DNA from: a virus | DNA: 38,277 nucleotides | Strand: one strand, 5' to 3' | Virus record (IMG/VR): IMGVR_UViG_3300025174_000061 | Coordinates: 1 to 38,277 of that record | Shown here: piece by piece, positions 1-38,277 of the stretch | Numbering within the stretch: position 1 is the stretch's first letter | Layout of the letters: every line of letters starts with the position of its first letter | Position numbers and translations under genes: made by a program | Notes under the pieces: generated by a model | What the model saw: the letters and a program-made list of their open reading frames with translations, nothing else | Told to the model about the DNA's origin: nothing | Databases searched by the model: none

Positions 1-549
1 GATCACTTTCTGGCCGCGCTATTCGGGGGCAATCGACTGGTGATCTATCGCGTCGAGCGCGACGAGGAAGTGATCGCAGCGTGCCGTGAGGCCGCAACGA
101 ACTTCTGGGAGCGTCACGTCATTCCCGACATTCCACCGCCCGTGGATGGCTCGGACGAGTGGACGCGCTTTTTGAAGTCGAGGGCTCAGCGGTTCGAAAA
201 GTACCTCGACGTCGTGGAGCTCGATCCGGACATACGCGAGCAGGCAGTGGCGTCGGTCAATCTACTCGCTCTCGCCAAGGAAGCGGAGAAGGATGCCGAA
301 GCACTGAAGGCGCTACACGGCAATCGGCTGCGCGACCTCATCGGTGAGCACGCTGGACTCGTGCTGCCTGGCTCGCGCGTCCACTGCAAGCAAAACAAGC
401 CGAGCCAGATCGTGGACTGGGAGTCCGTGGCCAAGGTCTGCGGACAGAGCTTCCCGCATTTCGACGAGGTCGTAAAGCTGAACACACACGAGAAGCCGGG
501 CAATCGGCCCCTGCTGCTCAAGACCACGAAAGAGAGCAATCGACCATGA
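1..549 (+). CDS. YqaJ-type viral recombinase/exonuclease, C-terminal part
   Basis: This is the 3' part of the gene that begins at 37691 and crosses the sequence ends. Joined through the terminal repeat it gives a 333-residue protein. The part here holds the end of the nuclease domain (about residues 155-195) and a charged, helical C-terminal region. The stop overlaps the ATG of the next gene (ATGA at 546-549), which suggests translational coupling with the probable annealing protein. The first codons read Asp-His-Phe-Leu where the other end reads Ile-Ala-Asp-Leu, so the first eight bases should be treated with caution. The catalytic residues lie in the right-hand part and are described there. 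Confidence 0.85.
   Translation, partial: DHFLAALFGGNRLVIYRVERDEEVIAACREAATNFWERHVIPDIPPPVDGSDEWTRFLKSRAQRFEKYLDVVELDPDIREQAVASVNLLALAKEAEKDAEALKALHGNRLRDLIGEHAGLVLPGSRVHCKQNKPSQIVDWESVAKVCGQSFPHFDEVVKLNTHEKPGNRPLLLKTTKESNRP
9..134. repeat. Terminal direct repeat, left copy
   Basis: These 126 bases recur exactly at the right end (38152-38277). The repeat lies inside the YqaJ-type exonuclease gene and joins its two halves in frame, so it marks overlap of a circular or terminally redundant molecule rather than a duplicated gene. The first eight bases of the window do not match the sequence upstream of the right copy, so the leftmost tip is either an allele from a related genome or an assembly error. 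A 126-base overlap is what a de Bruijn assembler with k=127 would leave, so a physical terminal repeat is not proven. Confidence 0.95.
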
Positions 550-1790
550 GTAGCAATCCCGCAGGATCATACTCCCCTCAGTCGCTCGCCAAGGCCGAGC
601 CCCAGGGCCTGGCCACTACGAATGAGACCGCGTCCTCGGTCCTGGCCGCGCAGGCCAAGGCCCTCGTCTCGGCCCGGTACGAGATCGCGATTCGGCAGCC
701 GCGCAATCTCGACCTCGTCCGACAGAAGCTGCTCCTGGAGTGCGAGCGGCCGTCGTTCGCGGCCGTGGCGATCTACCGCAAGCCAGTCGGCAAGGGGATC
801 GAGGGCCCGTCGATTCGGTTCGCCGAGGCTGCGCTCCAGAACATGGGCAACCTCGCGATCGAGACGCCGGCAATCTACGACGACGCCGAGAAGCGGATAC
901 TGCGCGTGAGTGTGGCGGACATCGAGACCAACGTCACCCACAGCAAGGACGTGACGGTGCAGAAGACGGTCGAGCGCCGGAGCGTGCAGGACGGTGACAC
1001 CGTGCTCCGATCGCGCAAGAACAAGGACGGACAGACGGTCTATATCCGGCTCGCGACCGATGACGAGATCCTGAACACCGAGAATGCGCTCGTGTCGAAG
1101 GCGCTCCGGACGACCGGCCTTCGCCTGATTCCGGGATGGCTTATCGACGAGTGCATGTCGGCGGTGCGCGCCACCCGGATGAAGAGCGACGCGGAGAATC
1201 CGGACGCCGCGAAGAACAAGCTCTTCGACGCCTTCCGCGCGCAGGGCGTCACGGCCGAGGCGGTCTGCGAATGGCTCCGGCATCCCGCCGACGCAATCCA
1301 GCCCGCCGAAATGGAGGAGCTGCGCGGAATCTACACCGCGATCAAGGACGGCGACACGACGTGGGCAGAGGTCATGGACGCACGGTGGTCTGAGACGCTC
1401 GACCGGAGCGCCAAGGCTGCGGACAAGGCGGGCAAGGCGCTCGATCCCGGAGTCGACCCGCCGAGCATGAGCACCCCGAAGAAAGGGACGGCAGCGGTCA
1501 AGGCCGCGATCGCGAGCGGGAAGCCCGCAGCGGCCGGCGGCGGCAAGCCTCCGGCATCGATACCCGAGCGCATCGCAGCTCTCCGGACCGAGATCGCCGA
1601 TCGCGTCGGCACCGAGCACGCGAAACAGGCGTGGATGGACGCATGTCGCGAGTGTACCGGTGGGCGGCCCTCGACGAGCTGGGACGACAAGGATCTCCAG
1701 GCCGTCGCGGAGTACCTGGCCGCGTGGCAGGCGCCGGCCGTGGAGCGCGAGCCTGGAAGCGACGACGGGGACGACGAAGGCTGCATATGA
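546..1790 (+). CDS. Probable ssDNA-annealing/recombination protein paired with the exonuclease
   Basis: The protein has 414 residues and starts at an ATG overlapping the exonuclease stop. The N-terminal half (about 35-215) is a conserved-looking globular domain with a YRKPVG...EGPSIRFAEAAL segment near residues 77-97. I associate this segment with phage proteins found next to YqaJ/RecE-type nucleases. Residues 290-340 are a Pro/Ala/Lys-rich linker, followed by a small helical C-terminal domain and an acidic tail (GSDDGDDEG). An acidic tail is common in proteins that contact replication or SSB partners. The role as Red-beta/RecT-like annealase is inferred mainly from gene order; I cannot place it firmly in the RecT, Erf or Sak families. 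Confidence 0.6.
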   Translation: MSSNPAGSYSPQSLAKAEPQGLATTNETASSVLAAQAKALVSARYEIAIRQPRNLDLVRQKLLLECERPSFAAVAIYRKPVGKGIEGPSIRFAEAALQNMGNLAIETPAIYDDAEKRILRVSVADIETNVTHSKDVTVQKTVERRSVQDGDTVLRSRKNKDGQTVYIRLATDDEILNTENALVSKALRTTGLRLIPGWLIDECMSAVRATRMKSDAENPDAAKNKLFDAFRAQGVTAEAVCEWLRHPADAIQPAEMEELRGIYTAIKDGDTTWAEVMDARWSETLDRSAKAADKAGKALDPGVDPPSMSTPKKGTAAVKAAIASGKPAAAGGGKPPASIPERIAALRTEIADRVGTEHAKQAWMDACRECTGGRPSTSWDDKDLQAVAEYLAAWQAPAVEREPGSDDGDDEGCI

Positions 1791-2050
1791 GCACCATCCG
1801 TCTCCGATTCGGTCCACGAGACATCCGCAATGTCGATGTACGAGCGATGGATTGCCCGACCCTCACCTGTTTCGTTCCTGCTACGCACACTATCCATTCC
1901 AGCGTCGGCGCGTCTGGGTGCGGATCGCGAACGACCAAATGGTACGAATGCAAGACGCGGGACCGTGGTGGTTGCCCGACAGTAAAATCCGATGCCGTCC
2001 CGAAGCGGTACCGGAAGGTCAACGGAACATGGAGGCCCACCGATGGATAA
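1787..2050 (+). CDS. Small hypothetical protein
   Basis: The protein has 87 residues. The ATG at 1787 overlaps the previous stop (ATGA), so the gene is coupled to the annealing-protein candidate. It has six cysteines, including a CKTRDRGGC segment near residue 60, and a basic C-terminus, so a metal site is possible. No family is recognised. A 17-codon acidic reading frame (2043-2096, MDNVIEDGEVESATETE) overlaps its end and could also be translated, but too little of it exists to judge. Confidence 0.55.
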   Translation: MSTIRLRFGPRDIRNVDVRAMDCPTLTCFVPATHTIHSSVGASGCGSRTTKWYECKTRDRGGCPTVKSDAVPKRYRKVNGTWRPTDG

Positions 2051-2130
2051 CGTGATCGAGGACGGCGAGGTCGAGAGTGCTACAGAGACAGAGTAGGCAT
2101 CACCACCATTCACCAACCAGTGGAACTATC

Positions 2131-2316
2131 ATGATCGACCCAGACAAGGCGCAGAAACAACGCGAGGTACTGAGCCGTAGACGCGACCGTTACCGGAGGT
2201 CACTCCGTAAGGGCGGCCGAAGCGCCGGCAATGTACCGGTTCCGACTACACCGTTCGAGCCGATCTCGATTGAGCAATTCGCTTGGAGTTCACCGGGCGG
2301 GAGGGGATGCGCGTGA
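2131..2316 (+). CDS. Small basic hypothetical protein
   Basis: The 61-residue frame starts at ATG 2131. Its N-terminal half is very basic (QREVLSRRRDRYRRSLRKGG), then it becomes Pro/Thr-rich. A nucleic-acid-binding peptide is possible, but nothing identifies it. The Shine-Dalgarno sequence is weak. Its stop overlaps the GTG start of the next gene, which is the main support for its being real. Confidence 0.4.
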   Translation: MIDPDKAQKQREVLSRRRDRYRRSLRKGGRSAGNVPVPTTPFEPISIEQFAWSSPGGRGCA

Positions 2317-2600
2317 GCCCAACGCCTCTCATGTTCCCGCCGCTTCTTCCGCACTCCCCACGCCGTTGCCGGAGCTGTGACGCGCCCATCTACTGGGCAC
2401 AAACCGTTTCCTCCGGCAAGGCGATGCCCGTGGACGCGGAACCCGTACCGGACGGCAATGTCGTCCTGCTCGATTGCGGCGGGACCGTCATCGCTCGCGT
2501 GCTCGGGCGCGGGGAGACGCCGCCACCTGGGGCTGTGCTGCGGAGGGCGCATCATTCCACTTGCCCGCAAGCCGACACATGGCGGCGGAGAAGACGCTGA
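2313..2600 (+). CDS. Small zinc-ribbon-like phage protein
   Basis: The protein has 95 residues. It has a CxxC pair near the N-terminus (RRCRSCDAPIYW) followed by T.SSGKAMPVDAEPV, and a late H..TCP...TWRRRR tail. This layout is seen in many small phage proteins thought to bind zinc. GTG 2313 is chosen because GGGAGG (2299-2305) lies at normal spacing for it, while the upstream ATG 2307 is too close; GTG also overlaps the previous stop. It is the last plus-strand gene before the convergent late operon. The function is unknown. Confidence 0.7.
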   Translation: MSPTPLMFPPLLPHSPRRCRSCDAPIYWAQTVSSGKAMPVDAEPVPDGNVVLLDCGGTVIARVLGRGETPPPGAVLRRAHHSTCPQADTWRRRRR

Positions 2601-2666
2601 TCCGCTGCGTAGAGCCACGGATCCCCGAGAGCGGAATGTGACGCTCAGACATGCGGCGCAGGGGAG

Positions 2667-2934
2667 TCAGGGGCCGGTAGCGTCAGGAGCCCAGAACGAG
2701 ACGCCGTCCATGTAGTAGGTCCGACCGGAGAACATCGTGGCCACCAACACATCCCCCCAACTGCGGGAACTTGGGCGCACACGTGCAGCTCCATGCCGAG
2801 TCCTGCTGGATCTCGGAGCCGTCCACGGGCGGCACATCGGGCGAGCCACAGGCGGACCCAGCCGCCGCCATGCATAGGCTCAGAATGATGGCGACGCTCG
2901 CGATGTCGAGAGTGGTGCGAAGTTTGCGGGACAT
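2667..2934 (-). CDS. Lipoprotein/spanin-like protein, apparently frameshifted
   Basis: From ATG 2934 (good AAAGGA Shine-Dalgarno) the protein begins with a hydrophobic leader ending in AGSACGSPD, an imperfect lipobox, followed by a Pro/Ser-rich and Cys-containing stretch. The zero frame ends at 2683 (83 residues) with an unconvincing tail. One frame over, the sequence continues as VATMFSGRTYYMDGVSFWAP and stops at 2667, with codon use typical of this genome. The frames meet at a run of six G (minus strand, near 2747-2752). A one-base length error, a real mutation or a slippage site would restore one gene. As the most distal late gene after a membrane coiled-coil protein, it could be an outer-membrane spanin; that is inference from position. 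Confidence 0.55.
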
Positions 2935-2944
2935 AAGATTCCTT

Positions 2945-3715
2945 TCAGGGTCGGTAGATCAGGCCAGCCTGCCCAGCAACCAGGCCGGGGCCGAGGGAGA
3001 ACTCGAGCACGCCTTCCAAGTGGCTGAGGATCGGAGGGGTCAGGACGATGGCCGACGCGAGGTAGCCCGTGGTCGCCATTCCTCCGGCGATTCCCGCTCC
3101 CCACCCTGGCGACCGCCGGAGCGGCAACGGCTCAGCCTTCGACTCGGTGACCTCGGTCCGGAAACTCCCGCCGAAAAGACGGAGGCGCGGCTCAGGTGTC
3201 ATCCGGTAGGCCTCGGCTGCTCCGACGAGGATGCGAGTACCCGCGTCGGTCTGGAGCACGGCTTGAGTGACCTCGATCTCGCCGGTGTCGCCGTCAGAAA
3301 GCAGGCACGGTGACACGGCCGGCGCCGTCGGGTCCTGCGGATCGGGAGTGCCTGGCTCCTTGGGGGGCTGCCCCACTGGTACCGGGCCCGTGCTCGCGCG
3401 CACGACCAGCACGGGCCGCGCCTCGAGCGCCGCCTGGGCCCTCTCCAAGGCAGCGGAAAACGTGGCCGAGGACGCCCTGGCCTCGTCGAGCTCGGCCTGT
3501 AGAGTCGCCCTCGTGGCCTCGTAGACCCGTTCCAGCCCGGCCTTGTCGGCGATCGCGTCATCTCGAGCGCGAGCGAGCGCGGCCGCTGCCGCGCCGGCCG
3601 CATTGCAGGCCCGGGCGAAGAGGAGCACGACGACGAATAGCCCTACGACCAAGGCGACCCACCAGAAGGCCCGGACCGCTGACGCCACCGCATCGAAGCG
3701 CTCACCCCACGTCAT
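2945..3715 (-). CDS. Membrane-anchored coiled-coil protein, inner-spanin candidate
   Basis: The protein has 256 residues. It has one N-terminal membrane segment (about 18-38, WWVALVVGLFVVVLLFA), then an Ala/Glu/Arg-rich coiled coil (about 40-100), a Pro-rich spacer (about 110-130), and a Gly-rich beta-type C-terminal domain (about 200-256). N-in membrane anchor plus periplasmic coiled coil is the design of inner spanins, and it sits in the lysis cluster just upstream of the lipoprotein-like gene. It is longer than a usual inner spanin because of the C-terminal domain, so a structural role is an alternative. Confidence 0.55.
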   Translation of the reverse strand: MTWGERFDAVASAVRAFWWVALVVGLFVVVLLFARACNAAGAAAAALARARDDAIADKAGLERVYEATRATLQAELDEARASSATFSAALERAQAALEARPVLVVRASTGPVPVGQPPKEPGTPDPQDPTAPAVSPCLLSDGDTGEIEVTQAVLQTDAGTRILVGAAEAYRMTPEPRLRLFGGSFRTEVTESKAEPLPLRRSPGWGAGIAGGMATTGYLASAIVLTPPILSHLEGVLEFSLGPGLVAGQAGLIYRP

Positions 3716-3908
3716 GCGGCTCCTCCTCCGTGATCTCGATGGTAGCTTGCTGATCTAGATAGGTGTCGGCCTCGAGTCGCCTCTTCTCTCGCTCGCGTGC
3801 ATCCTCCACGTCGCCTCCAAGCACCGCGATCACCGACCCAAGACCATAGTGAATCGTCTCTAGAATCAGGACGACTAGTCTCAGGTCGGTGCATGACAGC
3901 TCGGTCAT
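3702..3908 (-). CDS. Small membrane/hydrophobic protein in lysis cluster
   Basis: The protein has 68 residues. ATG 3908 is one base from the upstream stop at 3910. A hydrophobic segment (LRLVVLILETIHYGLGSVIAVLGG, about residues 9-32) is followed by a highly charged helix. The end overlaps the start of the next gene (3715). The design resembles small holin or antiholin proteins, but no family is recognised. Confidence 0.6.
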   Translation of the reverse strand: MTELSCTDLRLVVLILETIHYGLGSVIAVLGGDVEDAREREKRRLEADTYLDQQATIEITEEEPHDVG

Positions 3909-3909
3909 A

Positions 3910-4335
3910 TCAGGCGGGCGGAGTCGACGCCGTCTTAGGCGGCACGAAGATCTTGGTGAAGAGGTTGTACCCACCGGCCGACATGATCGCGGCCATCAGC
4001 GCGTCGAGGATCGTACCCACCGACAGGACGCCGGCGGCGAGTTCGGTGCCCAGGGTTCCGAGAATCGCGATCCCGATCGCGACGATAGCGCCGCCCCGGC
4101 TCGTCTGCGCCCAGGCCCAGCCTTTGAGCAGGAAGGTCCGGACCACGTAGACGACGCCCGTGAGGATGAAGCCCACGAGGATCGGCCATTTTCGCCCGGT
4201 GAAGGCCGTCAAAATGCCAGTGACGACGTCACCAGGGCTAGTCTCGACGGGCGCCGGCGCCGCCTGGGCGAGCGCGAGAAGGGGAAGGACGACGAGAACG
4301 ATGGCGAGGAAAGACCACAGCGAAATTCTCTTCAT
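3910..4335 (-). CDS. Putative holin
   Basis: The protein has 141 residues. It begins with a cleavable-looking signal sequence (MKRISLWSFLAIVLVVLPLLALAQA), followed by hydrophobic segments around 50-68, 82-102 and 105-125 separated by short basic loops. The gene overlaps the cell-wall enzyme upstream by four bases. Several membrane passes next to an endolysin-like gene are typical of holins that let the enzyme reach the wall. No specific holin family is identified. Confidence 0.6.
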   Translation of the reverse strand: MKRISLWSFLAIVLVVLPLLALAQAAPAPVETSPGDVVTGILTAFTGRKWPILVGFILTGVVYVVRTFLLKGWAWAQTSRGGAIVAIGIAILGTLGTELAAGVLSVGTILDALMAAIMSAGGYNLFTKIFVPPKTASTPPA

Positions 4336-4955
4336 GGAGCAGCTCCTTTGTGAGGGTCGAACAGCGCGTAGGCGATGACTGCGCGTCTCCAGGCGGGCAG
4401 CTTCTCTTCGACTTCTACGCCGAAGAGCCTACGCGCCTGGTCTTCGGCGAGACGGATGAAGCTCGTCCACTGGTCGGGGTGAATTGTCTGGCAGCCCTCG
4501 CTCCCGGTCAATCCGCGAGAGCCCATGTGGATGTTGATTCCGAATTCTCCGGTGTCCTGGTAGGGCGGGTCGCCGTCTCGCGTCACTGTCACCTTGCCGG
4601 CACGCTGGCAGAGCGCGAGGTACTTTCCCTTGTGCTCGTCGAACCGATAGACGGGCCAGAACCCGTTGTTCAGCGACGCCATCCCCTTCTGCTGTCCGAA
4701 GCCCTGGCCCTCGAGGTACTTCGAGGGATCGACGTTGCCGTTGTAGCTCGCGGTCACGTACTGCGTGTGGATGAAGATCGCGTCGTCGTAGATCCCGCGG
4801 TCGTTCCGGTTCGCATCGCCCATCGACGCGAGGTAGTAGCCGCGGATGCCCACGATGAGCAGCGGAAAGTCCTGGGCCTGCGGATACAGCTCGAGCAGCT
4901 TCTCGAGCTCGGCCGTCGACAGGCGAGGCTTGGAAGGTGGCAGTATGCTCGTCAT
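4332..4955 (-). CDS. Endolysin-like cell-wall enzyme with an H...SEGC motif
   Basis: The protein has 207 residues. The C-terminal half carries His143 followed by SEGC at 152-155 (NIHMGSRGLTGSEGCQTIHP). This resembles the active site of L,D-transpeptidase (YkuD) folds, where His and Cys catalyse acyl transfer on peptidoglycan peptides. The N-terminal ~60 residues (LSTAELEKLLELYPQAQDFP...) resemble the leader region of phage proteins with this motif. No lysozyme E-D-T triad or amidase motif is visible. It is flanked by membrane and coiled-coil genes and overlaps both neighbours by four bases, so it is probably the lysis enzyme. Substrate and reaction are inferred. Confidence 0.65.
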   Translation of the reverse strand: MTSILPPSKPRLSTAELEKLLELYPQAQDFPLLIVGIRGYYLASMGDANRNDRGIYDDAIFIHTQYVTASYNGNVDPSKYLEGQGFGQQKGMASLNNGFWPVYRFDEHKGKYLALCQRAGKVTVTRDGDPPYQDTGEFGINIHMGSRGLTGSEGCQTIHPDQWTSFIRLAEDQARRLFGVEVEEKLPAWRRAVIAYALFDPHKGAAP

Positions 4956-5305
4956 GCGACCGGCACCACCTCTGGGCCCACCAGCGCATTGACGACGATC
5001 TCCAGTTTGTTCAGCCGGGACTTGAGAGTGCCTATTTCCCGCCCGTGCAGATCGACCGTTTCCTGCATGGGCTTGAATACTCGGATGATGCTCGATTCGA
5101 TCGACGCGATCTGCTTTACGCCCGCGAGCGCGTGCTCGGATGTCTTCTTGTTTTCGTCGACGAGCACCCTCGTCTCACTCAGCATAACGCGGAGTTCATG
5201 GAGGATGATTCTCAGCTCAGCGATCAGGGCCGCGGCTGCCGCCTCTTCGAAGCTTCGGCCACGTGCTGGCTGAGTGGTGCCGGATGGCTTGCGGCGTGGC
5301 ATCAC
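4952..5305 (-). CDS. Coiled-coil hypothetical protein
   Basis: The protein has 117 residues. A basic, Pro-containing N-terminus is followed by an almost continuous amphipathic helix (about 20-110) with heptad-like leucines and valines, as in ELRIILHELRVMLSETRVLV. There is no membrane segment. It overlaps the genes on both sides by four bases inside the lysis cluster. It may oligomerise with the membrane-anchored coiled-coil protein encoded just upstream; this is only suggested by position and fold. Confidence 0.65.
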   Translation of the reverse strand: MMPRRKPSGTTQPARGRSFEEAAAAALIAELRIILHELRVMLSETRVLVDENKKTSEHALAGVKQIASIESSIIRVFKPMQETVDLHGREIGTLKSRLNKLEIVVNALVGPEVVPVA

Positions 5306-5712
5306 GGTGCTCCTTTGGCTGGCATGCGGTCGATGATGTCCGTCACTCGATCGGAGAGCCTATCGATGCGTTCGGTGAGCTGCTGCTTCGTCATTGCGAT
5401 TTGCACGCTGAGTTCATCGTTCTTTATGTGCGAGCGGGTGACTGAGCCAGCACGCTCCTTGTCCCTTTCCTCGATAAGCGAGATGCGCGTCTCGAGCCGA
5501 GCGGTCATCTTCTCCGCTACTCGGTCGAGGATGCGTTCCACCGTCGTCTCGAACTGTGAGCTGTCGGTGAACTCCTGAAACGCCGTTCGGAGCCACGCCC
5601 GCACCCGGCCCAAAATCACAAGGATGCTCGCCACGAACGAAAAGACCACGAGCAGCGCAATCACCGCGTAGATGAGGAACGGCGTCACCGCTGGATTGAG
5701 GGCGGTGCTCAT
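5302..5712 (-). CDS. Membrane-anchored coiled-coil protein
   Basis: The protein has 136 residues. One N-terminal membrane helix (about 10-35, FLIYAVIALLVVFSFVASILVILG) is followed by basic residues and a long coiled coil (about 50-130) rich in Arg/Glu/Ile heptads. The layout fits an inner spanin or a holin-associated protein. Its ATG overlaps the stop of a 24-codon upstream frame (ATGA, 5709-5712), and its own end overlaps the next gene. Confidence 0.65.
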   Translation of the reverse strand: MSTALNPAVTPFLIYAVIALLVVFSFVASILVILGRVRAWLRTAFQEFTDSSQFETTVERILDRVAEKMTARLETRISLIEERDKERAGSVTRSHIKNDELSVQIAMTKQQLTERIDRLSDRVTDIIDRMPAKGAP

Positions 5713-5783
5713 GGGGTTGCACTCGCGCGCGAGAGCGCGCAGGAGAGGGCGGCGAGGGCCAGGATGGCGAGTAACCTATTCAC
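5709..5783 (-). CDS. Possible 24-residue lipoprotein-like peptide
   Basis: The GTG-initiated frame encodes MNRLLAILALAALSCALSRA followed by SATP. The N-terminal charge, hydrophobic core and LSC-type lipobox are what a lipoprotein signal needs, but only about ten residues would remain after cleavage. It fills the space between two genes and overlaps the next ATG by four bases. The Shine-Dalgarno is weak. It could be a tiny membrane peptide or a leader that couples translation of the membrane protein downstream. Confidence 0.35.
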   Translation of the reverse strand: MNRLLAILALAALSCALSRASATP

Positions 5784-5789
5784 AGTAGG

Positions 5790-6101
5790 TCAAAAGCCCG
5801 GGTGGTCCGTCCGCCAGAACGCGATGAACGTGTTCACGAACGTCTGGTAATTGGACGGGAGCGTAGCCACCGAGCGCGTCGACACGGAACACGAACCTGG
5901 AGCAGCCGGATCGCTTGTCGAGGGGCAGACCTCAATTACGCCCGTGAAGACGGTCCCGCCGTTCTTGTTGCTGATGCAGATTGATCTCCACTGTTCGTCC
6001 GCGTAGGTCGAGGGACCCGTGAGTGAGACGGTAAGGGCCGCTGCAACGCCGGCCGCAGAGACCGCGAAGAGAAGAAGTGTCGTTCGGATTGCTCGTTTCA
6101 T
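5790..6101 (-). CDS. Secreted small protein
   Basis: The protein has 103 residues and a clear Sec signal peptide (MKRAIRTTLLLFAVSAAGVAAA, about 1-24). The mature part has three cysteines (CISNK, VCPST, SCSVS) and a C-terminal aromatic helix-like end (YQTFVNTFIAFWRTDHPGF). No family is recognised. It lies between secreted or surface proteins and the lysis cluster and would act in the periplasm or outside the cell, which is unusual for a late phage gene. Confidence 0.65.
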   Translation of the reverse strand: MKRAIRTTLLLFAVSAAGVAAALTVSLTGPSTYADEQWRSICISNKNGGTVFTGVIEVCPSTSDPAAPGSCSVSTRSVATLPSNYQTFVNTFIAFWRTDHPGF

Positions 6102-6105
6102 GGTG

Positions 6106-7113
6106 CTATCCTCCGGTTGTGATTGTGACCCACGAATAGGTATCAGCAGCGGCTTTTAGGCAAACACTAACTGTGTCTGTGACGCCCGCGCCACCATTCA
6201 CGATCCACAGCGTGTTGCGCTGCGTTGCGTCACACGTAGGAGCCGCGGCAGTATTTCCGATCCCAAATCTTGGCATGCCGCTAGGAAGGATCGCAGCAAC
6301 CTTGGTGGTGCTGTTGTTCATTCTGATCAACTCACCCACGGTCAAGGCTCCAGCAGCAGCATTTATGCCCGTGAACGTAATGGCGGCCTTTGCAGCGTCG
6401 ACTGTCGCATAGGTGAGAATGGTGACTCCTCCGGTGTCAGGATCGCGCCCTTGGAATGAACTGGCCTGAACTGCAGCGGATGATAAAACCGTACCATTTG
6501 AAGCTGTCCAATTGTATTGACAGTTGGAATCCAGACAGAGCTTTGACCCTGTCGCCATGGACAAGGCAACCGCCCCGCTAACCGCCGAAGTGGTCAGGTC
6601 CCGCGCCGTTACCCCGGACGTGGTCGAGATGTTGCCGGAGGTCCCGAGCGACGGAAGCGCGCCGCTGGGAGTCACGGAGCCGGTATCTGTCCAGGTCACC
6701 GCAGGCGCCGTGACCGTGGCCATGAGAAGTTCCGCGCCAGTCGATCGGCCGTACACCTTGTAGCTCGTGGCGCCTGTGACCGCACCCCAAACGACGACGA
6801 TGCCATTCGATGCGGCTCCGCCGCTCACCGTGAGGCTCGTCTCGGTCGACGCCAACGTTTCACCCGCCGCATCGAGCGCACTCACTCGGTAGTAGTAGGT
6901 CCCGTTATTGAGCGTTCCGGTCGTCGCCGTGAAGGTCGCGTTGACCGGGGTTGCCAGCACCGTCGAGACGAGGCCTTTCGTCTGGACGGTTCCGGTCGAG
7001 ACCACGCCCGGAGTCGTGACGGGAGCGGTGAACGTGCCCGAGCCGCCGGGCCGGCTGAGCACCTGCCCGAAGGCGAGTGCGGGGAGGAGGGCGAGAAGGA
7101 GGATGGCTTTCAT
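6106..7113 (-). CDS. Secreted fibronectin-III-like surface/tail protein
   Basis: The protein has 335 residues. Residues 1-17 (MKAILLLALLPALAFGQ) look like a Sec signal peptide. Residues about 55-150 form a fibronectin type III-like domain with the Y.YRVSALDAAGE...TS and TSYKVYGR patterns. The rest is Gly/Ser/Thr-rich, with a C-terminal NTLWIVNGGAGVTDTVSVCL end that I associate with repeat or head-domain proteins of phages and Deltaproteobacteria. It may be an accessory adhesin, but a signal peptide on a virion protein is unexpected, so export before lysis is possible. Confidence 0.6.
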   Translation of the reverse strand: MKAILLLALLPALAFGQVLSRPGGSGTFTAPVTTPGVVSTGTVQTKGLVSTVLATPVNATFTATTGTLNNGTYYYRVSALDAAGETLASTETSLTVSGGAASNGIVVVWGAVTGATSYKVYGRSTGAELLMATVTAPAVTWTDTGSVTPSGALPSLGTSGNISTTSGVTARDLTTSAVSGAVALSMATGSKLCLDSNCQYNWTASNGTVLSSAAVQASSFQGRDPDTGGVTILTYATVDAAKAAITFTGINAAAGALTVGELIRMNNSTTKVAAILPSGMPRFGIGNTAAAPTCDATQRNTLWIVNGGAGVTDTVSVCLKAAADTYSWVTITTGG

Positions 7114-7120
7114 GGCGGCC

Positions 7121-7387
7121 TCAGTACTGCGGCGGCATTATCTGGGGAGGAGCCATCCCTTGCGGTGCCATCTGCCCACCCTGCGGCATCTGAGCGCCCT
7201 GCTCTTGCTGCATCCGCTTCGCCCTGAGCGCCTGGAGGTACGCCATCACCTTGCGCTTCTGCGGGGTCATCTGCACCTGCCCGTCGGCTCCCGCATTGTC
7301 CCCGCGGTACACGGGTAGCTGCAGGTCAGGGAGCGCGGTATCGGTCTTCGGTCCAAGCTGCACGTCTGGATAGTAGTTCTCGGCCAT
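7121..7387 (-). CDS. Small Gln/Pro/Met-rich hypothetical protein
   Basis: The protein has 88 residues. The N-terminus is ordered-looking (MAENYYPDVQLGPKTDTALP), the middle is basic and helical (QKRKVMAYLQALRAKRMQQEQ), and the tail is low complexity (PQGGQMAPQGMAPPQ). It lies between the secreted FN3 protein and the fibre region on the same strand. The role is unknown; a minor virion component is possible. Confidence 0.6.
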   Translation of the reverse strand: MAENYYPDVQLGPKTDTALPDLQLPVYRGDNAGADGQVQMTPQKRKVMAYLQALRAKRMQQEQGAQMPQGGQMAPQGMAPPQIMPPQY

Positions 7388-7406
7388 ATTTCCTCCTGGG
7401 TCTACT

Positions 7407-7553
7407 CTACATCATGAACGGGTGAGCCCTCTTGCGTCCCACGTGGCACAGAGGGACGATGTGCTTGCAGGGGATAGCCGGATCCGGCGACAAGGCGGCT
7501 TCCCACCCTCCTTCCCCTGCATTCCAGTGGGTTTGCCCGTGGGAGGGCATCAT
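7407..7553 (-). CDS. Small Cys/His protein divergent from a plus-strand gene
   Basis: The 48-residue frame from ATG 7553 (GAGG Shine-Dalgarno at normal spacing) contains H..TH.NAGEGGWEAA followed by IPCKHIVPLCHVGRKRAHPF. The spaced Cys and His residues suggest metal binding. Its start codon overlaps that of the plus-strand gene at 7552 within the bases CATCATG, so both cannot be read from one transcript. The composition looks coding, but no homologue is known to me. Confidence 0.45.
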   Translation of the reverse strand: MMPSHGQTHWNAGEGGWEAALSPDPAIPCKHIVPLCHVGRKRAHPFMM

Positions 7554-7821
7554 GCCGTACCTCTTCGCAGTCCTTGCGGTCCTGTCGCTCGCGCTGTACG
7601 TTCTCGGTCCTTGGGTCGTAGGTCTGATCCTGATCCCCGCGTTCCTTCTCGCCAAGGGCTTCATGCGCTGGATGGGTGTTGCCCTCGTTGCGCTGGCGCT
7701 TTCCGCTCCCGCAGTCTCTCGCGCCGAGTCCGTTGAGGACTGCATGGAGTACGGGGATTGCGTGTTGGCGAACCACTCCGTGCTCTTCTGTCATAGCTCC
7801 ATCCGTGATCATGTGAAGTGA
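7552..7821 (+). CDS. Small membrane protein, opposite strand inside late operon
   Basis: The 89-residue protein starts at ATG 7552 after GGGAGG at 7541-7546. It has a long hydrophobic region (about 2-38, with LFAVLAVLSLALYVLGPWVV), a second hydrophobic or signal-like stretch (about 42-58, MGVALVALALSAPAVSRAE), and a C-terminal part with four cysteines (DCMEYGDCV, LFC). It is the only convincing plus-strand gene between 2667 and 24442. It would be antisense to the late transcript, which suggests a separate promoter or a recent insertion. Confidence 0.55.
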   Translation: MPYLFAVLAVLSLALYVLGPWVVGLILIPAFLLAKGFMRWMGVALVALALSAPAVSRAESVEDCMEYGDCVLANHSVLFCHSSIRDHVK

Positions 7822-7845
7822 TCGGTGCGGGAGTCATCTGCACCT

Positions 7846-8934
7846 CTACGGCTCCGCCAGAAAATGTATGCAATCAAGATACACCCTGTCATTGCCACTG
7901 AAAGCACTGCTGTGTGAGGCCGCCGTGATTGATCCGTCGCTTGCGACCGAATAGAGTCCTGCTGCATATCCAGCAACCGAAGCATCGTAGGTTTCCCCAG
8001 TGAAAAAGCGCGTATTCGCTGGTCGGTACCCTGTCGGAAGCACGAAAACGATGTTGCTTGCTCCAGTTGCCCACGTTGCGCCCCCCTTGAGATGAACGAC
8101 ACCATCTCGGTCTTTCCAGTAAGCCAATCCGCTGATGGCTGTCCAATTGGCCGTTGGCGTGATTTCGACTGGCGAAGGCGCTGCGAACGAGTCCCCATAC
8201 CGCATTGCGTCGGTTGCGGCAGAAGGAGCGCCCAGGCCGGACGCCACGCCGCCACCCAGCGCAAGGCCCACGAAGAACCCCTTTCCGACATTCGAGACGT
8301 AGGCTTTCTCGACCCCGGCCACCCGAACTGAGAGCGCCTTCGCCGCCGCATTGGCCAGCGCGTTCACGTTGTCGAGAATCACGCCCACGGCGGTTGCGCC
8401 GTCCGCGACGTTGCCTTTTAGTGTAGCCCCTACTGCCGCAAGCGTTGAGACGAGACCAGAAGCCGAGTTGAGGTTCGGTCCGATCTGCCCGTCCTTGTCG
8501 ATCGAGAACTTCTCGACCGCGTTATTCAGGATCGAGAGCAGCTTCGCGCCGGTGGTGGTCAGTGCATTCGCGGTGTCGATGGTGACACCCACGGCCGTCG
8601 CTCCGTCCGCCACGCGTGCCACGAGCTTGATCAGCGCCGTCGTGAGGGTGATCAGATCGACCCCGGCAAGACTGAACCGCACATCGTTCGTTCCGGCCCG
8701 GTACAAGCCCGTTGTCGGGGCCGCCGAGAAGGTGATCGAAGGATCGTCGACCGTCCCGTCCGCGAACTCCATCGGAACGAGCATTCCGCCCTTGCCGCTC
8801 CGACTGAGCGAGTCCTGGATCTCGGCCGCGATGTCGTTCAGCGTGTCATTCGCCCAGGATGCCTCGATGACGGTGTCATCGACCACCGGGTTTCCGGCTA
8901 CGAGGGCGAAGGTTCCTGCTGAGTTTCGGGGCAT
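7846..8934 (-). CDS. Tail fibre protein
   Basis: The protein has 362 residues and starts at ATG 8934, six bases after a perfect AGGAGG. The N-terminus (MPRNSAGTFALVAGNPVVDDTVIEASWANDTLNDIA) is the virion-attachment type found in short-tailed phage fibres. Residues about 100-270 hold repeated VADGATAVGV / ANALTTTGAKLL / ANALANAAAKAL units. The C-terminus (about 275-362) resembles a receptor-binding tip with WKDRDGVVHLKGGATW and LPTGYRP motifs. It should trimerise on the baseplate and bind the host surface. It follows the ejection-protein genes, as is usual. Confidence 0.8.
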   Translation of the reverse strand: MPRNSAGTFALVAGNPVVDDTVIEASWANDTLNDIAAEIQDSLSRSGKGGMLVPMEFADGTVDDPSITFSAAPTTGLYRAGTNDVRFSLAGVDLITLTTALIKLVARVADGATAVGVTIDTANALTTTGAKLLSILNNAVEKFSIDKDGQIGPNLNSASGLVSTLAAVGATLKGNVADGATAVGVILDNVNALANAAAKALSVRVAGVEKAYVSNVGKGFFVGLALGGGVASGLGAPSAATDAMRYGDSFAAPSPVEITPTANWTAISGLAYWKDRDGVVHLKGGATWATGASNIVFVLPTGYRPANTRFFTGETYDASVAGYAAGLYSVASDGSITAASHSSAFSGNDRVYLDCIHFLAEP

Positions 8935-8935
8935 C

Positions 8936-10705
8936 TCATTCCTCCTGAAGTGACTCTGACATCGAAGTGGTTCCGAGCGACTTGGCCGCGTTGACACCGC
9001 GCTCGCCGAGTTTTCGACGAAGAGCTTCTGTGATCGCCTGGGCTCGGAGCTGTGCCGCCGTCTGTCCGGTCAACAGCGCCTTCGGGCCTGGCTGGTTCGC
9101 TAGATAGGACATCGGTCCTGTCGCCCAGCCGAGCGGCCCCACGGTGAGCAGACGAGCGCCCGTGGTAGGACTCCGCGCATCGAAGGACTCTCTCCCGGCC
9201 CTGGAGAGCCTGCGCAGCTCCCCGCCCGCTCCGCGCGCGAATCGGCCTGACTCCGTGGACTGCTTGATCGCCTGCTGAAGTTGGAACGGACTGAACCCGG
9301 CCGGCGCATCGCCAGCACGCGCTACGGCCGCGGTACCGACCATGTGCTGAGCGTACTTCGCGTCGACCGAGCGAAGGTATTGGGCGGCCTTCGCCGGAAG
9401 CTGCGTTTCCAGCGTGTCGGTGACCGCCTTCTCGGCGTTGGACAGGAGCCGCTCGCCCGCGAAGTCCTTCTTCTGGCCGGCGAGCCGGATCGCTTCCCGA
9501 ATGTTCGACCGCATCTCGAGAAGGGCTCCGGCCGGCACCTTGGCCACGGCCCCCTTCTGGCCCGGGAGCAGAGAGAGCTGGTCCTGTAGAAATCGGGCCA
9601 CGACCTCGCGCGTCTCCTTGGTCGCCATCGCTTTGGGGTCGGCGAGCGACTGGGCGAGCGCGCCCTTTGGGCCGCCCAAAGGGATACTTGGCCGTGCCCC
9701 ACCGCCATGGATGGCCGGATAGACCGGAACGGCCTTGACGGGCGCGTAGGCCCGGGTGAAGGATCTGTAGATCTCTGACAGTTGGCCCTCGACCGTCTCT
9801 TGGGTCGGAATCTTGACCCCGCTCGGCGTCCCCTCCTGAAGCACCGCGCGCTGAAGCGCCAAGGGCCCTGCGGCCCGCTGGGAGGTGATCGCTGGGCCGA
9901 TTCCGCCCACTGACTGCGCCGCCTCCTCAAGCTGCCCCAGGGCCGAGCCTGGAGCTCCCTGGCCGATCGTGGTGGGCACTCCCTTGCTTGCGAGGTACTT
10001 CGCGGCTGGCGTGAGCTCTACGAGTCCGCGGATCCCCTTGCCGAGCAGCTTGCCAGCCCCACGTAGAACCGCCCCACCGACCGCCCCCAGAGCTGCTCCG
10101 CCCAGCCGGTTATCCGGACCAGCTTGGACCGCTCCAACCGCCGCCCCCTGAGACATGCTTTGCTGGAGAGGCCGCGCCAAACGTGCCGCCACCTTCGGGA
10201 GACTCTTCCCAGCCCCTACCGCCAACGTCTTGAGTCCACTCCCGACCCCCATCCCAACCGGCAGAGTCGCGCCCACCTCCCCGATGAATTTCCCCACTTT
10301 GCCAGGGGTGATCCGGCCAGGCCGCTCAGACAGAAGGGGCCTATTCACTCGTTCTTCCTCCGCCCACTCCGAAGGTGTCGGCGGAACTCCTAGAATCGTT
10401 CCCTTCCTGTAGATCTCCTGTCGCGTCAATAATGGAGCCGGAGTCGTCGCCGCTACGAAGTGAGCCGCAATATCTTGCGCGTTCATCCACACGTTCTTCA
10501 TGCCGGCCCCAATACCGGCCCTAAGTTTCTCGGTCGCGCTCATTCCCTCGAGGACAGAAGCATCTTGCCTCTTCTGCCGATCTGCCAAAATCCGGCCCTC
10601 GATCACCTGGACGGCGCCAACATCCCCGGCATTCTTGGCCCGGCGGAGGGCCGCTAAGTGCCTCATTGTCGGATCGGTGGGGGATGTATCGATCGGCTCT
10701 GGCAT
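8936..10705 (-). CDS. Internal virion/DNA-ejection-type protein
   Basis: The protein has 589 residues. It is mainly alpha-helical and Ala/Gly/Lys-rich, with a Gly-rich, weakly hydrophobic central stretch (about 165-225, with GAAVGAVQAGP and LGAVGGAVLRGAGKLLGKG) that could insert in membranes. This composition and the position directly upstream of the fibre gene match the largest internal or pilot proteins of podoviruses, which are ejected with DNA and help it cross the envelope. There is no lytic transglycosylase motif that I can see. Confidence 0.6.
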   Translation of the reverse strand: MPEPIDTSPTDPTMRHLAALRRAKNAGDVGAVQVIEGRILADRQKRQDASVLEGMSATEKLRAGIGAGMKNVWMNAQDIAAHFVAATTPAPLLTRQEIYRKGTILGVPPTPSEWAEEERVNRPLLSERPGRITPGKVGKFIGEVGATLPVGMGVGSGLKTLAVGAGKSLPKVAARLARPLQQSMSQGAAVGAVQAGPDNRLGGAALGAVGGAVLRGAGKLLGKGIRGLVELTPAAKYLASKGVPTTIGQGAPGSALGQLEEAAQSVGGIGPAITSQRAAGPLALQRAVLQEGTPSGVKIPTQETVEGQLSEIYRSFTRAYAPVKAVPVYPAIHGGGARPSIPLGGPKGALAQSLADPKAMATKETREVVARFLQDQLSLLPGQKGAVAKVPAGALLEMRSNIREAIRLAGQKKDFAGERLLSNAEKAVTDTLETQLPAKAAQYLRSVDAKYAQHMVGTAAVARAGDAPAGFSPFQLQQAIKQSTESGRFARGAGGELRRLSRAGRESFDARSPTTGARLLTVGPLGWATGPMSYLANQPGPKALLTGQTAAQLRAQAITEALRRKLGERGVNAAKSLGTTSMSESLQEE

Positions 10706-10712
10706 ATGTTAC

Positions 10713-12032
10713 CTACTCATAGTAGCTGTCCGGGTTGGCGGTAGGGGCAACAGAGGGCGTGCCCGCTCCGTCAATGTCAGCAAAGATAGCGTCAGCCCAT
10801 GCCTGTGCCCGATTGAAAAAGTCGTTGAACTCTGCTGCTTTTTGCGGCGGCAACTTCTCTTGTTGCGCGCGGATAGCCGCTACAAGTGCGCGCAGTTTAC
10901 GGCCCTGTTCTAGTCGCGACTCTCCCGGGCTCGGAATGTATCTCACCGATAAGTCTCTGATCTCCGAAGGCGGCACTGCCGCGCCTGACTCGGCACGCAC
11001 GATCGGTTGCGCCGTCGCCCTCAAAATGCTTTGTCTGCGGAGTTCGTCTTCGGAGGATAGTTGCGGCATACCCCAGTCCCTAGCTCTGTTGGCCACGGTC
11101 TCCTTTAGGCCGCGCATGCCCGTGGCGGGAAGGATATCCTTCCCGAAACGTATTGCCTCATTCAGGGCCGCCTCGCTCTGGCGCAAGAACATCGCCGCTT
11201 GACCTTGGGTCTCCGTGAGCGGCTTCAGGTATGGTTGCTTTCCTCCCAGGGCGGCGCTTCCCATGAGGGGCGCGGTTTCTCCGGTCTTCTTGTTGTACTT
11301 GACGATCCCGCCCGACACCGGGTCCGCAATCGCCGACCAAACATCTTGGCCGAGACGTTTGTTTTCTAGGTTGAGCCGCTGCTGAGCAATCGCGAGCTGC
11401 TGGCGCTGGTAAGAGTCTTGCTGATCGAGCCGGCGCGTGGCGATGTTGGCCTGCGAGGCATCCTCGATCGCTTTTCGCTGCGCTTCCTGGCCCGCCATCG
11501 CCATCTTGAGCCGCGACTGTCCCGCTTGGCTGAGCGCTTCCCCGCCCTGCTGCGCTTCACTCACAAGTCCGCCGCCGACTCGCTCGATCGATGGATCCCC
11601 AGAGAGCATGCCGGCCGCGCCGATCTGTCGTCGCTGAACGAGCGCTTTGCGGACCGCGTCGGCCCGTTGCGTCGCCGTGGGCTCGTCGGGGGCGGACAGG
11701 ACTGAATAGGCGTCAATCTCTCCACGTGGCACACTGCCCGCCATGGCTCCCCGCGCCGCCGTACGCTGCGCAGAGATCTCGCCGAGCCTTCGGTTGATGT
11801 CCGCCTCTTGCTGGTATCCTCGGATACCCTTCATCGCTGTCACGGCGTGCTGAAACGGACTCGCCTTGACGTAGATCCCACCCACCATTCGGCCCTGCGC
11901 AGCGGGCGCGTTCTGGAGTTCCTTCGCGCCCGTCATCTGCACGCCGAGCCGCTTCTCTTCGTCGGACAGCCCGCCCAGCGCCATGATCTGGGAGAGGATC
12001 TCGGGGTCGAGGTCTTGGATCTCGCTATCCAT
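10713..12032 (-). CDS. Internal virion protein, helical
   Basis: The protein has 439 residues. It is strongly helical and Gln/Ala/Arg-rich, with a long coiled coil (about 175-235, with RLDQQDSYQRQQLAIAQQ). The C-terminal half (about 270-400) contains alternating helices and an SPGESRLEQGRKLRALV segment. It sits between two other ejection-type proteins and overlaps the upstream gene by eight bases. A role as internal core or ejection protein is inferred from position and composition. Confidence 0.55.
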   Translation of the reverse strand: MDSEIQDLDPEILSQIMALGGLSDEEKRLGVQMTGAKELQNAPAAQGRMVGGIYVKASPFQHAVTAMKGIRGYQQEADINRRLGEISAQRTAARGAMAGSVPRGEIDAYSVLSAPDEPTATQRADAVRKALVQRRQIGAAGMLSGDPSIERVGGGLVSEAQQGGEALSQAGQSRLKMAMAGQEAQRKAIEDASQANIATRRLDQQDSYQRQQLAIAQQRLNLENKRLGQDVWSAIADPVSGGIVKYNKKTGETAPLMGSAALGGKQPYLKPLTETQGQAAMFLRQSEAALNEAIRFGKDILPATGMRGLKETVANRARDWGMPQLSSEDELRRQSILRATAQPIVRAESGAAVPPSEIRDLSVRYIPSPGESRLEQGRKLRALVAAIRAQQEKLPPQKAAEFNDFFNRAQAWADAIFADIDGAGTPSVAPTANPDSYYE

Positions 12033-13326
12033 ACAGGCTCCCGCTCGCCGAGCCGTACGATGCCCCGGCCGATCCCCCGTAGCTGTAAGGATCCTGCTGT
12101 TTCTGATCCCCTCCGTAACTGAACAGCAGGGGAGCGGCTGCCGCGATCCCTTGGATTAGATTGTCCTGCTTGGCTTGGCCTGCATTATACGAGTTCAATT
12201 GCGACTGGTATTGAGCTTGAGCCGCTGCCTGATAATCAGGAGCGGAACCAACTCCGGACGGAGAGAATTGTGGCTGCTCCGGCATACTGACTTGCTGGCC
12301 AGACTGAAGCGAGTTCATTTCATTGATTGCCTGTGAACGCGCGCCCTGCTGTTCGGATAGTGCGGATTGGCGAAGCTGGTTCTGGTAGGCCGAGATCGCC
12401 TGATCCTGACTGAGCCCTTGCGCCGCCGCCTGGTTCATGAAGTTTGCTTGGTTCGTTGTCTCCGCGACGCTCTGTTGGCGCGAAGAAAGATCCATACCGT
12501 AGGTCCTGCTCGCCTCAGCGCCGCCGCCCTGAATGGCCGCGTCGAGCGCGGTCTGATAGGCGTCGGACTTCGCCATCTGGAACTTTCCGACCTCCGCATC
12601 GAAGGCCGCATCTCCCTCGCGTAGCCCCTGATTGTAGAGCCGCGTGCGAAGCTCGCTTTCCTGTTCTTGAAACTGTGGGTCAAGCCGAGACGTTGACCGG
12701 TTATAGATCGACTGCTCAGCCCGATTGCGCGCCTCGTCTCCGGTCGAGAGGTCGGGCGCGCCACTGAAATCGAGTCCTGTCGCGAGATCGCGAGACTGAA
12801 GAGATCCCCCGGCCGAAGGAAGCGCGTTGTAGTTTATGCCTTTCCCGAGCGCGGACCGAGCCTGCGGAAGCATGCTCTGCGCGATCTGGTTGCGTCCCAG
12901 CGCCGTCGCCGACTGCGCGTCATAGATCTTCTGTTGCTCCGGCGAAAGCGTGGTCTTCTGTGACCACCCCTGTGAGTCAGTCGCGTTGACTCCGCGCAGT
13001 TGCATCGCGGTCTCGAAGTCCGCTTGACTGGCGCTCGGAGATAGCAGATTTCTGCCATCGGGGCCAATCAGCCGCCCCTCTTTCCACATTTTCTTATAGT
13101 ATTCGTACTCTTGATTAGGGGTCGTCTTCTCTGTCCAAGTCACGGACCCTTGCGGCCCTGACGTACTGTAGCGATTGAGCCGCGCCTCATAGTCGGCCAT
13201 CTCTTTGCTGGCCGCCATTTGCCTTTCGGTAACGTCCCCCTCGAACTTAGGAGGCTTGATGTTGTTGACCGCGTCAAATCCAGCGCTGATACCAGCGGCC
13301 GCAACTGGAATCAATTCATACGCCAT
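12025..13326 (-). CDS. Podovirus internal/tail-associated protein
   Basis: The protein has 433 residues. The MAYELIP start at 13326 overlaps the nozzle stop by one base. Near the N-terminus NRYSTSGPQGSVTWTE resembles a motif I know from proteins encoded just after the nozzle gene in many podoviruses. The middle is Gln/Ala/Ser-rich and helical (LDPQFQEQESELRTRLYNQG, KFQMAKSDAYQTALDAA) and the C-terminus is a Gly/Ser/Tyr-rich tail. It is probably an internal or tail-tube-associated protein; the exact role is unknown. Confidence 0.6.
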   Translation of the reverse strand: MAYELIPVAAAGISAGFDAVNNIKPPKFEGDVTERQMAASKEMADYEARLNRYSTSGPQGSVTWTEKTTPNQEYEYYKKMWKEGRLIGPDGRNLLSPSASQADFETAMQLRGVNATDSQGWSQKTTLSPEQQKIYDAQSATALGRNQIAQSMLPQARSALGKGINYNALPSAGGSLQSRDLATGLDFSGAPDLSTGDEARNRAEQSIYNRSTSRLDPQFQEQESELRTRLYNQGLREGDAAFDAEVGKFQMAKSDAYQTALDAAIQGGGAEASRTYGMDLSSRQQSVAETTNQANFMNQAAAQGLSQDQAISAYQNQLRQSALSEQQGARSQAINEMNSLQSGQQVSMPEQPQFSPSGVGSAPDYQAAAQAQYQSQLNSYNAGQAKQDNLIQGIAAAAPLLFSYGGDQKQQDPYSYGGSAGASYGSASGSLYG

Positions 13327-14951
13327 TACAGTATCCCGCCTTCCGTCCACGATACGTCGAAACCAATCAAGATCGTCTCAGCGTGAGAAGAGCCCTTCCA
13401 CGCGATCGCCATGTGCGTACCGAGGCCAACCGCGCCCCGGACATGCGAGGTCGGTTTGAGCCCGCTCGACCATACGGCAGCGCCCCATAGACCCGTGCCC
13501 CAAAGCGATCCACTGCTGCCGCTGGCCGCTTCGAGCGCTGTCGAGATCGCGGCCTCATCGAAGTCGTATCGCGCCTCTTCAATGCATCTCGGGTTTGCGC
13601 CATTGATCCGGAGCAACGTACGGATCATCTGAATCTGTTTCTGTTGGATGTTCCCGTTCGCCTGGAACGCGGACAGGCCGCTCCATTCCACGTCATAAGC
13701 CGCCGCAGTACTACCATCGATCGCTATGTTGTCATACTCTCCGTCATTGACGCAGACTCGGCCGTCAGCGGTGCCAAAGTAGAGCTTGCCCTTCCAGGTC
13801 TCCGCGCAAGCGAGCGGTAGATCGATCCACTCGCTCCAGCCCTTCGAGCTGAGAGACATCACGAATTGCTGTTCCGGTTGGCCTTGGTATTGGGGTGTGG
13901 CGATAACGAGCGCGCCCTCTTCGGGATGCATACGGATCTCCCAGCCCGACATGTCCTTGCGCATCTTCATCGTCTCGGCGAAAAGCGGGCCGAGCTTTCG
14001 CGTGGCGTAGGCGTCTGGACTCGCAAGCTCGCCGCCAGCCAATAGCTTCGACAGCGGGACCACGCCCAGGGAAGTGAGCAGCAGGATATCCCCGCCGAAG
14101 TCGGTCGCAATGCGTCGCCCGGCTGGGATTCCTCCCACGAACCACATGCCTTTTTGGCTGAATGCGTTCGCGTCCGACGGATCGGTCCCGTAGTAGACCG
14201 CCACGTCCGCGCCTCGACTCACGGCCACAAGGTAGTCATCGACCCCTTGGCCTCCGTCGATCGTCCAGTTCCAAAGGCCGACTAGCGCGCCGCCGTGGAG
14301 AAACTTGTTGCCCCAGTCGAACTTGGTGACCGTTCCCGTGACTTGACCCACTGGCAAATACCACATGTTGGCCGTGTCGCGCTCGACGAAGAGAAGCCGG
14401 CTTTTCCAGAGGGTGACGAACGCGAGCTTGCGTGGATCGACTCCATCGATCTCGCCCGCGCCCGATCCTCCAGCCACAAGGGACCATGTATCCGTCGATT
14501 GCGTGTAGAGCACGTATCCGTTCGCTTCGTCGCAGTAGACGAAGAAGTGCCCTGCGATCGTGACGAACCCGGTACCGACGCCCCGCCCTGAGTTGCTGTT
14601 CGAGGCTGGAAACGTGTATCTCCGCGTTGGGGTGGCGCTTGACGCTGTCACATCCCAGATTCCCGAGGTTGTGCATGCGAAGAGCCGATCCGCCAAGGCG
14701 TCATCCGTCGAGCCAGCGAAAGACAGGATCGACCTCACCGCTTCAGCGGGCGTGCCGAGCCCCGTACACCAGTCGCGATGGCCGGGCCGCCCCTTCAGTC
14801 CATACTGTGAGCCGCACATGTTCCGCAGCGACAGACAATCGCTCGGCAACATGGCCGACGCCGCGTCCGCGCGGTTGATACCGCCCATCGGAGCGGCAAG
14901 GTGGCCGCTGCGCTGGATGGACGGCCGAGGCTTGACGGAGCGGGTGAGCAT
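13326..14951 (-). CDS. Tail nozzle protein (tail tubular protein B / P22 gp10 type)
   Basis: The protein has 541 residues. It is beta-rich with many Trp/Gly motifs spaced as in a beta-propeller (FAGSTDDALADRLFACTTSG, VTLWKSRLLFVERDTANMWY, WKGKLYFGTADGRVCVNDG). In short-tailed phages the nozzle is a hexamer of about this size that forms the distal tail and seals the genome. It follows the head-tail adaptor gene, the usual order, and starts two bases before that gene's stop boundary. Confidence 0.7.
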   Translation of the reverse strand: MLTRSVKPRPSIQRSGHLAAPMGGINRADAASAMLPSDCLSLRNMCGSQYGLKGRPGHRDWCTGLGTPAEAVRSILSFAGSTDDALADRLFACTTSGIWDVTASSATPTRRYTFPASNSNSGRGVGTGFVTIAGHFFVYCDEANGYVLYTQSTDTWSLVAGGSGAGEIDGVDPRKLAFVTLWKSRLLFVERDTANMWYLPVGQVTGTVTKFDWGNKFLHGGALVGLWNWTIDGGQGVDDYLVAVSRGADVAVYYGTDPSDANAFSQKGMWFVGGIPAGRRIATDFGGDILLLTSLGVVPLSKLLAGGELASPDAYATRKLGPLFAETMKMRKDMSGWEIRMHPEEGALVIATPQYQGQPEQQFVMSLSSKGWSEWIDLPLACAETWKGKLYFGTADGRVCVNDGEYDNIAIDGSTAAAYDVEWSGLSAFQANGNIQQKQIQMIRTLLRINGANPRCIEEARYDFDEAAISTALEAASGSSGSLWGTGLWGAAVWSSGLKPTSHVRGAVGLGTHMAIAWKGSSHAETILIGFDVSWTEGGIL

Positions 14952-14952
14952 G

Positions 14953-15678
14953 TCAGGTTCCGAAGGTGTCGGGGATGTTGCTCACGTCGAGGAAATGCGG
15001 ACCCAGAGCCGGCCCTACGAGCGACAGGACAGGCGAGGCCATGTCATTGCCGGACACGCTCGCCCACGCCTGGTTGAAGTCGGCGAGCGCCGCTGAAGTG
15101 TCAGAACCCTTCGCTTTGTGCCACGCCAACGCAAGCGCCGCCGTCACGAGGTACGGATCGAAGAGGATGGTGTCGGTCGATGCGGACGGATAGTCCGCAG
15201 TCGCCGTCGTCTGTCCGGTCGGCATAACCCATAGCCGAGAGAGGTACTCAAAGGCGATCGTGAGGCTCCCCGCCGTGGGTTGCGGCCAGAGGTGGATCTT
15301 GTCTCCCCAGAACCGCACGTGGACCTGAAGCGTGGTCCCGAGGTCGTTCGCGGCGAGGTATTGCCAACTCGCTGGATCGAGCGGCCCGCCGAGGGGAAGC
15401 ACCCCGGTCCGGTCCCAGCCCGTTTGATCGATCATCTTAGCGAAGTCGGCCGGGAGGTCGTAGACGTTCGTCCCCGCGACCGTGACGAAGCCGTGTTGCT
15501 TGACCATCGAGGTCCAGTCACGAGCGAGCGCGAGCCGGCGCCCAACAGTCTTGAGCAGCCGGCAGAGTCGGATGAAGTTGGGATCGCTCGACCCGAACGG
15601 ATCCGTCACGACGGCGAGGCCGACCGCAACGGCCGTGTCATTGATGATCGTCGCCGCCGTGTCGAATCGTGCAGCCAT
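14953..15678 (-). CDS. Head-tail adaptor (tail tubular protein A / P22 gp4 type)
   Basis: The protein has 241 residues. The N-terminal helical part (about 1-65, FIRLCRLLKTVGRRLALARDW) is followed by a beta domain with YDLPADFAKMIDQTGWDR and a helical C-terminus. The pattern of a Trp/Asp-containing strand after YDLPADF is typical of adaptor proteins that form a dodecameric ring under the portal. The gene order (capsid, decoration, unknown, adaptor, nozzle) supports it. Confidence 0.7.
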   Translation of the reverse strand: MAARFDTAATIINDTAVAVGLAVVTDPFGSSDPNFIRLCRLLKTVGRRLALARDWTSMVKQHGFVTVAGTNVYDLPADFAKMIDQTGWDRTGVLPLGGPLDPASWQYLAANDLGTTLQVHVRFWGDKIHLWPQPTAGSLTIAFEYLSRLWVMPTGQTTATADYPSASTDTILFDPYLVTAALALAWHKAKGSDTSAALADFNQAWASVSGNDMASPVLSLVGPALGPHFLDVSNIPDTFGT

Positions 15679-15683
15679 GCGCG

Positions 15684-16292
15684 CTACCCCTTTCGGCTGG
15701 GCTGGTTCGCTTGGATCTTGGCAATCTGTTCGTTCTGCTCTTTCAGTGCGCGCTTCAAGACCTCAATCTCGCCGTCGCGCTTCGCAAGCTCGCTCTGCAT
15801 CTTCTGGGCGCTTGCCGCGCCAACCGAAGCATCAAGGTACGCCTGGGCTCGCTTCCGGAGCTCCAGGTGTCCCGGCCCCATCGCCTGAAGATTGCCATCC
15901 GAGAGCCCGGCGAGCTGTTCCACCGTCCGTACATGGAAGAACTCCAGATTCTTGATCTGTGATGCGCTGGGTCCGCCTGGCCATTCCTTGAGAAGCGTAC
16001 CAGTCACGCCGTCCTGGTCCTGGCCAGACTTCCACGCCTGGTAGCGAGCGCGGAACCGGGGGAGGTACATCTTGGCAGGCGCGACGATCGTGTTGTCCTT
16101 GTCGCCCGGGGGGATGATCAACACCATCTCGGTATCTTCGAAGATGGGCCGCCCAGCCTCTTTCGACTTCTGTGGATTCTCAACCGCATCCGTGTAGAAC
16201 TCGACGTGAAGTTTCTCGTCCCCTATAAAGGGGTTGCCTGACAACGTCTGCTCTGCGAGTGTTTGTTCCGAATTGTCTGCGATTCCAAGCAC
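15684..16292 (-). CDS. Conserved phage structural-module protein
   Basis: The protein has 202 residues from GTG 16292, chosen because AAAGGAG lies eight bases upstream. An earlier in-frame ATG (16328) lacks this. The segment HVEFYTDAVENPQKSKEAGR followed by IFEDTEMVLIIPPGDKDN, the EWPGGPS segment, and TVEQLAGLSDGNLQAMGPG are familiar from proteins next to the capsid gene in podoviruses and related phages. Residues about 160-200 form a coiled coil (KMQSELAKRDGEIEVLKRAL). The role is not established; assembly or head completion is likely. Confidence 0.65.
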   Translation of the reverse strand: MLGIADNSEQTLAEQTLSGNPFIGDEKLHVEFYTDAVENPQKSKEAGRPIFEDTEMVLIIPPGDKDNTIVAPAKMYLPRFRARYQAWKSGQDQDGVTGTLLKEWPGGPSASQIKNLEFFHVRTVEQLAGLSDGNLQAMGPGHLELRKRAQAYLDASVGAASAQKMQSELAKRDGEIEVLKRALKEQNEQIAKIQANQPSRKG

Positions 16293-16349
16293 GGGGCATT
16301 CTCCTTTGGTAAAGAGGCCCGCCCTCACGATGAAGGCGGGCCCTTGCGA

Positions 16350-16850
16350 CTACGCTACGTTCGCGCCGAGCCACGGATAGCTCAGCGCGATCAGGAACTG
16401 GCCAGTCGCCGGAGTGTCCAGCGCCGAGGCCGTCTTCGCTCCAATGACCTGCTGGCCACCGGTCCCGGAATCGTCGAGCGATCCGGCCGTCGCCGTTGCG
16501 AACACCTTCGCGTTGTCCGCCAGGCTCGCCAGTCCGAGGGCGATCGCGGTGCCGCGAATCTGATACCAGCCATATTGGCTGGCCACGTTCGCGGACATTG
16601 CGATCCCGACAGAACCGACGATGGTATCGGCCACATCCGAATCAACCAGCGCGGTCGTGTGACCGTACGGGTTGATTCGGACTGCTGAGCCGATCGCCGT
16701 GTCGGCAACACCGACGCAGTAGATGAACTCCCCCTCGCCATACGTCGAGTCGAACGCCGTGATCTTGTGACCCAGCGAATGCTTCTGAGTGGTCGAGGTC
16801 TCCGTGATCGCCTGAAGGCCAATCTCGGGATTTGTGATTTTCCAAGCCAT
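16350..16850 (-). CDS. Capsid decoration/cement-like protein
   Basis: The protein has 166 residues. It is beta-rich with LGHKITAFDSTYGEGEFIY, INPYGHTTALVDSD, MSANVASQYGWYQIRGTA and a SYPWLG end. Small proteins with this pattern lie directly downstream of the major capsid gene in podoviruses such as the BPP-1 group, where a cement protein clamps capsomers. A good Shine-Dalgarno (AAAGGAG) precedes the ATG. It could also be a head fibre base, but decoration is the simplest reading. Confidence 0.65.
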   Translation of the reverse strand: MAWKITNPEIGLQAITETSTTQKHSLGHKITAFDSTYGEGEFIYCVGVADTAIGSAVRINPYGHTTALVDSDVADTIVGSVGIAMSANVASQYGWYQIRGTAIALGLASLADNAKVFATATAGSLDDSGTGGQQVIGAKTASALDTPATGQFLIALSYPWLGANVA

Positions 16851-16879
16851 GATTCATTCTCCTTTCCGGGCTATGACTA

Positions 16880-17848
16880 CTAGTCCGAGTCAACCAGGCG
16901 ACCATGATAGCGGCAGCCGGACATGGTGAGGTTGCCGGCGAATGCAAGGATCTGCACTTCGGCGTCCTGGTTCGTGGCGAACCGGCGATTCGGTGAGAGC
17001 GGAACGATGTTGCGCTTTGCAGCGGGACGCCAATGAATGTAGTCGGTGTTGAGCATGAACATCGTCTTCGCCGTGCATGCGCCGCCAATGCCGCCGTCAA
17101 GCACCACATCCCCGCCCTTGTACTTGTAGGACTGGAAGCCAGCGTCGGCCATCTTCGGATCGGTGATCCGCTGAAGGGGCTGTAGAGCCGCCTCGAAGAG
17201 CGCCCACATCTGGGAGTCACACGGGTACAGGTCCGGCTTGATCGTGCCTGCCACAAGCTGAGCCCATAGGAGATCCATGCCGGCCAGGATCGTCGCCGAC
17301 GTGTAGCCAGCCGCCTGGTAGATCGGTCGCCAGAAGTTCCAGGTGGTGCGATTGATTCCGCCGTACGTGTTGGTGACCGTGATCGGAACGGCTGCGCCGA
17401 GTCCAGTGATCTGCTTGCCGCCGCTGCCCGTGCCGTCCGAGTAGAGGCCCACCGACAGGTTGTTGATCATGGTCTGCTCCGCGACCGTGATCCGAGCCTC
17501 CATGAGGTCGATCAGCGCCTCCTTGCCCGTGTTCTGGACGTCCGCCTCGAGCCCGTTGATCATGACGGGCACGGCCGCTTGCTTCCACGCGAACTCGGCA
17601 GCCGTGATCACGTCGGCCGGGGAGACCTGGAGCTGTTCACTTCCAGAGTAGTACATGAAGTTTCCGTTTTCGGCGTAGCTGATCGGTTGCACGATCTTGG
17701 TGCCGCCAGAAACGGTTCGGATCTTGCCCTTCGCGGACAACCGCCTTAGAACAGCCGTGTTGTTCGACATGTTGTCGGCGATCTTGGGAGCTCGATACTC
17801 CAAGGTCGTCGCAATGATGTCTGAATAGTTTGTGTTTGGCCAAGCCAT
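16880..17848 (-). CDS. Major capsid protein
   Basis: The protein has 322 residues. It shows the familiar capsid sequence pattern KEALIDLMEARITVAEQTMI followed by NNLSVGLYSDGTGSGGKQIT near residues 105-150. It also has an N-terminal MAWPNTNYSDIIATTLEYRA segment and a C-terminal TDYIHWRPAAKRN / AEVQILAFAGNLTMS region. The size fits an HK97-fold shell protein, and the relatives I recall are in the BPP-1-type podoviruses. GAGGAG is well placed upstream of ATG 17848. It follows the scaffold-like gene after a 132-base gap, 17849-17980, that holds a GC-rich imperfect hairpin (GCCCC...GGGGC, 17916-17936) but no U tract. Confidence 0.85.
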   Translation of the reverse strand: MAWPNTNYSDIIATTLEYRAPKIADNMSNNTAVLRRLSAKGKIRTVSGGTKIVQPISYAENGNFMYYSGSEQLQVSPADVITAAEFAWKQAAVPVMINGLEADVQNTGKEALIDLMEARITVAEQTMINNLSVGLYSDGTGSGGKQITGLGAAVPITVTNTYGGINRTTWNFWRPIYQAAGYTSATILAGMDLLWAQLVAGTIKPDLYPCDSQMWALFEAALQPLQRITDPKMADAGFQSYKYKGGDVVLDGGIGGACTAKTMFMLNTDYIHWRPAAKRNIVPLSPNRRFATNQDAEVQILAFAGNLTMSGCRYHGRLVDSD

Positions 17849-17980
17849 TGCTCACTCCTCGAGAAAACCAAGCGTGACTATCTGCGCGTGGATGGCCCTA
17901 TGCCATTCGCTCACGCCCCGTCACACGAGGGGGCTTCGAGGGTGAGTGGGCTTGGACTCCAGCTCTCACCGACTGCTGTG

Positions 17981-19108
17981 CTACCTGGCGGAAACCTCTT
18001 CCATTGCCGCCTCGATGTCGCTCCTTAGATCCCGGGTCCGCGTATCGCTATTGCCGGCCGACACCGTGGGTCGAGACCTGATACTGCTGGCGGCCTGCCG
18101 AGCCCGTTGCGTGGCCCCTTGCGAGGTCGCCGCGGACTCTGCTGCTTTCCTCTGCGCCACGATGGCCCCGATCTCTGGGTTCATGGCGATTGCACGATCA
18201 TACACCGTCTCGAAGTCGGGTTCTACGTTCGGGGTCCGCCTCGCCATGGCCTCATAGAGCATCTCGAAGTCGGGTAGCACGTCGGCGAAGAACTCATGAG
18301 AGTCGGCGAAGGCGTCGATCGTGCCGGTCGCCTCACTCACGAGGCGCTGGTCCCGTGCGCTCTGCTCTTGTTTCGCGCGGGCGATCATGTCGTCAACGCG
18401 CGGATCTCGGAACTGCTGCGCCTGCTGTTGCTCCTGTGGCATCGGCTGGCCGGCGAGCGCTGCATCGAGGGCCTCAATCGGTACTCCGTATTGATGCACC
18501 ATGGCGGCGATCATCTGCGCCTTATGTCCCGGGGGGGCCGTTCGGAGCGCCACCGAGGCCCGCAAGAGCGATTCCACGGCCTGCATCGGCGTCGAGCCTT
18601 CGGCCCTGATCATCGCCTCAAAGGGCGCAACAGTGCGTTGAAACTCGGCGTACCCTTTGGATGCTCCAGCCGCTTCACGTTGCGCTGTTTCAATCTCGCG
18701 CTCGCGCCGTACCGCATCCGCCTGGACCTCCGGAGGGAGCGAGGCCCACTTCTCTCGGGCGGCCGGCTTCCAGGACTGCGGGGCCTTCAGGGTGGGCTGT
18801 GCCACGGGAGCGGCGACCCCTTTGGCGGGCTGAGACGCCTCATGGGCCGCCGCACCCTCGCCGTCGGACTGGCTTGGCTTTGCCGCCCCGTTGGGCTGCA
18901 CCGCGCCGGCCTTCGGTTTCGCTGCGAACTTCCCGCTCTCGTCTCGCGCTCGGCCGGACTCTGTCGGTGCCGATTCCTTTACGGCCTCCGACTCGGTCGA
19001 GGTCGTGGAACTCGACGGAGTAGACGGCGCCGGCTCGGACTCCGTCACCGAGTCATAGGCAGCCGCAAGATCGTCATGCAGCGTGGTCTCAGCCTCTTCC
19101 GTGCTCAT
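17981..19108 (-). CDS. Scaffolding-like protein
   Basis: The protein has 375 residues. It has a disordered, acidic and Pro/Ser/Thr/Ala-rich N-terminus (about 1-115) and a helical, charged C-terminal two-thirds with coiled-coil stretches (REREIETAQREAAGASKGYA, QRKAAESAATSQ). The end is basic. Immediately upstream of the major capsid gene, this is the composition of capsid scaffolds, whose C-terminal helices bind the shell. No protease domain is visible. Confidence 0.65.
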   Translation of the reverse strand: MSTEEAETTLHDDLAAAYDSVTESEPAPSTPSSSTTSTESEAVKESAPTESGRARDESGKFAAKPKAGAVQPNGAAKPSQSDGEGAAAHEASQPAKGVAAPVAQPTLKAPQSWKPAAREKWASLPPEVQADAVRREREIETAQREAAGASKGYAEFQRTVAPFEAMIRAEGSTPMQAVESLLRASVALRTAPPGHKAQMIAAMVHQYGVPIEALDAALAGQPMPQEQQQAQQFRDPRVDDMIARAKQEQSARDQRLVSEATGTIDAFADSHEFFADVLPDFEMLYEAMARRTPNVEPDFETVYDRAIAMNPEIGAIVAQRKAAESAATSQGATQRARQAASSIRSRPTVSAGNSDTRTRDLRSDIEAAMEEVSAR

Positions 19109-19120
19109 ACTCAGCCTCCT

Positions 19121-19594
19121 CTACAGCAGTTCGTAGCCGTCGTACCTGCCCAGCCCCGTCGCGATGATCTTGATCGTGATGTTGCCGCTCGACACCGCGC
19201 CAGCGCTAACCCCATAGGCCACGCGGCCTGCCGGTGAGTCGACCTGGAATCCCGCGCCGATCGGAATACAGCGCGCGCCCGTTGCGGTCGTCGTCGCATC
19301 CCACTGCGGCTGTGGACCCCAGAGAAGCGAATAGGGCTCTTGCGCGTAGGCCGTGAGAGAGAACGCCGTGGTGATGGTCTGGCCGGACTCGGCGCAGACC
19401 CAAACAGAGAAGCCCCCCACGCCGTTCAGCCACATTCCGGCCGCCGCATCGGCAGTCGCTGGCGTGAGGGTGCATGATGCCGCTCCAACGCCCTGCCGGC
19501 TGCGCGTCGCGCCCGTAATGGCGCTCCATGTGCAGTCCGCTGCGAAAGAGGGAGCCGCAACCAGCAGGACCAGAAAAGCCAGAATCGTCTTCAT
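19121..19594 (-). CDS. Secreted protein within head gene cluster
   Basis: The protein has 157 residues with a strong Sec signal peptide (MKTILAFLVLLVAAPSFA, about 1-18). The mature part is beta-rich and has four cysteines (DCTWSAI, ASCTLT, WVCAE, ARCIP) with an oxidised-protein look. It overlaps the next upstream gene by four bases and lies between the portal group and the scaffold gene. A secreted protein at this place is odd; it may act on the host surface, for example to block other phages. The function is unknown. Confidence 0.6.
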   Translation of the reverse strand: MKTILAFLVLLVAAPSFAADCTWSAITGATRSRQGVGAASCTLTPATADAAAGMWLNGVGGFSVWVCAESGQTITTAFSLTAYAQEPYSLLWGPQPQWDATTTATGARCIPIGAGFQVDSPAGRVAYGVSAGAVSSGNITIKIIATGLGRYDGYELL

Positions 19595-19791
19595 CGGTTC
19601 GCCTCCTCTAGCATCTTGTCGATCTTCGACAGTTTCTCGCGTTGCTTGACCGCGGCACCACGCCCAGAAACGCGCTCAGGCAACAACGAATTGAGCGCAT
19701 CAGACCCGGCTTCCGCATCCTTCGCGGTTTCGTCGTCGTTCTTTTTGCCAAAGTTTCTCAGCGCCTTCATGATCGCTTCAAAGCGGCTCAT
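19591..19791 (-). CDS. Small charged hypothetical protein
   Basis: The protein has 66 residues from ATG 19791, which follows AAGGAG at good spacing; longer in-frame starts lack this. It has a basic N-terminus (MSRFEAIMKALRNFGKKND), an acidic middle and a helical C-terminal part ending in KIDKMLEEANR. It overlaps both neighbours slightly. The family is unknown. Confidence 0.6.
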   Translation of the reverse strand: MSRFEAIMKALRNFGKKNDDETAKDAEAGSDALNSLLPERVSGRGAAVKQREKLSKIDKMLEEANR

Positions 19792-20224
19792 CTTCGTATC
19801 TCCTTGGCGGCCGGTAGCCCTTCTCGACCTCATAGATCGACCGGCCGATGGTCTCGCGCCGATCTTTGGCATCATGGCGCTCGCGCTCTTTCTGCGCCTT
19901 CCGCTCGGACAGGTGCTCCGAGTAGTCGCCCGCAACCGCGCACCCCGTGGCCTTCAGGTACTCGCGATACTTCCTGCGGGAGTCGACGATCGTCCCGTCC
20001 GTCATCCGGAGGCCGTCATAGTGCGCCTCGCCTAGGACCATCACGCGGCCATCGCCGGTGGGCTCATGGTAGTCTTCGGCGGGAACGAGCTCGCCGATCC
20101 GGTCATCCCAGATCCATCGGCCCTTTTGCGGTTCGGATGACCCAAAGGCGCGCTCATACCCCGCCTCGAAGTCGGCCGTGTTGGCTTGGGAGACTACCGG
20201 CTCGCCCGCGGCTATTCCTCTCAT
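19778..20224 (-). CDS. Conserved phage protein downstream of portal
   Basis: The protein has 148 residues. It contains KGRWIWDDRIGELVPAEDYH, then HYDGLRMTDGTIVDSRRKYR and EYLKATG, followed by a charged helical tail. I know this arrangement (W.WD...LV...Y and DG..I.SR.K.REY.) from small proteins encoded right after the portal gene in many podoviruses. Its role is not established. The start overlaps the portal stop by four bases. Confidence 0.65.
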   Translation of the reverse strand: MRGIAAGEPVVSQANTADFEAGYERAFGSSEPQKGRWIWDDRIGELVPAEDYHEPTGDGRVMVLGEAHYDGLRMTDGTIVDSRRKYREYLKATGCAVAGDYSEHLSERKAQKERERHDAKDRRETIGRSIYEVEKGYRPPRRYEDEPL

Positions 20225-22155
20225 GGCATACCTCCAGGCATCACAGGGAGAGCAGCCGGGCTGAACGCCGCTTGAGCCTCCTGTTCCATGATTTTGCCTT
20301 CGGTCTTCTTGTCCTCAATCGCGAGGTCGCCTTGGATCTGAAGTTTGGTCTTCGCCATCCCGCCATCGAGCTTCATTTTCTCGACCTGCATGCGCGGATC
20401 GGGGCGCGGCTGCTTGGGCTGTTCGAGCGCTTTCTTCGCGCCCGCGATGGCCTGGTCGAGCACGCCCTCGATCTGCGACGATCCCCGGAACCCCGCCATG
20501 ACCCACTTCAGGATCTCCCAGAACATTGGCATCGAGCCCGGGATTGCTTGTGTCGCCTGCATGAGGGAGGGAAGGAACGTAGATAGAGCCCCAAGGAACT
20601 CGGTCCGCTCTTGTTTCAACGCCACAAAGTCTGTCAGTGAAACCGAGTCGGGTTTCACGCTCACCCGATAGGCGAAGAACTGGTCCTTGATGAGCCGCGC
20701 CGCATCGAGCGCGTACGCTTTGTCGGCCGTGTAGATGATGTTCGAGCGCTCGACGATCGTCTCTACGTCAAAATGCTTCGAGATGATCTCGGCCCGCACT
20801 CGCTGTGCATCGCTCGCGAACCGAGCCACATCGTCTTGAAGCCGCTGGACACGCACGCTCGCGAACTTCGCCTTGAGCTGCTGCGCTCCGAGCGTCTCGT
20901 TGGGATTGGTAGCGCCCCGCATGATGTCGCTCATTCCGGAGATCTGGTAGAGTAGCTGGATCTTGCCGTCGAGCCGCTGGGAGAGCTTATCGATTGCCGC
21001 GACGATCTGGTCGAGCGGCATGAAGTCGACTTGCCCCTTCAGCCCGCCCTTCTCCGCGAATGCCGCCCAATTGTCGACCGGATAGAGCTTGTTGCCGCCA
21101 CCCTTGGTCAGCATGCCCGAGATTTCGCTCGACGCCTTGTCATAGACGCCCGTGACCCGGATCGCCTCCTCTAGCAGTCCAATGCGCTCACCGAGCGTGT
21201 CAATCTGATTGTACAGCACGCGCGAGATCTCGTAGTCCGGCTTCGGAACGTATCGCGAGGTGGTGCAATTCGCGATCATTGGCGGCGGACCTGGCCAGAA
21301 AGCATCAAGGCCATACGGATCGTCCTTCATGTCGAGGATCGAATCGCAGCCCTCGACCCACCAATAGACCTTCTTGTCTTCCTTGCTCCAGATCTCCCAA
21401 ACTTCCGCGCGCTGCCAGGGATCGGCCTCGTTGCCTGTGCCCTGCGTGTCATCGCGCTTGCGGCCCTTCATCGGCACGAGGTCGGCGATCGTCTCGCCGA
21501 AGCGCTCGACAAGCGCCTCTTTCGCCATATACGCGCGGTATGCCTTCCATCTCAATTCACCGTAGTTTTTCGCCGGGCTCCAAAGCACGTCCCGCCAATG
21601 GCAATAGTCGGTCTCCACATCCTCGAAGGTCTTCACCTCTTGCGTGAACGCGGGCGCGACCTCGACCTCTTGGCCGGTCATCGGGTCGAGCTGCGTCTTG
21701 GCCGGCGTCTCTTGGGTCTCGAACTCAACCACGTACCGCATGCGGATCTCGCCGAGCGCGGCAATCAGCCGATCCTCAAGCGCGAGCTGCATCGACTGCG
21801 CAAATGTGTCTGAATCCCGCTCGATATCCGTATTGAGTAGCCGCTCAAGAGACTCAGCGGCCACGCGCCCCACGTCATCCTCGGAGTCGGCGAAGCGGCG
21901 CGCCACGTCGGTCGTGGGCGTCTTGCCATAGAGTAACGCCTGAAGCGTCGTGATGTTCGCGTGGTAGAGGTTGAATCGGCCCCTGTCGATGTCCGAGTCG
22001 CCCTTGTCGCCGAGGTAGCACGCCACCGCCTTCGTCGCCTGGCCGTGCCACTTCTCGACCTCCCGGCGAGCCGCCGTGATCTCCATGGTCCAGCGCTCGG
22101 CCCAGCCGCGTGGCGAGTCCTCGAACTGCGCTCGGCTGTCTACTGGCTCAGGCAT
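20221..22155 (-). CDS. Portal protein
   Basis: The protein has 644 residues from ATG 22155, which overlaps the TerL stop by one base; an upstream extension to 22284 lies inside TerL and is rejected. The N-terminal half has FNLYHANITTLQALLYGKTP and VETDYCHWRDVLW. The middle holds the long helices and crown-like part, and the end is a charged helical tail (KMKLDGGMAKTKLQIQGDLA). The size and features match P22-like portals that form the dodecameric packaging vertex and recruit the terminase. Confidence 0.8.
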   Translation of the reverse strand: MPEPVDSRAQFEDSPRGWAERWTMEITAARREVEKWHGQATKAVACYLGDKGDSDIDRGRFNLYHANITTLQALLYGKTPTTDVARRFADSEDDVGRVAAESLERLLNTDIERDSDTFAQSMQLALEDRLIAALGEIRMRYVVEFETQETPAKTQLDPMTGQEVEVAPAFTQEVKTFEDVETDYCHWRDVLWSPAKNYGELRWKAYRAYMAKEALVERFGETIADLVPMKGRKRDDTQGTGNEADPWQRAEVWEIWSKEDKKVYWWVEGCDSILDMKDDPYGLDAFWPGPPPMIANCTTSRYVPKPDYEISRVLYNQIDTLGERIGLLEEAIRVTGVYDKASSEISGMLTKGGGNKLYPVDNWAAFAEKGGLKGQVDFMPLDQIVAAIDKLSQRLDGKIQLLYQISGMSDIMRGATNPNETLGAQQLKAKFASVRVQRLQDDVARFASDAQRVRAEIISKHFDVETIVERSNIIYTADKAYALDAARLIKDQFFAYRVSVKPDSVSLTDFVALKQERTEFLGALSTFLPSLMQATQAIPGSMPMFWEILKWVMAGFRGSSQIEGVLDQAIAGAKKALEQPKQPRPDPRMQVEKMKLDGGMAKTKLQIQGDLAIEDKKTEGKIMEQEAQAAFSPAALPVMPGGMP

Positions 22156-23570
22156 CAGACCCTGCCCTCTTCGTGCTCTTTCCACAGATCGTCGAGCGTG
22201 AAGCTCTGCGAGAGCGGCGGGATAGGCAGCATCTTCGGCGACTCGACCGTCCGTGTCATTCGGTCTGAGGCCTTCGCCACGCACGCGAGATAGCGCCAGG
22301 CGTCTGATGAATGGCTCGCCCAGTCATGGGACGGCGTGCGGCCGTAGTCCTGCGTTACCTCGTTGTACTCGTAGTGATAGGAGTTCAGCGCCTCGATACC
22401 CGCCTCGCAGCGCGAGTGGATGCGCACGGGCTGCTCGAGTAGCCATCGGCCCGCCTGGATGCCGTCCATGAGCGACAGCTCAGGCCCGATCGCAACCGCA
22501 CTCGCGCCGTATCGAGCGAGGAACAGGTTGAGCGTGCTCACGCCGGTCTGAAGTGTGCGCGCCCGCGCGTCATGAGGGAGCCAATGCTTGACGTAGGTGT
22601 ATCCTTTGCTGTCGAGCATGTCGAAGAAATGCGACAACGCCTCGCCGTGTGCCTCGTAGTGGTCAATCACATCTGGGACGTAGTTCTTACCCACGCGCCA
22701 GAACCATATTGACGTTGAGTCGCTGATCCCGAGGTCCCACGAGGTGAACACTCCGTCGGCCGGGTGATCGAACTCACAGATCCCGCCGCGCGCATCGAGT
22801 AGAGCCATCTGCACGCCCCAAATCGATCCCTGATCTACGTCCGGATACTGGCCGTCAACGTAGCTCTTGATCCATTCCGAGTCCGCACCCGCCGTCAACC
22901 GGTCGTAGTAGCCCGGCTCCAGGTTGGCGATGTTCTCAGCTTCAGCGCTGCGCCCGCTCGGTTGCTCGAAGATCTCATAGAGCGAGCGGTGCGCTTCGTC
23001 CACGTTTTTGTGCTTCGTGAAGAGCTGATACCCCCAGTGACTCTTCGCCCACGGGTTCGTGTCCATCCAGATGCCGCGCCATGAGCAGCCGCCTTGCGCC
23101 TTCGATGGATAGCGGCCCACGCGCGTCTGAAGCATCTGGAAAATAGCGTGCGGGACCTCGCGCGACTCATTGACCCACGCGCCCGTCAACTCGAGCGACA
23201 GGAGCTTTTTGATGTCCTGCGGCCTATCGAGCGCGCGGAACATCACCTCGGAGCGCACGTCATCGAACCGCAACTCGAACGTGAACTCTTGCTCGCGCCA
23301 TATGCCGAGCTGCTCAGGTATCCACTGCTCAAACGTTTTGCGGGTAGTGTCTCTTAACTCCGGGTACGTGTTGCGGATCACCGCGAACCGAGTGCGACGG
23401 AAACCATCTGGGCCCGGCCGCTGCTGGCTGGCTCGCCTGAGCACCTCCACGGCGCACGCGCTCGACTTGCCTGAGCCCACGGGACCGATGATCGACCGGA
23501 CGAATGCATCCGAACCCAGGAATCGCCCTAGAGTCGGCGGTGCATCGTATTGTATCGCGACGGAGGCCAC
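22155..23570 (-). CDS. Terminase large subunit
   Basis: The protein has 471 residues from GTG 23570, which immediately follows the previous TAG. The ATPase domain has a Walker A motif GPVGSGKSS at residues 29-37, a Walker B-like LLSLELTGAWVNESREV near 122-138, and a coupling-like WMDTNPW. The nuclease domain begins near FTSWDLGISDSTSIWFW (first acidic residue) and ends with HDWASHSSDAWRYLA. It translocates DNA into the head and cuts it. The position before the portal gene and after the TerS-like gene is standard. Confidence 0.9.
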   Translation of the reverse strand: MASVAIQYDAPPTLGRFLGSDAFVRSIIGPVGSGKSSACAVEVLRRASQQRPGPDGFRRTRFAVIRNTYPELRDTTRKTFEQWIPEQLGIWREQEFTFELRFDDVRSEVMFRALDRPQDIKKLLSLELTGAWVNESREVPHAIFQMLQTRVGRYPSKAQGGCSWRGIWMDTNPWAKSHWGYQLFTKHKNVDEAHRSLYEIFEQPSGRSAEAENIANLEPGYYDRLTAGADSEWIKSYVDGQYPDVDQGSIWGVQMALLDARGGICEFDHPADGVFTSWDLGISDSTSIWFWRVGKNYVPDVIDHYEAHGEALSHFFDMLDSKGYTYVKHWLPHDARARTLQTGVSTLNLFLARYGASAVAIGPELSLMDGIQAGRWLLEQPVRIHSRCEAGIEALNSYHYEYNEVTQDYGRTPSHDWASHSSDAWRYLACVAKASDRMTRTVESPKMLPIPPLSQSFTLDDLWKEHEEGRV

Positions 23571-23870
23571 CTACCGCCTGAGCCACGCGCAGCGCGAGAG
23601 GGGGATGACGATCGGGTCTTCGCCCTTGAGCTCGACCAGCACGCCGAGTGGATCAATCCGCATCGCGACGACGTTGAGCCCGGCCGTCAAACGAGTGCCG
23701 AACCCCAGAATGACCTTGGGGCGATCCGCCAGGCTAACGAGCTCAGCGACCCTGATTGAGCTCGGGTCAACTGGTCTGGGCACGGCCGTGGGCTCCTGGG
23801 GCGTGGCAATGACGGGGGCCTCGAGCTTCACCGCCGGCTCAATGTGCTTCTCTCTCCGTCCATAACTCAC
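23571..23870 (-). CDS. Hypothetical protein between TerS and TerL
   Basis: The protein has 99 residues from GTG 23870, six bases after GGGAGG. The N-terminus is Pro-rich; the C-terminal half is a small beta domain (PKVILGFGTRLTAGLNVVAM, LGVLVELKGEDPIVIPLSR). I do not recognise a family. It is co-transcribed with the packaging genes. Confidence 0.6.
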   Translation of the reverse strand: MSYGRREKHIEPAVKLEAPVIATPQEPTAVPRPVDPSSIRVAELVSLADRPKVILGFGTRLTAGLNVVAMRIDPLGVLVELKGEDPIVIPLSRCAWLRR

Positions 23871-23873
23871 AGT

Positions 23874-24146
23874 CTACCTCCCGGGAACGACGATCAGCGG
23901 GACCTCGCCGGCGCCGCGCTCCACCGGCTCAGGATCAGCAATGGCGACCCGCAATTGCTCAGCCGCGCGCCGCTCCCTGAGCCGACGCATGCGCCAGCGA
24001 CGGAAGAGCGGGACGCGAAGGAGTTTGAATTCCTCGAGCGTCTCTGCGAGCTGCTTGGTCGTGCGAGCGAGCGCCAAACGCAGCTCGATATTGTCCTGCT
24101 CTAGCTGCGAGATATGGCCTCTCAGGGCCATCTGGGAGGCGCTCAC
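23874..24146 (-). CDS. Coiled-coil hypothetical protein
   Basis: The protein has 90 residues. The GTG start at 24146 overlaps the TerS-like stop. The N-terminal half is a coiled coil (GHISQLEQDNIELRLALART), the middle is very basic (FRRWRMRRLRERRAAEQLR), and the C-terminus is short. A DNA- or RNA-binding helper for packaging is possible; no family is recognised. Confidence 0.55.
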   Translation of the reverse strand: MSASQMALRGHISQLEQDNIELRLALARTTKQLAETLEEFKLLRVPLFRRWRMRRLRERRAAEQLRVAIADPEPVERGAGEVPLIVVPGR

Positions 24147-24442
24147 TCCTCCCCCTTCACCACGCCGTTGATCACGATCGAGACCGCTAGCTTCTCGCCG
24201 TCTTCGCCGGTAATCTCGGTTCGAGAAAGTTTCGGGACAAAGTATTCACCCAAAGACAACAGCAGCTCGAGCGCCTTCTCGGGTTTCGACTCGGAGGTCT
24301 CCCTAAACCACGCGTTAACATTCTTGATTTGCGATCGAAAGACCTGCTGGAATGCCTCTCGGACCTCTTTGGTTATCCCGTTTGGGACGCCCTTAGGCCT
24401 ACCGGGTCCGCCTCGAAGTAGACCGGTAGTGTTACGCGCCAT
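24143..24442 (-). CDS. Small terminase-like protein
   Basis: The protein has 99 residues. It has the pattern MARNTTGLLRGGPGRPKGVP followed by a helical region (TKEVREAFQQVFRSQIKNVNAW) and EYFVPKLSRTEITGEDG. This is typical of short proteins encoded just before TerL that are annotated as DUF5681-like or small terminase. The GRPKG patch is AT-hook-like and could contact DNA. It is the first well-supported gene of the late operon. Assignment as the pac-recognising subunit is by position. Confidence 0.6.
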   Translation of the reverse strand: MARNTTGLLRGGPGRPKGVPNGITKEVREAFQQVFRSQIKNVNAWFRETSESKPEKALELLLSLGEYFVPKLSRTEITGEDGEKLAVSIVINGVVKGEE

Positions 24443-24497
24443 CGAAAAGCTCGCTTCTTAGATTCGTGTCGCGGGGCACCTTCACGTTGCCAGCCAT
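24432..24497 (-). CDS. Possible 21-residue leader peptide before TerS
   Basis: The frame MAGNVKVPRDTNLRSELFDG (plus Ala) ends in a TAA that overlaps the first codons of the TerS-like gene. It could be the coupling leader that explains the weak Shine-Dalgarno of that gene. The only evidence is the overlap and a plausible residue composition. Confidence 0.25.
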   Translation of the reverse strand: MAGNVKVPRDTNLRSELFDGA

Positions 24498-24684
24498 GCC
24501 ATAGACGAGAAGAAAAGTCAAGCGCGACCGGGGTCCAACAACGGGATCGCTGGCTATGTGATGGTGAACCAGGCCAAGACCCTCAACAGCAAGGATGGCT
24601 CGCGCTATCGCGCTTGCCGTTGATCTTAACGTTCACTAACCGTATACCATGGTTGCCAGGCCATCACCCTCAGAAGCGAGCAAG

Positions 24685-24713
24685 GAGGGGGAGTCTCTGA
24701 GCCAGTCCCCCTC
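24685..24713. terminator. GC-rich hairpin
   Basis: GAGGGGGA (24685-24692) and TCCCCCTC (24706-24713) are perfect inverted repeats with a 13-base loop. No T tract follows on either strand, so it is at best a factor-assisted terminator or a protein site between the divergent transcripts. Confidence 0.35.
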
Positions 24714-24798
24714 AGGACGCCACCCGAGGTTTCATGATCGAACCAACCTGCGGACCACTCAGGCCGATCCGGTCACTGACTCGTTTTTGGCTTACAAT

Positions 24799-24824
24799 TG
24801 AATCACTACAGGTGTGATGATTCA
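24799..24824. promoter_or_regulatory. Operator-like dyad
   Basis: TGAATCA (24799-24805) and TGATTCA (24818-24824) form a perfect 7-bp dyad with 12 bases between them, overlapping a possible TACAAT -10. A nested GGTG...CACC dyad lies inside the right half. The site is a candidate regulator-binding site upstream of the micro-gene at 24857. Confidence 0.4.
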
Positions 24825-24856
24825 CCGTAATCACAGACCCACACGGGAGTCGTAGC

Positions 24857-24943
24857 ATGGGCAGCAAGCACTATTCGCGTGCATCCCGTCAAGATCATTC
24901 GCTCTTTTTTTTTAAGGTTGCGTTTTTGTTGTGTTTTTGGTAA
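24857..24943 (+). CDS. Possible 28-residue membrane peptide
   Basis: ATG 24857 lies eight bases after GGGAG. The frame reads MGSKHYSRASRQDHSL and then a hydrophobic aromatic tail FFFKVAFLLCFW. A basic head plus a 12-residue hydrophobic tail would make it a membrane-associated peptide. It contains a run of nine T, so frame errors are easy here. The local base composition is much more AT-rich than the rest of the phage. Confidence 0.35.
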   Translation: MGSKHYSRASRQDHSLFFFKVAFLLCFW

Positions 24944-24953
24944 GTGCTTTTCG

Positions 24954-25184
24954 ATGGCTCGCATCAGGACAAAATGGCGCGCTCGGTGCTCAAAATGCGG
25001 CGGGGCGATCCTACAGGACGCGATATGCGAATTCCAGGGCCGAGGGAAACTGTATCACCTAAAGTGTACTCGGATACCGATCGACACGTGTTCGCGTGCA
25101 TGGAGGGAGTATTTGGGACCGAAAATCACTCCTCCTGTCGGACCAGCCGGACTGACTGCGCGGCTCAGGAGTGCCTGGGCATGA
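24954..25184 (+). CDS. Small zinc-finger-like protein
   Basis: The protein has 76 residues from ATG 24954. CSKCGGAILQDAICEF followed by GKLYHLKC gives Cys-x2-Cys ... Cys ... His-x2-Cys, a LIM/treble-clef-like zinc site common in small phage proteins. A C-terminal tail has SRAWREYLGPKITPP. The Shine-Dalgarno is poor, so it may be coupled to the peptide frame just upstream, which ends ten bases before. The function is unknown. Confidence 0.6.
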   Translation: MARIRTKWRARCSKCGGAILQDAICEFQGRGKLYHLKCTRIPIDTCSRAWREYLGPKITPPVGPAGLTARLRSAWA

Positions 25185-25185
25185 C

Positions 25186-25413
25186 ATGCGCACCCCACCC
25201 TCAGACCGCCTGTCATGGCTCCCCGCTCGCGCTCGGCCCGGTTCGATCTGGGTCGGCCCGCTCGGCGAACTGGCGCGCGTGGAGCTAGACGGGTCAGTCA
25301 CTCTGATCCGCGGTGGTCCCTGCGGCCGGCCGCTCGAGGAGTTGCGCCGAGTCGCCGTAGCGCCCGCTTTCTCCGCGCGAGCTCGACGCCTTCGCGCCAC
25401 GCTCGCGATCTGA
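25186..25413 (+). CDS. Small hypothetical protein
   Basis: The frame encodes 75 residues (MRTPPSDRLSWLPARARPGS..., then WVGPLGELARVELDGSVTLI). It begins one base after the previous stop and looks like a small beta-hairpin protein. Its last ~115 bases overlap convergently with a minus-strand reading frame ending at 25294-25298. One of the two C-termini is probably not real, or the genes truly overlap. Confidence 0.45.
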   Translation: MRTPPSDRLSWLPARARPGSIWVGPLGELARVELDGSVTLIRGGPCGRPLEELRRVAVAPAFSARARRLRATLAI

Positions 25414-25683
25414 CCACTCGCTTCGCATCCTCGGCCGCGCACGCCTGGTCGAGATAGGCCCGGCGCGCGACGTCCTCGGGGCGAAGTTGGTCGTGCTGGA
25501 ATCCGTGACGATTTCGACCCAAAGCGCACAAATTGCGTTAAGTCGCCCAATCATGTCCAGATTCGCGTCCCGGTGGACCTGGGCGCCTCTCTGGCGGATT
25601 GCCTCGCAGGTGGCGCGGGTTCTGGCTAGGGAGGCAAGGATCTCGTCTCTGGGGGCAACCTCGTGCGTTTGGTGGGGGGTCAT
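25294..25683 (-). CDS. Hypothetical protein, probably frameshifted
   Basis: From ATG 25683 (AGGAGG six bases upstream) the first ~60 residues look coding (MTPHQTHEVAPRDEILASLA ... NLDMIGRLNAICALWVEIVT). After about 25510 a second frame (25298-25531) becomes more convincing: LRPEDVARRAYLDQACAAED. That frame matches RPEDVARRQYLDEVIAAQDD in the gene at 31531-31800. The gene is therefore likely a paralogue whose frame is broken between about 25450 and 25510, or two overlapping genes. A Ser/Arg-rich end in the first frame supports a break. The function is unknown. Confidence 0.45.
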   Translation of the reverse strand: MTPHQTHEVAPRDEILASLARTRATCEAIRQRGAQVHRDANLDMIGRLNAICALWVEIVTDSSTTNFAPRTSRAGPISTRRARPRMRSEWSDRERGAKASSSRGESGRYGDSAQLLERPAAGTTADQSD

Positions 25684-25988
25684 GTGGGCCTCCTGATCGT
25701 GATCTCAGGGGTACGCATCGCGCCGCGGTAGTTTGCGGCCCGCTTGCATGCCGCGATCAGCTCCGGGCCGGTCGCGTCCCTGTTCTGCCCGACAGGGATC
25801 ATGTCGGTTCCAATATTCGCGGCGACCGGGTCGTCTACGGATACAGTCCCATCAACGTCATGGACCGTGATCACGGCATGCCACCCTTTGATCGTGGTTT
25901 CTGGCCGTTCATCCCACTGGATCGTGATCCTGCAATCCCGTACGCCGATCCTCTCTCTGTTCGGTTGCCACTTTTGAATGCGGCTCAT
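25680..25988 (-). CDS. Hypothetical protein
   Basis: The protein has 102 residues from ATG 25988 (AAAGGA six bases upstream). The sequence looks folded, with beta-type RITIQWDERPETTIKGWHAV and VHDVDGTVSVDD, then ATGPELIAACKRAANYRGAM. It overlaps the start of the next minus-strand gene by four bases. No family is recognised. It belongs to the small operon expressed leftward from the sigma-54-like promoter near 26327. Confidence 0.6.
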   Translation of the reverse strand: MSRIQKWQPNRERIGVRDCRITIQWDERPETTIKGWHAVITVHDVDGTVSVDDPVAANIGTDMIPVGQNRDATGPELIAACKRAANYRGAMRTPEITIRRPT

Positions 25989-26060
25989 GGGGTTCCTTTC
26001 GGGTGGGTCCTGCGTTCGCGGAGGGGCTCGCGTTGGGTCGAGCCCTACCGTGAGGGCGGA

Positions 26061-26270
26061 CTACGCCCAGGGAGTCAGCTCGTCTCGGACGTAGTCGCGA
26101 GCCGACTTGGCCGACGTGAGGAACGGGCGGGCGCAGGCGCTTTTCTCGACTCGACCCGACACAGTCCACACCCGAGCGGTGGTCTGGTATCGGCGGCCGA
26201 ATGCGGTGCGGATCACGTCGGTGGTGGTTTCGGTCTGGGTCAGCGTGCAGCCGCGGTAGGTGGTCGTCAT
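26061..26270 (-). CDS. Hypothetical protein, first gene of leftward sigma-54-type operon
   Basis: The protein has 69 residues from ATG 26270, chosen because GGAG lies six bases upstream and because the predicted transcription start (about 26308) leaves almost no leader for the alternative ATG 26306. The sequence MTTTYRGCTLTQTETTTDVI is followed by a basic AFGRRYQTTARVWTV part and SAKSARDYVRDEL. It is Thr/Arg-rich with two cysteines. The role is unknown. Confidence 0.6.
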   Translation of the reverse strand: MTTTYRGCTLTQTETTTDVIRTAFGRRYQTTARVWTVSGRVEKSACARPFLTSAKSARDYVRDELTPWA

Positions 26271-26318
26271 GTCGGTCTCCGGGGTCAGGTTAGTGTGGCG
26301 TTTCATGGAAATAGGTAC

Positions 26319-26335
26319 TGCACACGGAATGCCAA
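26319..26335 (-). promoter_or_regulatory. Sigma-54-type promoter, leftward
   Basis: Read on the minus strand, TTGGCATTCCGTGTGCA has the GG (26333-26332) and GC (26321-26320) pairs separated by ten bases, as in -24/-12 promoters. The -24 block TGGCA matches; the -12 block is GTGCA instead of TTGCA. The predicted start near 26308 leaves a leader of about 38 bases before ATG 26270. It is a near copy, inverted, of the rightward promoter at 26544-26559. Confidence 0.6.
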
Positions 26336-26440
26336 CGCGCTACCCGCGTAATCATTAAATTTTTCGTTTTCGGCCCTGCGTTACCAACTGCGCACTGCGT
26401 ATTCTATTATGCACCCGCAACCCCTTGATTCTCCTCGGAG

Positions 26441-26499
26441 TGCGTCAAGTGTGACACGGTTTCGGTGCGTAATCCGCTTCGCGTGTCTGTTTTGACACG
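26441..26499. promoter_or_regulatory. Two enhancer-like dyads between divergent promoters
   Basis: CGTGTC (26482-26487), six bases, then GACACG (26494-26499) is a perfect dyad. A weaker copy, GCGTC-N6-GACACG, lies at 26442-26458, 41 bases away (about four helical turns). Both are followed by G. They lie about 80 and 120 bases upstream of the predicted rightward start and about 140 and 180 from the leftward start. Those are the distances at which activators of sigma-54 RNA polymerase usually bind. The identity of the activator is unknown. Confidence 0.5.
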
Positions 26500-26543
26500 G
26501 CAAAATGTCTAGGAAATACGCATACTGCGCTTTGTGTTCTGGT

Positions 26544-26559
26544 TGGCACTCGGGTTGCA
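26544..26559 (+). promoter_or_regulatory. Sigma-54-type promoter, rightward
   Basis: TGGCACTCGGGTTGCA matches the -24/-12 consensus TGGCAC-N5-TTGCA at every fixed position, with GG (26545-26546) and GC (26557-26558) ten bases apart. The expected start near 26570 gives a 38-base leader before ATG 26608. An 11-bp block around the -12 element (26556-26566) is an exact inverted copy of 26312-26322 at the leftward promoter. The remaining 26337-26440 holds an AT-rich tract (26350-26375) that might bind a bending protein. Confidence 0.7.
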
Positions 26560-26607
26560 GTACCTAGAAATGTGACGAACGCAACCAACCCCCACGGAGA
26601 CGAGACC

Positions 26608-26931
26608 ATGACCACGACCAGCAGCGCCCCCTCCAGCTACATCGTCCAGACCGCCGCCGCCCCAATGCCGAATAGCTGCTGGGGCGTCTACCGCCGCGTC
26701 GCCGTGCTCGAGGTCGAGCCTGGCGTCGATCATGTGGCCATGATCTCGGATCGCGCTCGAGGCGTCCGCCGCGTCGTCCGGACCTGGGAGGCCCGCAACG
26801 TCGGCACCACCCCGCGGTGCGCCTACGAGCGCGCTCTCGCCGAGGCAGAGTCGCTGGCGGAGCACCTCACCGCCCGATCCATCCGCGCGCATCACGTGTC
26901 TGCCCTCGGCTATCGCCTCACGGGTGACTAG
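26608..26931 (+). CDS. Hypothetical protein, first gene of rightward sigma-54-type operon
   Basis: The protein has 107 residues from ATG 26608 (CGGAGAC upstream). After a Thr/Ser-rich start it has a compact-looking region with NSCWGVYRRVAVLEVEPGVD, then MISDRARGVRRVVRTWEARN and a helical C-terminus. An in-frame GTG at 26572 lies at the predicted transcription start and is rejected. No family is recognised. Confidence 0.65.
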   Translation: MTTTSSAPSSYIVQTAAAPMPNSCWGVYRRVAVLEVEPGVDHVAMISDRARGVRRVVRTWEARNVGTTPRCAYERALAEAESLAEHLTARSIRAHHVSALGYRLTGD

Positions 26932-26941
26932 ACCCCCTGCC

Positions 26942-26955
26942 CCCCTCCGGAGGGG
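26942..26955 (+). terminator. Short GC hairpin after first rightward gene
   Basis: CCCCTCCGGAGGGG is a perfect palindrome that would fold as a 5-bp stem with a CCGG loop. There is no T tract. It may protect or attenuate the transcript between the genes ending at 26931 and starting at 27045. Confidence 0.3.
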
Positions 26956-27044
26956 CGCCTACGGGACGGGCCGAGCGATCGACCCTCCCCGCGGGCTCAG
27001 GGTAGCCCACCCGGGCATTTCGCTCGGACGCACAAGGAGTGCAT

Positions 27045-28130
27045 ATGCAGCAGACCAAGATCAAGATCCACGTGTCGCAGAAATCGGCCATCGCGGCTGG
27101 ACGGACCAGCTACGGCGACCAGGTAGTCACACTGAGTGACGCGGACGTGGCGGCACTCACGCCCGAGGAGCGGGAGGAGATCCTGCACCTCATGACGGGA
27201 TCGCACCGCGACAACGAGCAGACTGTCCGGCTGAGCGAGATCGTCACCGACAACGACGGCCTAGCCGGAGTACGCGAGGCGCTCCAGTCCCTCCGCGCGA
27301 AGCGCCTCGAAGAGGAGGCGGAGAAGGCCCGCAAGCACCGAGAGCTGATCTCGGCGATCCTCGCTGCGCCGGACGACGAGCTGATCGACGGCAACGGCGA
27401 TGTGCGCGAGCTCTACTCCTCGACCTACGCGTCGATACCATGGTCCGATCCTGCGCTCGCGATCCGCCGCGCGGCGATCGAGGGGACGATCTCCGCGAGG
27501 AAGGCTGAACTCCGCGCCCAGGCGGAGCGACTGCTCACTGAGATGCGGGCGGACGCGAGCGCCTATCCCGACATCGAGCTCAAGGACTGCCACGTCGGAG
27601 GGCATCTCCGCGCCTACCTGACCCAAGAGGAGCGGAGCGAGGTCGACGCGAGAGGGAGGTCGGTAGACGCAGCGCGCAAAGCGACCGAGATCGCAGCGGA
27701 GGAGGCGCAGCTCCAGCGGTACCGTGACTACGCGCTCACCGGAGCCGCGGGCGAAGCGGCGCAACTGGCGGCGGCTCAGGGCTACGACGTGCGCACGGCG
27801 GTGCTCGACGCCATCGAGGCGATCCTGCCCGAGACGGACAGGACGGAGACGGCCCACGATAGCCCCGACTACGAGTGGGAGGAGCGGTCCAGCCCGTCGC
27901 TGTCGGCGCTCCAGCTCCACGCGCAGCTCGTGACGGCCGTCGCGGCGGCCCAGATCCCTGAGTGGATCACGGTCGAGGTCTCGCGCATACAGCGGATCAC
28001 CGAGCCCACTCCGAGTGACGAGTACGATGACAACGGCGAGCCGGCGAAGGCGGCGAGACACACCGGCGTGGTGCTGACGATCACGGCGCCGAAGGCCATA
28101 ACCCGTTATCGATTACATTACTCGGAGTAA
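27045..28130 (+). CDS. Large hypothetical protein
   Basis: The protein has 361 residues from ATG 27045, five bases after AAGGAG. The N-terminal ~65 residues look like a small domain (IKIHVSQKSAIAAGRTSYGD, TLSDADVAALTPEEREEIL). The middle (about 85-250) is a long charged helical/coiled-coil region, and the C-terminal ~90 residues are acidic with beta strands (VEVSRIQRIT, TGVVLTITAPKAI). There are no enzyme motifs. It is the main product of the sigma-54-driven operon, so it is a priority unknown. Confidence 0.7.
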   Translation: MQQTKIKIHVSQKSAIAAGRTSYGDQVVTLSDADVAALTPEEREEILHLMTGSHRDNEQTVRLSEIVTDNDGLAGVREALQSLRAKRLEEEAEKARKHRELISAILAAPDDELIDGNGDVRELYSSTYASIPWSDPALAIRRAAIEGTISARKAELRAQAERLLTEMRADASAYPDIELKDCHVGGHLRAYLTQEERSEVDARGRSVDAARKATEIAAEEAQLQRYRDYALTGAAGEAAQLAAAQGYDVRTAVLDAIEAILPETDRTETAHDSPDYEWEERSSPSLSALQLHAQLVTAVAAAQIPEWITVEVSRIQRITEPTPSDEYDDNGEPAKAARHTGVVLTITAPKAITRYRLHYSE

Positions 28131-28141
28131 CTGCCTACGCC

Positions 28142-28202
28142 CGGGCGATCTCCGGATCGCCCGCCCACCTGACCCTCGGAGACTCCGGGGTCCAGGCGGG
28201 CG
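28142..28202 (+). promoter_or_regulatory. Competing RNA hairpins in a leader region
   Basis: Stem 1 pairs 28142-28150 with 28155-28163 (GGGCGATC-TCCG-GATCGCCC core). Stem 2 pairs 28158-28165 (CGCCCGCC) with 28195-28202 (GGCGGGCG) and contains a third stem (28171-28175 with 28188-28192, continuing CGGA/TCCG). Stems 1 and 2 share bases 28158-28163, so they exclude each other. The structure lies between two genes, 20 bases before the ATG at 28222. It could be an attenuator, a ligand- or ribosome-responsive switch, or an RNA-processing signal. Confidence 0.5.
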
Positions 28203-28221
28203 AACCCTGAGAGGAGACACC

Positions 28222-28539
28222 ATGAGTGACATAGAGTGGAACGAACAATGGAGAGACGGCGCGGAACACCAGCGCACCGAGGACGGGATCTGCGCATACC
28301 CGGGGTGCGATCACCCGCTCGACGCGGGCGGGCTGTGTCGTGGCCACCGCGGTCAACGCGATCGAGGCGTCGAACTGCGCCCGCTCCGAGAGGTCGGCGT
28401 CGGCTACGTCTCGATCTCGCTCAGGCTGAGACCTGAGACGATCGAGATGCTGCGCGCGATGGTGACTCCAGGTCGCACGCTCTCGATCACGGCCCGGTCA
28501 CTCCTGGAGGCCGCGACCGGAACGCTTCCACCCAGGTAG
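28222..28539 (+). CDS. Small zinc-knuckle protein with an RHH-like C-terminus
   Basis: The protein has 105 residues from ATG 28222 (GAGAGGAGAC upstream). Residues about 24-42 (CAYPGCDHPLDAGGLCRGH) form the C-x4-C...C-x2-H pattern seen in small phage zinc proteins and next to HNH domains; no HNH catalytic part is present. The C-terminus (YVSISLRLRPETIEMLRAMV) resembles a ribbon-helix-helix strand and helix. DNA binding is likely; the target is unknown. Confidence 0.65.
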   Translation: MSDIEWNEQWRDGAEHQRTEDGICAYPGCDHPLDAGGLCRGHRGQRDRGVELRPLREVGVGYVSISLRLRPETIEMLRAMVTPGRTLSITARSLLEAATGTLPPR

Positions 28540-28569
28540 ACTGGATTGGGAACGACGCCGGTGGCGCCC

Positions 28570-28588
28570 GGAAACCGATCCGGTTTTC
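28570..28588. terminator. Bidirectional terminator-like hairpin between convergent genes
   Basis: GGAAACCG (28570-28577), three bases, then CGGTTTTC (28581-28588) forms an eight-pair stem with one G-T pair. TTTTCAATGAAAA follows, itself a small dyad, and another dyad TCTGAA...TTCAGA lies near 28635. The region separates convergent genes ending at 28539 and 28664, so a two-way terminator is expected here. Confidence 0.45.
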
Positions 28589-28663
28589 AATGAAAATCGT
28601 AGCTAGACTGGGGAAAATTGGCCTATTGGAAATCTGAAATCGAATTCAGATCCTTCACGGAGA

Positions 28664-29122
28664 TCAAATCGCCCTCGGGTTTTTGGGAGGGGGCGACTCG
28701 GTCCAGGCATCCGCCCAAGCATCTCCCGCGGGATCCTCTCGGATGACGCCCCTGCAATGGTTCCGCCGTTCGAAGTCATCGGAGGTCTTGCGTATTGCGA
28801 GCGCGGTGGAGCGCGCCGCCTTCGTGCTCGGCGCATAGAATCCGATTGCCCTCCAAGCGTCACGCACATTGTCCACGGTCTGGACTTTGCGGCCTTTCCA
28901 GACTCGATGCCATGCGGCCTGTTCCGGCCGCAACGTCTCGCCCGGCCGTTTCAACTCGATCAGGTAGTCAGAGCCGCGGAACCCCACGAGATAGTCTGGA
29001 GCGCCCTTCTGATGCCGGTCCCCGGCCGGGTCGATACGGAGCACGCTCGCGCCAACTTGTCGCCATGCCGCGACGATCTCCTTGTTGCCCTTGTCCTGTC
29101 TGGCGGGACGGTTTCGCCTCAT
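28664..29122 (-). CDS. VRR-NUC-type nuclease
   Basis: The protein has 152 residues. KGNKEIVAAWRQVGASVLRI leads into the PD-(D/E)xK core GAPDYLVGFRGSDYLIELKR (about residues 40-59), then GETLRPEQAAWHRVW and a helical tail. The VRR-NUC family are small phage nucleases that cut branched or junction DNA. It is the last gene of the leftward replication operon and follows a ~137-base gap (29123-29259) holding only a short GGGTC-AGA-GACCC hairpin. Confidence 0.8.
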   Translation of the reverse strand: MRRNRPARQDKGNKEIVAAWRQVGASVLRIDPAGDRHQKGAPDYLVGFRGSDYLIELKRPGETLRPEQAAWHRVWKGRKVQTVDNVRDAWRAIGFYAPSTKAARSTALAIRKTSDDFERRNHCRGVIREDPAGDAWADAWTESPPPKNPRAI

Positions 29123-29259
29123 CGATGCGCCCCTTTAGGGTGGTCATGTTTCACTCGTCGTCCCAGAATCGTTTTTTCAGTGGATTTCGTGAGGGTCAGA
29201 GACCCCTATTTTGGCAAGGTGCCCTTTGGGATGTCCGGAGGGGGTATACCGCTGGATCG

Positions 29260-29562
29260 TCACGGAACACCTGATGTTGGGCTAAATCGGTTTTGAGAAA
29301 GCCCGTCAGTATTGAGTTTCATTTTTCGAGATGGATGGGCGCCACGAGGCTGCGTGCACCGCTTACGGTGCTCGATTACCAGCCATGCCGCGATACGCGC
29401 CGCAATGACCGTCGGGGTGACTGGACCGTCCGGTTGCCAGTTCGGGCAATCCATCCAAGATTGCTTCTCCTGGTGGTCGCTGGGGACTTGTCTGGGGTCA
29501 TCAGCGTCGCAGGACACCGCCCAGCCACACGAGCAGAAAGCAGACACGACGGGCAATTTCAT
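29260..29562 (-). CDS. Small Cys/Trp-rich hypothetical protein
   Basis: The protein has 100 residues. The N-terminal part has CSCGWAV, then DADDP...H, and CPNW, a possible one-zinc site. This is followed by a helical segment (TVIAARIAAWLVIEHRKRC) and a basic tail. Its start overlaps the membrane-protein gene upstream by four bases. No family is recognised. Confidence 0.6.
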   Translation of the reverse strand: MKLPVVSAFCSCGWAVSCDADDPRQVPSDHQEKQSWMDCPNWQPDGPVTPTVIAARIAAWLVIEHRKRCTQPRGAHPSRKMKLNTDGLSQNRFSPTSGVP

Positions 29563-29768
29563 CGTTCTCCTCCATCTCGCGGTCCCTCGATGCTCGCCCG
29601 GAGAAGCCGGGCCTGGAGGGAGTGGGCGTCGCGAAGCGTCTTGTGGGGTGGCTCAGGGTGCAGGGGTGGTTCCGCCTCCCGCTCGAGCCGGGCCAGGAGG
29701 CAGCCGAGACCGATGGCGACAGTGAGGCCAACCGCGAGCAGGAAGAGGGCCGCGAGGATGGCGGTCAT
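29559..29768 (-). CDS. Small single-pass membrane protein
   Basis: The protein has 69 residues from ATG 29768, overlapping the DnaC-like stop by four bases. The hydrophobic segment AILAALFLLAVGLTVAIGLG spans about residues 3-22; the rest is a charged cytoplasmic-type tail (EREAEPPLHPEPPHKTLRDA). The role is unknown. A membrane protein embedded in the replication operon could tether a factor to the membrane. Confidence 0.6.
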   Translation of the reverse strand: MTAILAALFLLAVGLTVAIGLGCLLARLEREAEPPLHPEPPHKTLRDAHSLQARLLRASIEGPRDGGER

Positions 29769-30439
29769 GTCGTGCCTCCGAGCTCGCACTGTACGGGGTC
29801 CCGTTTTGCTGCCCCGTCTGCCTGGACCCAGCCGTTACCGAGCCGCGACGCAATGCGAGCTCCCGGCCCAGCGCAGTACGTCGCCTGGAATGCCGCGCGA
29901 TCCAGGTTGGTCGTGACGATCGTTCGCTTTCCGCCGTCGAAGCGAGCCACAAGGGCGCCAATGATCCGGCTCTTGACGGTCGGTGTCTGAGGCTCGAGGC
30001 CGAGGTCGTCGAGCACCAAGACTTCGGCCTTCTCGAGGTTCTTCCAGAACGCCGGAAGAAAGAGCCCGTCGAAGGTAGACGGAGCGTGAACCCAAGCGCC
30101 AGAGAGCGGGACTGATCCGACCTGGCACTGCACGTCCCGAATCCAGTAGCCGTACCAAACGCCGTCGACGCAAGCCTTGTAAGCACCCTCTTCGGTTTCG
30201 TCGCAGTTGACCATGGCCGTGATCACCCGCCCTCGCGATCTCGCATCATGCGCCAAAACTGCCGCCGCGATACTCTTGCCGATCCGGGTGGGGCCGGTGA
30301 TTACTATGAGTGATTCACCATCGCTCCAGGTCCGACAGGCCTTCTTGAGCAAATGGTGCTCGGAGCTGAAGTCCCGTGAGAGCATGAAGTCGGCGAGCGC
30401 TCCCGGTATCTGCATCGCTACGAGTCGTTCTCGGTTCAT
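29765..30439 (-). CDS. DnaC-like helicase loader
   Basis: The protein has 224 residues from ATG 30439, overlapping the initiator stop by four bases. It is a AAA+ ATPase with Walker A GPTRIGKS (49-56), Walker B VLVLDDLG (about 128-135), and sensor-1-like RTIVTTNLDRAAF. An R-rich GARIASRLGNG near the end resembles the arginine finger region. Such proteins load the replicative helicase onto phage origins. The pairing with the DnaD-like initiator upstream is the classic phage replication pair. No phage helicase is present, so the host DnaB is the likely partner. Confidence 0.8.
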   Translation of the reverse strand: MNRERLVAMQIPGALADFMLSRDFSSEHHLLKKACRTWSDGESLIVITGPTRIGKSIAAAVLAHDARSRGRVITAMVNCDETEEGAYKACVDGVWYGYWIRDVQCQVGSVPLSGAWVHAPSTFDGLFLPAFWKNLEKAEVLVLDDLGLEPQTPTVKSRIIGALVARFDGGKRTIVTTNLDRAAFQATYCAGPGARIASRLGNGWVQADGAAKRDPVQCELGGTT

Positions 30440-31509
30440 TGCGTGGCTCTCCGTGCTTCCTGTCGCGCCTTCCACTCCGCGTTACAGGGGTCATCCGCGT
30501 CGAGGTACTCACCCGTCTGGAAGTTGATCGCACCCGTGTAGCCGCGATCGTCATCGCCGCTGAAGTCACCGACAGGAAGAGCGCCCTTTCCGTTTCTATT
30601 TGGGCGAGCGAGGAGCTTGTTGAGGGCTTTTGAGCAAACGACGGCGAGCGGCTGTCCCCGCCAGAAATCGTCTTCCGGTACTCGAGCGAGCGCCTTTCTC
30701 ACGTCGGCTTCGGAGAGCTTTGTGAGCGCTCGAGCGAGCTGGACGAAATCAGCCTTCGACTCGACGTAGGCGGTTTCCCCGATTTGCGGCCAGACCTCGT
30801 CCCGCCAGTAGGCGAAGAGCCGGCCGCTCGGCGAGTCAGCGTCCTTCCGTTTCGGCTTCGGGGGAGGAGGGGCGTTGGCCGGTAGTTGAGCTCCCTCCTC
30901 CCCCTCGGCCTTGGCGGGTCGGGCCAAGAGAGCGAGTTGATCGGATTCGTCCAGCCCTTCGAGCGGCGACCCCGCGGCTTCACTGCGGGTGTCGTCCGGT
31001 ATGATACGATGATCGGGAATTTTTGCTGATGGGGTAGAGGCCGTAAAAGAAGCTTCTTCTGCTTCTGAGATCTGAGATCTGAGATCTGAGATCTGCTTGG
31101 ACATGCTGAGCGCGACTGTTCGCGACATGTCGCGTTCTGTCGCTTCTCTCTCCCGTTTCGATTTAATTCGCTCAGCGTCACGCTCTTTCTTCCATTCCCG
31201 TGAGTATTTCTCACGGTATTTCGCGTAGTTAAGTAGCAACCACCCGCCATCAATCTCGGCGATCCGGCGCCCAGCGTTCTCTTTGCTGCGAGAATCGGGG
31301 TCAGAGGACAGGAATTTCGCGATCCCCTCCCGACAGTCGTCCTCGGGAACTCCAGCGAGCCGAGCGAGGCCAGGGATCGACCCGTGGACCTCGCCATTCT
31401 TGTCGGTGAGCGCGAGCATTGTGATCCAAGTGAGGCGAACCCCCATCGACTCACCCCAGATTGTCGACGTGAGAATCTCCGAGTCCAACTTCGTGTATCC
31501 GCTCATCAA
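30436..31509 (-). CDS. Replication initiator (phage O / DnaD-like)
   Basis: The protein has 357 residues. The N-terminal winged-helix-like domain (about 1-110) has YTKLDSEILTSTIWGESMGV, WITMLALTDKNGEVHGSIP and LAGVPEDDC, as in phage replication organiser proteins. A charged, low-complexity linker (about 110-225) includes QISDLRSQIS from a heptamer DNA repeat. The C-terminal domain has FAYWRDEVWPQIGE and LSEADVRKALARVPEDDFWR, similar to DnaD-type helical domains that bind the loader. It should bind the origin, perhaps within its own gene as in lambda. Confidence 0.75.
   Translation of the reverse strand: MMSGYTKLDSEILTSTIWGESMGVRLTWITMLALTDKNGEVHGSIPGLARLAGVPEDDCREGIAKFLSSDPDSRSKENAGRRIAEIDGGWLLLNYAKYREKYSREWKKERDAERIKSKREREATERDMSRTVALSMSKQISDLRSQISEAEEASFTASTPSAKIPDHRIIPDDTRSEAAGSPLEGLDESDQLALLARPAKAEGEEGAQLPANAPPPPKPKRKDADSPSGRLFAYWRDEVWPQIGETAYVESKADFVQLARALTKLSEADVRKALARVPEDDFWRGQPLAVVCSKALNKLLARPNRNGKGALPVGDFSGDDDRGYTGAINFQTGEYLDADDPCNAEWKARQEARRATQ
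31065..31095. repeat. Heptanucleotide tandem repeat in initiator gene
   Basis: The unit CTGAGAT is repeated 4.4 times without error; each junction creates AGATCT. In the initiator gene it encodes a 10-residue QISDLRSQIS stretch in the linker. Tandem 7-base repeats inside an initiator gene may be iterons for origin binding. The same heptamer type also occurs as a mobile simple repeat in many bacterial genomes, so replication function is unproven. Confidence 0.6.
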
Positions 31510-31530
31510 CCCACCTTCCTTTCGTCCAGG

Positions 31531-31800
31531 TCAGCCATCGGTCGGCACCTCCACGGTCAGGCGATTCGCGCGGGCAGCAGCACACCGGTATCGAGCACGC
31601 TGAAGTTTTCTCCGACGCGCCCTCTGTCCAGCGTCGTCCTGGGCCGCTATCACCTCGTCCAGGTATTGCCGGCGGGCGACATCCTCGGGGCGCTTCCGAT
31701 CGTGGATCTCGGCCCAGCTCGATCCCGCGCGCGATCCAACGCCGTCGTAGAGTCCCTCTCGTTTCGCCCTGATCTCGGATCTACGCGGGGGCCGGTCCAT
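31531..31800 (-). CDS. Small basic protein with RPEDVARRxYLD motif
   Basis: The protein has 89 residues. It is highly basic and helical; RPEDVARRQYLDEVIAAQDD is shared with the broken frame at 25298-25531, including similar DNA, so these are paralogues. The N-terminus is Arg/Ser-rich. It lies between the methyltransferase and the initiator on the same strand. A nucleic-acid-binding role is possible but not shown. Confidence 0.5.
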   Translation of the reverse strand: MDRPPRRSEIRAKREGLYDGVGSRAGSSWAEIHDRKRPEDVARRQYLDEVIAAQDDAGQRARRRKLQRARYRCAAARANRLTVEVPTDG

Positions 31801-31814
31801 TCAGCTCACCTCCG

Positions 31815-32552
31815 TCATGCGGATTTACTCCATAGGCCCAACTGCTCTCGGGTATAGGCAATGCGCTGCAAGGCGATAGCGTAGTACTTGGGGTCGCGTT
31901 CCCAGCCGACGAAGCGCCGGCCGAGGTGTTTGCACGCGACACCAGTGGTGCCGGAACCCGCGAACGGATCACAGACGAGTTCCCCAGGGTCGGTGAAGTC
32001 GCGAGTAAGCTCCTCCATCAAGGAAATGGGTTTCTGGGTCTCATGTAGTCGGGGAAACCGAGAGCAATTTGCATCTACGGAATGCATCAACCATCCTCGC
32101 TTACCGCCACCATTCCATCTCATACGCCCAGATGATCCATATGCAATCAGCAACGTCTCGAATCCAACCCCCGGCCGATCCCCGGTCAATTGAGGTTGAC
32201 CGTTCGGCTTGACCCACACCATGGTGCGGATATATCGCGCGCCGCTGGACTCCAGATCGGCCCTCCATAGGTGTGAAGCCTCAATCTGGCAAAACACGAC
32301 GATCCAACGCCGAGTGATACGAGACAACTGTTTAGCCGTTTCCTTCCTCACGTCAGCCGTCATCGCATCAAACCCAAGAGGCGCCATTCGGCATCCGCCG
32401 GTACGTGGATTATAGATACGTCTCCCCTTTGTGTGCGCCTCAGCCTCGTATGGCGGATCGCAGATCACATGATCGATCGACTTATCCCCCAGTGACGCCA
32501 GCCCAGTCACTGGATCTAGGCAGTCACCCAGATGGAGCACGTGGGATGTCAC
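31815..32552 (-). CDS. DNA adenine/cytosine-N methyltransferase
   Basis: The protein has 245 residues from GTG 32552, six bases after GGGAGG; longer starts lack a site. The catalytic motif DPPY is at residues 32-35, followed by a target region with GFDAMTADVRKETAKQL and MVWVKPNGQPQLTGDRPG. HETQKP and the AdoMet motif DPFAGSGTTGVA come near the C-terminus. The DPPY-then-FxGxG order is that of the beta-class amino-methyltransferases. No partner nuclease is visible, so it is an orphan enzyme, likely for protection from host restriction or for timing. Confidence 0.85.
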   Translation of the reverse strand: MTSHVLHLGDCLDPVTGLASLGDKSIDHVICDPPYEAEAHTKGRRIYNPRTGGCRMAPLGFDAMTADVRKETAKQLSRITRRWIVVFCQIEASHLWRADLESSGARYIRTMVWVKPNGQPQLTGDRPGVGFETLLIAYGSSGRMRWNGGGKRGWLMHSVDANCSRFPRLHETQKPISLMEELTRDFTDPGELVCDPFAGSGTTGVACKHLGRRFVGWERDPKYYAIALQRIAYTREQLGLWSKSA

Positions 32553-32720
32553 GCGATACCTCCCGTCTCGACGACCGCGGAACGCCGCCCCGAAGCGGGG
32601 TGCGGGATGACGCTCTGGAGGCACGCGGGCTCCCTCTGTTCTGGATGTTGCTCTCCGAGCACCATCCCTCTGAATGACATGCGAGTCTCATGCGGCGCGG
32701 CGGGTGGAGCAGGGCGTCGT
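32553..32720. other. Gene-free spacer with REP-like palindrome
   Basis: This 168-base spacer separates the methyltransferase from the RNA-ligase-like gene. It includes CCCCG-AAG-CGGGG (32588-32600) followed by TGCGGGATGACG. That resembles the palindromic GCGGGATGAC-type elements scattered in bacterial chromosomes. Minus-strand reading frames here have the low-complexity Ser/Arg look of translated repeats, so no gene is called. Confidence 0.35.
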
Positions 32721-33302
32721 TCACGCGGTCTCCCGGGAGATGGCATCCCTAATGGGCCAATCGAACCCGTAGTCGTCTCTCCGGAGCTTCACCTTGCGAC
32801 CATCGGCGTGATGGAACACCACGCCCTCAATGGTCTGGCCCACAAGGAATGCTCGCAGCCCGTCAAAACTCCTGGGGCATTCGGGAATCACATCCGCACC
32901 ATGCAGACGCAGTTGGTGTTTCGCCACGTGCTCGTGGTTTGCCCCGATTTTGGGGCCAATAGCCTCATATGTGCCGTCAAGCAAGTCCTCGGCCCAGTCC
33001 AGGCGAGCCGCTCGAATCCAGACGTCTTCGGGACGATCCGCACGAATCCAGTGCGGCCAATGTCCCGTGACGGGATCTGGATCGCCACAGGGAATAGCAC
33101 CACCGGGAGGTATTCGGCCGTTCCGACAGTCGAGCCGAGCGTAGAGCTCGCCGCCTATAATCGCGCACGCGGTGCCGTCCCATTTTCGGGTGGCGATGCC
33201 TTCCCCCCGCGTGACCCACTCACAGCCCGGCGTAACCAGGGGTAATAGCCTGGGGGGCCGCTGACAGAAGTCGCGCTCAAATAGACAAGGGATCTTTTTC
33301 AT
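32721..33302 (-). CDS. RNA ligase-like nucleotidyltransferase
   Basis: The protein has 193 residues from ATG 33302. RKWDGTAC places the K-x-D-G adenylation lysine at residue 40. ELYARLDCRNGRIPPGGAIP and DPVTGHWPHW, and IEGVVFHHADGRKVKLRRDD, follow the order of covalent nucleotidyltransferase motifs (I, III, IV, V). I associate this set with the DUF5565 RNA-ligase-like family. It would seal or cap nucleic-acid ends after adenylation. No polynucleotide kinase partner is present. A role in RNA repair against host tRNA-cutting defences is inference. Confidence 0.7.
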   Translation of the reverse strand: MKKIPCLFERDFCQRPPRLLPLVTPGCEWVTRGEGIATRKWDGTACAIIGGELYARLDCRNGRIPPGGAIPCGDPDPVTGHWPHWIRADRPEDVWIRAARLDWAEDLLDGTYEAIGPKIGANHEHVAKHQLRLHGADVIPECPRSFDGLRAFLVGQTIEGVVFHHADGRKVKLRRDDYGFDWPIRDAISRETA

Positions 33303-33492
33303 GGCTGCCTTTCTCACACGCGCAAGTGGGGCCGAACGGGGCCTCGTTGTCCCCGCTGATTGTCGGCACCAATGGATCGGCGTCTAGATAGTAGGTAATG
33401 CGCCCTCGTACGGCCAACCTGCCGTCCGTAATAGAGCGCCCTGGCCCCGCGGGCGGACGGCAGTCGAAGTGCCACCGCGGCTCGTCAATCAT
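33277..33492 (-). CDS. Small hypothetical protein
   Basis: The protein has 71 residues from ATG 33492, overlapping the HTH gene stop by four bases, and its end overlaps the ligase-like gene by 26. The sequence MIDEPRWHFDCRPPAGPGRS ... RITYYLDADPLVPTI ... FGPTCACEKGSH has Cys/His residues near both ends. No family is recognised. Confidence 0.55.
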   Translation of the reverse strand: MIDEPRWHFDCRPPAGPGRSITDGRLAVRGRITYYLDADPLVPTISGDNEAPFGPTCACEKGSHEKDPLSI

Positions 33493-33722
33493 CTCGCCGC
33501 GTCCTCTTTGGTTTTCCCGCCCGCCCTCGCCCTCCGCTTCGTCATCCACCCCGACGCGGGAAGACCAGTGACCCGTTCGATCTGGATGCGCAACTCGCCT
33601 CCGGGCTGACACTTTCCAGAGAGCACTCCCGAGATCGTCGGCTGCGCGTAACGGGTAGCCGACGCCAGTTCCGTCTGAGTGTACCGGTTGTCGGCCATCC
33701 ATTTCTTGAGCTTCTTCAGCAT
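33489..33722 (-). CDS. Cro/CI-type HTH regulator
   Basis: The protein has 77 residues. A helix-turn-helix (about 14-40, TQTELASATRYAQPTISGVL) lies in the first half; ITGLPASGW-like residues follow and the C-terminus is basic. There is no dimerisation or peptidase domain, so it is Cro-sized rather than CI-sized. It is the first gene of the leftward replication operon and is divergent from the early rightward operon. The 16-bp palindrome at 33781-33796 and repeated TCCGATA half-sites in the gap are its likely binding sites. Confidence 0.8.
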   Translation of the reverse strand: MLKKLKKWMADNRYTQTELASATRYAQPTISGVLSGKCQPGGELRIQIERVTGLPASGWMTKRRARAGGKTKEDAAR

Positions 33723-33771
33723 ACTCCCATCCTACCGGATCCGAAGAATTATTACAAATCCGATACCGCGC

Positions 33772-33800
33772 TTGACACGCTATCGGAATTCCGATAACGT
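33772..33800 (+). promoter_or_regulatory. Sigma-70-type early promoter
   Basis: TTGACA (33772-33777) and TAACGT (33795-33800) are 17 bases apart. The operator palindrome fills the spacer. It would transcribe the early operon from ATG 33818 onward. Leftward transcription of the HTH gene may start from a TAATAA-like -10 near 33748 on the other strand, but its -35 is weak. Confidence 0.65.
33781..33796. promoter_or_regulatory. Perfect palindromic operator
   Basis: TATCGGAATTCCGATA is a perfect 16-bp palindrome between the -35 and -10 of the early promoter, so binding there should block transcription. Half-sites TCCGATA recur at about 33759-33765 and 33827-33833 (inside the first codons of the gene at 33818), suggesting three sites for the HTH protein encoded at 33489-33722. 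Confidence 0.65.
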
Positions 33801-33817
33801 GCTTGGCAGGAGGACGC

Positions 33818-33895
33818 ATGGCGATATCCGATAGGCAGATTGAGGCAATCGAAGATGAGATCATCCGCGCGGTCGGGAAACAGGCCCGCTCATGA
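33818..33895 (+). CDS. 25-residue peptide, first gene of early operon
   Basis: ATG 33818 follows a perfect AGGAGG with good spacing. The peptide MAISDRQIEAIEDEIIRAVG ends in KQARS and would be one amphipathic helix. Its stop overlaps the next ATG (ATGA). The strong ribosome site and coupling make real translation likely, though the role is unknown. Confidence 0.55.
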   Translation: MAISDRQIEAIEDEIIRAVGKQARS

Positions 33896-33999
33896 CCACC
33901 CTCCTGGAAGCACTCCGCGACGGCGCGTGGGCTCCGCTGGTAGTCGTCATTGCCGCCATCGCGTTCGGTCTCTGGTACGTGGGGAGGGCGCCGAGATGA
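33892..33999 (+). CDS. 35-residue membrane peptide
   Basis: The peptide begins MTTLLEALRDGAW and contains one membrane helix (APLVVVIAAIAFGLWYVG), then a basic end. It is coupled to both neighbours by ATGA overlaps. Small single-pass peptides of this kind in early operons can act in superinfection exclusion or host takeover, but nothing specific is shown. Confidence 0.5.
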   Translation: MTTLLEALRDGAWAPLVVVIAAIAFGLWYVGRAPR

Positions 34000-34178
34000 G
34001 ACGCCCACCAATAGTGATCACCCTGGAGATGTACGAGGCGCTACAACAGGCCCGGCGCGAGGTCCGCCGACTTCCGGGAACGCGGCCCAAAACGGATGCG
34101 TCGATCAGTCGTCTACTCACACCATATGGATGCCTGCCGTTTCTGCTCACAGACGACAAGGAAGGATTCACCCAATGA
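33996..34178 (+). CDS. 60-residue hypothetical protein
   Basis: The sequence MRRPPIVITLEMYEALQQAR has a strand-helix start reminiscent of small DNA-binding ribbon-helix-helix proteins. It continues RREVRRLPGTRPKTDASISR and ends LLTDDKEGFTQ. The start overlaps the previous stop by four bases and its end overlaps the next ATG. The family is unknown. Confidence 0.5.
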   Translation: MRRPPIVITLEMYEALQQARREVRRLPGTRPKTDASISRLLTPYGCLPFLLTDDKEGFTQ

Positions 34179-34186
34179 CATACAGC
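34159..34186 (+). repeat. 28-bp repeat carrying a ribosome site and start codon, copy 1
   Basis: The 28 bases from AAGGAAGG to ACATACAG are identical to 35471-35498. Here they supply the Shine-Dalgarno sequence and ATG (34175) of the gene 34175-34618. The two copies sit at or near gene boundaries 1.3 kb apart and are otherwise unrelated in context. Confidence 0.9.
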
Positions 34187-34618
34187 CGGTCGCAGTGCGA
34201 AGGACTCCTGAAGATGACTCTCTCAGAACTCGACGTGGTCAGCATAGAGGAGCCCGGTGTAGAAAGTGCGTGCATCGCGCTCAAAAATCATCTGAGGGCA
34301 GCTTTGCAGCTCTCCAGGCTAACGCTCGACGACGATCGTGCGATGGCGACGATAGTCTCCGCGTTCCGCTCGATTGCCACGATCACGGCAATCAACGTCT
34401 CCGTCCAGAGCGCCATAGAGGGGGCCGCGAAGCACGCCGGGCACTGGACCAAGGGCCGCCCAGACATCCACGATCGACGGCTCAAGGACATCCAGTCGAG
34501 CCTGGAGTCTTTCGCCTGCGCGTTTCTGGGGCTCACGCCGCCTGAGCCGGCAATCCAATGTGATAGGCCGATTCCACACGGTCACATCACCCGCTACGAA
34601 CTCGCGAGGAAGCCATGA
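34175..34618 (+). CDS. Helical hypothetical protein
   Basis: The protein has 147 residues from ATG 34175 within the 28-bp repeat. It is nearly all helix, with ELDVVSIEEPGVESACIALK, LRAALQLSRLTLDDDRAMAT and IKDIQSS-like segments, plus a HIS/ARG-rich end. No motif is recognised. It overlaps the LacI-type gene start by four bases, so the two are likely made together. Confidence 0.6.
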   Translation: MTYSRSQCEGLLKMTLSELDVVSIEEPGVESACIALKNHLRAALQLSRLTLDDDRAMATIVSAFRSIATITAINVSVQSAIEGAAKHAGHWTKGRPDIHDRRLKDIQSSLESFACAFLGLTPPEPAIQCDRPIPHGHITRYELARKP

Positions 34619-35421
34619 TCCCCCGTCTGACCATCGTGGCGCCAGCGTATACCGGGCCGTTCTCCGCGTCTCTTCTCCGCGAACTTCGGACACTGGCCGG
34701 CATGAGTTCACAGTTTTTCGCAGTAGGGGACGACCCGCAGATCCAGTCGCGGCGCCTTCGAGCTCTTGTGGCAAATCAACAGTCGCCGCAAGCAATCGCC
34801 CTGATCTCCATTCGTCCCGACGCCGATACCGTGCGGCTATATAGCGAGCGATCCATCCCCATGGTGCTGATCGATGAGACGGCGCCGGGTGTCGCGAGTG
34901 TTGCCTGCGACAACTTCCTGGGCGGATACGTCGCCGGCCGACATCTGATCTCGAAGGGGCACCGCAGGGTCGCACTCGTCACGGGTCGAGTGACGGGTCC
35001 AGGAAGCTGGAACGCGGCGCAACGGCGTGACGGGCTCCGCAAAGCTCTCTCCGAACTTCACCTAGTTCCCGTCGTGCAGCACGAGACTCCTGACTACTCC
35101 GCGGAGAATGGATTGTCCGCCCTCCGGAATGCGCTTACGGCAGAGTCTACGGCCGTGTTCTGCGCATCGGGAGATGTCGTGGCGGGCGGAATGCTGAAGA
35201 CCTGCCCCGATGTCGGAGTGGACGTGCCCAAGGGCCTTGCTGTAGTCGGATTCGACGATCTCGGCACAGCGGACCTGCTTGGGCTTACGACGATTCGCCA
35301 GCCAATCCATAACCTGTCAGAGGTCGCGTATAGAATGACGTGTATCACGCCTCGTGACACCATGGAGCGCCCTGAGCAGATTCTTCTCCCACCAACCCTG
35401 ATCGAGCGAAGGACCGTATGA
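34615..35421 (+). CDS. LacI/GalR-type ligand-binding protein without DNA-binding domain
   Basis: The protein has 268 residues. It matches the periplasmic-binding-protein-like effector domain of LacI/GalR regulators from residue 1. It carries IPMVLIDETAPGVASVACDN, GGYVAGRHLISKGHRRVALV, a QRRDGLRKAL helix, TAVFCASGDVVAGGMLK, DVPKGLAVVGFDDLG and LTTIRQPIHNLSEVAYRM, in the family order. The usual N-terminal HTH and hinge (about 60 residues) are absent; the upstream gene does not encode them. There is no signal peptide, so it is cytoplasmic. It should bind a small molecule, perhaps a sugar or nucleoside. It may control a partner protein, not DNA directly. Confidence 0.85.
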   Translation: MIPRLTIVAPAYTGPFSASLLRELRTLAGMSSQFFAVGDDPQIQSRRLRALVANQQSPQAIALISIRPDADTVRLYSERSIPMVLIDETAPGVASVACDNFLGGYVAGRHLISKGHRRVALVTGRVTGPGSWNAAQRRDGLRKALSELHLVPVVQHETPDYSAENGLSALRNALTAESTAVFCASGDVVAGGMLKTCPDVGVDVPKGLAVVGFDDLGTADLLGLTTIRQPIHNLSEVAYRMTCITPRDTMERPEQILLPPTLIERRTV

Positions 35422-35837
35422 GAGACGACGCGAAGCATTCTCACGACTGCCAACCCGATCCGCATGGCGGAAGGAAGGATTCACCCAATGACATACAGTG
35501 GAACGCGCTACAGTCTAGACATATCCAGGATCAGTGGATTGGAGTCGAAGACACGAAGCGGATTCGTCAGTTACACGAGGAGATCCGAGATGCCCTCACC
35601 CTCCTCGACCCGGCGCGCCCAGAGGACGGACTACTGCCCGCGATCCGAGACATGATGCAGCAACTCACAAGTGAGCGCGAGGGTGGCAAGGTGGCGCTGG
35701 AGGAGTGCTGCCGCTGGGAGGGTTGGGTTCGGATTCTGCTCCACGCCTACGACACGGACAATCGCCCCAACGAGTTTCAGCTCGCGGACATACGCCATGC
35801 GTTGGCCGCGGCAGGAAAGGAGCTCGCCGATGGATGA
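35418..35837 (+). CDS. Hypothetical protein
   Basis: The protein has 139 residues. The ATG overlaps the LacI-type stop by four bases. The N-terminus includes codons made by the second 28-bp repeat (GGRKDSPNDIQ). The body is helical, with IRQLHEEIRDALTLLDPARP, MMQQLTSEREGGKVALEECC and WVRILLHAYDTDNRP. A different frame starting at the repeat's own ATG (35488) runs only 55 residues and looks random. No family is recognised. Confidence 0.6.
   Translation: MRDDAKHSHDCQPDPHGGRKDSPNDIQWNALQSRHIQDQWIGVEDTKRIRQLHEEIRDALTLLDPARPEDGLLPAIRDMMQQLTSEREGGKVALEECCRWEGWVRILLHAYDTDNRPNEFQLADIRHALAAAGKELADG
35471..35498 (+). repeat. 28-bp repeat carrying a ribosome site and start codon, copy 2
   Basis: Identical to 34159-34186. 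Here the ATG (35488) lies inside the gene 35418-35837 in another frame, so the start signal is probably not used, or it drives a 55-codon overlapping frame (to 35655). The repeat may have moved or recombined as a unit. Confidence 0.9.
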
Positions 35838-36087
35838 GATCGACACCACCAACAAGTTCCACGTTTCAGCCGCGCGCGACGGCAGTCGCATCCAAATCAT
35901 ATTCCCGCCGCTTCTGCCGCTGTCAGTCGAGGACGCTCTCACTCTCGCTGCCTGGCTCGTCGCGGTGTCGGGCAATCGGGAGCGGTTCGACGAGATCTAC
36001 GAGATCGTGCTCGAGGCTTGTCGGTGTCGGCATGAGCCGTCACCTACGCGCTGTAGCTCTAGAGATGTACATATAGTCAACCCGTAG
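35830..36087 (+). CDS. Hypothetical protein
   Basis: The protein has 85 residues. MDEIDTTNKFHVSAARDGSR is followed by IQIIFPPLLPLSVEDALTLA, a strand and helix pattern that recurs in small phage proteins. The C-terminal half has AAWLVAVSGNRERFDEIYEI and a Cys-containing end. It overlaps the previous gene by eight bases. The function is unknown. Confidence 0.6.
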   Translation: MDEIDTTNKFHVSAARDGSRIQIIFPPLLPLSVEDALTLAAWLVAVSGNRERFDEIYEIVLEACRCRHEPSPTRCSSRDVHIVNP

Positions 36088-36100
36088 CCAAGGAGACGCA

Positions 36101-36376
36101 ATGCCGAGAGCGAAGAAGAGCCCCGTGTACATCGTGATCCTGCAGCGTGGTTGGGTGGTGGTGGGTCGGCTGTCCCAGGTTGGTCAGCGGATCGCGCTCA
36201 CTGGGGCCAGCGTGATTCGCAAGTGGGGGACTACCCGTGGACTCCCCGAGCTGGTCAATGGGCCGTTACCGGGGACAGTCCTGGACCCGGCCGCGCTGGG
36301 AATCAAGTACCACGAGCTGACGGAGATCGCGCGGCTGCCGTGCGTGGAGGACAAATGGGCCTCGCACTGCCAATAG
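36101..36376 (+). CDS. Small conserved phage protein, cassette A (DUF6948-like)
   Basis: The protein has 91 residues from ATG 36101, five bases after AAGGAG. The pattern YIVILQRGWVVVGRLSQVGQ, then ALTGASVIRKWGTTRGLPEL and an acidic/aromatic end follows the arrangement I remember for the DUF6948 family of phage proteins (beta start, A.xIR.W...xL.xL). The Gly-X repeat gene overlaps its 3' end. The gene at 37099 is a diverged copy in the same arrangement. The function is unknown. Confidence 0.6.
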   Translation: MPRAKKSPVYIVILQRGWVVVGRLSQVGQRIALTGASVIRKWGTTRGLPELVNGPLPGTVLDPAALGIKYHELTEIARLPCVEDKWASHCQ

Positions 36377-36570
36377 GCGACGAAGGACAGGCACTAATCG
36401 GCTGCGGCGACGGCGCCGGCTACGGCTACGGCTACGGCGCCGGCTACGGCTACGGCTACGGCTACGGCGACGGCGACGGCGACGGCTACGGCGACGGCTA
36501 CGGCGACGGCTGCGGCTACGGCTACGGCGCCGGCTGCGGCTACGGCTACGGCGCCGGCTACGGGTGTTGA
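36355..36570 (+). CDS. Gly-X repeat protein, cassette A
   Basis: The protein has 71 residues from ATG 36355 (GGAGG five bases upstream, inside the previous gene). After MGLALPIGDEGQALI it is 28 consecutive Gly-X pairs, with X being Tyr (14), Asp (6), Ala (4) or Cys (4). Nearly every glycine codon is GGC and X codons end in C except the last pair, so the DNA is a hexamer array. Such a chain would be flexible or a beta-type, possibly sticky or phase-separating, protein. The frame is open throughout, including at the end, which argues for selection on translation. Confidence 0.65.
   Translation: MGLALPIGDEGQALIGCGDGAGYGYGYGAGYGYGYGYGDGDGDGYGDGYGDGCGYGYGAGCGYGYGAGYGC
36400..36567 (+). repeat. 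Hexanucleotide GGC-NNC array
   Basis: The array has 28 units of six bases, GGC followed by TAC, GAC, GCC or TGC. The units change the second codon but keep frame. This looks like slippage-driven expansion under coding constraint. It is the DNA basis of the Gly-X protein of cassette A. Confidence 0.9.
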
Positions 36571-36618
36571 CTCTTGGTCCTGTCGCGAACAACGGGTTCT
36601 TCGACGCGACCGGAACCG

Positions 36619-36643
36619 CCCGGGAAGGATAGGCCTTCCCGGG
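36619..36643 (+). terminator. Terminator-like hairpin after cassette A
   Basis: CCCGGGAAGG (36619-36628) and CCTTCCCGGG (36634-36643) are perfect 10-bp inverted repeats with a five-base loop, followed by TTTACTC. The stem is very stable but the T tract is only three long, so it may attenuate rather than stop early transcription. Confidence 0.55.
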
Positions 36644-36662
36644 TTTACTCACTGGAGGACGC

Positions 36663-37084
36663 ATGACCCGCCTCGAAGACCCGACCTCCGCAAACGTGCT
36701 CGCGTCTCCGGGTGGCCTCGGTCTCCACCACCTGCTTCGGGAGCTCGCCCCGCCCCCGATCAGGAGAGCGCTGGAGATTACGGATCGACTTGAGGAGCTC
36801 GATCCGTCGCTCATGAAATGGCTCAACGCGAGCGATGCTCCACGCTGGGAGAATGCACCGAAGGTCTCAGACGACGACCACGTGGAGATTCGCGCCCTCT
36901 TCGACGAGCTGATGGAGATCGTGCATACCTATGTGACGTATGCGCGCTCGAAGCCGCGTCCAGGGTGCTCGACGAGCTCCCGCTCGACTGGGAGGATTTC
37001 GAGACGGCCGTGAAGGCTGCGTGGGACGTAGTCAGGCAGTTCGCCCGGGAGATTTTGACAGGTACGTGGACCCACAGAGATTAG
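36663..37084 (+). CDS. Hypothetical protein, frame-disrupted
   Basis: From ATG 36663 (GGAGG with the same GGAGGACGCATG start context as at 33809-33820) the first ~92 residues look coding (HHLLRELAPPPIRRALEITD ... VEIRALFDELMEIVHTYVTY). After about 36940 the other frame is convincing: LEAASRVLDELPLDWEDFET and KAAWDVVRQFAREIL, to a stop at 37084. The zero frame ends at 37013 in low-quality Ser/Arg-rich sequence. The frames meet at GCGCGC; one GC unit too many would explain it. Alternatives are a true mutation or programmed shift. Confidence 0.5.
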
Positions 37085-37098
37085 CAAAGGAGACGAAG

Positions 37099-37437
37099 AT
37101 GACGAAGACGCTGAAGAAGCAGAAAAGTGAACGCTGGGCGATTGTTGGACACGGGCCGTATGGGCTCAGCTACGGCCTAGTGAAGGACGACGACGCCAAA
37201 ATCGTGGCTGACAAATCGGTCCGGCTGTATCGGGCGAGAAATATTCGCCTCTGGTACGGGAAGCGGGGCGGGATCACCTCGTTGGCGGCGTTCGGGCCGT
37301 GTGGCCCGAAAATGCAGGACAGTCGGATCGGGGCTGAGATCAGTTCAATGTTGTTGCTCGAAGTGAAGGCTATACATGACTGCACTCCGGAGGCGGTCGC
37401 CGCGTTCGCCACGTTCGCGGCGATCGAGGTGACGTGA
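37099..37437 (+). CDS. Small conserved phage protein, cassette B (DUF6948-like)
   Basis: The protein has 112 residues from ATG 37099, after [53 protein letters not shown] and [19 protein letters not shown] resemble the layout of the cassette A protein and the DUF6948 type family more closely. Its stop overlaps the next ATG by one base, and the next gene is again a Gly-X repeat protein. The function is unknown. Confidence 0.65.
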
Positions 37438-37694
37438 TGGGAGCCGGAGACGGAGAGGGAGAGGGAGTCGGATCCGGATCCGGATCCGGAGACGGAGAGG
37501 GAGAGGGAGTCGGATCCGGCTCCGGATCCGGAGACGGAGAGGGAGAGGGAGAGGGATCCGGATCCGGATCCGGAGCCGGAGACGGAGAGGGAGAGGGATC
37601 CGGATCCGGAGACGGATTCGGAGCCGGATCCGGATTCGGAGACGGAGAGGGAGTCGGATTCGGAGCCGGAGAGGGAGAGGGAGAGGGATCGTGA
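37437..37694 (+). CDS. Gly-X repeat protein, cassette B
   Basis: The protein has 85 residues: Met followed by 42 Gly-X pairs, with X being Ser, Glu, Asp, Val, Ala or Phe. A 14-residue super-repeat [14 protein letters not shown] occurs twice, followed by [14 protein letters not shown] and looser copies. Nearly every glycine codon is GGA. The protein is strongly acidic, unlike the Tyr-rich cassette A protein. The stop overlaps the GTG of the exonuclease gene (GTGA), so translation of the nuclease is coupled to completion of the repeat. Confidence 0.65.
37440..37691 (+). repeat. Hexanucleotide GGA-NNN array
   Basis: The array has 42 units of six bases, GGA plus TCC, GAG, GAC, GTC, GCC or TTC, with one GGC exception. 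Many units form GGATCC. A 42-base super-repeat is visible in the first half. The purine-rich units also supply the ribosome site of the exonuclease. Confidence 0.9.
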
Positions 37695-38277
37695 CCGAAA
37701 CTGAACGACGAGAGGCATGGCTTGCTGCCCGACGCGAGGTGGTGACCGCTACTGGTCTCGCCTCGATCATGCGGCTGCCCGACGCCTACGGTTCACCTAT
37801 GGGAGAGTTCCTCGAGAAAAAAAACAGGGTCGATCGCAAGGACGAGCCGATCGAGCGGATGATCTGGGGCCAGCGATTGCAGCAGGCGATCCTGGTCGGG
37901 TACGCCGAACGTGAGGGCCAGCCGATCGACCTGGCCGACGAATACGAGCTGGCCCGATCCGCGACCTGCAAGTACCTCGGCGCATCGCTCGACGCACGAC
38001 TCCAGGGAGGAGACCGGCGACCAATCGACGCGAAGAACGTCGGCTATCAGGACCCCGCCGCGTGGGGCGAGCCCTACACCGACCAGATCCCCACCCACTT
38101 CAACGTTCAGTTACACGGTCAAATGGAGGTCACCGGAGCACCGATCGCGGATCTGGCCGCGCTATTCGGGGGCAATCGACTGGTGATCTATCGCGTCGAG
38201 CGCGACGAGGAAGTGATCGCAGCGTGCCGTGAGGCCGCAACGAACTTCTGGGAGCGTCACGTCATTCCCGACATTCC
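37691..38277 (+). CDS. YqaJ-type viral recombinase/exonuclease, N-terminal part
   Basis: The gene starts at GTG 37691, overlapping the Gly-X stop, and continues at the left end of the window (to 549). The lambda-exonuclease-like fold shows [12 protein letters not shown] (19-30), [15 protein letters not shown] (59-73), GASLDARL with Asp101, IDAKNV with Asp113 and Lys115, and [11 protein letters not shown]. These match the metal- and DNA-binding residues of YqaJ 5'-3' exonucleases. A Gln (64) stands where the family often has Glu in the GxxxE helix, which may alter activity. With the annealing-protein candidate it should form a two-component recombinase. Confidence 0.85.
38152..38277. repeat. 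Terminal direct repeat, right copy
   Basis: Exact copy of 9-134 at the right end. See the left copy for interpretation. It lies inside the exonuclease gene and keeps its reading frame across the junction. Confidence 0.95.

Follow-up and report, generated by a model that had tools for sequence, protein, structure and literature searches.

A phage locus with candidate divergent sigma-54-type promoters, and sigma-70 promoters in the corresponding place in relatives

Known sigma-54 systems and the phage locus

The best-described counterparts of the locus considered here are bacterial. Both in Myxococcus xanthus, at the targets of Nla28 (PMC9765219), and in Salmonella (PMC3844500), sigma-54 promoters show GG-N10-GC with TGGC and TTGC cores, the transcription start is predicted 12 nt past the GC, and repeated activator sites lie upstream at -80 to -200. 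The M. xanthus promoters include TGGCGTG-N4-GTGCT and GGGCGCG-N4-TTGCA (PMC9765219), which are close to two of the phage sites described below (G1- and G2-). In D. vulgaris, two divergent sigma-54 operons for type III secretion share one activator region, the activator gene lying within one of them (PMC4641369). The FlrA/FleQ-type motif yGTCA-N6-TGACr places inverted GTC/GAC half sites upstream of its promoter (PMC4641369).

The window, that is, the whole 38,277-base IMG/VR virus record to which all bare coordinates refer, contains a region (26312-26566) that, judged by sequence comparison, quite probably holds divergent, activator-dependent promoters of the sigma-54 type, with enhancer-like sites in the gap that separates them. 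Spacing, cores and the predicted start distance are those of the M. xanthus and Salmonella systems, and the repeated upstream sites, as putative activator sites, fall in the same range, while the phage location, the lack of conservation of AC past TGGC and an additional conserved AGTACCTAG set the locus apart. As in D. vulgaris, the two promoters would share one activator region, but the phage sequence yielded no activator. The inverted half sites resemble the FlrA/FleQ-type motif, except that this motif has GTC-N8-GAC and the phage GTC-N6-GAC with a GACACGG extension; no match to the GTC-N6-GACACGG sites was found among the motifs of the listed activators. In a search covering part of the literature, we found no paper in which sigma-54 promoters were shown to work in a phage.

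A second candidate for phage use of sigma-54 was noticed in an unrelated 58.9-kb phage contig (IMGVR_UViG_3300032320_002219; L210:148-350). Its sigma-54 match, TTTGGCACGACTTGTGCA, is much stronger and stands about 45 bp ahead of a Shine-Dalgarno-led ATG. Six tandem 17-bp repeats (GCAAAGACCCGTCCGAT) precede the -24 element, stopping about 12 bp short of it.

The divergent elements and their conservation

Table 1. Features of the candidate promoter region and its flanking genes in the window.
Feature	Position	Strand	Remarks
Rightward -24/-12 type element, TGGCACTCGGGTTGCA	26544-26559	+	conserved block extends to 26566; rank 1 with the 12-position Salmonella matrix
Leftward -24/-12 type element, TGGCATTCCGTGTGCA	26319-26334	-	rank 2 with the 12-position Salmonella matrix; in six-site alignment
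Predicted rightward transcription start	26570	+	from sigma-54 geometry, 12 nt past the C of the -12 GC
Predicted leftward transcription start	26308	-	from sigma-54 geometry, +1 set 12 nt past GC
Enhancer-like site A, GTCAAGTGTGACACGG (GTC-AAGTGT-GACACGG), imperfect dyad	26444-26459	+	centre about -120 from + start, -141 from - start
Enhancer-like site B, CGTGTC-TGTTTT-GACACG(G)	26482-26500	+	centre about -80 from + start, -182 from - start
First leftward gene	26061-26306	-	Shine-Dalgarno-led ATG 26270, in-frame ATG 26306 = +3; no PHROG or Pfam match
First rightward gene	26572-26931	+	Shine-Dalgarno-led ATG 26608, in-frame GTG 26572 = +3; no PHROG match, no relative by scan
Second rightward gene	27039-28130	+	69% identical homolog in G003, where a sigma-70 promoter stands at the head of the cassette
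Third rightward gene, candidate regulator	28222-28539	+	N-terminal zinc finger resembling the one in an HNH family; C-terminal strand-helix-helix, RHH-like

The two elements have the GG-N10-GC geometry in common, and the 11-mer TGCAGTACCTA stands on both sides, at 26556-26566 (+) and 26322-26312 (-). On the leftward side TTGGCATTCCGTGTGCA occupies 26335-26319 (-), and the conserved block continues via AGTACCTA to 26312. The promoter and dyad sequences and coordinates that the earlier note had given, including an exact inverted 11-bp context, were all recovered in our sequence check, and its leaders of about 38 bases agree with the 38 nt that separate each predicted start (+1 being set 12 nt after the GC) from a Shine-Dalgarno-led ATG. 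As each predicted transcript also has an in-frame start codon at +3, near-leaderless translation is possible in both directions. ATGA occurs at this offset in all relatives, with GTGA instead at the rightward site of the window. The gap between the two -24 elements measures 209 bp and has 50% GC, against 62.5% for the phage overall.

Scoring of the window with a -24/-12 matrix, which the earlier note had proposed, spoke for the two sites in one version and less clearly in others. The Salmonella matrix was built from 29 intergenic sites (PMC3844500). Its 12-position version, which leaves out the spacer, placed the two elements above everything else on both strands of the window, with scores of 14.1 and 10.4 against 14-20 for the known promoters of the matrix; the numbers expected by chance at or above these scores are 0.2 and 2.3 per window. 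With the 16-position version the same sites were weak, at 9.6 bits where the training sites reach 15.0-23.3; some three hits this good would be expected per window by chance, and a divergent pair arose in 8 of 400 shuffles. With a matrix made from 12 M. xanthus promoters (PMC9765219) they were ordinary, at 10.8 and 8.4 against 10.3-17.3 for proven promoters. Results as mixed as these mean that the window by itself gives moderate support, and the match within it is suggestive. Two further matrix matches were set aside, one (24975+) since it lies inside a small ORF, as read by eye, and one (6370-) since it falls within ORF 6106-7113.

Relatives were sought in several ways. The portal protein led to G001 (L001, 74%) and G003 (L002, 65%), and a protein scan to G006 (L212). 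A scan of IMG/VR for TGGC-N8-TGCAGTACYTA returned 92 stretches, most of them apparently due to chance, together with one true relative, G002 (L134), which has cassette genes but not structural genes in common with the window; that the pattern could bring in such a relative indicates that the motif is predictive. The pattern matches L206-L209 appeared unrelated. The only two exact GGC-N8-TGCAGTA matches in G002 are its own divergent pair. Scans with the 26608 gene and with the 27039-28130 gene found no further relatives.

The phage contigs G001 and G002 thus have the divergent pair as well, and the six sites (W+, W-, G1+, G1-, G2+ and G2-) form an ungapped alignment that runs from TGGC to (A/G)TGA. 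The GC of the -24 element is found in all six and its GG in five, G1+ having TG; GG-N10-GC, which in the context TGGCAC-N5-TTGC is the mark of a sigma-54 promoter, is accordingly present at both window sites and at three of the four sites in relatives, with moderate matrix scores. TGCA is invariant (6/6), the 8-bp spacer between TGGC and TTGCA is mostly free, and downstream AGTA, CTAG and ATGA are conserved, the distance to ATGA being fixed. The AC that follows TGGC, strong in known sigma-54 sites, is not conserved, and AGTACCTAG, past the -12 element, is conserved across the sites and not needed by sigma-54. The element was found in three phages only, and its six sites are homologous, hence not independent, so that the argument depends on their diverged spacers. 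At each site, the expected offset is exactly where the sigma-54 score is highest within 150 bp. For the sites that were not used in finding relatives (G1+, G1- and G2-), the mean score there is 11.7, against -3.4 for the runner-up among 134 offsets (z 6.1); measured within the genome of each site, the empirical tails are 3e-4, 4e-5 and 7e-6. With these sites in relatives the match counts as more than chance, and the core geometry that the earlier note had read as sigma-54-like is borne out in G001 and G002.

Upstream activator sites of sigma-54 promoters usually lie 70-150 bp away. The dyads between the two promoters, which the earlier note had described as standing at distances usual for sigma-54 activators, fit putative activator sites in position and have two conserved counterparts in G001. 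Sites A and B are 41 bp apart, and CGTGTC-TGTTTT-GACACG (26482-26499) is a perfect palindrome. GTC-N5-TGAC-N-CGG, a pattern devised after the window had been compared with G001 and expected by chance about 0.12-0.15 times per genome, occurs twice in the window (26444 and 26485) and twice in G001 (as GTC-N5-TGACNCGG), all four copies in the homologous intergenic region. It is absent from G002, from G003 and from the examined parts of G006 and Mx8; G002 lacks exact GTC-N6-GAC sites and has a GGGTCA-N7-TGACCC dyad instead. As the earlier note had also said, no activator appears to be encoded here: neither the AAA+ domain of sigma-54 activators (PF00158) nor the Fis-type helix-turn-helix (PF02954) was found in the window, G001, G002 or G003. 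The activator would thus be host-encoded, unless its gene lies in parts missing from the contigs.

Sigma-70 promoters in relatives and competing readings

According to the earlier note, relatives that keep the genes but not GG-N10-GC would speak against the sigma-54 reading. Such relatives were found in part, as neighbouring genes or the leader are retained in G003 and G006, but what these have at the same start is a sigma-70 promoter. In G006 the leftward leader is kept (ATGAAGCGCA.GACAACCAACCCGGA) and is preceded by TTGACA-N17-GATACT, ending 6 nt before an ATG; in G003, where the gene at 27039 is kept, TTGACG-N17-TATAGT likewise ends 6 nt before an ATG. Both are canonical sigma-70 promoters (10/12 match), and sigma-54 scores there are below -25. 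Conversely, no good pair resembling TTGACA-N16-18-TATAAT is found before the leader at any of the six sites, matches being absent or poor; the gap in the window has one weak sigma-70 candidate, TTACCA-N18-TATTAT at 26381-26410. Given the usual distances, transcription from either promoter class would begin no more than about 2 nt from the same ATG. The pattern in G003 and G006 reads as promoter replacement and not as proof that the element is meaningless. Replacement by a sigma-70 promoter at the same start is also the best single argument for regarding TGGC-N8-TTGCA as a core promoter of -24/-12 geometry.

Three other explanations have to be weighed against divergent sigma-54-type promoters. 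It is rather unlikely, yet worth considering, that the TGGC-N8-TTGCAGTACCTAG block serves chiefly as operator for a phage-encoded regulator that controls weak or unusual promoters of the sigma-70 family in both directions. Its best candidate regulator is the protein of the 28222 gene, which ends the rightward operon and whose C-terminal strand-helix-helix comes from a predicted model. Conservation does extend beyond the -12 element into AGTACCTAG, and the three phages that bear the element (by scan, G001 and G002 besides the window) have 28222 homologs of full length, whereas none was found in G003, G006 or Mx8. This co-occurrence, however, concerns five phages that exchange whole cassettes. 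Arc and ParD2 were among the very weak PDB matches of the model in Foldseek, none of them with a significant E-value, and DNA binding by the protein is putative. Moreover, relatives without the element have near-perfect sigma-70 pairs, whereas none is rightly placed at the six sites.

That some other uncharacterised sigma factor of host or phage, ECF-like or not, reads the TTGGC...TTGCAGTACCTAG block seems distinctly improbable to us. In favour of such a factor, conservation covers more than the length of a sigma-54 site, and TGGCAC has not retained its AC; the element, however, peaks on the sigma-54 matrix at exactly the expected offset, and we know of no sigma family besides sigma-54 with GG-N10-GC and a start about 12 nt on. 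Least credible of all is a chance resemblance to sigma-54 sites within duplicated leader sequence: the frequency of 16-position matches and of divergent pairs in shuffles (2%) would permit it, but the unselected sites in two relatives match at a fixed offset despite diverged spacers, and the repeated upstream sites are conserved.

The idea that the leftward promoter serves as late promoter of all structural genes was rejected, as G002 has the pair without those genes and a rightward gene (25171-25413) intervenes in the window. Several observations concern sequences other than the promoter region. A gene like the one at 25171 was matched, with differing identities, near both ends of the 39.3-kb contig IMGVR_UViG_3300033489_000027 (L212, L213), which may reflect two copies or an end artefact. 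The AT-rich gap before the structural genes contains, by eye, a dyad (24800-24830, GAATCAC-TACAGG-TGTGATGATTC) that could be a repressor operator. The gene at 34615-35421 (+), with a homolog in G001, encodes a protein with the sugar-binding domain of LacI regulators, in whose called ORF no DNA-binding domain was recognised, and 32721-33317 (-) encodes an RNA ligase family protein (phrog_14301, RLIG1) that also occurs in G002, at 72% identity, and widely among further phage contigs.

Host, proposed mechanism and meaning

Among isolates, the Myxococcus phages Mx8 and Mx9 have the structural genes closest to those of the window (portal 46%, capsid 53-56%, and a 541-aa protein annotated as 'amidase' in PHROG, 48%); phages that infect Stenotrophomonas, Bradyrhizobium, Ruegeria and Rhizobium come next. 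The host is therefore likely Gram-negative, perhaps myxobacterial. An actinobacterial host, a first guess from GC content, was abandoned, as portal and capsid relatives are Mx8 and other Gram-negative phages. Actinobacteria usually lack rpoN. When genomes were scanned for prophages, the single match was an alphaproteobacterial MAG (31%). Sigma-54 activators are numerous in Myxococcota (PMC12316311), and M. xanthus rpoN could not be deleted, according to work cited in PMC4641369. Mx8 differs from the window in that its early-to-structural genes run on one strand without this divergent cassette, and in that no full-length 28222 homolog was found in it. A GG-N10-GC sequence, TGGCATACCGATGGCA, does occur in it between the divergent p60 and p61, 33 bp before p61 (L221:34767), with a score of 10.8 that may be due to chance.

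Until an activator of the host spends ATP, sigma-54 transcription stays silent, and a phage that uses it thus hands the control of some genes to a sensor of the host. In the mechanism that we propose, the sigma-54 RNA polymerase of the host would sit closed at TGGC-N8-TTGCA on either side, and an enhancer-binding protein, presumably encoded by the host, would open both promoters from the two GTC-N6-GACACGG sites, switching on the leftward and rightward cassettes of small genes. We infer that these genes would in this way be tied to a host state through a sigma-54 activator. More speculatively, a phage regulator, perhaps the zinc-finger and RHH-like 28222 protein, might bind the conserved AGTACCTAG as well and act as repressor.

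The promoter class would be a known one in an unusual place, and the new part would be its exchange among relatives. We see about equal grounds for accepting and for doubting a broader proposal, namely that this group of phages exchanges the promoter class before the same small-gene leader while the start stays fixed, sigma-54 with host-activator enhancers in some members and plain sigma-70 in others, and that the sigma-54 members gate these genes on host signalling without encoding the activator. The relatives, with sigma-54-like or sigma-70 promoters ahead of the same leader, represent a natural experiment, which opens the sigma-54 idea to a reporter test in an ordinary rpoN strain. Together, the apparent sigma-54-like pair of the window and the ordinary promoters that close relatives have at the corresponding starts suggest that phages of this group are able to exchange the host switch in control of the small genes.
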